Shown here: piece by piece, positions 1 through 64,000 of the stretch
Numbering within the stretch: the stretch's first letter is position 1
Layout of the letters: every line of letters starts with the position of its first letter
Assembly: GCA_944388955.1 (NCBI GenBank)
Contig: CALXKJ010000008.1
Location: 62,001-126,000 of the forward strand
Reading direction: 5' to 3'
Origin: an uncultured Spirochaetaceae bacterium
GTDB lineage: Bacteria > Spirochaetota > Spirochaetia > Sphaerochaetales > Sphaerochaetaceae
DNA length: 64,000 nt
Made by a program: the position numbers and the translations under genes
Notes under the pieces: model-generated
Database searches by the model: none
Seen by the model: the letters and a program-made list of their open reading frames with translations, nothing else
Told to the model about the DNA's origin: nothing

Positions 1-943
1 TACAGGAGATTTCTCTGATTTCCTCATCTCTGATTTCCCTTCACTTCTCAGAAAGGACTCTGTAATTGTCGTCAATAACTCAAAGGTTAGGAAAGCCAGA
101 GTCTATGGTGTTTCAGAAACCGGAGGAACTGTAGAATTCCTGTTTCTGGGGAAAGAAGATGACGGCGCCTGGCGATGCATGGTCACAAAGACAAAGAAGC
201 AAAGAAAAGGCAAGCGTTACGCATTCCTTCTCAAGGATGGCGGCATAAGCGGTGTGAATGGAATGGTCGAGAGAGAGAACAGCGATGGCACCAGATCCAT
301 TTCACTGGATCACGATATAGATGAGGCATTTTTCGCTCAATGCGGACATGTCCCTCTGCCTCCATATATAAAGAGGGAGGATAACTGGAATGATGAATCC
401 AGATACCAGACTGTCTACGCGAAGAATCTTGGCTCTGTCGCATCTCCTACAGCTGGTCTTCATTTCACGCTTCCGTTGATGGAAAAAGTCCGCTCGATGG
501 GAATTCCTATCTACGAAGTCACTCTCCATGTAGGGGCTGGAACTTTCCTTCCTGTAAGGACAGAGAATATTGAGGATCATCATATGCATACAGAGCATTA
601 TGAGATTGATGCGGAAACAGCAGATGCGCTCAATAAAGCCAAGAGCGATGGAAAGCGCATAGTCGCAATCGGGACGACATCAGTGAGGACGCTTGAGAGC
701 GCAGCAGATGAGAGCGGAAAGCTTTGCAATCTCAGTGGCAATACGGATATCTTCATTCATCCGGGATATACTTTCCGCTTTGTAGATGATCTCCTGACGA
801 ATTTCCATACTCCTGAGTCGACTCTCCTGATGCTGGTCTCCGCTTTAGCAGGACGCGAGAATATCCTCAGGGCTTATAGACACGCAGTTGATGAGCGCTA
901 CAGATTCTTCAGCTATGGTGACGCGTGCTTCATCAGAGGCTGA
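1..943 (+). CDS. queA: S-adenosylmethionine:tRNA ribosyltransferase-isomerase QueA (5' truncated)
   Basis: QueA transfers and isomerises the ribosyl part of S-adenosylmethionine onto 7-aminomethyl-7-deazaguanine in tRNA, a late step in queuosine synthesis in the cytoplasm. The frame is open from the first base of the window, so the start lies upstream; about 313 codons are visible and the usual protein is about 340-350 residues. Visible family signatures are the VNNSKVRKARVYG stretch near the left edge, the central SPTAGLHFTLPL segment, EVTLHVGAGTF, and the C-terminal HPGYTFRFVDDLLTNFHTPESTL motif. The 3' end overlaps the convergent tmk gene by 11 nt. The next pathway gene, tgt, is 24 kb downstream. 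I am confident of the identity; only the N-terminus is unseen. Confidence 0.95.
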   Translation, partial: TGDFSDFLISDFPSLLRKDSVIVVNNSKVRKARVYGVSETGGTVEFLFLGKEDDGAWRCMVTKTKKQRKGKRYAFLLKDGGISGVNGMVERENSDGTRSISLDHDIDEAFFAQCGHVPLPPYIKREDNWNDESRYQTVYAKNLGSVASPTAGLHFTLPLMEKVRSMGIPIYEVTLHVGAGTFLPVRTENIEDHHMHTEHYEIDAETADALNKAKSDGKRIVAIGTTSVRTLESAADESGKLCNLSGNTDIFIHPGYTFRFVDDLLTNFHTPESTLLMLVSALAGRENILRAYRHAVDERYRFFSYGDACFIRG

Positions 944-1550
944 AAGAGGCGAGATACTTCCTTATCTCCTTCTCGACTGTGTCAATGGATTCAGAGCCAT
1001 CGATTATCATGAGATTTACACCTGAAGGCAGGTTCTCGAACTCCTTCAGGTAATTCTTTCTTACAGATGACAGGAATTCCGCTCTGTCGAATAATTCCTT
1101 CACACCGCCTCTTTTCTCGATGCGTGACATGCATTCCTCAACAGGGGTGTCGATGAAGATGATGAATTCCGGAGACGGGAATGCTGAATTGATTGTCCTG
1201 ACGAAATCAGGATTGCACTGAACGCTCTGATAGGCGATTGAGGAATAGAAATAACGGTCCGTCATGACAACCCGGCCTTCTTCAGTCATCCTCTCAATAC
1301 CATAAGCGGGATTATATAGATGATCGTGTCTGTCAGCGGCGTAGAGAAGAGCAAGAGCTTCTGGTGTAGTCGAGACTTTTTTCTGCAGAACATCCCTTAT
1401 GAGAGTGCCGATTGGATTTGATGTCGGTTCATTCGTGATGTAATATGGACGCTTGTTGAACTCATAGTATCTAGCGAGGTTTTTGATCTGAGTTGTCGTT
1501 CCAGCTCCATCGAGACCTTCAAAGACTATGAATGACTTGAGTATGCTCAT
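933..1550 (-). CDS. tmk: thymidylate kinase with atypical P-loop
   Basis: Tmk phosphorylates dTMP to dTDP for DNA synthesis. The 205-residue length fits the family. Recognisable parts are the N-terminal FEGLDGAG P-loop, the NEPT segment, the TDRYFYSSIAYQ motif with its DRY triad, and an arginine-bearing lid region (RIEKRGG). The P-loop reads GAGTTT at residues 15-20, so threonine (T18) sits where the Walker A lysine is normally found. A good ribosome-binding site (GGAGAG) lies 4 nt before the ATG. The gene is divergent from tamB and its 3' end overlaps queA. I recall similar lysine-less P-loops in some treponemes, so this may be a clade trait, but I cannot verify that here. Confidence 0.93.
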   Translation of the reverse strand: MSILKSFIVFEGLDGAGTTTQIKNLARYYEFNKRPYYITNEPTSNPIGTLIRDVLQKKVSTTPEALALLYAADRHDHLYNPAYGIERMTEEGRVVMTDRYFYSSIAYQSVQCNPDFVRTINSAFPSPEFIIFIDTPVEECMSRIEKRGGVKELFDRAEFLSSVRKNYLKEFENLPSGVNLMIIDGSESIDTVEKEIRKYLASFSL

Positions 1551-1621
1551 TTATCTCTCCATTTTCCAGCATTGCTGAATGTGCTATCCTGAAAAAGGAG
1601 TATAGTACAGGACCAGAATAG

Positions 1622-4600
1622 ATGAAATACCATTCCCCGATATCTGTTATCATTATCTCTATATCGGTGCTGCTCATCTTCTCTGCAGTGGCGCTGGTTG
1701 CTGTATTCTCTATCGGAATGACATCGCCGACATTGATTGCGGCTGACATGATTATGGATGAGCTTTCCTCTGCGCCAGGACCTGTCTCATTCTCTTTTGG
1801 CTCAATCAACAGGAATTTCCGTGATGGGGTTTTCATCAATGACCTTGATATCTCTTACGATGGTGAGAGTGTCCTCTCCCTTGAGCGTGTCGATATCCAC
1901 ATGGGATTATTCAGTCTCATACGCTTTGCTGTAACTGGAAATGGGCGTCTCAGCATAGAAGGTGTTGGAGGGAAGATATCGATACCTGAAATAGAATCAG
2001 GAGAAGGCACTGAAGAGGGAAAAGGAGGTATTCCGGATTTCTCGTTTCCTTCAGCCCTCGAATCTTACTCTATATCCTTTCACATGCTTGATTCTGTGAT
2101 TGAGTATGGCGGAGCTCCTGTTTCTGACAGTACAGATATCTTCATTGATATCAATGGAGAGGATAAGAGTATAGGGCTTGAAACCTCATCAGATGACGCG
2201 TCTTTCTCATATGACGGCTACACGCTTTATTCAGAAAATCTTCTCATGAGCCTTTCTCTTGGAACTCAGGTGGATGTATCACTCTCTGCCACCTTGCTGG
2301 ATCTGGCATCAGACAGCTTCATGCTGAGCGTAGAGCGCCCGGCAATCAGCTACAATGGCAGCGCTCTTGCTCTCTCGCTTGCTTCCTCATCATTCAGCTA
2401 TGAGAATATACATCTATCGACGCTTTCCTCATCGCTGTTATCAGAAGGGGAGAGAAGCGAGATTGTCATCACATCACCATATGTTCTCTATGATGATATT
2501 GCGTTTAGAGCTGGCGAGGCTGACAGTATAATCTCAGGCGATAGTATCTCCGCTGTCATCACTTCAATGTCCATCGATAAGGGCAGCGAGAAGCTTCTGG
2601 AAAGCAGCAGGATTGAGATCTTCGCCTCACTTGAGGATAAGAAGCTTCAGCTTTCGATTCCTTCTCTTGAGTCCTCGGCTCTTGCTTCATTAGGTATACC
2701 CTATGATTTTGTCGGAAGCAGCATAAGTGCCACCGTTGATTTCTCCGCAGGTGTGGATCTTTCGTCAGAAGGCACCGCTATCCTTGAAAACAGCGCGTCG
2801 CTATTTGATGGCACATCAGCTTCCTTCTCTCTTTCCGCATTCTATGATGGCTCTTCCATTTCCGAGTGGAGCGTGGAGCTTCCTTCTGTAAGCCTTCCGT
2901 ATATCGATGTGCCTCTTCAGACTAGTGTCAGATATGACGATAATCATTATTCATTAAGTGCAGTGCTAGGTGATTATCTTGATATCAAGGCTGAGTATGA
3001 TGAATCAATCTCCCTTGATATCCTTTCTTCCGAGCTGCCGCTGAATATGTTCAAGCCTTACACCGATGAGTATCTTCCTGTTGTAACCAATTACATAGGA
3101 GAAGACACAAAGCTCTCAGGTACACTCAGCATCTCCATTGATAATGAAAAAGAAGGACCTGCAGGTTTCGCGTTCACCATATCTAATATGCTTTTCAGGG
3201 GAATCCCATTCTCTGCGGGCGCTTCGTTATCGGGATACTCATCCGGGGACAGATTAGATATCTCGTCACTTGCTTTGACTACAGAGTATGTGAGAGCCTC
3301 ATATGAAGGAAGTGTGTCATATACGACATTCCTTCCGGAAGGGACTTTCATGGTCGCTGTAACGGAGACAGGAAAAGAGCTTTTCATCGGTAACCTGGAG
3401 CTTGTTGAGAATAATGAGTACTCCTTCTCCGCAGAGATTCCTTATTTCGAGAATAGCTGGCTGAGGGGAAATGTCAGCTGGAATGGCTCAGGCCTTGTCT
3501 CGTCATCCGCGACGCTCAACTCGGGCGGTTATCTTTATCCGTTTGATATCATTGTGGATTTCTCCACGAATTCCATCATCCTTGATAACGAGATGCTTAC
3601 AGTTGAAGGTGAGTTCGGCGAGGAAATCACTGCTCTTGTAACTATGGATGATTTCAAGCTTCCTGTCTTCTCTCTAGACGGTGGCGCTCCAAGTACGATA
3701 GGCGGTGATATATCGCTTCACTTCAGCTTCCGTGAACAGACACTCTCAATCACTTCGGAGCTTATCCAGGTCGGCAACATACGGAATCTTCCAGGTGCGC
3801 CTGAGCTTTCATTCTCATTCAGAATCTGGAATGATGGACTTGAGGTGAATAAAATTGTCTTCAGCGGTGAGGATCTCCCGGATTTCATAGGCTCTCTGAG
3901 CTTTGATTTCAGAAAACCATCAATCGCGGCTTATTTCACAGGCGATGGAAACGATGAACGGCTGCTAATAAGTATCCTCAGAATGGATGATGGCATGTAT
4001 TCCGGTCTCCTCCGTCTTGATTCATTCATGGTGGATAGGTTAGGGCTTGATGGAATCATCAGCAACGTCAATCTCACAGCAAGAGCCACAACCTGGGATT
4101 CACTTTCCTTCACAGGTGATATCAATGCATACAGCAGTGACATGGTGAATGAGCCGATGCAGCTTTCCGCTATGCTTGGAATCGATAGCGACTCTATCGA
4201 AATCAATGAGCTGAAGTACGCAAGTGGAAACCTCACGATTGAAAGCCCACGGTTGGAGTATTCCGCTGAGAGCGGTATTTTCGATTCATCCTTCAAGCTC
4301 AGATATATGCTTGAGAAGCTTGATCGTGACTATCCGATAACTTCATCCTTCACGCTTTCTGCCGAACTGATGAGAGGAGACAATCTCTATAGAGCTATTG
4401 AAGCCATGATTGAAAGCAGATTCTATGGAAGCTCTGCCGATCTCGTTCTTGACACTGTTGATATCGATGGAAGACTGAAGACAGATAAGAGATATCTCTC
4501 GCTTCTTTACTCTGAATCCGGCTTCGATATCTCAGGAACTCTTGCATCAGGTTTCATCAATACAGAGAGCGGCAATCTTGACTTGTACGTTGATCTATCT

Positions 4601-6157
4601 CCTATTGCTGTCCTATCCGCAGATGGAAGCACTGGCAGCGATGCCATGCTTCATTTCCTCATTGATGAGTTTGAGATATCAATAGCAGATCTCTTCCTTG
4701 ATCCGACAATCGTCTTCTACGACCCGGCACCGGCTTCCGGTGAGATATACGCGAAGAGAAACGGACTTGAATGGAATCTCTTCGGATATCTTGAGGCTGA
4801 TGAAGTTGCCTTTGACGTCTTCTGGATGCCTGATGAGCGTGTCATCCTGCATAATCCTTACTTTGTCATATGGGACAATACTTTCTCATCGCTTGTTGAT
4901 GATTGCACCGTCATCTCGCTTTCCGACATGTCGAGAACACCTGCCCGTGTAACTCTTGATATCCCGCTTGGTGACAATCTCTCGATGCTTGGCTGGGATG
5001 TCAACGTCTATGTAGATGATGGTAACTGGGTTGGAATAAGACTTCCGATGACATCCAATAACATGGATCTCTGGGCATCAGTGACAGGTCATGTCTACAT
5101 CGGCTCTCCATCTGAGAACATTCTTGAGCTCACTGGTGATGTCAAGGCGAGGGATGTAACGCTCTCCATTGGTATGGAGCCTCTTCCTGAATGGATGACA
5201 GAGGGCGATGGCGAGACGATTGCAGATCTTTCGATGCTGCTGACAGAAAACGCGCGATTCGTATTCCCGCTCGGCTCGGATCCTATCCTCCGCGCTGATG
5301 TCGCAGAGAACCAGACTCTCAGGGTGGCTATCCAGCGTGGCGGGAATATGGATATAACTGGCTCTTTGGATATACGTTCTGGAGAATTCTTCTATTTCCA
5401 GAAGAATTTCTATATCACGGAAGGAAACATCAGCTTCCGTAGCGGTCTTATGAGTCAGGGTGGCTTCGATCCTGTCATCAATCTCAGAGCCAGACTCAGG
5501 GATTTCGACGCAGATGGCAATGATGTTGATATCTATCTCATCCTCCGCAATGCGACGATGGATAACATCAGTCCTTCCTTTGAAAGCTCTCCATCCAAGC
5601 CTATCAGCGAGATCATGCAGATTCTTGGCCAGTCGATATTGCCTAACAATGTCTACAGCGATATCTCCGTATCATCGATGGTTTCGCTTGTGTCAGCCTC
5701 TGTTGATATCCTCACAAGGCTGGGTCTTGTTCAGTCCGCGGAGGGTAATTCGCTTGAATCTGCAATAAGGAATTCACTAACTCTTGATACATTCTCACTG
5801 CACTCGAATATCCTTGAGAATCTCATATTCGATACAGTTGCCTATGCCTCATCGAATTTCTCGTCGGAATCACTATCGCCGATGGCACGGTATCTGAACG
5901 GGACGACACTGTATCTTGGTAAATATCTTTCACCATCCCTCTATCTTGAAGGGATGATACACCTTGCTGCAAATCCGGATCAGACAGAGACAAAGCATAC
6001 ATTCCTTGCGGATGATCTTGATCTCGATATCGAGGTTTCACTTGAATGGGATAACCCGCTGGCGCTCTTCACATTCTTCATACAGCCGACAAACCTGACG
6101 CTTTACGATATGATGGATTCATTCGGATTCGGTGTCTCAAAGCGTATAGTATGGTGA
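1622..6157 (+). CDS. tamB: TamB-family (DUF490) translocation and assembly module protein
   Basis: TamB proteins are large envelope-spanning proteins anchored in the inner membrane. They act with BamA/TamA-type barrels in outer-membrane protein assembly or lipid transport. This one has 1,511 residues, with one hydrophobic signal-anchor at about residues 8-33. It is followed by more than a thousand residues of repetitive beta-strand sequence rich in serine, aspartate and isoleucine. The C-terminal third has the DUF490-like part (RGGNMDITGSLDIRSGEFF, FDPVINLRARL) and ends in an aromatic residue (IVW), as beta-signal-like tails do. A weak AGGA lies about 9 nt before the ATG. The neighbouring bamA, 108 nt downstream, supports an outer-membrane biogenesis role. 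The tamB-bamA pairing is known from spirochaetes. Confidence 0.9.
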   Translation: MKYHSPISVIIISISVLLIFSAVALVAVFSIGMTSPTLIAADMIMDELSSAPGPVSFSFGSINRNFRDGVFINDLDISYDGESVLSLERVDIHMGLFSLIRFAVTGNGRLSIEGVGGKISIPEIESGEGTEEGKGGIPDFSFPSALESYSISFHMLDSVIEYGGAPVSDSTDIFIDINGEDKSIGLETSSDDASFSYDGYTLYSENLLMSLSLGTQVDVSLSATLLDLASDSFMLSVERPAISYNGSALALSLASSSFSYENIHLSTLSSSLLSEGERSEIVITSPYVLYDDIAFRAGEADSIISGDSISAVITSMSIDKGSEKLLESSRIEIFASLEDKKLQLSIPSLESSALASLGIPYDFVGSSISATVDFSAGVDLSSEGTAILENSASLFDGTSASFSLSAFYDGSSISEWSVELPSVSLPYIDVPLQTSVRYDDNHYSLSAVLGDYLDIKAEYDESISLDILSSELPLNMFKPYTDEYLPVVTNYIGEDTKLSGTLSISIDNEKEGPAGFAFTISNMLFRGIPFSAGASLSGYSSGDRLDISSLALTTEYVRASYEGSVSYTTFLPEGTFMVAVTETGKELFIGNLELVENNEYSFSAEIPYFENSWLRGNVSWNGSGLVSSSATLNSGGYLYPFDIIVDFSTNSIILDNEMLTVEGEFGEEITALVTMDDFKLPVFSLDGGAPSTIGGDISLHFSFREQTLSITSELIQVGNIRNLPGAPELSFSFRIWNDGLEVNKIVFSGEDLPDFIGSLSFDFRKPSIAAYFTGDGNDERLLISILRMDDGMYSGLLRLDSFMVDRLGLDGIISNVNLTARATTWDSLSFTGDINAYSSDMVNEPMQLSAMLGIDSDSIEINELKYASGNLTIESPRLEYSAESGIFDSSFKLRYMLEKLDRDYPITSSFTLSAELMRGDNLYRAIEAMIESRFYGSSADLVLDTVDIDGRLKTDKRYLSLLYSESGFDISGTLASGFINTESGNLDLYVDLSPIAVLSADGSTGSDAMLHFLIDEFEISIADLFLDPTIVFYDPAPASGEIYAKRNGLEWNLFGYLEADEVAFDVFWMPDERVILHNPYFVIWDNTFSSLVDDCTVISLSDMSRTPARVTLDIPLGDNLSMLGWDVNVYVDDGNWVGIRLPMTSNNMDLWASVTGHVYIGSPSENILELTGDVKARDVTLSIGMEPLPEWMTEGDGETIADLSMLLTENARFVFPLGSDPILRADVAENQTLRVAIQRGGNMDITGSLDIRSGEFFYFQKNFYITEGNISFRSGLMSQGGFDPVINLRARLRDFDADGNDVDIYLILRNATMDNISPSFESSPSKPISEIMQILGQSILPNNVYSDISVSSMVSLVSASVDILTRLGLVQSAEGNSLESAIRNSLTLDTFSLHSNILENLIFDTVAYASSNFSSESLSPMARYLNGTTLYLGKYLSPSLYLEGMIHLAANPDQTETKHTFLADDLDLDIEVSLEWDNPLALFTFFIQPTNLTLYDMMDSFGFGVSKRIVW

Positions 6158-6265
6158 AGAATTGGTGTAGTTTCTCTGTACATCTTCAATCAGACGTTAA
6201 TTTATACGCCTTCGTATAGATGGAATCACTTCATTCTGATAGTATGTGGCACAGGAGTTTTGAGC

Positions 6266-8791
6266 ATGAGAAAAAGCAGAGCGCTTATTCTTGTCCTGCT
6301 GATTGCCTTCGTCTTTTCCTCTTTCCTTGGTGCAGACGATGGTGTTTGGTGGGATGGGATGCCAATGACCGCTTTCAGATATAACGGACTGCAGAATGTC
6401 AAGGAAGGTACCATTGACAGGCTTCTTCAGCCATATCTTGGTGAGCCTTTTTCAGATTCCGTATTCTCGGAGATGATGAGCATTCTGTACGCGCAGGACT
6501 GGCTCAGCTACGCATCTGCTGAGGCTGAAAGGGATGAGGCAACTGGCAACCTTGTAATCGATTTCACGATACAGGAGAACCCCATGATTTCCTCCGTGAC
6601 TGTAGAAGGTGAGGACAAGATAGGGGAAAGACCTCTTCTCCGTGCACAGGGATTAGCCGCAAAGGACTTCTTTTCTCCAGGAGCAATCAATTCAAACCGC
6701 GATCTTGTTCTTGATTACTATCTTTCCCGTGGCTACAGGGATGCCACTGTCGATGCTTCATACACAGAAGACAGCGAGAGCAATACTGTCCAGATAGTCT
6801 ACACTGTATCTGAAGGCAAGCAGTACAAAGTCCGCAATATCCTTTTTGAAGGTGTCAGCGGGCTGAGTGCCAAGGAGATCAACTCCGTTCTCACGCAGAA
6901 GAAGAAATCATTCTTCAGCTCCGGAAATCTTGTCATGTCGAACATCGATACTGACAAGGCCGCAATTGTTGCCCTATACAGCACAGAAGGCTATCCCGAC
7001 GCAGAAGTGCTTAATGCTGAGATTGTCCCGACAGGTGAAGAAGACGAGAAGGTCATTTACGTCAATATTGTCTATACAATCTCGGAAGGTGAGAGATGGC
7101 TTATCGGGGACGTCGTCTTCAGCGGCAATGAAGTATTCAGCGACGACACAGTCTCTTCGCTTATCTCCATCAGAAAAGGCGATCCGTACAACAGCGAAGA
7201 TATCTACATGCAGCAGGAAGCGCTGAACTCGCTCTATTACGATAATGGCTATATCCGCGCGGTTATCTCAATGAATGAGATGAGAAATGAAGATAATCAC
7301 ACTATTGATTACAATATAACCATCGCGGAAGGTCCTCAGTCGGTTGTCGAAGCGATAGTCATCAACGGCCTTACAAAGACAAAGCCTTATGTTCTTGAGC
7401 GAGAGATAACGATGAAGGTCGGAGATGTCTTCTCACGTTCAGCTCTCATCAGAAGCCAGCAGAACATGATGAACACAGGCCTTCTCTCGACAGTAAAGGC
7501 AGATCTTCTTTACGGCGAGACTGAGAATGGTCTTGTTGTTGAATTCACAGTGGAGGAAGGAAACCAGATGGAGCTTCAGTTCGGAGCTACATTCGGCGGT
7601 ACTGTTGACGGGTTTCCTATCTCAGGATTTCTGCAGTGGGCTGACAGGAATCTCGCGGGAACTGGCAGGGATCTGGCTATCGCCACAACACTTTCTCCCG
7701 ATACACAGTCTCTATCTATATCACTTTCTGATGATTGGGTGGGGGACAAGCGATGGTCCAATGCAGTCTCTCTCTCGGTAGAGAGAAGCGCGAGGGACAA
7801 CACGCTGCAGCGTGGCAACGGCTCCGCGATGTATGATGGTTACGATGAGAATCATGAGACATTCCCTCTTGGCTATGATAGTGCCGATGAGTGGTATGCT
7901 TCTGATAATCCTCTCTATCCATCGGATGCCTATCTGATGAAATATGATTACTATCGTATTGCTCTTGGCTATACGACAGGTTATACATTCACATTTGATC
8001 CCGGTAATCTCACTCTCTCTGCTGGTATCTCGCTTGGTGTCAACAGAGCTGTATATGATGCGGACAGGTATGATCCATATGAGGAGCTTATCTACAAGTA
8101 TCATGAAGGCTGGAAATTCTCCAACAGGCTCACTCTCTCCGTAACATGGGATGGACGTGATTTAAGGCAGAACACGACAAAAGGTTATATCCTCTCAGCG
8201 TCATGGACATATGCCGGAGGTATTCTCGGAGGTCTTTCAAATTATAATAAGCTGACACTCTCGGGTGCCGCGTACCATTCAATCTACACCTACTATAATG
8301 AGAAGGAGCAGCCTATTAGCCTTGTTCTCTCATACTCGACTTCCGTTTCATTCATGTTTGACCAGTGGTGGAAGAATGATGGAGTCTGGGGTTGGTATAA
8401 TCCGCGTGAGGGTGCGACAAGATATGAAATGCTCTACATGGATGGAATGAATATCGGAAGAGGTTTCGATGTCATATACAACAAGTCATTCATGTGGCAT
8501 AACCAGATTGATTTGACATATCCTGTTGTGTACCAGATGCTTGCTGTTGAAGCCTTCGCGTCAGCAACCGGTGTGACAAGGACTATTTCCGATCTCTCTG
8601 ATTTCGGGAATATTGACTGGTATTTCGCAGCTGGAGCTGGCATCAAGATGCAGATTCCGGGATTCCCGCTTGGCCTTTATCTTGTCGAGAACTGGACATA
8701 CAAGCGAAACTCCGGTTTCCAGTGGGTGCAGTCAGGAATCGGAAATACAGGCCTTAAGCTTGTTCTTGCAATCACGACATCTTATTATTGA
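6266..8791 (+). CDS. bamA: outer membrane protein assembly factor BamA
   Basis: BamA is the Omp85 barrel that folds and inserts proteins into the outer membrane. The protein has 841 residues: an N-terminal signal peptide (about residues 1-23, ending in SSFLGAD), several POTRA repeats (recurring xVxxIxFxGN-type strands such as WLIGDVVFSGNEVFSDD), and a C-terminal barrel with aromatic-rich strands finishing in TTSYY. I chose ATG 6266 because GGAG at 6254-6257 is 8 nt upstream of it; the in-frame TTG at 6260 would be only 2 nt from that site. Only 3 nt separate its stop from mutS, and its last codons also form the likely mutS -10 box. Length and layout match the Tp92-type BamA of treponemes. Confidence 0.93.
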   Translation: MRKSRALILVLLIAFVFSSFLGADDGVWWDGMPMTAFRYNGLQNVKEGTIDRLLQPYLGEPFSDSVFSEMMSILYAQDWLSYASAEAERDEATGNLVIDFTIQENPMISSVTVEGEDKIGERPLLRAQGLAAKDFFSPGAINSNRDLVLDYYLSRGYRDATVDASYTEDSESNTVQIVYTVSEGKQYKVRNILFEGVSGLSAKEINSVLTQKKKSFFSSGNLVMSNIDTDKAAIVALYSTEGYPDAEVLNAEIVPTGEEDEKVIYVNIVYTISEGERWLIGDVVFSGNEVFSDDTVSSLISIRKGDPYNSEDIYMQQEALNSLYYDNGYIRAVISMNEMRNEDNHTIDYNITIAEGPQSVVEAIVINGLTKTKPYVLEREITMKVGDVFSRSALIRSQQNMMNTGLLSTVKADLLYGETENGLVVEFTVEEGNQMELQFGATFGGTVDGFPISGFLQWADRNLAGTGRDLAIATTLSPDTQSLSISLSDDWVGDKRWSNAVSLSVERSARDNTLQRGNGSAMYDGYDENHETFPLGYDSADEWYASDNPLYPSDAYLMKYDYYRIALGYTTGYTFTFDPGNLTLSAGISLGVNRAVYDADRYDPYEELIYKYHEGWKFSNRLTLSVTWDGRDLRQNTTKGYILSASWTYAGGILGGLSNYNKLTLSGAAYHSIYTYYNEKEQPISLVLSYSTSVSFMFDQWWKNDGVWGWYNPREGATRYEMLYMDGMNIGRGFDVIYNKSFMWHNQIDLTYPVVYQMLAVEAFASATGVTRTISDLSDFGNIDWYFAAGAGIKMQIPGFPLGLYLVENWTYKRNSGFQWVQSGIGNTGLKLVLAITTSYY
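8760..8788 (+). promoter_or_regulatory. candidate leaderless promoter of mutS inside the end of bamA
   Basis: TTGTTC at 8760-8765 and TATTAT at 8783-8788 are 17 nt apart. The -10 box lies over the last two bamA sense codons and ends exactly 6 nt before the mutS ATG, so transcription would start at the A of the ATG. No Shine-Dalgarno sequence precedes this ATG. The promoter call is inferred from consensus and spacing only. Confidence 0.45.
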
Positions 8792-8794
8792 TAT

Positions 8795-11356
8795 ATGGCA
8801 GAAAAAGATGAGCTGACGCCTATGATGCGTCAGTATTATGAAATCAAGGAAAAGCATCAGGATATGGTGCTTTTCTTCCGTCTAGGTGACTTCTATGAGA
8901 TGTTCGACTCAGATGCAGAGGAGGTTTCCAAGCTTCTGAATCTGACGCTGACTCATCGTGCGAAGACTCCGATGTGCGGAGTGCCTTATCATGCGGCGAG
9001 GAATTATCTCAAACGTCTGCTTGATGCGGGAAAGAAGGTCGCTATATGCGAACAGCTTTCCCTCCCTGACAACCCTAGAGAACTGGCGAAGAGAAGCGTC
9101 ACTGAAATATATACGCCAGCAACTGTTGTCGACGAGGAGTACCTTGATTCTCTCTCTTCATCGTTTGTCATGGCTGTGAATGAAGACAGGAAAGGACTTC
9201 ATGCCGCATGGGCTGATATCACAACAGGTGAATTCCTTGTCAGAAGCATTCCATTGGAGAAGGATTACTCTCACTTTGAGGCATTGCTTTCCTCTGTCTC
9301 GCCAAAGGAAATACTTGTATCTGATGACTTATATTTCACTGAAAAGACTCTCAGAGCGCTTCTTGACCGTACAGAATCGATGATCACGAAGCTTCCTTCC
9401 TGGTATTTCTCTGTCAAGGAAGGACTGAAGGAAGCCCAGAAACAGTTTCCAGGCTCATCTCTTTCCTTGTCTGGAATAGAAGAAAAAGATCCTCTCCTTG
9501 CACCGATAGGAGCTGTCATACGCTATGTCTCAGAGAATACTAAATCAGAGCTTCCGCAGCTGCGGACCATAAGGCGTATAGAGGATGAGACGTTTCTATA
9601 TCTCGATAGTGCGGCTGTCAGGAATCTTGAGCTTGTCTCATCGCTCCAGGGTGGCAGGGATGGCTCACTGTTCCAGGCCATAAACAGAACAAAGAGTGCA
9701 TCTGGGGGAAGATTTCTCAAGGATGCGCTTCTTCATCCTCTGGAGAGCAAGGAGAAAATACTCAAGCGATTGGACTGGGTAACATTCTTTGCAGATAATC
9801 CAGACGAGATGAGGAGGGTACGGGAGATTCTTTCAGCATCTTCAGATCTTGAGCGCCTTGCTTCCAAGGCTTCGATGAAAAAGCTCACTCCTCGTGATCT
9901 GGTTGCTATCGCAGATACATCAGTATCATTCTTTGACCTTGTGTCGGAAAAACCTGAATATCTTGGCCTTACCGATGACTTCTCCGATAGTTTTGATACA
10001 ATCATTGTATTCGCATCAGACACAATCAAGGCAATCAACCGTGAATGCACAAATATCCAGAATGAAGGCACAATCATTCTCCCCGGTTATGACAGGGAGC
10101 TTGATGATGTACGCGATTATCAATCAAAAGGTGAGGAAATCCTCTCTGAGTACATGATACGTATCAAAGAGGAGACAGGTATACAGAATCTCAAGACAGG
10201 AGAGAACAGGATAATCGGCGCATACTTCGAAGTCTCAAAAAGCCAGCTCGATAAAGTCCCTGAATCATTCATAAGGCGACAGACGCTTGTAGGTGGTGAA
10301 AGATTCACGACAAATGAGCTTGAAGAGCTGAAGAACAAGCTTACAGACGCGAAAGAGCGCTCCTATCAGCGGGAAAAGGAAGTCTTCAATGACTTCATCA
10401 GCAGGGCGGCTAATATCAATGAGGATATCGGGAGAATGGGTGAGATCATCACTCTCCTCGACTACTACTCATCGTTAGCATATCTAGCTCTCGAATGCGG
10501 TTATGTCAGACCTGAAATAGCAGATGACGGTGAGATATCGATAATAAATGGCAGACATCCAGTTGTTGAGGCATATACAGGCAGAGCGTCATATACCGCG
10601 AATTCATTCTCTTCCGACAAGTCCCGTTTCGCTCTTATCACAGGCCCTAATATGGCTGGAAAAAGCACTTATCTAAGGCAGATTGCCATAATAGCGCTTC
10701 TTTCTCATATTGGCTCCTATGTCCCGGCAGATAAGGCAATTATCCCGATAATAGACAGAATCTATTGCCGTGTTGGTTCCAGTGACAACCTCGCAAGAGG
10801 CGAGTCAACTTTCCTTGTTGAGATGACAGAGACAGCGGCTATCCTGAGAGGCGCAACGGAGAAATCCCTTGTTATCATGGATGAGATAGGACGCGGAACT
10901 TCGACACAGGATGGCATGTCAATCGCATATGCTGTCATGGAATACCTGAAGAAGCTTAATTCGATTACGCTTTTCGCGACTCATTATCATGAGCTTACCA
11001 TGCTCGATACAACGGGCATCCAGCTTCTGAATATGGCTGTGCAGGAAGAGAAGAATTCAATCATATTCCTCCGGAAAGCTGTTCCAGGTGTGGCCGCATC
11101 ATCGTATGGCATACATGTCGCGAAGCTTGCCGGAATACCAAGAAGCGTTATAAAGGAAGCTACTGTCTTCCAGCGCAAGCATTTTGCTGATTATTCATTC
11201 GACACTGCGCAGGGAGATCTTTTCATAGATGCAAGCGATATAAAGGATGAGAGCAATCTTGAAGAGATTGCAGATGAAATCGCCTCATTTGATACAGATA
11301 GCTCCACACCGCTTGAGGCGCTGATGTTCGTCTCTAGCTTAAAGAAAAAACTGTGA
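8795..11356 (+). CDS. mutS: DNA mismatch repair protein MutS
   Basis: MutS binds mismatched bases and starts mismatch repair using ATP. The 853 residues have the usual MutS1 order. The N-terminal mismatch-binding domain carries the F-x-E motif (GDFYEMF, near residue 35), followed by the connector and lever domains. The C-terminal ATPase has Walker A GPNMAGKST, MDEIGRGTSTQDG Walker B and signature, and FATHYHEL. The start is ATG 8795, 3 nt after the bamA stop, and there is no Shine-Dalgarno sequence upstream. It may be translated from a leaderless mRNA (see the promoter entry). No mutL is in the window. Confidence 0.97.
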   Translation: MAEKDELTPMMRQYYEIKEKHQDMVLFFRLGDFYEMFDSDAEEVSKLLNLTLTHRAKTPMCGVPYHAARNYLKRLLDAGKKVAICEQLSLPDNPRELAKRSVTEIYTPATVVDEEYLDSLSSSFVMAVNEDRKGLHAAWADITTGEFLVRSIPLEKDYSHFEALLSSVSPKEILVSDDLYFTEKTLRALLDRTESMITKLPSWYFSVKEGLKEAQKQFPGSSLSLSGIEEKDPLLAPIGAVIRYVSENTKSELPQLRTIRRIEDETFLYLDSAAVRNLELVSSLQGGRDGSLFQAINRTKSASGGRFLKDALLHPLESKEKILKRLDWVTFFADNPDEMRRVREILSASSDLERLASKASMKKLTPRDLVAIADTSVSFFDLVSEKPEYLGLTDDFSDSFDTIIVFASDTIKAINRECTNIQNEGTIILPGYDRELDDVRDYQSKGEEILSEYMIRIKEETGIQNLKTGENRIIGAYFEVSKSQLDKVPESFIRRQTLVGGERFTTNELEELKNKLTDAKERSYQREKEVFNDFISRAANINEDIGRMGEIITLLDYYSSLAYLALECGYVRPEIADDGEISIINGRHPVVEAYTGRASYTANSFSSDKSRFALITGPNMAGKSTYLRQIAIIALLSHIGSYVPADKAIIPIIDRIYCRVGSSDNLARGESTFLVEMTETAAILRGATEKSLVIMDEIGRGTSTQDGMSIAYAVMEYLKKLNSITLFATHYHELTMLDTTGIQLLNMAVQEEKNSIIFLRKAVPGVAASSYGIHVAKLAGIPRSVIKEATVFQRKHFADYSFDTAQGDLFIDASDIKDESNLEEIADEIASFDTDSSTPLEALMFVSSLKKKL

Positions 11357-11369
11357 TAGACTTTATGCT

Positions 11370-12293
11370 ATGAAAAAGCTTATTGCCATATTTACAGTGC
11401 TGCTGCTTCTATTCACTCTCAATGCCTCGGATCTGATTACTCTATCTGGTTTTCTGTCACCGCTTTCCTCATATTCATTCTCTGATACGGATAGTGAGCG
11501 GATTGACGCTGGATATATGTCATATGAAAGTGCCATTGGATTGATAGGAAGCGCAGAGCTAATACGGAACAACCTGGAGCCTGTTTCTATCCTCTCATCT
11601 GGTATTTTCTCGATGAACATCAAAGATGCAGCTTCGCTTGGGCTCATCTTCTCATCACTTGAAAACGCTGAGCCTATCGTATTGGAGGGAGATATTGTCA
11701 TAACTCCGGATCTTTCTGAAATAGAGAGTCTTAAGGCATCTGTGACTGTGGAGTATGAGGATGTCATGATTCTCTACGCAATCGGTGCGCGTACTGAGAA
11801 AGCTTATATAGATGGTACAGTAAGGCTCATAGCTGATCTTGGTGATGAAACACTTGCCACGTTGACAGTGGAAACTGGTGAGCTGACAGTCAATGGCGAT
11901 GATAGTCTAAGCAACAGCAGCGCAGGGCTTGGAATATTCCTCGACAAAGAAAAAGTCAATGACTGGATGGATATCATGGGATATGACATGAATGAGCTGA
12001 GATATCTTGTTTCATTGATGCTGATGGATAGCCCAGAGCTTTATATGCTTGGCCTTGATTTATCCTCGCCTGAAGCTGTTATGTCATCCCTTGAATCCAA
12101 GAAGGCAGGAGACATCCTTGACGCAATCGCATTCGTCTTTGCAGCAGATTCAGACGGAAGCCTTGATCCGCTGCGCATGATTTCCCTCTCGGTAATCCCT
12201 GTGCTCTATGAGGACGGAAAGCTGGTTGATATCGATCTCAAGTCAGCGATGGATTCATTGCTTGATCTAGCATATTTTCTCTCAGAATTGTGA
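11370..12293 (+). CDS. exported protein of unknown function
   Basis: I do not recognise this 307-residue protein. The first 19 residues form a typical signal peptide (lysines, then a leucine/isoleucine/phenylalanine core, ending LNASD) without a lipobox cysteine, so it is probably periplasmic. The mature part is rich in serine, aspartate, glutamate and leucine, with no cysteine, and mixes strand-like and helix-like stretches. Mid-protein repeats of the form IxLSGDIxIxxDLSEIESLKASVTVEY look like beta-strand hairpins. It starts 13 nt after mutS with no clear ribosome-binding site. A TAGACT hexamer at 11357-11362 ends 7 nt before the ATG. The next operon starts 115 nt downstream. Confidence 0.75.
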   Translation: MKKLIAIFTVLLLLFTLNASDLITLSGFLSPLSSYSFSDTDSERIDAGYMSYESAIGLIGSAELIRNNLEPVSILSSGIFSMNIKDAASLGLIFSSLENAEPIVLEGDIVITPDLSEIESLKASVTVEYEDVMILYAIGARTEKAYIDGTVRLIADLGDETLATLTVETGELTVNGDDSLSNSSAGLGIFLDKEKVNDWMDIMGYDMNELRYLVSLMLMDSPELYMLGLDLSSPEAVMSSLESKKAGDILDAIAFVFAADSDGSLDPLRMISLSVIPVLYEDGKLVDIDLKSAMDSLLDLAYFLSEL

Positions 12294-12310
12294 AATAATC
12301 CGCTAGGTTA

Positions 12311-12340
12311 TTGACTAACACGTGCCTTTGACGATATTTT
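12311..12340 (+). promoter_or_regulatory. candidate sigma70 promoter of the rimP-nusA-infB operon
   Basis: TTGACT at 12311-12316 and TATTTT at 12335-12340 are separated by 18 nt and would start transcription near 12347. This leaves a leader of about 60 nt that contains the hairpin at 12367-12390. A second TTGACG at 12328-12333 has no good -10 partner. Confidence 0.4.
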
Positions 12341-12366
12341 CTACATAGTTTCATTTAAAGAGATTT

Positions 12367-12395
12367 AAAGGGACCGGTTCGGGTCCCTTTATTCA
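12367..12395 (+). terminator. hairpin terminator or attenuator in the rimP leader
   Basis: AAAGGGACC at 12367-12375 pairs perfectly with GGTCCCTTT at 12382-12390 around a 6-nt loop, and is followed by a short T-rich run. It ends only 11 nt before the GGAGG site of rimP. It could terminate the upstream transcript or attenuate the operon itself. Leader terminators upstream of rimP-nusA-infB are known in other bacteria, but which role applies here is not visible. Confidence 0.6.
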
Positions 12396-12408
12396 TGCAT
12401 GGAGGAAT

Positions 12409-12903
12409 ATGCTGAAGGAAGACGGAAAGACTTCATCGCTTTACCAGGATGTGGACAGGCTTGTCAGCGCGCTTGGCTTTCTGACAGTTGAGGTTACAGA
12501 TAGCATTCATCAGGGAACACATAGCATGCGTGTCATAGCAGCAAAGCCTGATGGTGATATAACAACAGAGGATCTCGCTGAGTTATACAACCTCATATAT
12601 CCACGTTACAGCGTCATCTATTCCGATAGGGATCTCCAGCTTGAGGTCTCATCACCTGGACTGCAGCGCTCTTTCAGCGATGTTCTTGAGTTTTCGGTTT
12701 TCAGAGGACGTCTTGTTCGCGTATACAGCGTCTCACGCTCTGAGTATATAATCGGGACAATCACAGATTCTGATGATGAGTCTGTTGTCCTATCCTCATA
12801 TGAAGCAGAGGGAAGCAAGGAGAAGGGAGAACGTATTTCCCTTCCATATAGTGATATAGCAAAAGCAAAGCTGGAATACAGATGGGAGGCAGATAATGCT
12901 TGA
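12409..12903 (+). CDS. rimP: ribosome maturation factor RimP
   Basis: RimP helps assemble the 30S ribosomal subunit. At 164 residues it has the family's length and the diagnostic YRLEVSSPGL-type motif, here LQLEVSSPGLQR, followed by the C-terminal SH3-like part (GTITDSDDESVVL). The start is ATG 12409 with GGAGG at 12401-12405. It is the first gene of a tightly packed operon and its stop overlaps nusA by 8 nt. The position directly before nusA and infB is the conserved bacterial order. Confidence 0.93.
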   Translation: MLKEDGKTSSLYQDVDRLVSALGFLTVEVTDSIHQGTHSMRVIAAKPDGDITTEDLAELYNLIYPRYSVIYSDRDLQLEVSSPGLQRSFSDVLEFSVFRGRLVRVYSVSRSEYIIGTITDSDDESVVLSSYEAEGSKEKGERISLPYSDIAKAKLEYRWEADNA

Positions 12904-14389
12904 CTTGACAGATGAAATCAATTCAATGATCAGTGAAAGACATATGGATGAGGAGAAAGTCCTTTCCCTTATCCGCGATATGCTGGTAAGCGCATATAAG
13001 CGCAAATTCGGAACTGACGAAAATGCCGTTGTACGTTTCTTCCCAAACAAAGCTGGCGATGAGAACAGAGCTGTAGAGATTTACTCTGTCAAGGAAGTCG
13101 TCGACGAGGAGAACTGGTATGACAGAGTGAAGCAGATTCCTCTCGATGAAGCTCAGTCACTTGCTGAAGGCGTTGAAATCGGTGATTCTCTCGAGATTCC
13201 TCTTGATCCGAAGAATTTCGAGTACTCAGCAGTCCAGTCTGCAAAGCAGCGCTCACAGCAGGTTGTAAAGGAATACAATACTGATCGTGTCTATGTCGAT
13301 GCTAAGGCGATGGAAGGAAAGCTTGTAATAGGCGAGGTGAAGAAATCACTCAGAAATGGTGATTTCCTTGTCAACCTCAATCTTGAGGATACTGATGCGA
13401 TTTTCCCTGTCAGAGGACAGTCACCAAGGGAGTCCTATGAGATTCAGGAGAAGCTTAAGTTCTTTGTCGAGAAAGTGGACAGGGGCGAGGAGAACAGGGG
13501 ACGCGACGCATTCAGAAACAAGCAGAAGAGAGGCGGCGTGAGAATCCTTCTTTCCCGTGCTTCAAAGGAGTTCGTCAGGGCTCTTATCGAGAATGAAGTG
13601 CCTGAAATCACAACAGGGGACGTTGAGATCAAAGCAATCGCAAGACATGCTGGCGTAAGAACCAAGGTCGCAGTCGACACGAGAAAGACTGATATCGATC
13701 CTGTTGGCTCCACAGTCGGCAAAGCTGGAACGAGAATCCAGACTGTAATGACAGAATGCGAAGGCGAGAAGATTGATGTCGTGAGATACTCCGATGATCC
13801 GCTTGTGTTCATTGCAAATGCTCTCATTCCTGCTCAGGTAAGACGCGTTGTGACAATCGATCCTGCTACAAAGCACGTGGTCGCAATCGTTGATGACAAC
13901 CAGCTCGGTATCGCAATCGGACAGAGCGGCGTGAACGTGAAGCTTGCCAAGATGCTCTGCGACTGGAATATCGAGGTGAAGACTCAGGATCAGTTCAACG
14001 AGATGGAAGAGACCATGCAGATTTACAAGAATGTCGATAGTCTCTTCAAGTCAGAGGGTGAAGAAGAGGAAGCACCTGTCCTTACGAACAGTGAAATCGG
14101 CATTGATCCTGATGATACACCTCTCACTGATATCGGGCTTGATGACAAGCTTGTATCAAAGCTCCATGATGTTGATATCTGGTCTATTCAGGAGTTCTTC
14201 GACTATACTGATGACGAGCTCAGGGAGAAAGGCCTTTCTGATGATGAAATCGCAACTGTAAGGAACAGCGTAGAAGTTGAGGAAGAGGAGGCTGAAGGCG
14301 GTGTCTTTGAATGCCCGATATGCCATACAGAGCTTCCTGCTGGTACAGAAGTATGCCCGAACTGCGGTGCTGAATTTGAATTCGAGTGA
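12896..14389 (+). CDS. nusA: transcription termination/antitermination protein NusA with C-terminal zinc ribbon
   Basis: NusA binds RNA polymerase and nascent RNA and modulates pausing, termination and antitermination. The 497 residues contain the N-terminal polymerase-binding domain and an S1 domain starting near GKLVIGEVKKSLRNGDFLV. Two KH domains follow, with DPVGSTVGKAGTRIQ and GIAIGQSGVNVKLA, then a helix-hairpin-helix segment (DDKLVSKLHDVDIWSIQEFFDYTDDELREKG split across the motif). The last 25 residues form two CPxC knuckles, CPIC and CPNC, a four-cysteine zinc ribbon that I do not know from textbook NusA. The GGGAGG site and ATG lie inside the end of rimP. Its stop overlaps an in-frame GTG of infB that I do not use. 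Confidence 0.95.
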   Translation: MLDLTDEINSMISERHMDEEKVLSLIRDMLVSAYKRKFGTDENAVVRFFPNKAGDENRAVEIYSVKEVVDEENWYDRVKQIPLDEAQSLAEGVEIGDSLEIPLDPKNFEYSAVQSAKQRSQQVVKEYNTDRVYVDAKAMEGKLVIGEVKKSLRNGDFLVNLNLEDTDAIFPVRGQSPRESYEIQEKLKFFVEKVDRGEENRGRDAFRNKQKRGGVRILLSRASKEFVRALIENEVPEITTGDVEIKAIARHAGVRTKVAVDTRKTDIDPVGSTVGKAGTRIQTVMTECEGEKIDVVRYSDDPLVFIANALIPAQVRRVVTIDPATKHVVAIVDDNQLGIAIGQSGVNVKLAKMLCDWNIEVKTQDQFNEMEETMQIYKNVDSLFKSEGEEEEAPVLTNSEIGIDPDDTPLTDIGLDDKLVSKLHDVDIWSIQEFFDYTDDELREKGLSDDEIATVRNSVEVEEEEAEGGVFECPICHTELPAGTEVCPNCGAEFEFE

Positions 14390-14400
14390 TAAAGGAATAT

Positions 14401-17070
14401 ATGTCAGAAGAGATTAAGATTGATGAGAAAATCAAAGTGAATGTCATCAGAAAGCCTCAGACTGTGAAAAAAGCTGAGACTCATGAGGCTGACACCGAGG
14501 TTGAGAAGAAAGTCATTATCCTCAAGAAGAAACCAACCATTGTCGTAAAGGTCAAGGAGAAGGAAGAGGAAAAGAGTCAGGAAGCGGCACCACAGAGCAG
14601 GACTGAGCATGATAATGCTGAGAGCCGCATAGCCGCAGGCCCGAAGATCATCTCGTATGATAAATCGAAGCTTCCTCCTATCAATCCTGAGCCTAAAGCG
14701 AAGACGGAGACGGTGTCTAAACCTGTACAGCAGAAAAAGGAGCAGCCTAAGGACACTACAGTCCTCACAGGTAAGAGCTTCATGACCAATACTGCTGTTC
14801 ATCACCAGAACTCAAGGATACAGTCCCCGCTTCATAATGGTCCTGTCATCATCAAGAGCGCCAATCTTCCTCCAGTTCCGGGACAGAAGGTTGAATCATC
14901 AGATGAGCCTCATAGACCACGTGTCGCTGGTATAGTCGGTGGCCGCCCTGCAGGTGGCTATAGGCAGAATGGCCAGAGAGCTAAATTCCAGAATGGAAGA
15001 CCTCAGAACGGAGTCTTCCAGCGTCAGGGCAATGGACAGAGAATGCCCCGTGCGGGTCAGAGTTATACACCGCAGGGAGATCGTCCATCATTCAGGCCAG
15101 GACAGAGACCTGGTTTCCAGCGTCCTGGATTCCAGCGCCCAGTCCCCGGCGGTGCAGCTCCAGAGCTTAATCAGAAGGGACCTGGAAAGAAGCCTCAGAA
15201 TGCATCGAGAAAGAAGGATTACGATCGCTACCAGAAGGATGAGGAACTTGATTTCCAGTTCCAGAAGAAGAAGAGAGAGGAGCAGAAGCTTCAGGCCGTT
15301 CCAAAGACTATCGACATGATGGAAAGCATCACAGTCGCAGATCTGGCGAAGAAGATGAATCTCAAGGCTTCAGATATCATTTCCAAGCTCTTTTCCATGG
15401 GGCTGATGGTTACTATCAACCAGCAGATTGACCATGAGACAGCGGAGATTATCGCTTCCGAGTATGGATGCTCTGTACATCTTGTTTCGCTTTATGACGA
15501 GACAATCATCGAGCAGGAAGAGGATAAGCCTGAGGACATGGTGCCAAGAGCCCCGATCGTGACGATTATGGGCCACGTTGACCATGGTAAGACGAAGCTT
15601 CTTGATGCTATCCGCTCGTCGCATGTCGCTGAAGGAGAGTTCGGTGGTATTACACAGCATATTGGTGCCTACAAGGTATCTGTCCCAGAAAAGGGTGATG
15701 TAGTCTTCCTTGACACTCCGGGTCATGCAGCTTTCTCTATGATGAGAGCACGTGGTGCGCAGGTTACTGATATCGTTGTGCTTGTCGTTGCAGCAAATGA
15801 TGGTGTTATGCCCCAGACAAAGGAGGCTATTGACCATGCGAAGGCAGCAAAGGTACCAATCATCGTAGCTATAAACAAGATAGATCTTCCGGATGCCAAT
15901 CCCGATCGCGTAATGCAGCAGCTTTCAGAGCTGGGGCTTGTTCCTGAGGAATGGGGCGGACAGACACTTTATTGCCGTATTTCAGCACTGAAGAAAGAAG
16001 GTATCGACGATCTGCTTGATACGATTCTCCTTCAGGCCGAGATGCTTGAGCTCCAGGCTAATCCAAACTGTCGCGCAGTCGGTAAGATTCTTGAGTCGAG
16101 AATCGACCAGGGCAGAGGTATAGTGGCAACTGTCATCATCGAAAAGGGTACGCTTCATCAGGGTGATTACTATGTAGCTGGTATCTATCCGGGACGTGTC
16201 CGCGCCATGTTTGATGACAAAGGAAGGAAAATCAAGAGTGCAGGGCCATCGGATCCTGTTGAGATAATAGGTCTCTCTGACATTCCTTCCGCAGGCGATC
16301 CATTCCAGGTGACAGAGGATGAGAAGCAGGCAAGGATGGTTGGTGCGAAACGTCAGGAGCTTGAGAGGAACGCAGAAAGCGGAAAGGGCAATAAGATTAC
16401 TCTTGAGAATATCAACGAGAAAATCAGGGAAGGCCAGATTACGGATTTCAATGTCATCATCAAAGGTGATGTACAGGGCTCCGTTGAGGCTCTTCAGGGT
16501 GTTCTTGAAAAACTCTCCACAAGCGAGATCAGGCTCAATGTGCTCAGAGCGTCAGCTGGTGCTATCATTGAATCGGATATCACGCTGGCGGCGGCTTCAA
16601 AAGCCATTGTCATTGGCTTCAATGTCCGTCCGACACCGAAGGCACAGGCTCTTGCGGAGCGTGAGAAGGTTGAAATCAAGAAGTACAACATCATCTACGA
16701 TGTTCTTGATGATATCAGGGATGCGATGGAAGGTAAGCTCTCGCCTGAAATCAGGGAGGTCGATATCGGCAAGGCTGAAGTCAGAGAGACATACAGAATT
16801 CCGAAAATCGGTCTTATCGCTGGATGCTATGTCACAGATGGCAAAGTCAAGAGAAACAGCCTTGTGCGCGTAATCCGCGATTCTATCCAGATCAACAAGG
16901 ATATGATCCGCATCTCATCTCTCAAGAGATTCAAGGATGATGCCAAGGAAGTTGCTGAAGGCTTTGAGTGCGGTATCGGGCTCGAGAACTGGCAGGATCT
17001 CCAGGTCGGCGATGTCCTTGAGATAGTCGAGACAGAGGAAATCAGAAGGAAGCTTGAAGTAAATGAGTGA
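14401..17070 (+). CDS. infB: translation initiation factor IF-2
   Basis: IF-2 is the GTPase that brings initiator tRNA to the ribosome. The 889 residues begin with about 200 residues of basic, low-complexity sequence. This includes a glycine/arginine/glutamine-rich tract with repeated [11 protein letters not shown] units. A small helical IF-2 N-domain ([21 protein letters not shown]) comes next. The G domain then shows [17 protein letters not shown] and NKIDLPDA, followed by domains II-IV ending near the C-terminus. I chose ATG 14401 because AAAGGA lies 6 nt upstream. The in-frame GTG at 14386 overlaps the nusA stop and lacks its own site. The stop overlaps rbfA by 8 nt. Confidence 0.96.
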
Positions 17071-17419
17071 GTTTTCTCAGAAGAGGCTTGAGCATAGAAT
17101 CGAGGAGGCAATCGGCTCGCTGATTGTCTCCGGCGCTATAAAGAATCCTCATCTCTCTCCGTTTACTTCGGTAACGAGAGTCGTGCTGTCACCGGATAAC
17201 GCCCAGTGCAATGTTTATGTGTCAGCTATCCCTGATAATCGTATTGATCCGTCAGTCAAGGCTCTGAACAGCGCGAAAGGATTCATACAGCGTCGTCTGG
17301 GCGATGTTCTCAAGACACGCAATACACCTGTACTCACATTCTATCGTGATGACTCCTACAGGGAAGCTGAGAGAGTCAACAGGCTTATAGATGACGCGAT
17401 GAAGGATATCGATGGCTGA
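17063..17419 (+). CDS. rbfA: ribosome-binding factor A
   Basis: RbfA binds the 30S subunit and supports late 16S rRNA maturation and cold adaptation. The 118-residue product fits the family: an N-terminal RLEHRIEEAIGSLIVSGAIKNPHL helix-turn segment (interrupted here for brevity), a central VTRVVLSPDNAQCNVYVS strand pair, and a C-terminal RNTPVLTFYRDDS-like segment (TRNTPVLTFYRDDS). The ATG lies inside the end of infB and the stop overlaps truB by 8 nt, so translational coupling along the operon is likely. The order infB-rbfA-truB is the standard bacterial one. Confidence 0.93.
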   Translation: MSEFSQKRLEHRIEEAIGSLIVSGAIKNPHLSPFTSVTRVVLSPDNAQCNVYVSAIPDNRIDPSVKALNSAKGFIQRRLGDVLKTRNTPVLTFYRDDSYREAERVNRLIDDAMKDIDG

Positions 17420-18257
17420 TTCATTCAGGATACTCCTCATGGATAAACAGCCGGGAATGACGTCTTTCTCGTCTCTCTGGCCTGTGAAGAAGGAATTCAG
17501 AGGGGAGAAGGTAGGGCATGCAGGAACGCTCGATAGCTTCGCTTCCGGTCTTATGGTTGTCCTTATTGGAGGTGCTACAAAGCTTACTCCTGTCTTCTCT
17601 TCATTCGATAAAGAGTATATAGCCGAGATTTCATTCGGCACTGAGACAGACACTCTCGATCCAGAAGGACAGGTGATAGCAGAAGCGCCTGCACCTGATG
17701 AAGAAGAGCTGAAAGCAGTGCTCCCATCTTTTCTCGGGAAACAGCTGCAGCAGCCACCTGTCTACTCGGCATTGCATGTTGATGGCAAGAGAGCGTATAA
17801 GGAAGCAAGAAGTGGAAAGAATATTGAAATGCCTTTCCGGGAGATTGAGATATCTTCCCTGGAGCTTCTCTCTTATAACGACAATAAGGCTGTGATAAGA
17901 ACCTCCGTCTCCAAGGGAACATATATACGCTCTCTTGGACGGGACATTGCCTTAAGGCTTTCATCAAGAGCGCACCTCAGCGCACTCCGCCGTCTCCGCA
18001 TAGGCCCCTGGCATCTGGCAGACAGCATGAAGAGCACAGATGAGCTGCTATCGATGACTAATCTATTTTCAGAGATGATTCTCAATCCATCATGCAGAAG
18101 GCTTATTGATAATGGATTCATCCCTGATAATGCGATCATTGTCGATTCAGATAGCTCAATGCCATATGCAAAGCTTCTCATTGATGGAAGAGTATATGGC
18201 TATGGTGATAAGTCTTCCGAAAGGCTCAAGGTCATCGCGAGGTGTCCATGGATGTGA
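17412..18257 (+). CDS. truB: tRNA pseudouridine synthase B
   Basis: TruB makes pseudouridine 55 in the T-loop of tRNAs. The 281 residues carry the catalytic segment GHAGTLDSFASGLMVVLIG, whose aspartate is the nucleophile. Further family features are KEYIAEISFGTETDTLD, the PPVYSALHVDGKRAYKEAR block and the SKGTYIRSLGRDIA segment. The serine after GTLD replaces the usual proline of GTLDP. The N-terminus (LLMDKQPGMTSF) matches the expected start. It overlaps rbfA by 8 nt, and ribF starts inside its 3' end. Function is well supported by motif and operon context. Confidence 0.94.
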   Translation: MADSFRILLMDKQPGMTSFSSLWPVKKEFRGEKVGHAGTLDSFASGLMVVLIGGATKLTPVFSSFDKEYIAEISFGTETDTLDPEGQVIAEAPAPDEEELKAVLPSFLGKQLQQPPVYSALHVDGKRAYKEARSGKNIEMPFREIEISSLELLSYNDNKAVIRTSVSKGTYIRSLGRDIALRLSSRAHLSALRRLRIGPWHLADSMKSTDELLSMTNLFSEMILNPSCRRLIDNGFIPDNAIIVDSDSSMPYAKLLIDGRVYGYGDKSSERLKVIARCPWM

Positions 18258-19072
18258 TTTCTTTTGATGAATTCCTTGAAAGGGGAAAGAAGAAGCCGTT
18301 TGAGGCAGTATTCTCAATCGGTGTATTCGATGGGGTCCACTATGGACACAGGGCAATATTGGAGACGCTGAGAAGAAAGAAGGAAGAGCTTCGTGCAGCT
18401 CTTTCGCTTGTCTTTACATTCTCTCATAATCCGAAAGGACGGGAAGGCTGTCTTGATACTCTCAGACTGCGCTCCGGGTATATTGCATCTTATGGCGTGG
18501 ATATTCTTGTACTGATTGACTTTTCTGCTGAATTCAGTAAGATAACAGCCGGTGGATTCGTCGATATGATTTCATCTGCGATGATACCATCAGGCGCTGT
18601 ATTCGGCGAAGACTTCCGATTTGGCAATCCACTCCATGATGCAGATGGCATAATGCTGGGGAAGATGCTTGAAGAGAAAGGCTTCGTGTGCAGTATTGAT
18701 ATCGTTGATTCCGTTCTCAATGATGATGGAGTGAAGATTTCCTCAACATTGCTGAGACAGATGATAAAAAATGGAGAAGTGGAGTGTATCCCCGCTCTCT
18801 CCGGTCAATTCTACAGGGTTGATCTTGTGCCGTTACCTTACAGATTGTGCTCTGGAGAACTGATTATAAGCAGGAAACTGATTCATCAGCTTCTACCGCC
18901 ACAAGGAGCTTATGATGCCGACATTCTTGCTGATGGGAAGAAAATAAAATGTATGATGATACTCGATGGAAAGGATTTGCATCTTGTGTCGGATTATTTC
19001 TCTTCCTGTCATGAAGAAACCGGGAAAGGAATTCTGCGACTGGATTCTTTATATCTGGAGAAAAGAAGATGA
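18248..19072 (+). CDS. ribF: RibF-like FAD synthetase lacking a recognisable riboflavin kinase domain
   Basis: Bacterial RibF normally has an N-terminal FMN adenylyltransferase and a C-terminal riboflavin kinase. Here the adenylyltransferase half is clear: SIGVFDGVHYGHRAIL (nucleotide-binding), VFTFSHNPKG, and the SSTLLRQMIKNGEVE segment near residue 170. The remaining 100 residues retain a vague LPPQGAYDADILADGKK outline but have no GFPTAN-type kinase signature. The protein, at 274 residues, is also 30-40 residues shorter than usual. I chose ATG 18248 (GAGG 5 nt upstream) over the GTG at 18242. It overlaps truB by 10 nt and rpsO by 4 nt. FAD synthesis from FMN is likely; kinase activity is doubtful. 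Confidence 0.85.
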   Translation: MDVISFDEFLERGKKKPFEAVFSIGVFDGVHYGHRAILETLRRKKEELRAALSLVFTFSHNPKGREGCLDTLRLRSGYIASYGVDILVLIDFSAEFSKITAGGFVDMISSAMIPSGAVFGEDFRFGNPLHDADGIMLGKMLEEKGFVCSIDIVDSVLNDDGVKISSTLLRQMIKNGEVECIPALSGQFYRVDLVPLPYRLCSGELIISRKLIHQLLPPQGAYDADILADGKKIKCMMILDGKDLHLVSDYFSSCHEETGKGILRLDSLYLEKRR

Positions 19073-19335
19073 TCACAAAGGAAGAAAAGAAAGAAATCGT
19101 GGTCAAGTTTGGCAATGATGCCAGGAACACAGGTGACGAGAAGGTGCAGGTTGCGCTTCTTACAGCAAGGATAAATGACCTGCAGAAGCATTTCAAAGCG
19201 AACCCGAAAGACCATGCGTCAAGACGCGGATTGCTTAAGCTTGTCGGACAGAGACGCCGCACGCTCAAGTATATCAAGAACCGCGACATCAATGAGTACC
19301 GCCAGCTTATTGCAGAGCTCGGACTCAGAAAATAA
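19069..19335 (+). CDS. rpsO: 30S ribosomal protein S15
   Basis: S15 is a primary 16S rRNA-binding protein of the 30S platform. The 88-residue length is exactly typical, and the sequence holds the hallmark segments QVALLTARINDLQKHFK, DHASRRGLLKLVGQRRR and LKYIKNRD. The ATG overlaps the stop of ribF. It is followed by a perfect 10-bp hairpin and then pnp, the same rpsO-hairpin-pnp order as in Escherichia coli, where the hairpin is a processing site. Confidence 0.97.
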   Translation: MITKEEKKEIVVKFGNDARNTGDEKVQVALLTARINDLQKHFKANPKDHASRRGLLKLVGQRRRTLKYIKNRDINEYRQLIAELGLRK

Positions 19336-19344
19336 AGGTAAGAT

Positions 19345-19369
19345 GGAAAGCCAGCATGTCTGGCTTTCC
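19345..19369 (+). terminator. rpsO-pnp intergenic hairpin
   Basis: GGAAAGCCAG at 19345-19354 pairs perfectly with CTGGCTTTCC at 19360-19369 around CATGT. No real T-run follows, so partial termination or an RNase processing site protecting the rpsO mRNA end is more likely than full termination. This matches the known arrangement between rpsO and pnp in other bacteria. Confidence 0.6.
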
Positions 19370-19382
19370 TCTGTGTCTAGGC

Positions 19383-19418
19383 AAAGAACTTTAAAAGAAC
19401 ATAAAAGAACTAAAGAAG
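19383..19418 (+). repeat. AAAGAAC repeats in the pnp leader
   Basis: The heptamer AAAGAAC occurs at 19383-19389, 19394-19400 and 19404-19410, followed by AAAGAAG at 19412-19418 that forms part of the AAGGA ribosome-binding site of pnp. The stretch is almost free of structure. It could be a translational enhancer or a binding site for an RNA-binding protein, possibly PNPase itself. Confidence 0.4.
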
Positions 19419-19425
19419 GATTATT

Positions 19426-21555
19426 ATGGCAGATGTAAAATCAGTTTCGGTTAAAATCGGCGATATCGATCTCGTATTTGAAACCGGAAAAATCGCAAAG
19501 CAGGCAAATGGAGCTGTCTATGCTCATTATGCTGGCTCCGCGGTAATTGCTACAGTTTGCTGTGGCGAAGCACCATCAGAACCGATTGACTATGTTCCAG
19601 TATCGGTTGAGTACAACGAGAAATATTACGCGGCAGGAAAAATCCCAGGAGGATTTTTAAAGAGGGAATCAAGACCAAAGGATAAGGAAATCCTTGTCTC
19701 TCGTCTTATCGACCGCCCTATGAGACCTCTCTTTGATAAAGCATTCGGACGTGAGATCCAGATTGTCCCGACAGTCGTTTCCTCCGATATGTCGCATACC
19801 CCTGATATCGTTGCTATCAACGCGGCATCATGCGCAGTGACGATTTCTGATATCCCATTCTATGGTCCTATCGCGGCGGTACGCGTTGCGAAGATCGGCA
19901 ATGAATATGTCATCAACCCGACATTCCAGCAGATGCCTTCGGCTTCTCTCGACATCGTCGTAGCAGGAACTCATGATGGCATAACAATGGTTGAAGGCGG
20001 TGCGAAGGAAGTTTCCGAGGATGATATGCTTGGAGCTATCGCAGCTGCACAGCCTGTGATTTCAAGAATATGCGAAGCTCAGGATGAGCTGAGAAGAATC
20101 TGCGGCAAGGAAAAGCTTCCTCTTATGGAAATCGAGGACAGGGATCTTTCCTGGCTTGAGCCAATCAAGGAATATGCATACCCACTTGAGAAGGAAGCTT
20201 CATTTGTCAAAGGCAAGCAGAATCGCTATGCAGCACTTGAGCGTGTCCATAACGAAGTGAGAGAGAAGTTCAGCGAAGTCATTGCCGAGGACGAGAAGAG
20301 AAGCGGTGAAGTCTCCGCGATGTTCGAGGATATGGAATATAACATCCTCCGCGCTTCGATTCTCAATGATGGCGTGAGAACTGACGGAAGAAAAGTCACT
20401 GAAATCCGTCCTATCACATGCGAAGTCGGGCTCCTGCCTTGCACGCATGGCTCCGCGCTCTTCACACGTGGCGAGACTCAGTCTCTTGCTGTAACTACAC
20501 TTGGAACAGTGCAGGATGAACAGCTTTTCGATACAATCGATGGCGAGAAGACATATTCCAATTTCATGCTTCATTACAACTTCCCTCCATACTCGGTAGG
20601 TGAAGTAGGCCGTCTTACTACAGGACGCCGTGAGATCGGACATGGTCACCTTGCTCAGCGCGCTCTCGAAGCTGTCATTCCTCCGAAGGACGAGTTCCCG
20701 TATACAATCCGTGTTGTATCTGAGATCATGGAGTCAAATGGCTCATCATCAATGGCATCAGTATGCGGTGGATGTCTTTCCCTTATGGATGCTGGAGTTC
20801 CTATCAAGAAGCCAGTTGCTGGTATCGCAATGGGACTTATCACAGAGGGAGCTGACTACGCTCGTTACACAATCCTTTCTGATATCCTTGGCGAAGAGGA
20901 TCACCTCGGTGATATGGACTTCAAGGTAGCTGGTACAAAAGACGGTATCACAGCATTCCAGATGGATATCAAGATCGCGGGTGTAACTCCTGAGATCATG
21001 AGAAAAGCTCTCAATCAGGCGAAGGAAGGCAGGATGCATATCCTTGGCATCATGCAGCAGACACTTGCGGCACCTCGCTCAGAGATTTCCGAGCTTGCTC
21101 CGAAGATTCTCACAGTGAAGGTCCCAGAGGACAAGATTGGTGCGGTAATCGGTACTGGCGGAAAGACAATCAAGTCAATCGCAGCGCAGTCTAATGCTGA
21201 AATCAACATCGACGATGATGGAACAGTGATGATCTATGGCCGCAACAATGCTTCTGCTCAGGAGGCAAAGAGACTCGTCCTCTCGATTATCGAGGAGCCT
21301 GAAGTCGGCAAGATCTATAAAGGCACTGTCAAGAGAATCGTTGATTTCGGTGCATTCATTGAGATTCTTCCTGGAAAGGAAGGCCTCTGCCACATCTCAA
21401 AGCTTGCACGTACAAGAGTAAAGAATGTCTCTGATGTTCTTTCAGTAGGTCAGGAAGTTGATGTGAAGCTGATTGAAATCGATAGGATGGGAAGACTCAA
21501 CCTCTCATACATCGATGCTCAGCCAGATGCCGACAAGAAAGAAGAGAAGAAATGA
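19426..21555 (+). CDS. pnp: polyribonucleotide nucleotidyltransferase (PNPase)
   Basis: PNPase degrades RNA from the 3' end by phosphorolysis and is a core component of RNA turnover. The 709 residues show two RNase PH domains, the first with [17 protein letters not shown] and the second with GGRxEIGHG-like [10 protein letters not shown] and the catalytic IAGVTPEIM region. A KH domain ([12 protein letters not shown]) and a C-terminal S1 domain ([26 protein letters not shown]) follow. AAGGA lies 7 nt before the ATG. The stop overlaps dut by 4 nt. The hairpin and short A-rich repeats just upstream are probable control sites. Confidence 0.97.
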
Positions 21556-21986
21556 AATCTATCCGGATAGTGAGAGAAGAGGGAGCACTGCTTCCTGAAT
21601 ATGGGACAGATGGAGCTGCTGGTGCAGATATACACGCATTCATTCCTCATCCCATTGTTCTCCATCCGGGTGAACGTGTATTGATTCCAACGGGGCTGAA
21701 GATGGAGATTCCCCCATCATACGAAGTGCAGATAAGGCCACGCTCAGGGCTTGCGCTGAAACATGGGATTACTGTTCTTAACGCCCCGGGGACAATTGAC
21801 TCAGATTACAGGGGAGAGGTCAAGGTTATCCTGATAAACCTCTCCTCTGAGGATTTTACAATTAATTCAGGTGACAGGATTGCCCAGATGGTCATTGCAA
21901 GAACAGAAAGACTTGAGCTTGAAGCTGCCACATCCTTGTCATCAACAGATCGTGGTGCAGGAGGCTTTGGCTCAACAGGTGTCTGA
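21552..21986 (+). CDS. dut: deoxyuridine 5'-triphosphate nucleotidohydrolase (dUTPase)
   Basis: dUTPase hydrolyses dUTP to dUMP, keeping uracil out of DNA and supplying dTMP synthesis. The 144 residues show the five trimeric-dUTPase motifs: [35 protein letters not shown] with the catalytic aspartate, GDRIAQMVI, and the C-terminal [10 protein letters not shown] loop. The ATG overlaps the pnp stop, and the 3' end overlaps the GTG I chose for the next gene. Tmk at the other end of the window acts in the same nucleotide pathway. Confidence 0.96.
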
Positions 21987-23265
21987 GAAAGCTACTAGCA
22001 GCCATTTCATCCTATACCGCTACATAACGAAGGAGTTTCTGGCAGATTTTCTGGTCTCCTTCACTTTCTTTTTCTGTATATTCTTCATAAATTCGATTCT
22101 TCTGCTTGTGCAGAGAATCCTTCTCAAGAACATCGACATGATGACTATGCTGGAGATGGTTGCACTCTCCATGCCTCAATTCCTTATATACACATTTCCT
22201 TTCGCTTCGCTCGCAGCTTCATCGATGGTGCTTGGTGATCTTGGCTCATCGAATGAGCTTCTAGCCATGAGAAGCTCTGGAATCGCGTCATCATATATCT
22301 ACAGGCCCCTGGTTGTGGCATCTATTGTGTTATCCTTTGTCACATTCTTCTTCGCGGATGCTGTCCTTCCATGGTCTTCAGTCGTCTATGAAGAGCGCCT
22401 TTCCGTGCTCATGCAGGAGATGCCAACATTCGAGATAGAATCGAATACAGTGAATACTGTTGGGAATATCGTGCTGTCAAATGGGGAAAGCGAAGGCAAT
22501 GAGATTCATGATATCGTGCTGCTGTCAACCGATGATGGCGGACAGAACAGGACAGTTATCTCAGAGCGCGGAACGCTCGATCTGATCGATAGTTACAATT
22601 ATATTTACTCTCTTAGGCTCGACAGGCCCACAATACTTCTCACCGATCCTGATGATGGCTCATCCTATGGGCTTGCTACAGCAGAGAAGGCAACATTCTT
22701 CCTTGACTTCTCAGAGCAGATACCGTCTCTTACTTCCTCGTCTCCTGTGAATCTCTCTTCTCGTGATCTCATCGAAGGAATCAAGGCAAGAAAGCAAAGT
22801 GAGGCAGATGATGCCGCAAGATGGCATGAAAGGGGAGTTAACGCCAAGCTTGAGCTTTCTGAGGCAATAAAGGACGCATATCGTGAAAATGGCAGCTTGG
22901 ATGAAATCCTTCAGGCAAGTGAGAATGCAAAGGGGACGCTTTCAGCCAGAGGTGAGAATCCTCCACGTAATTTCTATTCCCAGTATTACAAGGCGGAGCT
23001 GACGAAGAAGTTCGTGCTTTCTTTCGCATGTTTTTCACTCACGCTTATAACGCTCCCGTTATCAATGGTCAGAGTGAAGCATGGTAAGCTGACAGGTTTC
23101 GCTATTTCACTCCTTATAGCTGTCGCATACTGGTACATGCTCTTTGGAGTACAGCTTCAGATATTCAATATCTCGTCATCACCATATCTGCTGATATCCC
23201 TTCCGGATATCGTGATAATAGCAATCGCGTTATTGCTGCTGATGCGTTTCAGGAAGGCGAGATGA
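21979..23265 (+). CDS. lptF: LptF/LptG (YjgP/YjgQ) family permease, first copy
   Basis: LptF and LptG form the inner-membrane part of the lipopolysaccharide export ABC transporter. The product (about 428 residues) has three N-terminal membrane segments, a periplasmic domain of about 200 residues and three C-terminal membrane segments. The N-terminal [17 protein letters not shown] segment is the typical family start. The frame stays open upstream into dut. I chose GTG 21979 because homologous sequence begins just after it, although the nearest purine-rich site is 14 nt away, so the start is uncertain. The second copy follows with a 4-nt overlap. Many spirochaetes lack classical LPS, so the exported lipid is unknown; the order F then G is inferred. 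Confidence 0.82.
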
Positions 23266-24341
23266 AGATACTTACCCGTTACACGATTTTCTCTATCCTG
23301 AAGACAGCATTTGTCACCATGCTGATATTCGCCCTTATTCTTGCCGCTGTTGAGCTCTTTTCAAAGATGGATCAGATTATGCATAACAGCGTCCCGATTC
23401 CATCGCTTCTTATGTATATCATCCTATCGCTGCCTGAGTATCTGATGATGGCCGCTTCAATCTCCTTTCTTTTCGCTGTCACATACTATATTTCGATGCT
23501 CACCGCGAATAACGAGATGATACCTATACTGAATGCCGGCATAAGCCCTGTAAGGCTCAGAATGCCCATTGTAATCCTCGCGATTCTGCTTACAGCTATT
23601 GGTTTTGTCTTCCAGGAGCATACAGTCATAGCTGCGGCGAACATGCATGACACGCTTGAAGTGGAGCTTTTCGGCGCTACATCAACACGAGACACAAGGA
23701 ATATTGTGCTCTCAGATGAGGATGGCTTCCTGATATACACAACACGATTCTCTGAATCAACCGGGGAAATCAGAAGCCCTGTTCTTGTCAAAACCTCTGC
23801 AAGCGGCATCGATGAGCGTGTTGAAGCGGCAAGCGCATTTTTTGATGAGAGCAAAGGATGGTGGGTCTTCACCGCTGCCAGAGTCTACAGAATCGAGGAC
23901 AGGAATGTGACTGTAGAGGAGCATGAAAGTTTTGAGGAGCCTCTCTTCGATCCGGAGCCGCGTCTCTTCAGAAGCCAGAACACGCAGATAGACACCATGG
24001 ATAGCAGTACCGCCCGTGACTATCTGGAGCGTCTTTATGTCTCTGACAGGAGTGCATGGCAGGAAAAAGCAACAGATTACGCGCGTCGTATATCAGAGCC
24101 TTTCGCGATATTCGTGCTTATGATCATATCTGTATGCATTAACTATCGCTTCAAGAAGAATGTGCTTCTGTTCTCTATTATCCAGTCACTTTCTATCGCT
24201 GTGGTCTATTATGTTGCAGATATGGTATTCTCAATCATGGGACATCAGGGAGCTGTAACACCTGTCGGGGCCGTGATACTTCCTATTGTCCTCACGATTG
24301 TGCTATCAGGGATAATCTCCCTTGTTGGAAGGAAAGCATGA
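23262..24341 (+). CDS. lptG: LptF/LptG (YjgP/YjgQ) family permease, second copy
   Basis: This 359-residue protein is the partner of the preceding permease. It has the same layout: the family N-terminus (LTRYTIFSILKTAFVTMLIF) and two further membrane segments, a periplasmic beta-rich domain, and three C-terminal membrane helices. It starts with an ATG overlapping the preceding stop, after a GGAAGG-type site. Together the pair would form the membrane dimer that works with an LptB ATPase, which is not in this window. Its own stop overlaps tgt by 4 nt. The assignment as LptG rather than LptF rests on order and length only. Confidence 0.8.
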   Translation: MKILTRYTIFSILKTAFVTMLIFALILAAVELFSKMDQIMHNSVPIPSLLMYIILSLPEYLMMAASISFLFAVTYYISMLTANNEMIPILNAGISPVRLRMPIVILAILLTAIGFVFQEHTVIAAANMHDTLEVELFGATSTRDTRNIVLSDEDGFLIYTTRFSESTGEIRSPVLVKTSASGIDERVEAASAFFDESKGWWVFTAARVYRIEDRNVTVEEHESFEEPLFDPEPRLFRSQNTQIDTMDSSTARDYLERLYVSDRSAWQEKATDYARRISEPFAIFVLMIISVCINYRFKKNVLLFSIIQSLSIAVVYYVADMVFSIMGHQGAVTPVGAVILPIVLTIVLSGIISLVGRKA

Positions 24342-25471
24342 AGAAAATACTTAATGTTATAAAGAAGGATATCAACTCAGAAGCACGTCTTGGCATTCTC
24401 TCATTGCCTCATGGCGATGTAGAGACACCAGCATTCATGCCTGTAGGCACAAATGGCACTGTCAAAGGCATTTACCATGACAAGATAAAGGAGATGGGGT
24501 ACGGCATTATATTAGGCAATACATACCATCTATACCTCAGGCCAGGCACCGAAGTGCTCTCTGATTTCGGCGGTCTGCATAAATTCTCGAACTGGGACAG
24601 GAATATACTTACCGACTCCGGTGGATTCCAGGTATTCTCCCTTTCTGGACTGAGGAAGATCAAGGATAATGGCGTGACATTCCAGAGCCATATCGATGGC
24701 TCAAAGCATATATTCACACCGGAGAAGGTTGTTGATATACAGCAGGTTATCGGCTCGGATATCGCGATGTGCCTTGATGTCTGCACACCTCCTGGAATTG
24801 ATTACAAAGCCGCAGCGGAGGCAATGAAGATAACCCATAGATGGGCAGAAAGAGCTCTCAATGAGAAGGAGAGGCTTGCTGAAAGCTTTCCCGGAAACCT
24901 CTTCGGAATCGTACAGGGCAATTTCTATGAGGATCTGAGGAAGGAAAGCGCGGAAACTATCTCCGGGATGGATTTTCCGGGTGTTGCAATCGGAGGGCTT
25001 TCAGTCGGTGAGGAAAAGAATGCCTTCTGTGATTTTCTTGCGCTTACCGCTTCCCATATTACAAAGGACAAACCACGTTATGTCATGGGAATAGGAAGCC
25101 CTGACTATATTCTTGAGGCTGTTGATAACGGTATTGATCTCTTCGACTGTGTCCTCGCTACACGCATGGCCAGAAACGGCGGCCTTTTTACAGACGATGG
25201 TGTAATAGCGCTTAAGAAAGCTCAATACAGATTTGATCACGGACCTATACAGGAAGGCTGCCAGTGCACATGCTGCCAGAAGTATTCAAGAGGCTATATG
25301 CACCATCTTATCAAATGCAACGAGATGCTTGGCGGCATGCTTGCAACCGAGCATAACCTCCAGTATCTCTATGATTTGATGATAAGAATCAGGAAAGCGA
25401 TTGCAGAGGACAGGTTCAAGGAATTCAAGAGAGAGTATCTTGATAGATTCTATAAAGGCAAGAAGAAATGA
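24338..25471 (+). CDS. tgt: queuine tRNA-guanine transglycosylase
   Basis: Tgt swaps guanine 34 of GUN tRNAs for the queuosine precursor preQ1. The 377 residues have the TIM-barrel signatures NTYHLYLRPG, LTDSGGFQVFSL with the aspartate, SDIAMCLDVC, GLSVGE, and the zinc site CQCTCCQKYSRGYMHHL with CxCxxC and histidine. It overlaps the upstream permease and the downstream deacylase gene by 4 nt each, so it is part of the same transcription unit. QueA in the first kilobase acts after it in the pathway. Confidence 0.97.
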   Translation: MKKILNVIKKDINSEARLGILSLPHGDVETPAFMPVGTNGTVKGIYHDKIKEMGYGIILGNTYHLYLRPGTEVLSDFGGLHKFSNWDRNILTDSGGFQVFSLSGLRKIKDNGVTFQSHIDGSKHIFTPEKVVDIQQVIGSDIAMCLDVCTPPGIDYKAAAEAMKITHRWAERALNEKERLAESFPGNLFGIVQGNFYEDLRKESAETISGMDFPGVAIGGLSVGEEKNAFCDFLALTASHITKDKPRYVMGIGSPDYILEAVDNGIDLFDCVLATRMARNGGLFTDDGVIALKKAQYRFDHGPIQEGCQCTCCQKYSRGYMHHLIKCNEMLGGMLATEHNLQYLYDLMIRIRKAIAEDRFKEFKREYLDRFYKGKKK

Positions 25472-25962
25472 CAAGGGAGGATATAATCACTCTTCTTGAT
25501 AATCGGAAGATTGAATACAGCCTTGTACAGCATAAAGCTGTATTCACGATTGATGAGATGAATGAAGTTGATATCCCACACAAGGAGAGAATCGCGAAGA
25601 ATCTCTTTCTCCGTGATGATAAGAAACGCTCCTATTATCTTGTATCAATCGAGGAAGACAAAAGAGCTGATCTCAAAGTTCTCCGTACGCTTCTCTCATC
25701 ACGACCCCTCTCATTTGCCTCCGAAGAGGATCTTGAGTCCATCCTATCGCTCAGAAAAGGCGAGGTGACTCCATTCGGGCTTCTCAATGACAATGAGCAC
25801 AAGGCTGTGTTCATCCTTGATTCATACTTCTTAGGCGGAATCATTGGAATACACCCGAATGACAACAGTGCAACAGTGTTTCTTGAGACAAAGGAGCTTT
25901 TGTCCATATTTGAAGAAAGTAAAATCGAAGCACACATAGTGGATATACCATGTATAATCTGA
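25468..25962 (+). CDS. prolyl-tRNA editing deacylase (YbaK/PrdX-type)
   Basis: Members of this family free-standingly hydrolyse mischarged tRNAs, usually alanyl-tRNA(Pro). The 164 residues show the PrdX/ProXp pattern: the KNLFLRDDKKRSYYLVSI segment with the substrate-contacting lysine, LRKGEVTPFGLLND, and FLGGIIGIHPNDNSATV near the C-terminus. It starts inside the end of tgt. The last codons contain TATAAT, which is the candidate -10 box of the next gene. Which amino acid it edits cannot be read from the sequence. Confidence 0.88.
   Translation: MTREDIITLLDNRKIEYSLVQHKAVFTIDEMNEVDIPHKERIAKNLFLRDDKKRSYYLVSIEEDKRADLKVLRTLLSSRPLSFASEEDLESILSLRKGEVTPFGLLNDNEHKAVFILDSYFLGGIIGIHPNDNSATVFLETKELLSIFEESKIEAHIVDIPCII
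25953..25958 (+). promoter_or_regulatory. candidate -10 box for leaderless araB-like gene
   Basis: A perfect TATAAT lies within the last codons of the preceding gene and ends 8 nt before the ATG at 25967. That ATG has no ribosome-binding site. I see no good -35 at 16-18 nt, so the promoter may need an activator or may be spurious. Confidence 0.35.
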
Positions 25963-25966
25963 CTTT

Positions 25967-27550
25967 ATGGATATAGAGAGATTGATAGCTGAAGGTGAAT
26001 GCTCCCTTGGCATTGAGCTTGGCTCTACACGTATCAAAGGCATATTGATAACCCCTGATACAAAACCTGTTGCATCAGGTTCGTTTGACTGGGAGAACAG
26101 GAATGAAGGCGGTGTATGGATATATACGCTTGATGATATCCTTACCGGTATTCATGACTGCTATCAGAGTCTGAAAGCGGATGTGAAGGAGAAATATGGA
26201 ATAAAGCTTACAAAGCTTAAGAACATGGGTGTAAGTGCGATGATGCACGGTTACATGGCTTTTGATAAAAGCGGCAATCTTCTTACTCCTTTCCGCACAT
26301 GGCGCAATACAATGACTGCGGCAGAGTCGGAGGAGCTTTCAGAGCTCTTCAGCTACCCGATACCACAGCGGTGGACAATAAGTCATCTGCTGAAGGATAT
26401 AAAAGAAGAGAAGGAATATCTTGGGAATCTGGATCATGTAATGACGCTCGCCGCTTATGTTCATTATCTTCTTACTGGAGAGAAGAAGATAGGAATCGGA
26501 GATGCGTCCGGTATGTTCCCGATAGATTTCTCCACATCTGATTACAGCGAGAAGGCAATAAGCCTGTTTGAAGAGAAATACCTCAAAGGGCATTACACAT
26601 GGGGTATAAGGGATATATTCCCTGAAGTTCTCATCGCAGGTGACAATGCCGGGTATCTTACATCGGAGGGCGCAAGACTTCTCGATGATGAGCTTGAGAC
26701 CGGAGCTGCATTCTGCCCGCCTGAAGGCGATGCGGAGACAGGAATGACAGCCACGGATTCAGTAAGAGAAAGAACTGGAAATGTTTCTGCCGGAACATCT
26801 GCATTTGTCATGGCAATTCTTGAGAAGCCCCTATCGAAGGTCTATCCGGTACTGGATATAGTAGCGACACCCGATGGGAAACCCGCGGCAATGGCTCATA
26901 GCAATAACTGCACCGGCAGTTATGATGGCTGGATGAGGATATTCCGTGAGGTTGTTGAACGTCTTGGTCTCGATGTTCCTAAAGGAAAGCTGTATGACAC
27001 AGTTCTCCTTTCATCTCTCGAAGCTGATAAAGATGCCGGAGGAATGCTTAGCTATGGATATATCTCTGGTGAACACATTACAGGATTTGAGGAGGGAAGG
27101 CCGCTTACTGCAAGAACGCCGGAGAGCCGCTTCTCGCTTCCAAATCTCATGCTTTCAGAGCTTTACTCAGCGCTCTCTGCAATGCGTATCGGCCTTGATA
27201 TCCTCTTTGACGAGGAAAGTGTTCAGCTTGATTTCATAACAGGCCATGGTGGATTCTTCAAGACAAAAGAATCAGGGGCACATGCGATGGCAGCAGCCCT
27301 CCGTACGCCATGCAGGGTAATGGAGACTGCCGGCGAAGGAGGCGCATGGGGAATTGCAATCCTTGCATCATACCTTGATCATGCAAATTTTTCTCTCCCT
27401 GATTATCTCGATGAATATGCATTCTCTGATTCCTCTTCATACATGTATACGGCGACAGACGAGGAAAGAAAAGGGTATGATAAGTATCTTGAGAGATATA
27501 AGAAAGGATTAGCGATTGAGCGCGCTGCCATAGATAATCTGGAGGAATGA
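25967..27550 (+). CDS. FGGY-family sugar kinase, probable L-ribulokinase
   Basis: FGGY kinases phosphorylate pentuloses and related sugars. The 527 residues show the N-terminal [15 protein letters not shown] phosphate-binding motif, the [11 protein letters not shown] segment, and the C-terminal GHGGFFKT and [11 protein letters not shown] blocks of the ATP-binding half. The gene directly downstream is an L-ribulose-5-phosphate 4-epimerase, so L-ribulose is the most likely substrate. The isomerase araA is not in the window. The overall type looks like the short ribulokinase form rather than the Escherichia coli AraB form. The stop and the araD ribosome-binding site overlap. Xylulokinase is an alternative. 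Confidence 0.82.
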
Positions 27551-27551
27551 A

Positions 27552-28247
27552 ATGCTTGAAGAACTGAAAGAAAGGGTACTGAAGGCCAATCTTCTTCTTC
27601 CTGAGCTTGGTCTTGTCAAATTCACATGGGGTAATGTCTCTGAAATCGATAGGGAGAAGGGGATAATAGCGATAAAGCCTAGCGGTGTGGATTATGAGAA
27701 TCTCACAGCTGAGGATATAGTGCTTGTGGATACTGATGGGAATATCGTGGAAGGAAAGCTCAGACCGTCTTCCGACACCCCAACTCATATTGAGCTTTAT
27801 AAAGCATTCTCAGATATTGGCGGAGTTGTCCATACGCATTCGGAGTGGGCAGTCAGCTGGGCTCAGAGCAGAAGGGGAATTCCATGTTATGGCACAACTC
27901 ATGCAGACTGCTTTTACGGGGAGATTCCATGCACAAGAGAGCTGACTGATGAGGAAATCGAGAGCGCATACGAGATGAATACAGGACTTGTGATCGCTGA
28001 GACATTCAGGAAGAAGAATATCGATCCTCTTGCTGTTCCTGGTGTGCTTTGCGTGAATCATGGTCCTTTCTCCTGGGGCATGAATGGTCATGAAGCCGTA
28101 CATAATGCAGCTGTACTGGAGACCGTTGCAGAGATGGCTACAAAGACCGAGCTGCTCAATCCTTCTGTAAAGCCGGTTAAGCAGACAATCCTTGATAAGC
28201 ATTACTTCCGTAAGCATGGAAAAAATGCTTATTATGGACAGAATTAA
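27552..28247 (+). CDS. araD: L-ribulose-5-phosphate 4-epimerase
   Basis: AraD converts L-ribulose 5-phosphate to D-xylulose 5-phosphate, feeding arabinose into the pentose phosphate pathway. The 231-residue length matches the family. Zinc ligands are visible as VVHTHSEWA (two histidines, near residues 95-97) and a third histidine in [10 protein letters not shown]. The substrate-phosphate segments TWGNVSEID and [11 protein letters not shown] are intact, as is the C-terminal [10 protein letters not shown] tail. GGAGG precedes the ATG, and the gene lies 1 nt after the kinase. A clear terminator follows at 28261-28300. Confidence 0.95.
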
Positions 28248-28260
28248 TCAGTAGAAATAC

Positions 28261-28300
28261 CTGGCAGTATATCAAAGTAAGTAAAACTGCCAGTTTTTTT
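28261..28300 (+). terminator. Rho-independent terminator after araD
   Basis: CTGGCAGT at 28261-28268 pairs with ACTGCCAG at 28286-28293, with a 17-nt AT-rich loop, followed by seven T residues. It ends the plus-strand unit before the convergent greA. Confidence 0.8.
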
Positions 28301-28434
28301 CTCTTTAGAACACCATCTTTCTATAAAACTAAACTTCAACGGATTTTGATGCTTTTTTCTTCCTGTAATTTAGAAAATGGCTTGCTGAACTGTAGAAAAT
28401 AATATTTTATTTTATAAAGAATTATAAAATCTAT

Positions 28435-28471
28435 TTTAGCTTTTTGTGGCAATTTGCTTTAGCTTTTTGTG
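28435..28471. repeat. 14-nt direct repeat in the araD-greA gap
   Basis: TTTAGCTTTTTGTG occurs at 28435-28448 and again at 28458-28471, a period of 23 nt, in an AT-rich convergent gap. The 279-bp gap otherwise holds two terminators and no visible gene. Confidence 0.6.
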
Positions 28472-28500
28472 AAAAAAAGGCCAGCATGTGATTGCTGACC
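28472..28500 (-). terminator. Rho-independent terminator after greA
   Basis: On the minus strand GGTCAGCA (28500-28493) pairs with TGCTGGCC (28486-28479), with one G-T pair, followed by seven T residues. It lies 27 nt after the greA stop. Confidence 0.8.
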
Positions 28501-28526
28501 ATCTTTGATTATAATCTCAGATTCTC

Positions 28527-31262
28527 TCAGAAATCCAGAACCTCGATCTTCAGTACCTCATAGTCATACTGCCTGCCGTTGATTTCAAACTGGACATCAT
28601 CTCCGGTTTTGTGATTAACAAGCTTCTGGCCAAGCGGTGCATTGAAGTCGATGATGCCTTCCTCCGGATTGGATTCCCATCTTCCCATGAAGGTATATAC
28701 AACTTCTTTGTTCTCGATTCTGTCGCGGAGCGTAACCCTGGTCCCGAATCCGATAAGATCCGGAAGAACATCGGCTGGTGTCATGACACGGACTGATGTC
28801 AGATCGTTGTTAAGCTCTCCGATACGTCTTTCGAGTTCTCTCTTATGCTCTTTTGCATACTGATACTCACTGTTCTCCCTGAGATCGCCAAGCTCACGAG
28901 CGAAGTTGATTTCCTTAAGTATCTCAGGCATCTGAACTGTGTTGATATCCTTAAGCTCATCCTTCTTTCTGTTATAGCTTGCTTCAGTACAGAGGAATCC
29001 TGAGATAACCTTAGGCGCCTGGGGCTTTATAGGCTCAGGTTTCTTCTCATTGAAATCATAGTCAGGGAAGCGGGAGAGTATCTTCGACTTATAGGAAGCC
29101 TTCTCATCATTCTCAAGTCCACCGTTGAAGAGGATAAGAGGACGTGCATCATCAATATCCTCCCTTGAAGCGGATGAGAGGAATCTGTCGATTGCCCTAT
29201 CTTCAACAAGAGCCTTCCTCAGCGTCTTGATGTTCTTTCTGTTCTCCTGGTTATCAGCAGCTTTCGCTATGTGAGAGAGCGCCATAAGCTCTGCACGGAA
29301 TATCTGATCCCTTGTGACATCTGCCTTCTGAAGATCGCTATCTGAAAGATTTGCCTCGCAGGAGAAGAAGATGAAGGAAGGAATGGAATCCCTGAAGGAC
29401 TCTACAGTCTTCTTAATCAGAGCATAATATACAGCACCCTTCCTGAGTCTTCTGAGCTTCGTCGGAATATATGAATTGATATATTCCGGGAAGATAAGGA
29501 CGAGTGTGTCGGCAGCTGCTGCCTTATCGTAGTCGATGACAGCATCGACGAATTCCTTCTTAAGGACAGTACTGTCGATAGCAGCGAAGATTTCCTTTAT
29601 CTCATTTTCCTCGAGGTTCCTGTAAAGCGAGTCGAATGAGACATCGAATGAAACAGGAACACCCTTCTCAGAAAGATAATCGAGAAGAAGCACAGAGGCT
29701 ATTCTTATTGAAAGCTGTGTCTTCTCTGAAGAAAGCTGATCCTGGAAGTAAGAGACCATTTCCATGAATGCGTCCGATGACTTCTCAATCTGCTTGTTCG
29801 AAAGCGCTGATATGATTGCATCGACTCTTCCATAGAATGTCGTCTCTCCTCTGAAGATATAAAGCTGCTTCTCCTCAGGCGTTGATGGATAAGCCATCAG
29901 CTGATAGACATCAGTTGAGCCTGGGATAATCCTGATATAGCTGTTATCGCGGAGCTCCGCTTTGATTTTCTCCGTGATTTCCTTCCACTCGCTTTCTGTG
30001 AGGATTGAAGGCACTACATCACTCTTCATCTCCTTCAGCGTTTCCTTGTTATCGGCAGCAGAGTAGAGAAGGGTGCGTACAAGCCATGCAATACCGCCAT
30101 CTCCCATGATCTTCGCCTTGATCTTAGGAGCTGGAACGCCTTTCTTGATTACCTTCAGATTCTGCTTCGTAAGCGGAGTAAGGGCGTCGAATGCACTCTC
30201 GAGTTTTATCTCCTGTGTATCTGTCGCGCTATAACGAACTGTGACAACTCTCTTCTCGACCTTGATGATAAGGCCAACGCGTCTTGTAGCCTTCTGGAAT
30301 ACATAGGTACCGACAGAGAAAGCAATATCCTTCTCAAAAGCCGATAGAGTCTTTACAGGATCCTTATCCTTGCTGAGGATGTTGTGATGCTTGAGGCATT
30401 CAGCAAGACGCTGTGACTCGCTGTATTTAAGTTCAACAGCTTCCAGCAGCGTGCTTCTTACAGCTGTGTCATCAGGGGTGATGGAAAGAATACGGCGGGA
30501 TATCTCAATAGTGTTATCGAGATTCCTTCTGTATTCAGAGGATGACGGATCATGCACTGAGCGCTCTTTCTTCAGATATGAGAGCAGAAGAAGGTAAAGC
30601 TCCTTTCCCAGCTCCGGATTCTTCTCTGTCTCGTTCTCAGCGAATGAGGAATAGAAAGGATAGCCCGTGCGCCCGTTATCCAGAAGCTTCCTGAAAAGCT
30701 CGCTGATATGACTCTCGTCATCAGCTTTCTGCAATCTGAGAAGCGCTCTCTGGTAATAATTCATCGCTTTCTGCTTATCGCCTTTCTCCTCAAAGTGATC
30801 TGCGACGACGATGATTATCTCCTTGTCGGAGCTATCGGAGCGGACAAGACGTTCATAATAGTCCCATTTTGCCTCCTCATCTCCCATCTGGTCTGCGACA
30901 TCACCAAGAACACGAAGCGCTTTTGATGATTCGCCAGCGGAGAGAATCAGAGCACCGATATATTTCACGACATCCCAGTTCCCAGCTTCGTAGAATGAAA
31001 GAAGGAGGTTGTTGAGACGCATCGAATACTCATGGGGACGCAGCATGAGGGAAATGCGTCCGACTATATAGTTAAGGACTATTGAATCCTCATTTGTTTC
31101 AAGTTCAGCTTTTGCTGCGTCGCGGAGATCCATCTTTGCATCATCATCTGTTATCGCCTGAAGTTCACTATCTATCTTCCTGAAGGCCTCTGCCTTGTAA
31201 TTGGCTGCCATTCTGTTTCCGAGGCTTTTTTCCTCTATCAAAAGCTCTTTGAAATCAATCAT
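28527..31262 (-). CDS. greA: GreA-type transcript cleavage factor with long N-terminal helical extension
   Basis: GreA reactivates backtracked RNA polymerase by stimulating transcript cleavage. Only the last 155 residues or so form the GreA module: a coiled coil with GDLRENSEYQYAKEHKRELER, whose aspartate and glutamate correspond to the catalytic tip, then the FKBP-like domain (GFGTRVTLRD, PLGQKLVNHKTGD). The preceding 750 residues are mostly helical with TPR-like repeats (residues about 100-180), of unknown role. Spirochaete GreA proteins of about 900 residues are known. I chose ATG 31262 because AAGGAG lies 6 nt upstream; a longer frame begins 7 codons earlier without a site. It has a strong divergent promoter and a leader hairpin. 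Confidence 0.88.
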   Translation of the reverse strand: MIDFKELLIEEKSLGNRMAANYKAEAFRKIDSELQAITDDDAKMDLRDAAKAELETNEDSIVLNYIVGRISLMLRPHEYSMRLNNLLLSFYEAGNWDVVKYIGALILSAGESSKALRVLGDVADQMGDEEAKWDYYERLVRSDSSDKEIIIVVADHFEEKGDKQKAMNYYQRALLRLQKADDESHISELFRKLLDNGRTGYPFYSSFAENETEKNPELGKELYLLLLSYLKKERSVHDPSSSEYRRNLDNTIEISRRILSITPDDTAVRSTLLEAVELKYSESQRLAECLKHHNILSKDKDPVKTLSAFEKDIAFSVGTYVFQKATRRVGLIIKVEKRVVTVRYSATDTQEIKLESAFDALTPLTKQNLKVIKKGVPAPKIKAKIMGDGGIAWLVRTLLYSAADNKETLKEMKSDVVPSILTESEWKEITEKIKAELRDNSYIRIIPGSTDVYQLMAYPSTPEEKQLYIFRGETTFYGRVDAIISALSNKQIEKSSDAFMEMVSYFQDQLSSEKTQLSIRIASVLLLDYLSEKGVPVSFDVSFDSLYRNLEENEIKEIFAAIDSTVLKKEFVDAVIDYDKAAAADTLVLIFPEYINSYIPTKLRRLRKGAVYYALIKKTVESFRDSIPSFIFFSCEANLSDSDLQKADVTRDQIFRAELMALSHIAKAADNQENRKNIKTLRKALVEDRAIDRFLSSASREDIDDARPLILFNGGLENDEKASYKSKILSRFPDYDFNEKKPEPIKPQAPKVISGFLCTEASYNRKKDELKDINTVQMPEILKEINFARELGDLRENSEYQYAKEHKRELERRIGELNNDLTSVRVMTPADVLPDLIGFGTRVTLRDRIENKEVVYTFMGRWESNPEEGIIDFNAPLGQKLVNHKTGDDVQFEINGRQYDYEVLKIEVLDF

Positions 31263-31276
31263 GATAAGCTCCTTTG

Positions 31277-31310
31277 AAAACAAAAACCGGGCAGGCTGAT
31301 TACTGCTCGG
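31277..31310 (-). terminator. terminator-like hairpin in the greA leader
   Basis: On the minus strand CCGAGCAG (31310-31303) pairs with CTGCCCGG (31294-31287) with one mismatch and is followed by TTTTTGTTTT. It sits between the greA promoter and its AAGGAG site, so transcription may be attenuated before greA. Escherichia coli greA also has a leader terminator that yields GraL RNAs; the resemblance is in position only. Confidence 0.65.
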
Positions 31311-31322
31311 ATGCTCATAATC

Positions 31323-31351
31323 ATAATAGCACAGCTTCTTTCATTTGGCAA
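31323..31351 (-). promoter_or_regulatory. sigma70 promoter of greA
   Basis: On the minus strand TTGCCA (31351-31346) and TATTAT (31328-31323) are separated by exactly 17 nt. The predicted start near 31316 gives a leader of about 54 nt. The -35 box overlaps that of the divergent rpe promoter. Confidence 0.65.
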
Positions 31352-31374
31352 ACTTAACCGGAAAAGGATATAAT
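31345..31374 (+). promoter_or_regulatory. sigma70 promoter of rpe-dtd-recA, predicted leaderless
   Basis: TTGGCA at 31345-31350 and a perfect TATAAT at 31369-31374 are 18 nt apart. The -10 box ends 6 nt before the rpe ATG, so the predicted start site is the A of the start codon. Confidence 0.6.
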
Positions 31375-31380
31375 CGAGGC

Positions 31381-32046
31381 ATGAGCTCAAGAAGTCTGAT
31401 GATATCTCCTTCTATTCTTGGCGGGAATTTCTCAAATACAGCTGATTGCATCAAAGCCATTGTGGCTTCTGGTGCTGATTATGCTCACTTCGATGTAATG
31501 GATGGACATTTCGTTCCGGAAATAACATTCGGTGTGAAGATGATTGAGAATCTTAGGCCTTTGACTGATTTGATATTCGATGTTCATCTCATGATTGAGA
31601 AACCCGAAGAAACAGTGAAAAGATATATAGATGCTGGGGCTGGTATGGTTTCTGTCCATGCTGAGGCCACATGCCATCTCTGGCGTACCCTGACGCTTAT
31701 CAAGGATAATGGGGCAGAAGCCGGCGTTGCCATAAATCCTGCGACTCCTGTTTCCTTCATCGAGCCAGTGCTTGCTATCGCTGATTATGTGCTTGTCATG
31801 ACTGTTAATCCTGGATGGGGAGGACAGTCTTTCATTCCACAGACTGTTGATAAGATCCGGGAGCTTGACCAGAGGCGAAAAGAAGATGGCTATAGCTACC
31901 TGATTGAGGCTGATGGAGGCATCGGGCGAGGAAATATAAAGATGCTTTATGAGGCGGGCCTTGATATCGCTGTAGCTGGATCTGCTTTCTTCCGTGAAGA
32001 TGATAAAGCCGGATTCATCAAAGATATGCTCGGAGATCTGAGATGA
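31381..32046 (+). CDS. rpe: ribulose-phosphate 3-epimerase
   Basis: Rpe interconverts ribulose 5-phosphate and xylulose 5-phosphate in the pentose phosphate pathway. The 221 residues form a TIM barrel with ISPSILGGNF, the metal-site HFDVMDGHFVPEITFG, FDVHLMIEKPE, VLVMTVNPGWGGQSFI and EADGGIGRGNI. I chose ATG 31381; GAGG lies only 1 nt before it, too close to act as a ribosome-binding site. A possible alternative is ATG 31399. The stop overlaps dtd by 4 nt. It also connects to araD, whose product is xylulose 5-phosphate. Confidence 0.94.
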   Translation: MSSRSLMISPSILGGNFSNTADCIKAIVASGADYAHFDVMDGHFVPEITFGVKMIENLRPLTDLIFDVHLMIEKPEETVKRYIDAGAGMVSVHAEATCHLWRTLTLIKDNGAEAGVAINPATPVSFIEPVLAIADYVLVMTVNPGWGGQSFIPQTVDKIRELDQRRKEDGYSYLIEADGGIGRGNIKMLYEAGLDIAVAGSAFFREDDKAGFIKDMLGDLR

Positions 32047-32534
32047 AAGCTGTGATACAGCGTGCAAAGCATGCCTCATGCACTGTCGATGGCACGGTAA
32101 CAGGAAGTATCGATGATGGTCTTGTTGTCTACTTCGGCGTTGATTCAGGGGATGATGAGTCGATTCTACCCGGGTTTATCAGCAAAATGCTGAAACTGAG
32201 GATATTCGAGGATGAAAAGGGGAAGATGAATCTTTCCATCAAGGATATAAATGGATCGATACTTTTCATCAGTCAGTTCACTCTCTCTGCCGATGTTTAC
32301 CATGGGAATAGACCATCATTCGATTCGGCGGAAAAGCCTGAGAAGGCTGAAAGAATGTATATGAAAGCGGCGGAGCTTATCCGCAATGAAGGGATAAATA
32401 CAGAACTTGGTGTCTTTGGAGCACATATGGAGATTGAATACATGAATCCTGGACCTGCAACATTCATCCTTGATTCATCATGCTTCTCAGATGCCCAGAC
32501 GAGGAGGAAAAATGGCAAAGATAGCCGAGAATGA
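32043..32534 (+). CDS. dtd: D-aminoacyl-tRNA deacylase
   Basis: Dtd removes D-amino acids (and glycine) from tRNAs. The 163 residues start with the typical [17 protein letters not shown] and hold the active-site SQFTL motif. A second active-site motif reads NPGPATF instead of the common NDGPVT. The C-terminal 15 residues run past the usual end and overlap the start of recA by 23 nt, with the strong GAGGAGG site of recA inside. The NPGPATF variant may affect chirality discrimination; the effect is unknown. Confidence 0.92.
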
Positions 32535-33573
32535 TAATCTTAAAGGCAAGAAAGAAGCGCTTGAAGCTGCAAGATTGCAGATAGACAAGCAATTCGGAAA
32601 AGGCTCTCTGATGAAGCTCGGAGACAACAAGGAGACGCTGGATGTGGAAGTAATCCCATCAGGCTCTATTCTCCTTGATGAAGCATTGGGCGTTGGCGGC
32701 TATCCAAAGGGCAGAATCATAGAAATCTATGGCCCTGAGTCTTCTGGCAAGACAACACTTGCCCTGCACGCGATTGCGGAGAGCCAGAAAAGGGGAGGCA
32801 TAGCAGCGTTTATCGATGCTGAGCATGCCCTCGATCCTGGATACGCGAGGGCTCTAGGTGTCAATATCGATGAGCTCTGGATATCTCAGCCAGACAATGG
32901 CGAGCAGGCTCTGGAGATAACAGAGTCACTTGTGCGCTCCGGTGCTGTTGATATCATAGTCGTGGATTCCGTCGCAGCCCTCACTCCGCAAGCGGAAATC
33001 GAAGGTGATATGGGCGATAGCCATGTCGGTCTTCAGGCAAGGCTGATGAGCCAGGCACTCAGGAAGCTGACGGGAATCCTCAGCAAGTCTAACACCACGA
33101 TTATCTTCATCAACCAGATACGCATGAAAATCGGAGTCATGTTCGGCAATCCTGAAACGACTACAGGAGGCAACGCGCTTAAATTCTATGCATCAGTCAG
33201 AATGGATGTCAGGAGAATCGAGAGCATCGGAAAGAGCGCTGATGAAGTAACAGGTAACAGGGTGAGAGTGAAGATCGTCAAGAACAAGGTCGCGCCTCCA
33301 TTCCGGAAATGTGAGCTTGATCTCCTCTTCGGCACTGGAATCTCATACACAGGCTCATTGCTCGATGCGGCGCTGAAGTACAACCTTATCGAGAAAGCCG
33401 GAGCCTGGTATTCCTATAATGGAGAAAAGATCGGGCAGGGTAGAGATAAGACACTTGAGTACATCGCCCAGAACAATGACTTTGCCACTGAGCTTGACGC
33501 AAAGCTAAGGGAAATCATGTTCCCATCAAAGAGCGGAGACGCTATTGTTGAGAAGCAGGAGTCTCAGGTATAA
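32512..33573 (+). CDS. recA: recombinase RecA
   Basis: RecA forms filaments on single-stranded DNA and drives homologous recombination. The 353 residues contain Walker [56 protein letters not shown] and the [12 protein letters not shown] loop. I chose ATG 32512 (GGAGG 4 nt upstream); an earlier in-frame start would lie deep within dtd. It has no visible promoter or LexA-like box of its own and starts inside dtd, so it is probably expressed from the rpe promoter. Its stop codon forms part of the TATAAT box before scpA. Confidence 0.98.
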
Positions 33574-33574
33574 T
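33545..33574 (+). promoter_or_regulatory. candidate leaderless promoter of scpA over the recA stop
   Basis: TTGTTG at 33545-33550 and TATAAT at 33569-33574 are 18 nt apart. The -10 box contains the recA stop codon and ends 8 nt before the scpA ATG, which has no ribosome-binding site. Confidence 0.5.
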
Positions 33575-33582
33575 CACGCTCT

Positions 33583-34572
33583 ATGAGTGCAGAGAGGGAT
33601 GTCCTTCTTGATAGAAGGGAAGAGCAATATGAATATCATGTGGAGGGCTTTGATGGCCCTCTTGATGTTCTTCTCTTTCTTATCAGGAAGAATGAGCTGA
33701 ATATCTATAATATCGACATCTCCCTGATAACAGAGCAATTCCTTTCATATATCCATGAGCATGAGGCTGAGATAGAGGAGCTTTCGGATTTCTATCAGAT
33801 GGCCGCGGAGCTTCTGTATATAAAGAGCAGGATGCTCCTGCCTGTTGAGACGGAAAGCGATGATGATGATTTCGAGGATCCTCGACAGGATCTGGTTGAT
33901 AAGCTTCTGGAGTATCAGAAATACAAAAGATATACGGATCTTCTGATTGACGGCAGGGCTTCTGATAATTTCCACATTGAAAGGAATGAGAATTTCTTCC
34001 TTGTTCCTTTTGAAGGGAAGGATTTATTCAGAGGTGTAACCCTTGAAAAGCTTCTCCTGACGTTTACAGAGCTTATCACCAGAGAGAATAAAGGGAATAT
34101 CTCTAAAATCTTCAACACTTACGAAGAAGTTTCCCTCGAGGAGAAGAAAGCTCTTCTTTTGGAGCTTCTTGATACCAAGGAAAGATTCACCATTGATGAG
34201 CTTATCGTACATCCTGAGAACAGGATGCATATAATATGCGCATTCATGACAATTCTTGAAGCTACGTGGAATCATCTGATAATCCTCTATCAGGAAGAGG
34301 AATTCGGGACGATTTATATTATCAGGCGTCCTGCAGACTGGGATCCTGAACTGGCTGACGAATATGACAATGATTATGATGAGATGATCAAGGAGGATCT
34401 CTCCGATCCTTCAGACTTCTCCATACTGACAAAAGAAGCGGAAGACCGTATAAGAAAGGAAGAGGAAGAAGAGAAGAAGGAAGAGGTCGAATTCATAGGG
34501 GAAGAGGAAGAAATCGATCTCGACGATGATGATATGACAGGAGGCACTGATGGCACGGACAATGCTCAGTGA
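33583..34572 (+). CDS. scpA: segregation and condensation protein A
   Basis: ScpA is the kleisin that bridges the SMC heads. The 329-residue protein begins with the family hallmark FDGPLDVLLFLIRKNELNIYNIDISLITEQFL (only partly quoted as FDGPLDVLLFLI). It continues with ELLYIKSRMLLP. A winged-helix C-domain (FTIDELIVHPE, AFMTILEAT) follows. Unlike shorter ScpA proteins it ends with about 70 strongly acidic residues rich in glutamate and aspartate. No ribosome-binding site precedes the ATG. The stop overlaps scpB by 23 nt. Its SMC partner is encoded at 53,921-56,752. Confidence 0.93.
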   Translation: MSAERDVLLDRREEQYEYHVEGFDGPLDVLLFLIRKNELNIYNIDISLITEQFLSYIHEHEAEIEELSDFYQMAAELLYIKSRMLLPVETESDDDDFEDPRQDLVDKLLEYQKYKRYTDLLIDGRASDNFHIERNENFFLVPFEGKDLFRGVTLEKLLLTFTELITRENKGNISKIFNTYEEVSLEEKKALLLELLDTKERFTIDELIVHPENRMHIICAFMTILEATWNHLIILYQEEEFGTIYIIRRPADWDPELADEYDNDYDEMIKEDLSDPSDFSILTKEAEDRIRKEEEEEKKEEVEFIGEEEEIDLDDDDMTGGTDGTDNAQ

Positions 34573-35278
34573 TGAGGCAAGGCTTTGTGAAGCTGTCCTT
34601 TTTATAGAGAACCAGCCGCTTACACTCGACAGAATCGTGGAGCTCACAGGCATCAGACCTGATAAAGCTGAAGATGCAATCCAGGAGCTCAAAGAGGATT
34701 ACAGCGACAGAGGCAGCGGCTTAATGATTTCCATAGATGATGACCTGTACTCCTTCAGCCCATCCCCTGATCTCTATCCATCACTGAAGCAGAATTATGG
34801 CAGGAAGGTTGACAAGAGATTATCGCGTGCGGCGCTGGAGACACTTGCCATAGTCGCATATAAACAACCGGTGACAAGAAGTGAAATCAAGAATATAAGA
34901 GGCGTTGACTCGGACTCCATAGTCAAGCTTCTCCGAGAGAAGGATTATATCAAGGTTGTCGGTAGAAGCAGTGCGCAGGGACACCCTTGTCTTTACAGCA
35001 CCACAAGGAAGTTTCTATTCGAGTTCAAGCTTACGTCAATTGCTGATCTTCCAAAATTATCAGAGATAGATAGGCTCAGATTCGAGGAAGAGGAAGAAAA
35101 AGACGAAGCGCCTGCAGACGAGGGAATCGAGAATGAGAATTATGAGATTGAAACAGGCAAGGTTGAATCTCTTGATCTCTCATCCGACGATCTGCCCGCC
35201 CGGAGAAAACCGAAGAAGAAGAGTGAAGTAAATAATGTGAATGATGAGACATCATCCACAGAAGATAAAGAGGAATGA
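34550..35278 (+). CDS. scpB: segregation and condensation protein B
   Basis: ScpB dimers bind ScpA and regulate the SMC ATPase. The 242 residues have two winged helices, with the typical ARLCEAVLFIENQPLTL start and the LSRAALETLAIVAYKQPVTRSEI block, then IRGVDSDSIVKLLREKDYIKVVGRS (quoted in part). The final 60 residues are acidic and low-complexity. AGGAGG lies 5 nt before ATG 34550, inside the end of scpA. The stop is followed 3 nt later by rluB. Confidence 0.93.
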   Translation: MARTMLSDEARLCEAVLFIENQPLTLDRIVELTGIRPDKAEDAIQELKEDYSDRGSGLMISIDDDLYSFSPSPDLYPSLKQNYGRKVDKRLSRAALETLAIVAYKQPVTRSEIKNIRGVDSDSIVKLLREKDYIKVVGRSSAQGHPCLYSTTRKFLFEFKLTSIADLPKLSEIDRLRFEEEEEKDEAPADEGIENENYEIETGKVESLDLSSDDLPARRKPKKKSEVNNVNDETSSTEDKEE

Positions 35279-35281
35279 TTT

Positions 35282-36103
35282 ATGGAAAGCAAAGCAAGAA
35301 GCCAGGGAACGCTCAAGGCTGAGTTCCCTATGAGACTCCAGGTTTACATGGCAAAGTGCGGTGTCGGCTCTAGACGTGCATGCGAAGAGCTCATCAGCCA
35401 GGGCCGCGTGATGATCAACAACAGACAGGTCAGGGAGATGGGGACGAAAGTCAATGCTGATGATGTTGTGCAGGTCGACATGGAGACAATCGAGCTTGAG
35501 GATAAGCTTTATTACATTGCGCTTAATAAACCCAGAGGATATGTCTGCACAAATTATGATCCGAAAGAGACTAAGTACGCGCGTGATCTTATAGATATCA
35601 AGGATAACAGCCTGCTTTTCAATGTAGGTCGTCTCGATAAGGACTCAACGGGACTTATCATATTCACAAATGATGGCGATTTCGCAAATAAGATGATGCA
35701 TCCTCGCTATCAGGTAGAGAAGGAGTATATCGTAAAGCTCGACAGGGCTGTCGAGATTGAGGATCTCCAGAGAGCTATTCACGGCGTGTATATAGATATG
35801 CCCAAGCCATATAAGATTCTCCGCTATGACCTTATGCCTCAGACAAGGCAGTATATCCGGGTAACACTTATTGAAGGAAAGAACCGGGAAATCAGGAAGA
35901 TCTTCTCATATCTCGGGTATGAAGTGAAATCACTTACAAGAATCAGAGTAGGTACCGTTGAGCTTGACGATCTGACGCCAGGGGAATACCGAAACCTGAC
36001 AAGAGAAGAGATAGCCGGGCTTCTTTCGGGTAAAGGCTCATCACAGGCAAAAAGTAAAAAGACAGTTACTATAAGGGGGAAGGAAGATGGTAATCGCGAT
36101 TGA
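35282..36103 (+). CDS. rluB: pseudouridine synthase RluB/RsuA family
   Basis: This family makes pseudouridines in rRNA (RluB: 23S; RsuA: 16S). The 273 residues have an N-terminal S4 RNA-binding domain (LQVYMAKCGVGSRRACEELI, GRVMINNRQV) and a catalytic domain with GRLDKDSTGLIIFTNDG, whose aspartate is the nucleophile, then the EGKNREIRKIF motif. A basic tail of about 25 residues overlaps the start of the cmk/rpsA gene by 17 nt. The scpA-scpB-rluB-cmk order is conserved in many bacteria and supports RluB. Confidence 0.9.
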   Translation: MESKARSQGTLKAEFPMRLQVYMAKCGVGSRRACEELISQGRVMINNRQVREMGTKVNADDVVQVDMETIELEDKLYYIALNKPRGYVCTNYDPKETKYARDLIDIKDNSLLFNVGRLDKDSTGLIIFTNDGDFANKMMHPRYQVEKEYIVKLDRAVEIEDLQRAIHGVYIDMPKPYKILRYDLMPQTRQYIRVTLIEGKNREIRKIFSYLGYEVKSLTRIRVGTVELDDLTPGEYRNLTREEIAGLLSGKGSSQAKSKKTVTIRGKEDGNRD

Positions 36104-38453
36104 CGGACCGGCAGGATCAGGGAAAAGCACGATTGCGAGAAAGCTGGCAGATGAGCTTGGTTTTTATTTTCTGAATACAGGCTCTTTTTATAGGGCTTAC
36201 ACTCTGTCAGCTCTTAGAAATGGTATTGATCCTCTTGATAAAGACAAGGTTCTTGAGAATGCAGAGAAGACATCAATCACAGTCAGTGATGGCTCGATAT
36301 GCATAAACGGCGTGAATGAAGAACACAATCTGCATACTGCTGAAGTTGACAGATATGCTTCCCAGGTATCCTCTGACCCCAGAATCAGGGAAATGGTCAA
36401 CAAGGCTGTCAGGAAAATCGCCGAAGGACTCGATATAGTTACAGAGGGCAGGGACACCACAACTGTTATCTTCCCGGATGCTGACTATAAATTCTATTTC
36501 GACGCTTCTCCTGAGGTGCGCGCAGAGCGTCGCCATAAAGATCAGCCCGACGAGGATTACACATCGATTCTCAATGCAATCAAAGAGCGCGACAAACGTG
36601 ATATAGAGAAAGCGGTAGGGGCCCTGAAAATAGCGGATGATGCTATCTATATCGACACGTCTCTATTGACCATAAATCAAGTTTGTGAGAGAGTTATGAA
36701 GACTGTCAGGAATAGTCCTGAAGGTATATCAGTTGGTAGGAGCAGTGAAGTGGAAAATGAAACTCAGATGACTGAAAAGCAGTCTTATCTGCAGCAGCAT
36801 CTTATGTCAATTCCGGAATTAGAAGTCGGTCAGATCGTAACCGGTACTGTTGTACAGACAAATGACGAATCAGTTCTTGTAGATATCGGCTACAAGAGTG
36901 AGGGCAAAATCCCTGTGGACGAGTTCATGGAACTCCCGAAACTCGGTGACAAGGTAGCCGTTAAGATAGTTAAGCTTGATGACGGACGTGGTCAGGTTGT
37001 TGTTTCCAAGAAGGGCGCTGAGGCTAAGGAAAAAGCTGAGATGCTCAAGAAGGCAGCAGAAGACAGAACTCCTGTTCTCGGCAAGTTCGTTAAAGTCATC
37101 AAGGGTGGTTATGAAGTGGATCTTGGTGCTGATTACAAAGGTTTCTGCCCGCTCTCAAAGGCAGATGTAATCCGTGTTGAGGATCCAGAAAGCCTTATTG
37201 GCAAGACAGATTATTTTGTAATCGATAAGTTCCATGCAGGAACAAAGCTCAAGAGTGTTGTTTCACGCCGTGAATATCTTGAGAAGAAAATCAAAGAGAA
37301 TAAAGACGCGTTCTTCCAGACAGTTCAGATTGGAGATGTTGTACAGGGAGAAGTCAAGTCATTCACATCCTTTGGTGCATTCATCGACCTTGGTGGTTTC
37401 GATGGTCTTCTTCACATCAATGATATGTCATGGGGCCATGTGACAAGGCCAAAGGATTTCGTAAAGAAGGGACAGATTGTACAGCTCAGGCTTATCAACA
37501 TCGATCCTGAGACTCAGAAAATCAATCTTTCTCTCAAGCACATGACTCCGGATCCTTGGACAACATTCGAGGAAAGATACCAGGTTGGCGATGTCGTTAA
37601 GAGACAGGTCACAAAGATCACATCTTTCGGTGTCTTCATTGAGCTTGAGCCAGGCATTGAAGGTCTTGCTCATATCTCTGAGCTTTCATGGACTAAGAGA
37701 ATCACGAATCCAAAGGAGATCGTGAATATCGGCGATGTCGTTGAAGCGAAGATCCTTGGATATGATCTCGACAAGAAGAGAGTATCTCTCGGCCTTAAGC
37801 AGCTTCAGGAGAATCCTTGGGATACAATCACAGAGCGCTATCCTGCAGGAAAGGTCGTGAAGGGACCGGTTGTGAAGGTCACACAGAGTGGTGCTTTCAT
37901 CAACCTTGAGGATGGAATCGATGGATTCCTTCACATTGATGACATCTCCTGGACAAAGAAGATCAAGAACATGGAGCAGTTCTGCAAGGAAGGCGATGTA
38001 ATCGAAGTTGCTGTTTCACGCGTTGAGCCAGAGAACAGAAGAATCAGACTTTCTGTAAAGCAGCTCGAAGGCAATCCATGGAGCACGCTCAAGAAGGATT
38101 ATCCGAAGTACTCAACAATCACTGGTACAGTAAGCAGTGTCGCTGATTTCGGTGTATTCGTAAAAGTTCTTGGTGACATCGAAGGTCTTATCTCTAAATT
38201 CAACCTTGTTGGACCAGATGAGGAATACAAGGATGAAGTTCTCGAGAGCTACAAGGAGAAAATCGGTCAGCCTATCACAGCAATGGTTATCGATGTAAAT
38301 CCTCAGGCTCAGAAGCTCAGTCTTTCCATCAAGGAAATGATCAAGCGTTCTCAGGAATCTGAAATGGCTAAGTACATGGCAGATGCAAAGGAAGATGAAG
38401 ATACATACAATCCTTTTGCCGAGATGCTTAAGTCAAACAAGGAAGACAACTGA
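36087..38453 (+). CDS. cmk-rpsA: cytidylate kinase fused to 30S ribosomal protein S1
   Basis: Residues 1-215 or so are cytidylate kinase: IAIDGPAGSGKST P-loop, FLNTGSFYRAYTL, and the TEGRDTTTVIFPDA segment. From about residue 240 six S1 domains follow (for example SFGAFIDLGGFDGLLHINDMSW and SFGVFIELEPGIEGLAHISELSW, each quoted in part), as in full-length S1. The 788-residue fusion is known from treponemes; separate adjacent genes are usual elsewhere. At the domain junction GGAG (36739-36742) lies 7 nt before an in-frame GTG (36750), so S1 may also be made alone. GGAAGG-type sequence precedes the ATG. A weak hairpin follows the stop. Confidence 0.94.
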   Translation: MVIAIDGPAGSGKSTIARKLADELGFYFLNTGSFYRAYTLSALRNGIDPLDKDKVLENAEKTSITVSDGSICINGVNEEHNLHTAEVDRYASQVSSDPRIREMVNKAVRKIAEGLDIVTEGRDTTTVIFPDADYKFYFDASPEVRAERRHKDQPDEDYTSILNAIKERDKRDIEKAVGALKIADDAIYIDTSLLTINQVCERVMKTVRNSPEGISVGRSSEVENETQMTEKQSYLQQHLMSIPELEVGQIVTGTVVQTNDESVLVDIGYKSEGKIPVDEFMELPKLGDKVAVKIVKLDDGRGQVVVSKKGAEAKEKAEMLKKAAEDRTPVLGKFVKVIKGGYEVDLGADYKGFCPLSKADVIRVEDPESLIGKTDYFVIDKFHAGTKLKSVVSRREYLEKKIKENKDAFFQTVQIGDVVQGEVKSFTSFGAFIDLGGFDGLLHINDMSWGHVTRPKDFVKKGQIVQLRLINIDPETQKINLSLKHMTPDPWTTFEERYQVGDVVKRQVTKITSFGVFIELEPGIEGLAHISELSWTKRITNPKEIVNIGDVVEAKILGYDLDKKRVSLGLKQLQENPWDTITERYPAGKVVKGPVVKVTQSGAFINLEDGIDGFLHIDDISWTKKIKNMEQFCKEGDVIEVAVSRVEPENRRIRLSVKQLEGNPWSTLKKDYPKYSTITGTVSSVADFGVFVKVLGDIEGLISKFNLVGPDEEYKDEVLESYKEKIGQPITAMVIDVNPQAQKLSLSIKEMIKRSQESEMAKYMADAKEDEDTYNPFAEMLKSNKEDN

Positions 38454-38458
38454 TTAGG

Positions 38459-38480
38459 ACTGCGGGGAAACCCGCAGTTT
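38459..38480 (+). terminator. hairpin after rpsA
   Basis: ACTGCGGG (38459-38466) pairs with CCCGCAGT (38471-38478) around a GAAA tetraloop. The T-run is short (three), so termination may be partial; the next gene starts 22 nt later. Confidence 0.6.
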
Positions 38481-38501
38481 CCTAGATAAGGGAACTGAGC
38501 A

Positions 38502-39212
38502 ATGGAAAAGGAAAAGAACCTTACTGGATCAGAAAGGGTTGAAAATAAGCTTAATGCATTCTTTGGCAAGAACAGGAAAGTCCTTCTTATTGTTGGAATC
38601 GTACTTCTTGCGGTCATCGTTGGTTTATGCATTGGGCTTGGAGTTGCACAGAGCAGCACTGAGAAGAAATTCAACGCTCTTTCTGAACTTGAAACCCAGT
38701 ATGCTGATATTTCTGCAATGGATGAGACTTCTTCAGAGTATTCCTCCGGTGTAAGTGCATTCAATGCAGCTGCTGACGAGCTTATTTCATCATCTTCACT
38801 GGATAAGTATCCTGGAGCCAAGGCTACGCTTCTCAAAGCAGATCTTGCTTTCTCCAGCGGCGACTATTCTGTTGCGGCTGACGGATATATTTCTGTAAAA
38901 GACGCACAGGCTGATTCATATCTTGCATCTCTTGCTGCAATGAATGCAGCTGCCTGCTATGAGAATCTTGGCGATAACACAACAGCTCTTTCGCTTTACA
39001 ATGAAGTGATTGATAGATTTGGTGACAATGGTGTCTTTGCTCCGAAGGCAATGTTTGCTATCGGAAGACTTTACGATGCTATGGGCGAGACAGAGCTTGC
39101 AAGAGCAGAATTCGAAACTCTTACAGGTCTTTATCTCAATCCGGAGAATGGGGGAAATCCGAGCGAATATGCACGTATGGCAGAGGCATATCTGATTAAT
39201 TACGCAGAATAA
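38502..39212 (+). CDS. membrane-anchored tetratricopeptide repeat protein
   Basis: I do not recognise a specific family function. The 236 residues have a charged N-terminal 27 residues, one membrane segment (KVLLIVGIVLLAVIVGLCIG, about residues 26-46) and an outward-facing part with TPR-like repeats (AAMNAAACYENLGDNTTALSLYN and AMFAIGRLYDAMGETELARAEFE, quoted in part). It resembles the YfgM/TPR_21-type ancillary proteins that interact with secretion machinery, but that is only a structural analogy. AAGGGA precedes the ATG at moderate distance. The gene is 49 nt downstream of rpsA. Confidence 0.7.
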   Translation: MEKEKNLTGSERVENKLNAFFGKNRKVLLIVGIVLLAVIVGLCIGLGVAQSSTEKKFNALSELETQYADISAMDETSSEYSSGVSAFNAAADELISSSSLDKYPGAKATLLKADLAFSSGDYSVAADGYISVKDAQADSYLASLAAMNAAACYENLGDNTTALSLYNEVIDRFGDNGVFAPKAMFAIGRLYDAMGETELARAEFETLTGLYLNPENGGNPSEYARMAEAYLINYAE

Positions 39213-39238
39213 TATCCTGCAATACAGAGAGGCACTGA

Positions 39239-40048
39239 ATGATAAGAAAGAAGAGAATAATCTTTATTCTTATATATTCAGTGCTTTTTTTATTTTCCTG
39301 TGGAATTCCGAGAATGTTTCCATGGGATCAGAATGAAGAATATAAATTTGATATCAATCATCTTAATTTCAATTTGTATTATCATGTACAGAATGATTAT
39401 GATGGCTCTTCAAACCGTTATGAGCTGGAACCCGTTGATGATACACCAGTTCTTCGTTTTCTCTATCTGATTATTCCAAATACAACCGCTTCATCAAGTA
39501 CATTATCGTCCCTCTATAGCATGATATCTAGTTTTGGAAGCTCTTTTTCATCTGGAATGCCACCATCATACGGCAGTGGAACCCGTGCCTATACAAGGAC
39601 TTACACAAATGATGCTGGAGAATCAATTTCAGTGGGCTTATATGAATTATCTGTACTTACCCCTATAGGAGATGAAAGTTATCGCGTAAGTCCATCTTCA
39701 TCAATATTCAAAGGAATGGATTATTTTATTCCAGTTGATAGTGATAGTTATGAAGCGAACTATGAATTCCAACGATATCAAGTAGATGGCGGGTATTTTA
39801 TCGAATTAACATTGAATGGAAAACAATTTCTCTTAGCTAGATCAAATGGAGAACCATTTTCCAACTCAAATGATGACTACATTCAAGATGGGAATAACGA
39901 TGGTCGTGAATTCCTAGCAGAAGATGCTGATGAAGTCATAAGCACTGAAGTCAGGATTTATGCGGTTGCTTCATTTATGTTTAAAGGTTATACAACCCGC
40001 GCTACAATCACATCCGGTACTGGCAGTAGCGGATATATAACAATCTGA
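39239..40048 (+). CDS. predicted lipoprotein of unknown function
   Basis: The first 21 residues form a lipoprotein signal peptide ending in the lipobox LFLFSC, so the mature protein is lipid-anchored in the envelope. The remaining 248 residues are rich in serine, tyrosine, asparagine and aspartate, with a low-complexity SSSTLSSLYSMISSFGSSF stretch and many strand-like segments. I recognise no domain. Codon use leans more to A and T than in the neighbouring housekeeping genes, as does the next gene, which suggests later acquisition. GAGG lies 7 nt before the ATG. Confidence 0.7.
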   Translation: MIRKKRIIFILIYSVLFLFSCGIPRMFPWDQNEEYKFDINHLNFNLYYHVQNDYDGSSNRYELEPVDDTPVLRFLYLIIPNTTASSSTLSSLYSMISSFGSSFSSGMPPSYGSGTRAYTRTYTNDAGESISVGLYELSVLTPIGDESYRVSPSSSIFKGMDYFIPVDSDSYEANYEFQRYQVDGGYFIELTLNGKQFLLARSNGEPFSNSNDDYIQDGNNDGREFLAEDADEVISTEVRIYAVASFMFKGYTTRATITSGTGSSGYITI

Positions 40049-40062
40049 TAAGGTCACAAGCT

Positions 40063-40974
40063 ATGCTTAAAATCACTGTCGGAAAGAATGATGAAGATTA
40101 CACAACTATTCAGGAAGCACTGAATGCTGTACCTTATGATACAGAAGCTGAGATAATTATCAGCGAGGGAATCTATAAGGAAAAAATCTTTTCTGATAAA
40201 TCATCGCTTGTTATCAGAGGGATTGGCAATGTACTCATCACATATTCTGATTCCGGCTATGATATTTTAGATAGAAACAGAAAGCGTGGAACTTTCAGAT
40301 CATACACAGCATTTTTCTCTGGAAAGAAGCTTAAACTTGAAAACCTTACAATCGCTAACAGTGCGGGTGAAGGGTTTAGAGTAGGGCAGGGAATTGCGTT
40401 ATATCTTGATGTAGAGCATTCCGTTTTGAATGATGTCCATCTTATAGGTCATCAGGATACCTTGTTTCTTGCTCCACTGCCAGATGAAGAACGGGAAACA
40501 TATGGCTTCTATGGCCCTAGGCATTTGCTTCCAAGAAAGCAGACAATGAGCATTTTCCGACATTGCATCATTGAAGGTACTGTTGACTTCATTTTTGGCG
40601 GCGGTAACGCAATCTTCAGCGAATGTGAGATTATCAGCTGCGGTCCTGGATATATCACGGCACCTTCAGGTCTTAAAGAATGGCTTGGTATGATTTTCAT
40701 TCATTGCAGATTCAGCCATAACATCAAAGGCTTGAATGATGTCTATCTTATGCGGCCATGGAGAATAGAAGGAAAGTCATATTTTATCAGCTGTAATTTT
40801 GATGATCATATAGCTGAATGCGGAGCTGTTTCATGGCCCGGACGTGATGATGAATTTATTCAGTGCACATTTAAAACATATGATTGCACAGCTGAAGCTG
40901 CTTTCACTGATAATTACGAGATGTCATCTATCGAATTTAATACGCTAATGAAGAATATTACCAAGTATATATAG
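40063..40974 (+). CDS. pectinesterase-like protein without a signal peptide
   Basis: Pectinesterases remove methyl esters from pectin (carbohydrate esterase family 8). The 303 residues form a right-handed beta-helix pattern. They begin with ITVGKNDEDYTTIQEALNAV and keep the active-site blocks GHQDTLF, DFIFGGGNAIF with the catalytic aspartate, and LMRPW with the conserved arginine and tryptophan. There is no signal peptide, so it is probably cytoplasmic and acts on imported oligogalacturonides. Codon use is AT-rich and the gene is followed by nearly 600 bp of AT-rich DNA, consistent with horizontal acquisition. A hairpin covers the stop codon. Confidence 0.87.
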   Translation: MLKITVGKNDEDYTTIQEALNAVPYDTEAEIIISEGIYKEKIFSDKSSLVIRGIGNVLITYSDSGYDILDRNRKRGTFRSYTAFFSGKKLKLENLTIANSAGEGFRVGQGIALYLDVEHSVLNDVHLIGHQDTLFLAPLPDEERETYGFYGPRHLLPRKQTMSIFRHCIIEGTVDFIFGGGNAIFSECEIISCGPGYITAPSGLKEWLGMIFIHCRFSHNIKGLNDVYLMRPWRIEGKSYFISCNFDDHIAECGAVSWPGRDDEFIQCTFKTYDCTAEAAFTDNYEMSSIEFNTLMKNITKYI

Positions 40975-40993
40975 GATTAAAATCCTATATATA
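40966..40993. repeat. 12-bp inverted repeat across the pectinesterase stop
   Basis: Positions 40966-40977 pair perfectly with 40982-40993 around TAAA. The stem is mostly AT with GGAT/ATCC at the top, and it includes the TAG stop (40972-40974). There is no T-run. It could act as a terminator, an mRNA-stabilising hairpin or a remnant of an insertion boundary. Confidence 0.55.
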
Positions 40994-41013
40994 AGTTATG
41001 ATTCATTTAAATA

Positions 41014-41043
41014 TAGTTTATTTATATTTAGTTTGTTTATATT
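41014..41043. repeat. two-copy 15-nt tandem repeat
   Basis: TAGTTTATTTATATT at 41014-41028 is followed directly by TAGTTTGTTTATATT at 41029-41043, one mismatch between copies. It may be a chance product of the AT-rich composition. Confidence 0.5.
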
Positions 41044-41551
41044 CTTAAATTACTTTATATAGAAACAGAATTGAATGAATAGAAAACAAATTAATTATAT
41101 AAAACTGATATATGTAGAATTGTAATAGTTTTATTATAAAGATAGATTTATATTTCTATATATATTTATATTATTTATACTTTTTAAATTTTAAAGAGTT
41201 TATTAGCATTATTAGGATGAATATCATAAAAAATTCCGATAAAGTACCCTCAATTTGTTATATTTCTTATGTATATAATGTATATTCTGTCAATTAGACT
41301 ATTAAACTCAAATATTTAATTTAAAAATATTCTTTATGATAAAATATTTTAAATTGAATTACTTTTTAAAATGTTTTATATGTTTTTCATAATGAGTTAA
41401 TTTAAATAGTAAAATTTAAAATTGAAATAAAATTATTAATATATTTATATATTTCTATTTTCAATGTTTCGCTCGCCATAACTGTCTTCTGTTCTTAAAT
41501 ACAGAAACAAAAATACTTGAAGTTGATGTATTCCGTCATTTGAAATAATGA

Positions 41552-41557
41552 TAAAAT
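41552..41557 (+). promoter_or_regulatory. candidate leaderless -10 box of mazG
   Basis: TAAAAT ends 6 nt before the mazG ATG, which has no ribosome-binding site. TTGATG lies upstream at 41523-41528, but the 23-nt spacing is too long; no better -35 is seen. Confidence 0.4.
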
Positions 41558-41563
41558 CTTGTC

Positions 41564-42385
41564 ATGCAAAACAATTACTTCAAACCGGCAGAGGACTTTA
41601 ATTCAAGTATCGATAGACTGTACACGATAATCTCTATTCTCAGAGCACCAGGTGGCTGCCCTTGGGATAGATTGCAGACGAATAAATCCACCACAATCTC
41701 ATTGATTGATGAAGCATATGAATATCTGGATGGGGTGATCAATCACGATATTCCTTCAGAGCGAGAAGAACTCGGGGATATCATGATCAACGTCTTCATG
41801 AATCTTTATATCCATGAAGAGCATGGTGATTTCAAGCCAGTCGAGGCTGTAAATGAAGTATGCGAAAAGCTTATTAGACGTCATCCGCATGTCTTTGGAG
41901 ACAAAACAGCCGACAACGCAGAAGAGGTTCTTTCGCTTTGGAATAGCGTTAAAGAGAATGTTGAAGGACATAAAGAAAAGGCAGACTCTTTCTTTTCCCA
42001 TATCCCCTCCTCCCTTCCACCGTTAGAAGAAAGCTATGAGATACAGAAAAAGCTGAAGAAGGTTGGTTTTGACTGGCCTGATGTATCCGGAGTAGTCACT
42101 AAGATAGAAGAAGAACTTGAGGAAGTTAATGAAGCGATTGCAGAAGGAGATGAAGATCATCTGGAAATGGAGCTTGGTGATCTGCTGTTTTCAGTCGTCA
42201 ACCTCTGTCGATTCATGAAGATAAGGCCCAACATCGCGCTGCATCGCTGCAACGAGAAAATAAAGGTACGATTTCAGAATCTGTTCCTGATGGCGAAGGA
42301 AAGAGGAATTCCTATAGATAAAGAGCATGTTGATGAGATGAATGCTCTCTGGGATGAAGCCAAGGAAAAAGAAATCAATGGCTGA
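41564..42385 (+). CDS. mazG: nucleoside triphosphate pyrophosphohydrolase MazG
   Basis: MazG hydrolyses nucleoside triphosphates to monophosphates, cleaning the nucleotide pool. The 273 residues show the two-domain layout. The first MazG domain has GGCPWDRLQTNKSTTISLIDEAYE and EELGDIMINVFM. The second has EEELEEVNEAI and ELGDLLFSVVNLCRF, both with the metal-binding ExxE/ExxD pattern. Length and the RRHPHVFGD linker are typical. No ribosome-binding site precedes ATG 41564. The 3' end overlaps the convergent lipoprotein gene by 11 nt. Confidence 0.95.
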   Translation: MQNNYFKPAEDFNSSIDRLYTIISILRAPGGCPWDRLQTNKSTTISLIDEAYEYLDGVINHDIPSEREELGDIMINVFMNLYIHEEHGDFKPVEAVNEVCEKLIRRHPHVFGDKTADNAEEVLSLWNSVKENVEGHKEKADSFFSHIPSSLPPLEESYEIQKKLKKVGFDWPDVSGVVTKIEEELEEVNEAIAEGDEDHLEMELGDLLFSVVNLCRFMKIRPNIALHRCNEKIKVRFQNLFLMAKERGIPIDKEHVDEMNALWDEAKEKEING

Positions 42386-43154
42386 GAAGGCGCATTCGTA
42401 TCCTGTACCCTTCTGGACTGATTTCCCTACCCTTTTCCCAATACTCCGTTGCCTGTCTATAATCGCCGAGTGAATAGAGAAGATCACCGATTGTTATAGA
42501 AAGCTCAGGATCATCAGTTGCAGTGGCCAAGGCAAGCTGCACTATTTTCTCCCCTTCCCCTCGTTCAGATAAGAGGAAAACAGCATCATTGAGAGCATCA
42601 GAGTATAATACGCTGTCTTTCTGCTCTTCATACATCGCTTCAAGCGCGAGGATTATACTATCTGAAGAAGATTCTGAATCAATCATGAGAAAAGCATATT
42701 CTGTAGCTGTCAGAAGGGGTCTTAAGAAAGCAAGGATTTTAGACTGCAAAGGATCGTTTCTTTCAACAAGAAGCGTATAAAGCTTTGTTGCTCCGGCTTT
42801 GTAAAGTCCGTGGTTATAATACAGCTCTTTTCCAGCTTTCAATGCTTTATCCTTATCCTTCGAAAGGAGCAGTACAGCACGCAGCATGAGAATATAATGC
42901 TCCTTTTCCTCTTCCGGATAGAGCATTAGATACAGCTCTGCTGATGATGCCGCATCATCATAACGGGATAACGACCAGGAAGACATCGTTTTCCAGAAAA
43001 GCGCCTCTTCTTCGAGAGTGTTGTCAAGAATAAGCTGAGAGGCTTTTAACGCATTCTCAAAATCGCCTGATTTATATGCTTCTTCGATATCCGAATACTT
43101 TGAGCAGGAAAAAAGAAAAAGCAGCAATAAGATAGATACAAGAATCTTCTTCAT
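42375..43154 (-). CDS. predicted TPR lipoprotein downstream of rnpB
   Basis: The 259 residues begin with a lipoprotein signal peptide (ILVSILLLLFLFSC, cysteine near residue 17). TPR-like helices follow, such as SDIEEAYKSGDFENALKAS, WKTMSSWSLSRYDDAASSA and IGDLLYSLGDYRQATEYWE. A role as a protein-interaction module on the inner face of the outer membrane or periplasmic face of the inner membrane is plausible but unproven. GGAGG precedes the ATG by 7 nt and lies less than 10 nt after the end of RNase P RNA. I know of TPR proteins in the comparable rpoD neighbourhood of treponemes. Confidence 0.75.
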   Translation of the reverse strand: MKKILVSILLLLFLFSCSKYSDIEEAYKSGDFENALKASQLILDNTLEEEALFWKTMSSWSLSRYDDAASSAELYLMLYPEEEKEHYILMLRAVLLLSKDKDKALKAGKELYYNHGLYKAGATKLYTLLVERNDPLQSKILAFLRPLLTATEYAFLMIDSESSSDSIILALEAMYEEQKDSVLYSDALNDAVFLLSERGEGEKIVQLALATATDDPELSITIGDLLYSLGDYRQATEYWEKGREISPEGYRIRMRLLSH

Positions 43155-43171
43155 TGCTGCCTCCTATATTA

Positions 43172-43489
43172 AATCAGGCTCCGGATAAGCCGGGTTCTGT
43201 TTTGGTAATCATCTATCTAGGCTGCACGTTACCATGCAGCTCAAGCAGCCTACCCGTGATCAATGCCGGACCAGCTTATCACTTCTTGGCCTTGCTCCTG
43301 GTGGGGTTTGCCATGCCTTCTCCATCACTGGAGAAGCGGTAGTCTCTTACACTGCCGTTTCACCCTTGCCCTAAGGCGGTCTATTCTCTGCTGCACTTTC
43401 CGTAGCATTACTGCTCCTGGCCGTTAGCCAGCACCATCGTCCTGTGGAGCCCGGACTTTCCTCGGTTACCCGCGATTACCTCCGGAACC
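43172..43489 (-). ncRNA. rnpB: RNase P RNA
   Basis: RNase P RNA is the catalytic RNA that matures tRNA 5' ends. On the minus strand the sequence has the universal core: GAGGAAAGTCCGGGCTCC near the 5' end (P4 and conserved region I), the GCAAGGGTGAAACGG segment, AAACCCCACC, and near the 3' end ACAGAACCCGGCTTATCC. The ends CAGGTTCCGG and CCGGAGCCTG pair to form helix P1. The length of about 320 nt fits a bacterial type A RNA. Ends are estimated from P1. A TATAAT lies on the minus strand at 43498-43493, overlapping the region just after the stop of the upstream gene. Small open frames here are shadows. Confidence 0.95.
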
Positions 43490-43492
43490 TGA

Positions 43493-43498
43493 ATTATA
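43493..43498 (-). promoter_or_regulatory. -10 box of rnpB
   Basis: TATAAT on the minus strand is just downstream of the zinc-ribbon gene stop and would start RNA near 43486-43488, matching the expected 5' end of RNase P RNA. No convincing -35 is seen. Confidence 0.45.
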
Positions 43499-43501
43499 CG
43501 A

Positions 43502-44368
43502 TCAGAAATCCTCGAAACCGCCATCCATGCCCATGGATTCATCGTAAGAATCACTATCCTGAGCGCTTTCCTTATGAGAGCTCTTGGATTCTGTGCCTCT
43601 GGACTCAAGCTGCTCGAAGATGTAATTCTTCTCTGTTTCAGGATCAAGTGCTTCATACCATATAATCCTGGAGCAATATGGACAATAATCGATTTCATTC
43701 TCTTCCTGCTTCTGGCGAAGGTCGATGACAAACTGTACAGGAAGTACCCTGTCACAGCCCATGCACACCTGACCATGGACAGGAACAACGCCAAGACCGT
43801 TCTTCTTTCTGACGATATTGGAGAACTTTGCATAAAGCTCATCAGAGATTGTGCTGCCTTTAATCTCAATGCACTTTGTATCGAGCTCTCTTATCTTATC
43901 CTCGATACCGCTGAGCTCTGCCTCAACTTTGGCTTTCTCTTCAGCGACTTTTGCTTTCTGTGCCTCTACTTCAGCAGCCTTTGCTCCTGTATCAGCCTTC
44001 AGCTTCTCTGATTCCTTTGTTCTGCTGTTTCTCTGCTTCAGCAGAGTATGCTCTGCGACTTTGGCTTCCTCGAGCTGTTTTGAAAGCGCCTCATATTCAC
44101 GCTGAGTGGAGAGGAATTCCATCTGCTTCTCATATGTTGTGCGCTGCTGAAATGCATCCTCATACTGTATTGAGAGCGATTTAACATCCTGAATAGCTGC
44201 GTCTGTGAGCTTCTGAAGTTCATTATACTCAGCTTCAACAGCCTTCAATGTATTCTCTTCCCTCTTCAGATCTGCTGGAAGTGATTCAACCTGAGCTTCA
44301 AGTGCGAATTTCTCCTGCAATACATCCTGAAGCTTCCTGAGGCATTCAAGCTTCTCGTTTTCTGCCAT
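43502..44368 (-). CDS. coiled-coil protein with C4-type zinc ribbon (CT398-like)
   Basis: The 288 residues start with about 190 residues of alanine/glutamate/lysine-rich coiled coil. The C-terminal zinc ribbon has CMGCDRVLP and, 27 residues later, CPYC. Proteins of this type (zinc ribbon domain, CT398 in Chlamydia) are widespread near rpoN, rpoD or flagellar genes and are thought to bind nucleic acid or secretion factors; the function is not settled. An acidic, serine-rich tail of about 30 residues follows the ribbon. GAGGAG lies 11 nt before the ATG. It is transcribed with rpoD upstream and rnpB starts right after its stop. Confidence 0.82.
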   Translation of the reverse strand: MAENEKLECLRKLQDVLQEKFALEAQVESLPADLKREENTLKAVEAEYNELQKLTDAAIQDVKSLSIQYEDAFQQRTTYEKQMEFLSTQREYEALSKQLEEAKVAEHTLLKQRNSRTKESEKLKADTGAKAAEVEAQKAKVAEEKAKVEAELSGIEDKIRELDTKCIEIKGSTISDELYAKFSNIVRKKNGLGVVPVHGQVCMGCDRVLPVQFVIDLRQKQEENEIDYCPYCSRIIWYEALDPETEKNYIFEQLESRGTESKSSHKESAQDSDSYDESMGMDGGFEDF

Positions 44369-44435
44369 ATCTTATGATTCTCCTCGTACCGCATATTAGC
44401 GGATTATCTCTTTCCTGACTACAGCTTTGCTGTAA

Positions 44436-46847
44436 TTAATTCCAATCCTTGAGCTGGCGTGAGCGTTTTGGATGTCTCAGCCTTCTCAGAGCCTTCGCTT
44501 CTATCTGTCTGATACGCTCCCTTGTTACATCGAAATAGAGACCTACTTCCTCAAGAGTGAGCGCATATCCGTCATCAAGACCGAATCTCATTCTAAGTAC
44601 TTCCTGCTCACGCTGTGGAAGCGTTGACAGGAGCTCTCTGATTTTATCCTGAAGGAGGACAAATGAAGTTCTGCTTGCAGGATTCTCCGCATCCTTATCC
44701 TCAATGAAATCAGAGAGGACGCTATCTTCTTCCTCACCGACAGGTGTCTCAAGAGAGATAGGCTCACGGGCAACGGACTTGACGTTCTTGACCTTTGCTT
44801 CAGGCCATCCAAGATGCTCTGCAATCTCCTTATCGGTCGGCTCGCGGCCAAGACTCTGCATGAGAACTCTGGATTCCCTGACGACTTTGTTGATCTGCTC
44901 AATCATATGAACAGGTACCCTGATTGTCCTTGCCTGATCTGAAATGGAGCGCGTAATAGCCTGCCTTATCCACCAAGTGGCGTATGTTGAGAATTTGAAG
45001 CCTTTCTCGTACTCAAACTTCTCAACAGCCTTGATCAGTCCGATATTTCCTTCCTGAACAAGGTCAAAGAATTGAAGACCTCTATTTGTATACTTCTTCG
45101 CGATTGAAACAACCAGACGGAGATTAGCCTTGATAAGCCTGTCTTTTGCGGACTTAAGCACTCTCTGTCCAATCTGTATATTCTTAACCGCCTGGATAAT
45201 CTCATCAGCAGAGCATTCGAAATCAGTCTCAATAGTCCTCAGCTCTTTCTCTGTAAGCTGAAGCTCCTTGATTTCCTCTTTGATCTGGTCAGATGTCATG
45301 CCAAGCTCTGTTTCAATCTTCTCAGCCTTGCTCTTTGTTGCAAGATCACGGCCAAGCTGCCTTAAATCCTTGGTAGACGTAACCTTTAGCTTTGCTTCAG
45401 ATTCCTTCTTCTTTGCGTTGCAGACGATTATCCTGTCGCGTGCTTTGATGAAGATATCCGTAAGCTCGTCTATCTCCTCCTGCTGAAGCTCAATTGGCGT
45501 AATCCAATCGGATACAGGAATGTACATTCCATTCTCAATCGATTCCAGCTCCTTGCGGAAATCATTATATCTCTTGCCGAGCTCAATCTCTGTAGCGTTG
45601 TTATCGTCTTTTATACGGCGATGTATACGAAGGATTTCCTTCTCAATCTCAGATTCCTTCATATCAGGATGCTCAAGCCTGAAAAGCTTGTCTTTCTCTG
45701 CTACCTGTTCAGCAATCTTCTGATTGAGTGCATTCTCTTCCTTCTTGAGAGTGTCGAGCTTGTTATCGAGAGATTTGAGCCTGTCTTCTCTAGACTTTGA
45801 GCGGCAATACTCTATCCATTCCTCACGGGAAGCAAAATCACTTCTCTTCTTGCCTTTGTAAAGAGGTGACTCCTCATCAGGATAACCACCAAGCTTATTG
45901 AGAAGATCTTCCCTGAGCTTGAGTACATCATCTGACAGGTCAGCAGATTCTCCCGCAAGAAGAAGTCTGGATTTCAGATCCGTATATTCTTCAATCTCTT
46001 TAGGTATATCCTTACCAAGGGCATCCCTATAAGCAGCGTTATATCTTTTCTGTATTGACAGGAATTCCTTAAGCTCTTCGGTCGAGAGTGTTTCCTCTGT
46101 GTCTTCCTCGATCTTCGTGTTCATCTTCTCGATGACCTTCTGGAAGAATGTAATGAGAATACCGCTTTCCCTGATTACAGATTTGACTATATCAGCGCCC
46201 TTCTCCATCTGCATAGCAAGCTCGACTTCCTGCTCGCCTGTAAGGAGATTCTCATTTCCGATTTCCTTAAGATAAAGCCTTATCGGATCATCCTGGGATG
46301 TGTCGAATTTGGAAGCCTGATGACTCTTGTGCTCACTCTGATGCTCTGAAACCGATGAGATATCGATAAAACGCTCGGTAGAGACTTCAGTATCATCGTC
46401 AGTGCCTTTCCACTCACTCAGACTCTCTTCTTCCTCTTCCTCGTCATCCTCATCTTCATCGTCTTCGTCATCATCCTCATCCTTCTTCTTGCTGGATGAT
46501 GTTTCATCATCTTCGTCGTCTTCGTTCTCTATGCTCTCAAGATCATCATCAGTAGGACCTTCCTCCGTAGACTCATCATCGATGTCATCGGAATCAAAGT
46601 CATCATCAAAATTCTCGAGATCCTCCTCTGAAGGCTCATCTGTGAAATCCGGGTCACTATCCTCTGTCTCTGTATACTGGACGCCATCTTCCTTGAGCGC
46701 TTCGCTTATTGCATCGATATCTCCGGGGGCATCCTTATGCTTTTTGATTGCCGAAACGATATCAAGGAGCGTGACATAACCCTGCTCCTTTGATAGCTCA
46801 AGGAGTTCCTTGTAGAAAGCTGAATTCCTGAAATCCTGTTCTGCCAT
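44436..46847 (-). CDS. rpoD: RNA polymerase primary sigma factor RpoD with acidic insert
   Basis: The housekeeping sigma factor directs RNA polymerase to -35/-10 promoters. The 803 residues contain region 1.1, then an 80-90-residue very acidic tract (about residues 60-155, with long runs of aspartate and glutamate). Region 1.2 ([11 protein letters not shown], near 187) and an enlarged helical non-conserved region (about 218-560) follow. Regions 2.1-2.4 come next ([25 protein letters not shown] in parts, [10 protein letters not shown]), then region 3. Region 4 ([41 protein letters not shown] in parts) is at the end. It is longer than typical RpoD (about 600-650). AGAGGA precedes the ATG; dnaG ends immediately upstream. 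Confidence 0.97.
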
Positions 46848-48680
46848 TTATTCCTCTTTTCCTCTGGCTGCGAAAAGCTCGCTCTTAAGTACGCTTATGC
46901 TGTGATCAAGATCCTTCTTGCGCTCCAGCGCTTCGGAAATCTGCTCATCATCAAGCGAATCCGAGAATGATTTCAATTGGCTCATAAGAACCTCTCTTCT
47001 CTCTTCCATTCCTCTGAGGGTAATCCGGTCTGCGGCTTCATCCAGTGCGCTCCTCTGAACATTGCCTGTATATTCATCCAAGGCAAAAGAGGCAGCTGTA
47101 ATATTTCTAACGCCCTCATCATTGATCAGTGTAAGGAAGATCTCATTCGTCGTGATATCATTACGCATGGCATTCTCAAGTGCCATATATATCGTCTGGG
47201 CTTCCCTATCCTTCAGGTCTCCAAAGCTGATCTTGCCTCTGTATTCGGGGAACAAATCCCTATGGTTTGCTAAATAAAGCATCGCAAAGAGATCTATTGA
47301 GACCGCTGCGGGATTGAATTTGCGCCCAGGAGCGCTCTGTGTTATGCTTCTCTCATCCTCCTCCGCTCTCCTCCCGCTCTCAGGTAAGGAGACATCAGCT
47401 CTGATAGATTCTTCCGATACAGAAAGAAGTGAGGAAAGGGTCTGGATATATGTATCCCTCTCAACGCTTGATTCAGTAGAAAGAAGAAAAGGCGAAAGGA
47501 ATCTGACAAAGTCAGACTTACCCCTGCCTGAAGAAATATTATACTTTTCAGAAGCTTTGGTGACAAGATATTGAAAGGCGCTCTGAGAAGACTTGAAGTC
47601 GTTATAGAGAGCCTCTACGCCTTCTTTTTCTATAATCTCGGAAGCATCCTTGCCTTTAGTAAGCTTATGCACAAAGCATTCCAGTCCTTTCTGATGTATA
47701 AGGGAGATGGCTTTGTCTGTAGATTTCTGTCCAGCTTCATCGCTATCGAACATCAGATCGATACGATGCACATAGCGTGAAAGGAGCTTCACCTGTTCTT
47801 CTGTGAATGCTGTTCCAAGCGATGCAACTGCTGTTGTAATGCCAGCCTGATGCATGGATACAACATCGAAATTCCCCTCGACTATAACAGCAGGCTTATC
47901 TCCTTTCTTGAGTGAGTCAAGCGCTTCATAAAGCCCAAACAGATTATGTCTCTTTGAATAGACAGGGGTGTCTGATGTGTTCTTGTATTTCGGGACATTC
48001 TCCCGTCCTGAAAGATCTCGGCCTGAGAATGCTATATAACGTCCCTGCCAGGAACGGACTGGAAACATCAATCTATCAGCAAACATCGGATAAGGAAAGT
48101 TATTCGGGGAGAAAAGGCCAGATTTCTTCAGAAGATCATCTGTATAGCCTTTCTTCCTGAGAAATGAATAAAGCCATGAAGTATCGGAGGGAGCGTAGCC
48201 GAGCTGAAAACGCTCAGACATCTCTTTCGTCACACCTCTCGACGCAAGATAATCCCTTGCTTTCTGCCCCTCTTCGGAGTTTGTGAGAAAGTAACGGAAT
48301 GAAGAAGCGATACGCTGATTCAAATCAAAAAGAGCTTCAAGCTCATCCTTGTCACGATGCTCGGATGTACCAGGGACTCTTTCAAGCTCGACTCCGGCTT
48401 TCCTTGCTAAGATTTCCACAGCTTCAGAGAAAGAGACGTGGTCCATTTTCTCGACAAATGTGAACATGTCGCCTGATTCACCGCAGCCGAAGCAGTGATA
48501 GAATCCATCCTTATCGTTGATAGCAAACGATGGAGTTCTTTCATTTCCATTGCCGTGGAACGGACACTTTGCCCAGTTCCTGCCGCTTCTAGTGACAACC
48601 GGAATGTATGACTGGACGACTTCAGACATCGTCAGCCGTGTTTTGATTGAATTTATCGTAGCATCACTATAGACAGGCAA
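46848..48680 (-). CDS. dnaG: DNA primase DnaG, TTG start
   Basis: DnaG makes RNA primers for replication. The 610 residues carry the N-terminal zinc-binding domain (CPFHGNGN then HCFGCGESGD), the RNA polymerase basic motif (RYIAFSGRDL region), the TOPRIM fold (VIVEGNFDVVSMHQAG, LMFDSDEAGQKS) and a helical C-terminal DnaB-binding part. I chose TTG 48680. It has GGAG 7 nt upstream, and residues between it and the first ATG (codon 18) match the expected N-terminal helix before the zinc domain. The stop abuts the rpoD ATG, giving the dnaG-rpoD order seen in many bacteria. Confidence 0.95.
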   Translation of the reverse strand: MPVYSDATINSIKTRLTMSEVVQSYIPVVTRSGRNWAKCPFHGNGNERTPSFAINDKDGFYHCFGCGESGDMFTFVEKMDHVSFSEAVEILARKAGVELERVPGTSEHRDKDELEALFDLNQRIASSFRYFLTNSEEGQKARDYLASRGVTKEMSERFQLGYAPSDTSWLYSFLRKKGYTDDLLKKSGLFSPNNFPYPMFADRLMFPVRSWQGRYIAFSGRDLSGRENVPKYKNTSDTPVYSKRHNLFGLYEALDSLKKGDKPAVIVEGNFDVVSMHQAGITTAVASLGTAFTEEQVKLLSRYVHRIDLMFDSDEAGQKSTDKAISLIHQKGLECFVHKLTKGKDASEIIEKEGVEALYNDFKSSQSAFQYLVTKASEKYNISSGRGKSDFVRFLSPFLLSTESSVERDTYIQTLSSLLSVSEESIRADVSLPESGRRAEEDERSITQSAPGRKFNPAAVSIDLFAMLYLANHRDLFPEYRGKISFGDLKDREAQTIYMALENAMRNDITTNEIFLTLINDEGVRNITAASFALDEYTGNVQRSALDEAADRITLRGMEERREVLMSQLKSFSDSLDDEQISEALERKKDLDHSISVLKSELFAARGKEE

Positions 48681-48729
48681 AAGAAAACTCCATTTTTATA
48701 ATAGCATCAAAATCCGGAATCGTGGAGGA

Positions 48730-49179
48730 TTAAAATTTCTTCGGAATCATATAAGGCGGCTCATCACCCATTTTCATGATTCTCTCGATTTCACTTTTTG
48801 AGACAACCCTTCCCTTTCCGATTCCAGGACAGGAATGGGACTCATTCTCCCATGATTCCTGGCTATCAAGGACATTCTTCCAGAAAGGATATGTCCTGCA
48901 TTGCAGAGGACGCGCATTATAGATCGTACAGCCTTTTTCGGTGAGGAAGATGCAATCATAGTCTGAGCGCTCTTTGAGTGATACAAGGTAATAAAGACCG
49001 AAATCGACAAGACGGCAGTAGAGCGAGATGAAAGTCTCCTTATCTGTACCCATGGCAGCTGAAGCAGCTGAGATATCATTCTCAGTCAGATATACATAAC
49101 CAGGCTCTGCAGAACAGCAATAAGAGCACATCTGGCATTGGAATCGCAAACCATTCTCATAGAATTTCTTCATAAACAT
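48730..49179 (-). CDS. YkgJ-family cysteine cluster protein
   Basis: The 149 residues contain the YkgJ (UPF0153) pattern of cysteines: CQMCSYCCS near the N-terminus, then CIFLTEKGCTIYNARPLQCRTYPFW, where I quote only the family-typical ends (CIFLTEKGC and RPLQCRTYPFW). These cysteines probably bind zinc or an iron-sulphur cluster; the function is unknown. I chose ATG 49179, 8 nt after GGAGG (minus strand, 49192-49188). That GGAGG is also the 3' arm of the tRNA-Tyr terminator. Another ATG lies 2 codons later. It precedes dnaG by 49 nt. Confidence 0.8.
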   Translation of the reverse strand: MFMKKFYENGLRFQCQMCSYCCSAEPGYVYLTENDISAASAAMGTDKETFISLYCRLVDFGLYYLVSLKERSDYDCIFLTEKGCTIYNARPLQCRTYPFWKNVLDSQESWENESHSCPGIGKGRVVSKSEIERIMKMGDEPPYMIPKKF

Positions 49180-49204
49180 TAAAAAAGCCTCCATCACGGA
49201 GGCT
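49180..49204 (-). terminator. terminator of tRNA-Tyr
   Basis: On the minus strand AGCCTCC (49204-49198) and GGAGGCT (49192-49186) form a 7-bp stem around GTGAT, followed by T residues. Its 3' arm includes the ribosome-binding site of the next gene. Confidence 0.75.
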
Positions 49205-49210
49205 ATGTTC

Positions 49211-49292
49211 TGGAGAGAGAAGGATTCGGACCTTCGAAGGCTTAGCCAACAGATTTACAGTCTGCCCCCTTTGACCGCTCGGGAACCTCTCC
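49211..49292 (-). tRNA. tRNA-Tyr (anticodon GTA)
   Basis: The minus strand folds into a type II tRNA: acceptor GGAGAGG with TCTCTCC, anticodon loop CTGTAAA giving GTA, a long variable arm, and the TTCGAATC-like T-loop segment (TCCGAATC). The CCA tail is not encoded (A followed by GAA). GUA-type tyrosine tRNA is also a substrate of the queuosine pathway (G34), matching tgt and queA here. Confidence 0.95.
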
Positions 49293-49306
49293 ATAAAACC
49301 ATGAGT

Positions 49307-49335
49307 ATTAAACAGAAAATGCAGATATTAGTCAA
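49307..49335 (-). promoter_or_regulatory. promoter of tRNA-Tyr
   Basis: On the minus strand TTGACT (49335-49330) and TTTAAT (49312-49307) are 17 nt apart, with a predicted start about 8 nt before the tRNA. Confidence 0.65.
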
Positions 49336-49378
49336 TAGATTATCCAAAAATATTCCATCAATTACGCAATTGTTTGTA

Positions 49379-49876
49379 CTATCGACAGTTGTTATTTATA
49401 ATATCGTACTTTTCCTTTAAAGCCTTGTAAACTGGAGGTGTAACCATTGATGAGAAGTCAGCACCGAAAGCCGCAAGCTCTTTGATCTGAGATGCCCTGA
49501 TGAGAAAATATCTTGGATCAGTCGGCATGAAAAGAACTTCCAGCTCCGGATAAAGCTGCTTGTTTGTCATAGCCATCTCCAGCTCATAGGAGAAATCACC
49601 AGCGCCTCGTACACCTCGTATCATGATAGGTATTGAATTATCACGGGCGTAATCAACGGTAAGCCCGGAATGGATTGCATAGACTATATTATCGGCATCA
49701 GGGATTGAGGCTTTGATCAGATTGATCCTCTCTTCCGGAGTGAAGAGATACTTCTTCGAGATATTGTCCGCAACAACGACATGCAGCTTATCAAAAAGCG
49801 CTGCGGCCCTTTCTATGATATTTATATGACCAATAGTCGGAGGATCGAATGACCCAGGGAAAAGCGCGATGCTCAT
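49379..49876 (-). CDS. coaD: pantetheine-phosphate adenylyltransferase
   Basis: CoaD transfers AMP to 4'-phosphopantetheine, the penultimate step of coenzyme A synthesis. The 165 residues have ALFPGSFDPPTIGHINII with the TxGH nucleotide-binding motif, the RGVRGAGDFSYELEMA segment and a C-terminal LIRASQIKELAAFGADF block. I chose ATG 49876 with AAGGAG 5 nt upstream. The next codon upstream (TTG) is less likely. The ATG overlaps the stop of the preceding gene by one base. CoaX, an earlier enzyme of the same pathway, is at 59,781-60,551. Confidence 0.95.
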   Translation of the reverse strand: MSIALFPGSFDPPTIGHINIIERAAALFDKLHVVVADNISKKYLFTPEERINLIKASIPDADNIVYAIHSGLTVDYARDNSIPIMIRGVRGAGDFSYELEMAMTNKQLYPELEVLFMPTDPRYFLIRASQIKELAAFGADFSSMVTPPVYKALKEKYDIINNNCR

Positions 49877-50328
49877 CAAAGCTCCTTAAGTGAATTGACA
49901 TATTCCTTCATGGCTTTTGTCTTGTCCTGGCTTTCAAAAGGAATTGTCCTGACTATCGTGAATCCGCCATTATCGTTTTTGGAGACTACTGCAAAATTGC
50001 CTGCTCCTATATATGAGATCTTCTCGTCAGCGGAAAGTCTTTCAGTCTCTGCGATTCTGGAAATGACACAATCGAAATGGACATATCCCCCATCAGAAGC
50101 AGTGAAAGCTTCCGCTATGTTCTCTATCTCCTGACCGCAATATGAGCATATTGGATGAGGCTCTTTTATCCTCTTTGGTGATTCCACAGGTATTGATGAA
50201 TGATGTTCCCGTTGCTTTGGCACACCGGCTACCTGATTAAGGGTTGAAAAACCGGAAATGGCATTCTGCGCCTTCTTTCCGCTCTTCTTTTTTACAGCCT
50301 TAGGCTGAAGCTGTTTCTTTCCTGCCAT
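49876..50328 (-). CDS. small basic protein with zinc-ribbon-like CxxC
   Basis: I do not recognise a named family. The 150 residues start with a lysine-rich disordered stretch (AGKKQLQPKAVKKKSGKKA). A CSYCGQEIENIAEAF knuckle follows, and a GYVHFDC segment further on provides histidine and cysteine, together a plausible zinc site. The C-terminal half is a compact alpha/beta part (YIGAGNFAVVSKNDNGGF). I chose ATG 50328 over longer frames because homology to typical coding sequence begins there and a TATCAT -10 box ends 6 nt upstream. There is no ribosome-binding site, suggesting a leaderless mRNA. Its stop overlaps coaD. Confidence 0.7.
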   Translation of the reverse strand: MAGKKQLQPKAVKKKSGKKAQNAISGFSTLNQVAGVPKQREHHSSIPVESPKRIKEPHPICSYCGQEIENIAEAFTASDGGYVHFDCVISRIAETERLSADEKISYIGAGNFAVVSKNDNGGFTIVRTIPFESQDKTKAMKEYVNSLKEL

Positions 50329-50334
50329 ACCGCG

Positions 50335-50340
50335 ATGATA
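50335..50340 (-). promoter_or_regulatory. candidate leaderless -10 box
   Basis: TATCAT on the minus strand ends exactly 6 nt before ATG 50328 and lies just after the rplS terminator. The -35 position (TTTATT at 17 nt) is weak. Confidence 0.4.
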
Positions 50341-50353
50341 CCACAGTAGAAGG

Positions 50354-50384
50354 CAAAAATAAACGGCAGGTAATCCTGCCGTTT
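50354..50384 (-). terminator. terminator of the rpsP-rplS operon
   Basis: On the minus strand AAACGGCAGG (50384-50375) and CCTGCCGTTT (50370-50361) form a perfect 10-bp stem with ATTA loop, followed by a T-rich run. It lies 4 nt after the rplS stop. Confidence 0.85.
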
Positions 50385-50387
50385 TCA

Positions 50388-50744
50388 TTACGCGTTCTTC
50401 TTTGTGAGAAGCTCTGGGACCTTTGCGCTCTTTCCGACTCTGGAGCGGAGATAATAAAGCTTCGCTCTTCTGACGCGGCCTCTTCTAACGACTTCGATCT
50501 TCTCAATTCTAGGAGAGTGCATCGGGAAGATTCTCTCAACGCCTACGCCGTAGCTGATCTTCCTGACTACGAAAGTCCTTCTAATGCCAGTATTGTTCTT
50601 TGCGATAACAATACCCTCGAAAACCTGGATTCTCTCTGTTGTTCCCTCAACGATTTTGAAAGAAACACGTACAGTATCACCGATACTGAAATTCTCAGCG
50701 TTCTCCTTCATCTGCTTAGCTTCTATAGCTCTGATAACATCCAT
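50388..50744 (-). CDS. rplS: 50S ribosomal protein L19
   Basis: L19 lies at the 30S-50S interface. The 118 residues show [30 protein letters not shown] (quoted in part as [16 protein letters not shown]), [20 protein letters not shown] and [13 protein letters not shown], the standard family blocks. Its 5' end overlaps trmD by 22 nt, a sign of translational coupling. It is the last gene of the ffh-rpsP-khpA-rimM-trmD-rplS unit and is followed by a strong terminator. Confidence 0.97.
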
Positions 50745-51484
50745 CTCTGACTATTCCTCTTATCTTCAGAATCAAGAATCTTTAATAATCTTTCCCGCTC
50801 TTCAATGCTGAGAGATGCATTAGAGAGCAGATCAGGCCGGTTCAGCATCGTTTTCTCCAGCCTCTTGTCACATCGCCATTGGGTAATATGGCCATGGTGA
50901 CCGGTTAATAATACATCTGGTACGGATTTAGTGCAATACCTTGCAGGTCTAGTATACTGAGGATATTCCAACAAATTGGAGCTGAAGCTCTCATCTTCAA
51001 GACTTTCATTGGAAATGACTCCATCAATAAGTCTATAAAGAGCATCAATGATAACAACAGAGGCAGTCTCTCCGGAGGAAAGCACATAGTCTCCGATTGT
51101 TATTTCATCTGTCACATATTCATCAATCACTCTCTGGTCAAGGCCTTCATAGTGCCCGCATATGAAGAATAATTCACTCTCTGATGACAAATCCATGGCG
51201 TACTTCTCCGTAAAAGGCTTACCTGACGGAGTTGGAAAGACGACTCTCTTTCCTTTCGCGCCATATTCATCGAGTGCTTTCGAGATAGGATCTGGCATCA
51301 GGACCATCCCCGCGCCTCCACCATATGGAATGTCATCGGCTTTCTTGTGCACGCCATCTGCGAAATCGCGGAAATTGACTATCTCATAGGAAACCAACGC
51401 TTTCTCAACAGCCCGTTTCATGATTGATGATGTGAAGAATGGCTCAACCATCTCCGGGAACAGCGTGAATATAGTGATTTTCAT
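50723..51484 (-). CDS. trmD: tRNA (guanine-N1)-methyltransferase
   Basis: TrmD methylates guanine 37 of tRNAs, preventing frameshifts. The 253 residues show the SPOUT/trefoil-knot signatures [54 protein letters not shown] and the C-terminal [13 protein letters not shown]. The start overlaps rimM by 4 nt. The last 22 nt overlap rplS. Its position between rimM and rplS is the conserved bacterial order. Confidence 0.96.
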
Positions 51485-51987
51485 ATATCAAGAAGCTCCC
51501 CCATCTTAAGCTCGATGGTGCCGCTTTGGAAATCCGGGGATGATATGTACACGGGAAGATATGGTACAAGATATTCTTTCCCGCCATGCTCAACTGTAAG
51601 AAGCATAGCCTGCGCACCCTCTGAGACAGATACAATCCGTCCTTCTTCCTTTCCCTGATACATTACCTTCAGACCGAACAAATCAGCAATATAGAATTCG
51701 CCTTTCTTAAGCTTATGTGCATCAGAGCGCCTGACGCGAAGCACTGTGCCGGAAAGAAGCCTTGCGCTCTCGGGTGTCTCATAGCCTTTGAAACGCATGA
51801 GAAACAACTCACCCTGAGTCATGGTATCAGAGACAAAAAGAAGCTTCTCCCTGCCATCAGGGAAAAGCACATAGCATTCCTGAAGCTTCTTGAGATGCGT
51901 AGTATCCCCGGAGAGAGGATACACTCTCAAGAAGCCTTTGATGCCATGTGTCTTTCCTATAGTCGCAGTCGAGAGAAGCTCTTCCAT
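51481..51987 (-). CDS. rimM: ribosome maturation factor RimM
   Basis: RimM binds S19 and helps process 16S rRNA. The 168 residues show the N-terminal TIGKTHGIKGFLRVYPLS motif, the FKGYETPESARLLSG segment and the PRC-barrel part beginning GEFYIADLFGLKV and ending [23 protein letters not shown] (quoted in part). It touches khpA (one shared base) and overlaps trmD by 4 nt. Lengths and order fit the family. Confidence 0.93.
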   Translation of the reverse strand: MEELLSTATIGKTHGIKGFLRVYPLSGDTTHLKKLQECYVLFPDGREKLLFVSDTMTQGELFLMRFKGYETPESARLLSGTVLRVRRSDAHKLKKGEFYIADLFGLKVMYQGKEEGRIVSVSEGAQAMLLTVEHGGKEYLVPYLPVYISSPDFQSGTIELKMGELLDI

Positions 51988-52220
51988 CAGTCAAGAATCT
52001 CCAGGACGGCTCGTTTTCCGTCGCGTGTTGCGCTAGCTGAAAGGATTGTCCTTATAGCTTTTGCTATACGTCCCTGCTTGCCTATGACCTTACCTACATC
52101 ACCTTCAGCCACATGCAGCTCAAGGATTGTGGATTTCTCACCTTCTATCACATTGACAGTGACTTCATCAGGCTGGTCGACAAGACTCCTGACCATAAAC
52201 TCCACAAGTTCCTTCTCCAT
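51987..52220 (-). CDS. khpA: KH-domain RNA-binding protein KhpA (YlqC-like)
   Basis: KhpA is a small single-KH RNA-binding protein implicated in cell-division and small-RNA control in Gram-positives. The 77 residues contain the KH signature GDVGKVIGKQGRIAKAIRTI and a VNVIEGEKSTILELHVAE strand pair. The gene sits between rpsP and rimM, its usual place. Its function in spirochaetes is not established. The stop shares a base with the rimM start. Confidence 0.93.
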   Translation of the reverse strand: MEKELVEFMVRSLVDQPDEVTVNVIEGEKSTILELHVAEGDVGKVIGKQGRIAKAIRTILSASATRDGKRAVLEILD

Positions 52221-52234
52221 AGGCCCTCCCGGAA

Positions 52235-52498
52235 TCAGTTCTGGGATGTGCGCTGGATCTGGATACCCTGTGAATTGAGAAGATCCCTGACAGTCGGGGA
52301 AACGACAACACCTTTTGCAATCCAGCTGTTGATCTTGTCTGCATCAAGTGTAAGCTGGTTCTCAGCTTCAATCGGGCGATATGTTCCGACTTCGTCGATT
52401 GTCTTTGAGGATGTTGCAATGCGGTTATCCTGTACGACTACCCTGTAGTAAGGTCTCTTCTTAGTGCCTAAGCGCTTAAGTCTCATTGTTGTGCTCAC
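52235..52498 (-). CDS. rpsP: 30S ribosomal protein S16
   Basis: S16 is an assembly protein of the 30S subunit. The 87 residues begin MRLKRLGTKKRPYYRVVVQDNR after two extra codons (MSTT), a standard family start, and include DEVGTYRPI and the KGVVVSPTVRDLLNSQGI part. The start is ATG 52498 with AAGGAG-like sequence upstream. It follows ffh by 26 nt, the common ffh-rpsP order. Confidence 0.96.
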   Translation of the reverse strand: MSTTMRLKRLGTKKRPYYRVVVQDNRIATSSKTIDEVGTYRPIEAENQLTLDADKINSWIAKGVVVSPTVRDLLNSQGIQIQRTSQN

Positions 52499-52524
52499 GG
52501 TTTTCTCCTTATACTGCTTGAAAG

Positions 52525-53859
52525 CTACCTTCCGAATTGCTTCATCAGCGCAGCTTGTAATTTCTTGTTAGTCATCATCTTCCTCATCATGAGGCGTGAT
52601 TTCTCGAATTTCTTGAGCAATCTGTTGACATCAGCAACAGATGTTCCAGAACCTTTGGCGATTCTCTTTCTTCTCGAAGGGCCGATGATTTTATAATTGC
52701 TCTTCTCGAATCGTGTCATGGAGCGGATAATCGCCTTCTCTTTCTCCATTTCTTCCAGATGCAGATCCTCTTCTGAGATATTCCCTTTTGCACCAGGAAT
52801 CATCTCGATAAGCTTATCTGCACTTCCCATTTTATTGACCATTTCGAGCTGCTCAAGATAATCCTGCAGATCGAAAGTATTCTTCTCTACTTTCTTCTGG
52901 ATTCTCTCAGCCTCTGCGGCATCGAACTGCTCCTGGGCTTTCTCGACAAGGGAGACGATATCGCCCATGCCAAGTATGCGGTTTGCTATGCGCTCAGGAT
53001 GGAAGACCTCGAGATCCTCCATCTTCTCACCAGTACCGATGAATTTGATAGGCTTGCCGACTACGCTTCTGAGAGAAAGCGCGGCACCGCCTCTTGTATC
53101 GGAATCGAACTTTGTGAGGATTACACCGGATATACCGACCTTCTCCTCGAATTCCTTAGCGATATCAACAGCACTCTGTCCTGTCATCGCGTCAGCTACG
53201 AAGAGCGTCTCATCTGGTCGTGATGCTTTCGCGACTCTCTGGATTTCATCCATAAGCGCCTCATCGAGGTGCATACGTCCAGAAGTATCGATGATGACAG
53301 TGTCTATGAGATCATGTTTTGCTCTTGAGATTGCCTGTTCAGCTACTTTAGCCGGATCTTTCTCGCCTGGTACGGTGAAGACAGGAACACCAGCCTTCTC
53401 ACCAAGAACCTGAAGCTGTGTGATAGCGGCAGGACGCACAAGGTCTGCGGCAACGAGCATGACCTTACGGCCTTCCTTCTTCAGCTTATATGCAAGCTTG
53501 TGAGCCGCTGTTGTCTTTCCAGAGCCCTGAAGGCCCATCAGAAGTATGACAGAAGTCGCATCCTTCCCTTTCAGCTTGAGTGATGTATCCTCATCACCTC
53601 CAAGAAGGACAACCATCTTATCATAGACAATCTTAGTGAACTGCTGGCCTGGATTGACTGATGCAAGGACTTTCTCTCCCAGCGCTTCGTCAAGGGTTGA
53701 ATTGACGAAACGTCGGACGACACGGAGATTGACATCAGCATCGAGAAGCGCATTCTTGATTTCCTCAACTGCGTCTCTTACATTCTTCTCCGAAATCTTC
53801 CCCTTACCTGAGAGACTTCTCATTACATTGGTAAATTTACTTGCAATACTATCAAACAT
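52525..53859 (-). CDS. ffh: signal recognition particle protein Ffh
   Basis: Ffh is the SRP GTPase that targets membrane proteins to the translocon. The 444 residues contain the N domain, the G domain with GLQGSGKTTAAHKLA, DTSGRMHLDEALMDE, TKFDSDTRGG and a methionine-bearing C-terminal M domain (KSRLMMRKMMTNKK). The RNA-binding RRKRIAKGSGTSVADVN motif is intact. The start is ATG 53859, and the unit has a strong promoter whose -10 box is bracketed by an inverted repeat. Smc ends 61 nt upstream. Confidence 0.97.
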   Translation of the reverse strand: MFDSIASKFTNVMRSLSGKGKISEKNVRDAVEEIKNALLDADVNLRVVRRFVNSTLDEALGEKVLASVNPGQQFTKIVYDKMVVLLGGDEDTSLKLKGKDATSVILLMGLQGSGKTTAAHKLAYKLKKEGRKVMLVAADLVRPAAITQLQVLGEKAGVPVFTVPGEKDPAKVAEQAISRAKHDLIDTVIIDTSGRMHLDEALMDEIQRVAKASRPDETLFVADAMTGQSAVDIAKEFEEKVGISGVILTKFDSDTRGGAALSLRSVVGKPIKFIGTGEKMEDLEVFHPERIANRILGMGDIVSLVEKAQEQFDAAEAERIQKKVEKNTFDLQDYLEQLEMVNKMGSADKLIEMIPGAKGNISEEDLHLEEMEKEKAIIRSMTRFEKSNYKIIGPSRRKRIAKGSGTSVADVNRLLKKFEKSRLMMRKMMTNKKLQAALMKQFGR

Positions 53860-53881
53860 TGTCTTTCCGTAGCAGATTCAG

Positions 53882-53918
53882 CCTTATTGCTTATACAATA
53901 AGGGAGCGGCTCTGTCAA
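53882..53918 (-). promoter_or_regulatory. ffh operon promoter with inverted repeat around the -10 box
   Basis: On the minus strand TTGACA (53918-53913) and TATAAG (53895-53890) are 17 nt apart. CCTTATTG and CAATAAGG (53903-53896 and 53889-53882) form a perfect 8-bp inverted repeat that exactly flanks the -10 hexamer. It has no T-run, so an operator is more likely than a terminator. Confidence 0.6.
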
Positions 53919-53920
53919 TC

Positions 53921-56752
53921 TCAGGTGCGGTTTCCATCCTTATCGAAATCGACAATCGCGTCATCGTCGTTCATAATAACTTCCCTGCCAGCCACACGCT
54001 CAAGACGATAGCTTACAATCGTGGAAACACCTGGATCTATCTGTGTAACACCCAGAAGCGTCTCAGCACCTGTAACTGTATGCTTGTTATGCGTGATGAT
54101 GATGAACTGGCTTTCCTTGCCGAAATCAGAAAGCACATCAAGGAAGAATCCGACATTCTTGTCATCAAGAGCGGCATCAAGCTCATCGAGAATACAGAAT
54201 GGCGATGGCTTCACCTGATAAGTGGCAAAGAGAAGAGCGACAGCAGTCATACTGCGCTCGCCTCCGGAGAGAAGCGAAAGCGTCACGAGCTTCTTCCCTG
54301 GTGGCTGTGCGAAGATATCGATTCCTGAAGTCAGCACATTCTCAGGATCCTCAAGCGTCAGTTTTGCGATTCCACCTCCGAAAAGGCGGGTGAACATCGA
54401 CTGGAAATTCTCGCTTATCCTGCTGTATGTCTCAAGGAACATATCCTTGGCTTTCGTCTCGATTTCATTGAAGATCTTCTCAAGATCGCTCTTGGCTCTG
54501 TTGAGATCCTCAAGATGCCTGGAATAGAAATCAAATTGCTCTTTAGCCGCGTTGTAATCATCCTCGGCAAGATAATTGACTGTACCAAGCCTCTCGATCT
54601 CCTTCTTCACTTCCTCATACTCGTTAAGAAGAAGCTTATCATCAGGAAGCTCTTCATCCTTCATGATTGCAGCGTACTCACCAAGATTCCTTGAGTACTT
54701 GGTGAAGAAGTCACGGAATGTATTTTCGATAAGCTCATCTGTGGATGAGAGATAGCCTGTCTGCTCGCTCTGTATTCTCTGCGCCTCCGAAAGATCCCTG
54801 AATGCTTTATCCTTCTCATTGCGCTTGGCTGTGAGCTTCTCTGTCATCTCATCGGCTTTTCTCTTTTTCTCATCACACTTTGCTCTCATCCCCTGAAGCA
54901 GCTCTTTAAGCTCATTGATTCTGTCTTTTTCATTGTTGATTCTCTCCAGAAGATCCTTCACAGAGTTCCTGTCGCGCTCTGAGGATGCATAGGCCTCATC
55001 CTTCTCATTCTCCTTCTCCTCTATCAATGAGTAGAGCGAGCGGAGGGAATTCTTATCATTGTCGATTGCTGAAAGCATATTGCGATAATGATCGCGCTGC
55101 TGCTCAAGTGTCTCAGAATATGAATCAACGTCTTTTCGCAGATTCTCAATCTGCATCCTTATATCAGAGAGTCTCGTCCTGTTCTTGAAAGCTTCGCTTC
55201 TGACATCAGTTTCGCGTTTTTCTATATCACGTTTTTTGCTTATGAGACCTTCTGATGAAAGGATGATGTCAACAACAGGAGGTATGGACGCGATATATTC
55301 ATCGAAGAGGGAAATGAGAGAATCCACAGAATCTGATATCTTCGAGAAATCATTGATGGAGATATCACGGGAAACAAGCGCATCCGACTTGAGCTCTGAA
55401 AGAAATGAAATCCTGTTGCTGATGATTCCCTTTATCTCATCTGCCTTATTCCTGAAAGCGCTCTCTGCATCAGAGCGTCTTTTCGAGGAGAATTCCGAGC
55501 CTGTATTCTCATCGACTTCGGAAATGAGATCCTCTATAACAGACTTCAGCTCCTGGGAAAGAGATATAAGCTCATCATCAAGCTCGCTGCTCCTCTGCTC
55601 TCTCTCCTTTATCTCATCTGAAAGCTTTTCAATCTCAGCCTTCTTCTTCTCCTGCATAGAGATGATAGCGGCGATCTGCCTTGCCTCTTCCTCGGCGCGC
55701 TCTTCTTTCTCGCTGATGGCGTCTTCCATCGTCTCGATATCATTCTGGGCTCTGTCAATCGATGACTGGATAGCAGCTATGCGATCATCGGCTGTCTTGA
55801 GACGTATTGAGGCACCCTGGAAGTTCTCAGTCCACGCGTTTATCTTAGCGTTTGATATGTTTATCTCGCCCTCATTCCTGTTTATCTCAGAAGAAAAGGA
55901 ATACAGGTCTGTATTAGCCGCTTTGAGCTCTTCCTGATCGATATTGATCTCTTCGGTAAGCCTATCCATCAGAGCTTTTAGTCTTTCAATCTCATTTGCC
56001 GCGTTCTTGCTCAGTCTTTCCCTTTCATCCTTCATCATCGTATAGGTACGTATTTTGGCGAGATTGAAGCGTACATCGATATCAAAAGCCTTAGCGTTGA
56101 GCTCCCTAGCACGCTTTGCCTTCTCCGCCTGGCTTTTTGACCTATCACAGGCGCGCTTTGCCTCATTATATGAGCGGAGTATATCGTCAATATTCGCATT
56201 CGTCTTATCTATATCGAGCTGGGCCTGTCTGCACTGCTCCTTGAATCTGGAAATACCAGCGGCTTCCTCAAAGAGATACCGCCTGTCCTCAGGCTTTGTT
56301 GAAAGAATCTGGTCAATCTTTCCCTGTTCAAGGATCGAGTAAGCGCTCTTTCCGACACCTGTATCCATAAAGAGCTCACTGATATTCCTCTTCAGGCATT
56401 TCTGACCATTGAGGAAGTACTCCTGATCGGCTGCGCGGAAATATCGTCTCTTTATTGAAACTTCCTGCACATCGGTCGGCAGATGATGCTCGGAGTTGTC
56501 GATGATAAGCTCAACCTCCGCGAACGGCATGGGCTTTCTGGTATCCGTTCCATTGAAGATGACGTCTTCCATCTTCCCTGCTCTAAGTGATTTTGTGCTT
56601 TTCTCTCCAAGAACCCATTTGATGGCATCAACGATATTCGACTTGCCGCACCCATTCGGGCCAAGCAGGGCCGTAATACCGTCCGCAAATTCAATATGAG
56701 TCTTGTCAGCAAAGCTTTTGAAGCCGTAGATATCTAAAGACTTTAGGAACAA
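53921..56752 (-). CDS. smc: chromosome partition protein SMC, short form with no visible hinge
   Basis: SMC dimers with ScpA and ScpB compact and segregate chromosomes. The 943 residues have the N-terminal ATPase half (LGPNGCGKSNIVDAI, near 30), coiled coil (about 170-405), a helical middle, a second coil (about 505-770) and the C-terminal half (LSGGERSM near 828, CILDELDAALDD near 853). It is about 20% shorter than the usual 1,150-1,200 residues. The middle (about 405-505) shows no glycine-rich hinge signature. I chose TTG 56752: AAGGAG lies 7 nt upstream and MFLKSLDIYGFKSF is the canonical SMC start. ScpA and scpB are in this window. Confidence 0.92.
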   Translation of the reverse strand: MFLKSLDIYGFKSFADKTHIEFADGITALLGPNGCGKSNIVDAIKWVLGEKSTKSLRAGKMEDVIFNGTDTRKPMPFAEVELIIDNSEHHLPTDVQEVSIKRRYFRAADQEYFLNGQKCLKRNISELFMDTGVGKSAYSILEQGKIDQILSTKPEDRRYLFEEAAGISRFKEQCRQAQLDIDKTNANIDDILRSYNEAKRACDRSKSQAEKAKRARELNAKAFDIDVRFNLAKIRTYTMMKDERERLSKNAANEIERLKALMDRLTEEINIDQEELKAANTDLYSFSSEINRNEGEINISNAKINAWTENFQGASIRLKTADDRIAAIQSSIDRAQNDIETMEDAISEKEERAEEEARQIAAIISMQEKKKAEIEKLSDEIKEREQRSSELDDELISLSQELKSVIEDLISEVDENTGSEFSSKRRSDAESAFRNKADEIKGIISNRISFLSELKSDALVSRDISINDFSKISDSVDSLISLFDEYIASIPPVVDIILSSEGLISKKRDIEKRETDVRSEAFKNRTRLSDIRMQIENLRKDVDSYSETLEQQRDHYRNMLSAIDNDKNSLRSLYSLIEEKENEKDEAYASSERDRNSVKDLLERINNEKDRINELKELLQGMRAKCDEKKRKADEMTEKLTAKRNEKDKAFRDLSEAQRIQSEQTGYLSSTDELIENTFRDFFTKYSRNLGEYAAIMKDEELPDDKLLLNEYEEVKKEIERLGTVNYLAEDDYNAAKEQFDFYSRHLEDLNRAKSDLEKIFNEIETKAKDMFLETYSRISENFQSMFTRLFGGGIAKLTLEDPENVLTSGIDIFAQPPGKKLVTLSLLSGGERSMTAVALLFATYQVKPSPFCILDELDAALDDKNVGFFLDVLSDFGKESQFIIITHNKHTVTGAETLLGVTQIDPGVSTIVSYRLERVAGREVIMNDDDAIVDFDKDGNRT

Positions 56753-56782
56753 ACCCTGACTCCTTGAAACGAATTGTGAGAG

Positions 56783-56788
56783 ATTATA
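56783..56788 (-). promoter_or_regulatory. -10 box of smc
   Basis: A perfect TATAAT on the minus strand, 30 nt before the TTG start, with TTTTCC at the -35 position (17-nt spacing). Weak -35, so the call is moderate. Confidence 0.4.
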
Positions 56789-56803
56789 GCATCATTGATT
56801 GTT

Positions 56804-57421
56804 ATGGAAAATGGTCTATTTCCCGATATTTCGGACGACGATTATGGTGTTATATGCGGAGCAGATGAAGCAGGTAGAGGACCGCTTGCCGGACCTGTCA
56901 CTGCAGCAGCTGTCGTACTCCCTCCCACATTTCCTTTCGAGATACTCAACGACTCGAAGAAGATGAGCGAGAAACAGCGTCTTGAAGCTGAAAGAATCAT
57001 AAAAGAAAAGGCTGTAGCCTGGGCTGTAGTCTCCTTAAGCCATAAGGTAATAGACAGGATAAACATACTCAACGCTTCTCTTCTTGCTATGAAGATGGCG
57101 TACAGCAAAGTAAGCAAGACTGTGCATGTCGATACTCTGCTTGTAGATGGCAACAAGAAGCCCGATGTGGATATCCCAGTCCATGCAGTCGTCAAAGGCG
57201 ATGCAAAAATCCACGAGATAATGGCGGCCTCGATACTTGCCAAGACGGAAAGGGATAGAATCATGATGCTATGCGATGCAAGATGGCCGGAGTATGGCTA
57301 TGCTAAGCATAAAGGATATCCTACCGAAGAACACAGAGAGGCCATAAGAAAATATGGCCCCTCTCCAATTGAAAGAATGACATTCCAAGCCTTAAAGGAT
57401 GAAACGCCATCACTCTTCTGA
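56804..57421 (+). CDS. rnhB: ribonuclease HII
   Basis: RNase HII removes ribonucleotides misincorporated in DNA. The 205 residues show the GADEAGRGPLAGPV active-site block (aspartate and glutamate), NDSKKMSEKQR, the MAASILAKTERDRIM segment and the C-terminal HREAIRKYGPSPIERMTF. I chose ATG 56804; a TTG at 56795 is an alternative. Neither has a clear ribosome-binding site. Its 3' end overlaps the convergent PUR-family gene by 12 nt. Confidence 0.95.
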   Translation: MENGLFPDISDDDYGVICGADEAGRGPLAGPVTAAAVVLPPTFPFEILNDSKKMSEKQRLEAERIIKEKAVAWAVVSLSHKVIDRINILNASLLAMKMAYSKVSKTVHVDTLLVDGNKKPDVDIPVHAVVKGDAKIHEIMAASILAKTERDRIMMLCDARWPEYGYAKHKGYPTEEHREAIRKYGPSPIERMTFQALKDETPSLF

Positions 57422-57712
57422 ATCGCCCTGATTCTCCTTGAGATATCTGCGTCTTGTGAGATTCTCGCTCGGTTTTCTTGTACCGTGCATCTTGATGAAA
57501 TCTATCGACTTCTGGAATTCCTTGATGAATTCACCCATGTCTTCCTGATAGACGATTACAGACTGTCTGAGATATCTGCCCTCAGTTTCCGTAGGTCTTG
57601 ATTCAACGATATTGAGAAAGAGATCACCATAGATGTTCTCCTTCACATTGAAGAAATAAGTTCTGTCGTCCCTGACGAGTTTTGTAGAGAAAACCTCTCC
57701 GCGTTCACCCAT
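57410..57712 (-). CDS. PUR-domain nucleic-acid-binding protein (BpuR-like)
   Basis: The 100-residue protein has the family pattern GERGEVFSTKLVRDDRTYFF, then VKENIYGDLFLNIVESR, with a charged C-terminal tail. It belongs to the PUR-alpha/DUF3276 family; in Borrelia the BpuR member binds DNA and RNA and regulates gene expression. AGGAGG lies 6 nt before the ATG, and a TTGCCA/TATATT promoter lies upstream. Whether it regulates genes here is unknown, but it is a good candidate global regulator. Confidence 0.9.
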   Translation of the reverse strand: MGERGEVFSTKLVRDDRTYFFNVKENIYGDLFLNIVESRPTETEGRYLRQSVIVYQEDMGEFIKEFQKSIDFIKMHGTRKPSENLTRRRYLKENQGDSEE

Positions 57713-57739
57713 GGTAAGCCTCCTGTGGATTGCTTGGTG

Positions 57740-57768
57740 AATATATCATATTGCCCGATTGCTGGCAA
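57740..57768 (-). promoter_or_regulatory. promoter of the PUR-family gene
   Basis: On the minus strand TTGCCA (57768-57763) and TATATT (57745-57740) are 17 nt apart. The 14-bp near-palindrome GATTGC-TG-GCAATC (57757-57770) overlaps the -35 box and the stop of the upstream nitroreductase gene. Confidence 0.55.
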
Positions 57769-58326
57769 TCAGCGTCTTGCAATCACAACATCCTCAAGCG
57801 AGCGTTTAGGCACACAGTGAATATCATCACTATCCCTGTAGTACTTCACATCACCTGCAAAAGGAGTGATCTTCACCTTTTCCGAAGGATAGCCAAGCGC
57901 GATTACAAGCGTGATCTTATATTCAGGATCAATATCGAGATCTGACGCAATCTTAGACCTGTCAGCATTCATCAGAAGACAGCAGCCGATTCCTTTCTCT
58001 GCCGCTGACAATGTTATGATCTCTGCGGCAAGCCCCTCATCAATCCCAGGATTACCATCCTTTTTCGCCATGATGATATATGCTGAAGGACTTTCATCCG
58101 TACTTGGCTGCCATGGTGCAAAATACTGAGCCCATTTCAGAGATGAGAATACTTTTGCCGTATTCACCTCATCAGCTACTGTAATATATCTTATCTCCTG
58201 CTTGTTGCCTCCGCATGAAGCAAAGCGGGCGTCATCAACAAGAGACAGAAGCACTTCCTCACTTATCTTCATTTCATGATGAAAACGCCTATATGACCTG
58301 TTTTTTTCTGCTAATTCTCGTACCAT
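57769..58326 (-). CDS. nitroreductase family protein
   Basis: Nitroreductases are FMN-dependent oxidoreductases. The 185 residues have the RSYRRFHHEMKISEEVL FMN-binding start, SCGGNKQEIRYI, a GLAAEIITLSAAEKGIGCCLL middle and the LVIALGYPSEKV C-terminal motif. The substrate cannot be inferred. No ribosome-binding site is seen; a TAATAT -10 box ends 6 nt before the ATG. It is divergent from tRNA-Gly. Confidence 0.9.
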   Translation of the reverse strand: MVRELAEKNRSYRRFHHEMKISEEVLLSLVDDARFASCGGNKQEIRYITVADEVNTAKVFSSLKWAQYFAPWQPSTDESPSAYIIMAKKDGNPGIDEGLAAEIITLSAAEKGIGCCLLMNADRSKIASDLDIDPEYKITLVIALGYPSEKVKITPFAGDVKYYRDSDDIHCVPKRSLEDVVIARR

Positions 58327-58332
58327 AACCCA

Positions 58333-58362
58333 ATATTAACGCCTTATTGCAATTTTCTACAA
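58333..58362 (-). promoter_or_regulatory. candidate leaderless promoter of the nitroreductase gene
   Basis: On the minus strand TTGTAG (58362-58357) and TAATAT (58338-58333) are 18 nt apart, and the -10 box ends 6 nt before the ATG. It lies back-to-back with the tRNA-Gly promoter. Confidence 0.4.
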
Positions 58363-58368
58363 TGCGTA

Positions 58369-58396
58369 TTGACAACACTCCCCGCATTAGTGTAAT
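58369..58396 (+). promoter_or_regulatory. promoter of tRNA-Gly
   Basis: TTGACA at 58369-58374 and TGTAAT at 58391-58396 (16 nt apart) would start RNA about 13 nt before the tRNA. Confidence 0.7.
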
Positions 58397-58415
58397 GTCA
58401 ATGCCGTTCGGTAAT

Positions 58416-58487
<72 letters not shown>

Positions 58488-58495
58488 CTTAATGC

Positions 58496-58523
58496 ATCCC
58501 TACTCTGCATAGTAGGGATTTTT
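58496..58523 (+). terminator. terminator of tRNA-Gly
   Basis: ATCCCTAC (58496-58503) pairs with GTAGGGAT (58512-58519), followed by a T-rich run. Confidence 0.8.
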
Positions 58524-58612
58524 AATTTCACAATTAAAGCTCTTTGATGGATAAGTTATGCAGCCCATGTGATACTAGAAAGGAGATAACCTGTATACCC
58601 CTTAAGATGGTT

Positions 58613-58641
58613 TTGCACAAATTTCCCCGTTGATATATCCT
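58613..58641 (+). promoter_or_regulatory. candidate leaderless promoter of the M29-like gene
   Basis: TTGCAC at 58613-58618 and TATCCT at 58636-58641 are 17 nt apart; the -10 box ends 7 nt before the ATG at 58649, which has no ribosome-binding site. Confidence 0.5.
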
Positions 58642-58648
58642 GCTTTCT

Positions 58649-59797
58649 ATGAATATTCTCCTTGAAAGATATGCAGATGTTATAATCCGCCGTGCACTTC
58701 GCCTAGAAGAAGGTGATGTGCTTTCCATCAATACAGAAGAAGAGAATTCAGACTTCGCCTCTCTTATCGCCAGGAAAGCCAAGGAAATCACGGGAAACGG
58801 CAGTTATATACAGAATATAGAGAATGGAAAGGTCACAGAGACAACCGAAGCCGCAAGTGACTATCCTATAGATAAGAAACCTACTGCCCTGCTTTATCTT
58901 CCTGTATATAAGGATTATGAGGAAACAGAGAATAGAAAGCTTTATTCAGCTCCGGAAATACAGAAATACAGAATGCTCTCCGATCCTCTCGATAACCCCG
59001 ATCCCTCGATTCCGTTTGCAGTTGCGCCAGTGCCATCACTCTCATGGGGCAAAGCCGTGGAAGATGATGAGGATGAAGCTCTCTGTTACTCCTTAATCAC
59101 TGAACTACTGTCACTGGATGAGGATGATTATCTTAATGGAAATGATGATGAGGATCTGCTTCTATATGAATGCTCAGAGCTGAATAGAAAGAAACTAGTG
59201 AGCGCGCATATCCAGGACGAGGAAGGCACTGACATAACATTCAATTTCCTCCCCGGCTCGGAATTCAGGACAACACACATATCACTCTCATCGGGCAGGC
59301 ATTTCACTCCCACTGTATTCTCATCTGACATCTTCAGGGCAATAGACAGGACATCTGCTGAAGGATACATAACCACAACCAGGCCATTCATGCTTTTCGG
59401 CAAGAGGATTGGAAGGATGTCACTGTCATTCAGAAACGGGAAAATCACAGAGTATTCCACCGATGAGAAGAGCGGAGATCTGATGAATCTCTATCTATCG
59501 CAGGATCAGAATGCGGGTTATCTTTCAGAGCTTTCGATTGCCGAAGAAAGCACGAAAGCTTCATCTATAGATTATTTTGCACTACCTGAATGGGACAGGA
59601 TGAGAGGAATATCACTGACAATAGGCGGACCAAGACCGGAAAGCCTTAAAACAGATGCAGCAAGGAGAAATGCCAATGATTCCCTTGTGACGCTTTCACT
59701 GCCTATAGGCTCTGACACAACAGTCATCACCGCCTATGATGCAGACGGCAATGAATTCGTAGTAGCTGAGGATGGCTTCATCACTGAGGACGATTGA
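58649..59797 (+). CDS. M29-family aminopeptidase-like protein with lost metal ligands
   Basis: M29 aminopeptidases (AmpS, PepT-type) are zinc or cobalt enzymes. The 382 residues keep the N-terminal LERYADVIIRRALRLEEGD start, the central FNFLPGSEFRTTHIS stretch (usual form NIPTEEVFTTP) and GYLSELSIAEES (a glutamate ligand region). The later block that normally carries the two histidines and an aspartate (NASCHLALG and HxDFM) is replaced by IDYFALPEWDRMRG and LPIGSDTTV, without those histidines. The protein may be a pseudoenzyme. No ribosome-binding site precedes the ATG. The 3' end overlaps the convergent coaX by 17 nt. Confidence 0.75.
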   Translation: MNILLERYADVIIRRALRLEEGDVLSINTEEENSDFASLIARKAKEITGNGSYIQNIENGKVTETTEAASDYPIDKKPTALLYLPVYKDYEETENRKLYSAPEIQKYRMLSDPLDNPDPSIPFAVAPVPSLSWGKAVEDDEDEALCYSLITELLSLDEDDYLNGNDDEDLLLYECSELNRKKLVSAHIQDEEGTDITFNFLPGSEFRTTHISLSSGRHFTPTVFSSDIFRAIDRTSAEGYITTTRPFMLFGKRIGRMSLSFRNGKITEYSTDEKSGDLMNLYLSQDQNAGYLSELSIAEESTKASSIDYFALPEWDRMRGISLTIGGPRPESLKTDAARRNANDSLVTLSLPIGSDTTVITAYDADGNEFVVAEDGFITEDD

Positions 59798-60551
59798 GCG
59801 ACGAAATAAGCTCAAGTCCTCTTAATGTATGAAGTCCATCGACTTCATCGATACGGGGTATCAGAGGAGAAATAGTCTTTGAGAGGCCGCCTGTAGCAAT
59901 TACATAGAGCTTCTCACCTATCTCATCCTCAGTTTTCCTGATAAGAGAATCAACAAGCCCTGCAAAGCCGAGCATTATACCCGACCTTATTGACTGCTGG
60001 CTATCGCGGCCCATGGCGGCTTCAGGTAGCTTAAGCTCGACCTGGGGCAGCTGCGCAGTGTTTCCGAAAAGCGCATTGACGGCTGTCACAAGCCCCGGGG
60101 CAATCGCACAACCAAGCACCTCGCCTTTTCTGTTTACTGCTGAGAGCGTGAGAGCTGTGCCGAAGTCAACAACCATCACCGCTTTATCAGGCTTCTTGAA
60201 GTGAGCATATGCGAGATTAGAGAGGATATCAGTACCGAGTTCCGCCGGGATTGATGATTTCACGAGTCCCGTGTTCACACTATGCGTGATAGTCAGTGGC
60301 GTGATATTGAAAAGACGCTGTATGTTCTTCTCCATGGAGCGTGTCATATTCGGAACAACAGATGATATGATTGCTGAATCAACCATACTGCTTTTTATAC
60401 CGCCTTCCCGGAAAAGCGCGTTGAATATGACGAAATATTCATCACTTGTCTTCTTTGTATCCGTATAGACACGGAATGACTCGACGAACTTATCCCCATC
60501 GAAGAGCGCGATCACAATATTCGTATTACCGATATCACAGGCTACAAGCAT
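59781..60551 (-). CDS. coaX: type III pantothenate kinase
   Basis: CoaX phosphorylates pantothenate, the first step of coenzyme A synthesis. The 256 residues show LVACDIGNTNIVIALFDG (phosphate-binding), the SVVPNMTRSM and ELGTDILSNL segments and the AVMVVDFGTALTLSAVN block. The ATG is directly after the ABC-F gene stop (one shared base), suggesting co-transcription. The pathway's adenylyltransferase gene coaD is 10 kb away. Confidence 0.95.
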   Translation of the reverse strand: MLVACDIGNTNIVIALFDGDKFVESFRVYTDTKKTSDEYFVIFNALFREGGIKSSMVDSAIISSVVPNMTRSMEKNIQRLFNITPLTITHSVNTGLVKSSIPAELGTDILSNLAYAHFKKPDKAVMVVDFGTALTLSAVNRKGEVLGCAIAPGLVTAVNALFGNTAQLPQVELKLPEAAMGRDSQQSIRSGIMLGFAGLVDSLIRKTEDEIGEKLYVIATGGLSKTISPLIPRIDEVDGLHTLRGLELISSLNRPQ

Positions 60552-62188
60552 CAGAGAAGCACAACTCCTTTCACATCCTCATAGGCTTTTGCCCTGAGAG
60601 CCTTGATTGATTCATCATTGATATAATCATCAAACTGTACCATGCGGTCAATGACTCCTTTCGGAGTGAATTCAATGATTCTATTCGCAATTGAATCAAC
60701 AAACTGATGGTCATGGGAATTGAAAAGCACAACTCCCTTGAAATCTATAAGACCATTATTAAGTGCCTGTATTGCTTCAAGATCGAGATGGGAGGTAGGC
60801 TCATCGAAAATAAGGCAGTTCGCTCCCTCGAGCATCATCTTCGCCAGCACTACCCTGACCCTCTCTCCACCAGAGAGAACATTGCAAGGCTTGAGCGCCT
60901 CATCCCCTGTGAAGAGCATCCTGCCAAGGAATGAGCGGACATATGTGTCATCATCCTCTTTCGAGAACTGCTGAAGATAATCAGCGATGGACTCGTTCTC
61001 CTTGAACATTCCTGTGTTGTCTTTCGGGAAATATGAAAGCGATGTTGTCACACCCCATGTGAAAGTACCCTCGTCAGGCTCCATCTCACCGGCGAGAATC
61101 TGGAAAAGGACAGTCTTCTCGTAATGGTTCGGCCCGACGAACGCGACTTTATCCCCAGGATTGATCGTCAGCGTAAGATTATCTATTACCTTCTCACCAT
61201 CGATTGTCTTCGATAGATTCTTTATCTCAAGGACATTCTTGCCAATCTCCCTGTTCGGCTTGAAAGCCACATACGGGAATCGCCTTGAGGATGGCTTGAT
61301 ATCATCAATAGTGAGCTTGTCGATAAGCTTCTTGCGGCTTGTCGCCTGCTTTGCTTTTGCGACATTGGATGAGAAGCGCTGGATGAACTCCTTGAGCTCA
61401 GCAATCTTGTCTTCCCTTCTCTTCTTCTCATCCTTCAGCTGCTTTGCCGCGAGCTGTGATGACATATACCAGAAGTCGTAGTTGCCGACATAAAGCTGTA
61501 TCTTGCCATAGTCTATATCACAGATATGCGTACATACGGTGTTGAGGAAGTGTCTATCATGGGATACTACGATAACGGTGTTGTTGAAATCCTCAAGATA
61601 GTCTTCCAGCCAATGGATGGATTCAAGGTCAAGATGGTTTGTAGGCTCGTCAAGAAGAAGGATATCGGGATTCCCGAAAAGCGCCTGAGCAAGAAGCACG
61701 CGGACTTTGAGATTATCCTCTATCTCGGACATCTTCTTCTCGTGAAGTGACTGCGGAATTCCAAGACCATCGAGCATCTGACCGGCATTGGCTTCAGCTT
61801 CCCATCCACCAAGCTCTGCGAACTCGCCTTCGAGCTCAGCGGCTCTTATGCCATCCTCTTCAGAGAACTCAGATTTCTCATATATGGCATCGCGCTCCTT
61901 CATCACATCATAGAGCTTCTGGAAACCCATGATAACAGTGTCGATGACTCTGTAATCATTGAAGGCGAAGTGATCCTGCCTGAGGACAGTCATTCTCTCT
62001 CCGGGTGTGATGATAACCTCACCTGTATCCGGCTCAATCTCTCCTGAAAGAATCTTCAGGAATGTGGATTTGCCAGCACCATTCGCGCCGATGATACCAT
62101 AGCAGTTGCCTGGTGTGAATTTGATATTGACATCCTTGAAAAGAACCTGTGTCCCGTATGAAAGAGATATGTTTGAGGCTGTAATCAT
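60551..62188 (-). CDS. ABC-F family ATPase (YbiT-like) with one degenerate ATP site
   Basis: ABC-F proteins bind ribosomes and use ATP to influence translation. The 545 residues have two nucleotide-binding domains separated by a charged linker. Domain 1 has GANGAGKST (34-42) and DILLLDEPTNHLD (near 175), but its signature reads SEIEDN (154-159) instead of LSGGQ. Domain 2 has an intact LSGGE (438-442) and IFDEP, but its P-loop reads GPNHYEKT (352-359) with glutamate in place of the glycine before lysine. The pattern suggests one intact and one degenerate composite site, as in YbiT/YkpA types. A TTGACA/TAACAT promoter precedes it. Confidence 0.9.
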   Translation of the reverse strand: MITASNISLSYGTQVLFKDVNIKFTPGNCYGIIGANGAGKSTFLKILSGEIEPDTGEVIITPGERMTVLRQDHFAFNDYRVIDTVIMGFQKLYDVMKERDAIYEKSEFSEEDGIRAAELEGEFAELGGWEAEANAGQMLDGLGIPQSLHEKKMSEIEDNLKVRVLLAQALFGNPDILLLDEPTNHLDLESIHWLEDYLEDFNNTVIVVSHDRHFLNTVCTHICDIDYGKIQLYVGNYDFWYMSSQLAAKQLKDEKKRREDKIAELKEFIQRFSSNVAKAKQATSRKKLIDKLTIDDIKPSSRRFPYVAFKPNREIGKNVLEIKNLSKTIDGEKVIDNLTLTINPGDKVAFVGPNHYEKTVLFQILAGEMEPDEGTFTWGVTTSLSYFPKDNTGMFKENESIADYLQQFSKEDDDTYVRSFLGRMLFTGDEALKPCNVLSGGERVRVVLAKMMLEGANCLIFDEPTSHLDLEAIQALNNGLIDFKGVVLFNSHDHQFVDSIANRIIEFTPKGVIDRMVQFDDYINDESIKALRAKAYEDVKGVVLL

Positions 62189-62234
62189 TTCTACCTATCC
62201 AAAATCGTTATTAGCCTTCTATCAGGCCTTCGGT

Positions 62235-62263
62235 ATGTTATCAGCTATTAATTTACCTGTCAA
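62235..62263 (-). promoter_or_regulatory. promoter of the ABC-F-coaX unit
   Basis: On the minus strand TTGACA (62263-62258) and TAACAT (62240-62235) are 17 nt apart. The leader of about 45 nt is free of obvious structure. Confidence 0.65.
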
Positions 62264-62280
62264 CAATTTAGCTTAATTCT

Positions 62281-63165
62281 ATGGACAGTAGCACAATAGA
62301 GTGTGAAAATATGTCCATGGAACCGAGATGTGTCATGTATGTTTTCTCAGGCACTGGAAATACAATGCTTGTCGCTGAAGAATATCGAAGGTATTTAGGT
62401 GATAAAACAGAAATATATGAAATCATATCATCATTCAATAAGCTTCCACCACCTGATGATTACGACGCTGTAGGCATCGGATATCCTGTCCACGCATTCA
62501 ACGCTCCCTTGATTGTCCGCAGATTCGCCTCATCTCTTCATGCGGGAAGACCAATGAAACTCTTTCTTTTCCATACAGGAGGAGAAGGCCTTGCCTTAAA
62601 TGATTCGTCTTCATTCTCGATACGTGAAGTTCTCGGAAAAGAATTCCATATCATCTCAGAAAGGCATTACGTGATGCCATACAACATGATTTTCCGGCAT
62701 AGCGATGAGATGGTAAAACATATGATTACCTACATGCGTCGGCTTGTACCAATTCATGCGGAGTCGATAAAAGCAGGACAATCTGAAAAGATGCCCCTGA
62801 TGCCTTTCAGGCATATGATATCAATACTTTTCAGGATTGAGTGGCTTTACGCAACGCTTCAAGGTCCGCACATGCACGCAGAAACAACATGCACATCATG
62901 CGGGCTATGCGAAAGAAACTGCCCTATGGGAAATATACAGATGGAAAACGGACATCCCGTATTTGGCAGGAACTGCGCACTATGCGTCCGCTGCTCATTC
63001 AACTGCCCTGTCAACGCGATATCCATCGGTATTCTCAATGGATGGAAAGTGAATGGCAGATACCAGATTGACAGGATAATGAATGATGACAGTACCCCCA
63101 GCAAGATACCTATTGAGAAGTTATCAATTCTTTACAGAATCTATTATAAAAATGTAACAAAATGA
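62281..63165 (+). CDS. EFR1-type flavodoxin/ferredoxin fusion
   Basis: The 294 residues combine an N-terminal flavodoxin-like domain (VFSGTGNTMLVAEEY FMN loop, GIGYPVHAFNAP) with two C-terminal 4Fe-4S motifs (CTSCGLCERNCPMGN and CALCVRCSFNCPVNA). Such fusions transfer electrons in anaerobes, but the partner is unknown. ATG 62281 is used; later ATGs at 62311 and 62317 are possible because no clear ribosome-binding site is seen. It is divergent from the ABC-F gene. Confidence 0.88.
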   Translation: MDSSTIECENMSMEPRCVMYVFSGTGNTMLVAEEYRRYLGDKTEIYEIISSFNKLPPPDDYDAVGIGYPVHAFNAPLIVRRFASSLHAGRPMKLFLFHTGGEGLALNDSSSFSIREVLGKEFHIISERHYVMPYNMIFRHSDEMVKHMITYMRRLVPIHAESIKAGQSEKMPLMPFRHMISILFRIEWLYATLQGPHMHAETTCTSCGLCERNCPMGNIQMENGHPVFGRNCALCVRCSFNCPVNAISIGILNGWKVNGRYQIDRIMNDDSTPSKIPIEKLSILYRIYYKNVTK

Positions 63166-63187
63166 AACAAACATGCACTTTTTTATC

Positions 63188-63215
63188 TTGAAATATTCTA
63201 TTTTTAGAATATTCT
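63188..63215 (+). promoter_or_regulatory. promoter with AATATTCTA inverted repeat before a small secreted-protein gene
   Basis: TTGAAA (63188-63193) and TATTCT (63210-63215) are 16 nt apart. AATATTCTA (63192-63200) and TAGAATATT (63205-63213) form a 9-bp inverted repeat covering the spacer and -10 box. The 10-bp AGAATATTCT palindrome (63206-63215) lies over the -10 box. Confidence 0.45.
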
Positions 63216-63270
63216 ATGCATGAAGGTACTAAATCAACATTTATATTTCAAGTTGGAAGTGGGTAGTAAA

Positions 63271-63474
63271 ATGCGCAAGTGTTTTCTGATCTCATTACTA
63301 TTCTTTGTTGCCCTGATAAGGCCTGTATGGTGCAATCATGTCATCTCAGAGGCCACGCTTCATATTACCCTCTATGTGCCTCCAAAACCTGTTGAAGAAG
63401 AGACCGAGCCCGGTGACTATGGAGAATATACAGTCAGCAAAGATGAAGAAACCATCTATGTCGAAGCGAAATAG
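63271..63474 (+). CDS. small secreted protein of unknown function
   Basis: The 67 residues begin with a signal peptide (RKCFLISLLFFVALIRPVW, then CNH), giving a mature peptide of about 48 acidic residues with EATLHITLYVPPKPVEEE and a C-terminal ETIYVEAK. I chose ATG 63271 because the signal peptide starts there; an upstream in-frame ATG at 63220 would add 17 polar residues. A cysteine at residue 21 could be a lipobox variant, but the -3 to -1 residues do not fit well. Function unknown. Confidence 0.5.
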   Translation: MRKCFLISLLFFVALIRPVWCNHVISEATLHITLYVPPKPVEEETEPGDYGEYTVSKDEETIYVEAK

Positions 63475-63480
63475 CGAAAA

Positions 63481-64000
63481 TCACTCCGATGCTGAATCCA
63501 TTGTCACAAGGATTGTTCCAGCTATCATAACAGCAAGAGCTATACCATAAAGCAATGTGGGCTGTTCTTTCAGGATGATGAATGAGAGAAATGAGCCAAT
63601 GAATGGGGAAAGAGCGTAGTATGCACTGGTCCTTGCCGCTCCTAGATAACGCTGAGCATAAACGTAGAAAAACACACTAAGGCCATAGGAAGCAAAACCA
63701 AGAAGAAGGATGAGAGGAATAGTGCTAAGCGATGGAAATGGTACATTCAGCATAAGTGCAACGATAAGAGCTCCTATCCCTGAGCCAAATCCTTTTATGA
63801 TGACAATCTCCTCCGGACTCTTTCCCGAAATCATCCTGGTGCAGTTGTTCTCCAGCCCCCAGCATGTACATGCGAGTATCACAAAGATCGAGCCGATCGA
63901 GAAAGAGAAAGCGCTCATATCCTCAAAAGAAAGCAACGCACTGGAAATGATAATAAGTACAATCGCAGCCCAGAGCAGCTTTCCTATCCTCTCTCTGAAG
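63481..64000 (-). CDS. EamA/DMT-family transporter (5' truncated)
   Basis: DMT transporters export or import small metabolites. The visible 173 residues form the C-terminal half: repeated membrane segments (FSIGSIFVILACTCWGLENN, then GFGSGIGALIVALML and further helices) and the STIPLILLLGFASYGLSVFFY part. The frame is open to the window edge on the minus strand, so the N-terminal half and the start lie beyond 64,000. It converges with the small secreted-protein gene, 6 nt apart. The substrate is unknown. Confidence 0.85.
   Translation of the reverse strand, partial: FRERIGKLLWAAIVLIIISSALLSFEDMSAFSFSIGSIFVILACTCWGLENNCTRMISGKSPEEIVIIKGFGSGIGALIVALMLNVPFPSLSTIPLILLLGFASYGLSVFFYVYAQRYLGAARTSAYYALSPFIGSFLSFIILKEQPTLLYGIALAVMIAGTILVTMDSASE

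Follow-up and report, generated by a model that had tools for sequence, protein, structure and literature searches.

Introduction

In phage lambda, the PR and PRM promoters lie back to back, with divergent starts about 82 bp apart and operators between them, and they have no common -35 box. As at the locus described here, the starts are near enough for interference between polymerases. The bidirectional promoters of E. coli share a -10 element, and their starts are mostly 18, 10 or 23 bp apart (PMC12825309). Five of them showed no competition between the two directions at basal activity, which was too low, and clear competition once one direction was strongly activated (PMC12825309). Thus, a shared element alone does not imply regulation. 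In the case of greA, a terminator in the E. coli leader yields the GraL RNAs, and in vivo catalytically active GreA thereby reduces its own expression (PMC6829880). Premature terminators upstream of greA or rnk were predicted in Proteobacteria, bacilli and Clostridia, with no spirochaete mentioned (PMC2965389). In the spirochaete Leptospira interrogans, transcription often begins at or beside the start codon (PMC5243855).

The window, i.e. the whole stretch of 64,000 nucleotides that was analysed, belongs to a 2.1-Mb genome (G000) of a genus close to Candidatus Ornithospirochaeta, and the nearest named locus (L001) has 79% identity in Rpe. Here, as in the E. coli bidirectional promoters (PMC12825309), one element would serve two opposed polymerases, and the binding of one would block the other. 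Unlike in E. coli, it is the -35 box that is shared, and the predicted greA and rpe start sites are 65 bp apart; with its separate -10 boxes (31323–31328 and 31369–31374) the locus is not a bidirectional promoter of the shared -10 type. A literature search on divergent promoters with a common -35 box found no fully matching report, which does not prove that none exists.

Materials and methods

After a search for Rpe in 100 related genomes, the intergenic region was taken wherever greA adjoins divergently, which gave 41 loci after removal of one duplicate. Statistics of the greA promoter refer to 37 loci with a clear call, with L130, L121, L124 and L128 excluded as uncertain. An apparent distance of 18 in L130 came from a wrong greA promoter call, for which TTGCTC-17-TATAGT is the better site. 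The maximum-likelihood tree was built from Rpe and the GreA N-terminus and contains some weak nodes. The expected number of overlapping -35 pairs was obtained by first-order Markov simulations in 2-kb blocks.

Gene arrangement at the greA/rpe locus

The divergent order of greA and rpe was found in most of the genus, and the features of the window are given in Table 1. The GreA domains occupy residues 758–907 of 911 (Pfam GreA_GreB_N and GreA_GreB; NCBIfam PRK14720 and TIGR01462), i.e. only the final 150 residues. The first 750 residues had no Pfam match and form a large N-terminal extension. Beyond the greA end, the ORFs at 25967–28247 look by eye like those of a sugar kinase and of a sugar-phosphate aldolase/epimerase; with rpe on the other side, genes of sugar metabolism would thus flank greA on both sides. 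The rpe-dtd-recA operon proposed in the earlier note is supported, as the three genes overlap or abut, their order is unchanged in those relatives whose sequence could be followed to recA, and the promoter scan listed no plus-strand promoter-like site between the rpe start and recA. Since recA also overlaps the dtd end, its transcription may rely on the rpe promoter with the predicted leaderless start discussed below.

Table 1. Coordinates of genes and predicted control elements at the greA/rpe locus (window numbering)
Feature	Position	Strand	Basis
greA, long spirochaete form, 911 aa	28527..31262	-	ORF from ATG 31262; Pfam, NCBIfam
greA Shine-Dalgarno AAAGGAG	31269..31275	-	sequence
T-rich tract TTTTTGTTTT, directly after leader hairpin	31277..31286	-	sequence; T-rich in all aligned relatives
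Hairpin of the greA leader, similar to an intrinsic terminator (CCGAGCAG-loop-CTGCCCGG; fourth pair an A.C mismatch)	31287..31310	-	
Predicted greA transcription start	31316	-	inferred from -10 position
greA -10 TATTAT, extended (TGC TATTAT)	31323..31328	-	promoter scan, relatives
greA -35 TTGCCA, spacer 17	31346..31351	-	fixed relative to greA across relatives
rpe -35 TTGGCA, spacer 18	31345..31350	+	common box only in window species and few relatives
rpe -10 TATAAT	31369..31374	+	promoter scan; relatives' -10 usually 6–7 nt before ATG
rpe (ribulose-phosphate 3-epimerase)	31381..32046	+	TIGR01163; first base is also the predicted start
dtd (D-aminoacyl-tRNA deacylase), overlapping rpe end	32043..32534	+	TIGR00256
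recA, overlapping dtd end, likely ATG 32512	32512..33573	+	TIGR02012; start codon inferred

The -35 box shared by the predicted greA and rpe promoters

The heptamer TTGGCAA at 31345–31351 reads as TTGGCA on the plus strand and TTGCCA on the minus strand, and its sequence, its coordinates and the promoter scan all agree with the earlier note. The consensus promoter scan of 29–34 kb also recovered the good -10 boxes described there, with TTGGCA-18-TATAAT on the plus strand (31345–31374, 11/12) and TTGCCA-17-TATTAT on the minus strand (31351–31323, 10/12). A TG precedes the -10 box of the latter, so the greA-side promoter is written TTGCCA-17-TGCTATTAT, TG-extended. Both were among the three top promoter-like matches of the scan, in a region where promoter-like sites are not enriched (7 found, 6.4 expected in shuffles). 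The two -35 hexamers overlap by 5 of their 6 bp, with spacers of 17 and 18, and T31345 belongs to the rpe hexamer alone. An overlapping -35 pair scoring at least 21/24 occurs just once in the 64-kb window, the expectation being 0.017 per 64 kb, and this pair sits between the two divergent gene starts of greA and rpe. When the family was screened for TTTGSCAAA with a TATAAT 8–40 nt behind it, three matches came from the own genome, one of them the greA/rpe locus, and so few matches do not indicate a regulon of such sites.

The use of one -35 box by the greA and rpe promoters in the window species is thereby confirmed as real at the sequence level. The locus falls into the class of divergent promoters with overlapping -35 boxes at functional spacing, to which it adds a new case. 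With one -35 box and starts 65 bp apart, it is physically implausible that two RNA polymerases are bound at once. The mutually exclusive initiation stated in the earlier note is therefore plausible from the geometry of the window species; it does not hold as a conserved switch, because in most of the genus the promoters are separate, with distances of 30–249 from the greA -35 box to the rpe -10 box.

Promoter spacing in related genomes

The greA promoter has a nearly constant form. Its spacer was 17 in 31/37 and 16 in 6/37 loci, and its -10 box was TG-extended in 36/37. The heptamer keeps 17 (rarely 16) bp to this extended -10 box wherever the rpe promoter sits, in about 40 relatives. Furthermore, the near-palindromic form TTTGGCAAA is retained in 17/18 close relatives without sharing, and such equal conservation without sharing suggests that the heptamer is retained for greA.

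The rpe promoter is positioned with respect to its own gene. In the window, 6 nt lie between the end of its -10 box and the rpe ATG (31381), and across the loci the gap is 6 nt in 26/41 and 7 nt in 8/41 loci (34/41 together). With a gap of 6–7 nt, the predicted start falls on the A of the ATG, so the rpe mRNA is predicted to be leaderless across the genus. As the next downstream ATG is not conserved, translation probably does begin at the first one. In comparison with the leaderless mRNAs of L. interrogans (PMC5243855), such a start is here deduced for rpe alone, from the position of its -10 box. Genome-wide, TGNTATAAT at 6–7 nt before an ATG is only in slight excess (6 and 5 of 71), and we therefore make no general claim of leaderless transcription.

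Measured from the heptamer, the rpe -10 box lies at distances of 16 to 249. The distance is 16–18 in a few lineages and 30–249 in the rest, and no locus falls at 19–29 or below 16. The short distances (in rising order 16, 17, 17, 17, 18) belong to the window, L082, L101, L002 and L100, and two further cases (18, 18) to L119 and L123, where the box is degenerate. Among close relatives, 5/23 share the box, including the window. On the tree, sharing appears in the window with L082, in L101, whose sister L105 has a distance of 35, in L002 with L100, and as a weaker case in L119 with L123; this points to about three or four independent origins, a number that hinges on the tree, in which some nodes are weak. 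Two loci, L092 and L114, have long intergenic regions (369 and 354 bp), in which a long stretch separates the promoters and both are intact on their own sides.

Proposed origin of the shared box

We propose a joint explanation, which we regard as fairly probable, in which the heptamer is primarily the greA -35 box and is reused by rpe after shrinkage of the gap, with a separate family-wide control by a hairpin in the greA leader. The heptamer would first of all be the -35 box of the conserved extended -10 greA promoter and, being near-palindromic, would also read as a -35-like TTGGCA on the other strand. The rpe-dtd-recA promoter would be fixed to the rpe ATG by the leaderless start. When the intergenic gap shrinks, the rpe -10 box would arrive at 16–18 bp from the heptamer and rpe could reuse the greA -35 box, the window species being one lineage where this happened. 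Sharing thus seems to be a sporadic consequence of gap shrinkage. As only one polymerase at a time would fit on the pair, initiation at greA and rpe should compete in the window species, to a degree probably set by promoter strength.

Selection could instead have created the common -35 box repeatedly, as an evolved switch that makes greA and rpe-dtd-recA mutually exclusive. The bimodal distances with an empty range of 19–29 and the three or four separate lineages are in line with this, and the recurrence is mildly unlikely if distances are spread uniformly (at least three sharing lineages, P about 0.01–0.12; at least four, about 0.001–0.03, by assumptions). However, the close relatives that share are few, and the box of L119 and L123 is poor for rpe (ATGCAA, 3/6). 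The empty range may also be explained by steric clash, as an intermediate distance would carry a cost without a shared box; the predicted starts would be about 77 bp apart when the distance is 30, near the side-by-side limit for two polymerases, whereas at 16–18 the polymerases would take turns on a single box. We therefore consider such a switch unlikely. The regulatory link between GreA and recombination that the earlier note drew is not upheld: most relatives keep the two promoters separate, and the heptamer is kept without sharing. A general link between greA and recA is unsupported, because sharing is absent from most relatives that have these genes. As to the conservation of the heptamer and both -10 boxes among relatives, all three elements exist there, but their mutual spacing is not retained.

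The sharing could also be neutral, with rpe using its -10 box alone and the correctly spaced -35 match having no effect. Most relatives do have an extended rpe -10 box and poor -35 matches (2–4/6). However, the rpe -10 box of the window and L082 lacks the TGn extension, unlike that of most non-sharing relatives, as if the -35 box now carried the load, and the spacing is 16–18 in every sharing case, which makes neutrality improbable. Instead of a -35 box, TTTGGCAAA might be an operator to which a dimeric regulator binds, as its near-palindromic form and its retention in close non-sharing relatives might suggest. This is very improbable, because in more distant relatives TTTGGCAAA is replaced by AAAAGCAAAG, AAAATCAAAC or GAATGCAAAT and the palindrome is lost, while the greA -35 box (TTGCTT, TTGATT, TTGCAT) persists at 16–17 bp.

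The hairpin in the greA leader

The second part of the proposed explanation concerns the greA leader, which on the minus strand (31310–31277) reads CCGAGCAG-TAATCAGC-CTGCCCGG followed by TTTTTGTTTT, and then AAAGGAG and ATG. The hairpin lies between the greA promoter and the ATG and begins about 6 nt past the predicted start. On the greA strand, all 41 loci have CCGAGC a short way downstream of the predicted start, then a variable stretch, GCCCGG and a T-rich tract, with GTTCGG in place of GCCCGG in L119 and L123. A strict pattern of the hairpin had a single match in the own genome, and a looser one had matches in 78/119 family genomes, compared with 4 for a reversed control pattern. Among loci fetched from other genera, L214–L224 (one genus) have the element upstream of greA. 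In G058, of the same genus, greA and rpe are not neighbours but lie a few kb apart, so the element appears to travel with greA and not with rpe. Across the class, 61 regions upstream of greA were scanned, and nothing comparable was found outside Sphaerochaetaceae.

In 31 sequences, 95.9% of cells pair, both sides change at three pairs, and the covariation score exceeded that of all 500 shuffles; the lower stem does not vary, and the compensatory changes fall in the inner stem. An A.C mismatch occupies the fourth pair in 51/53 sequences, and L119 and L123 have A-U there with an adjacent G-U. The predicted hairpin (-10.1 kcal/mol, z about -2) is of modest stability and contains the mismatch, so it might terminate only weakly or have some other function. 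A simple terminator scan did not list it, presumably because the mismatch splits the stem. A role as a DNA operator was rejected as unlikely, because the arm-to-arm distance varies among relatives. An Rfam search of the intergenic region gave only one chance-level match to an unrelated snoRNA. Folding of the full leader gave no clear alternative (antiterminator) structure, and there is little room for an upstream arm with the hairpin about 6 nt from the start.

By its sequence and covariation, the element is a GC stem with a T-tract between promoter and ATG, as in greA-leader attenuators. Most likely, as the simplest reading, it would end a share of greA transcripts early through partial premature termination, so that greA would be under attenuation throughout the family, separately from the shared box. 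As with GraL and the predicted attenuators (PMC6829880, PMC2965389), a terminator-like hairpin lies very near the greA promoter; it differs from GraL in its restriction to Sphaerochaetaceae among the spirochaetes scanned, in its near-invariant A.C mismatch, in showing no antiterminator and in having no Rfam match. Because no Rfam model matched, common descent with the known greA attenuators is not claimed. Feedback by GreA itself on the leader terminator, as in E. coli, is perhaps conceivable and speculative. Two greA layers, namely a GreA-responsive terminator with a recognised A.C mismatch and a repeatedly evolved shared -35 box that makes greA and rpe-dtd-recA alternatives where gaps are compact, seem to us a doubtful combination.

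Implications

As a candidate control element of greA, the hairpin is more widely conserved than the common -35 box, and the family-wide leader hairpin and the predicted leaderless rpe mRNA are more informative features than the sharing. The relatives form a natural series, with this pair of promoters placed at many distances and the -35 box shared exactly in several cases, and they offer ready-made variants for tests of polymerase competition. Moreover, the leader hairpin would extend greA attenuation to a spirochaete family, and it suggests that premature termination upstream of greA arose more than once.
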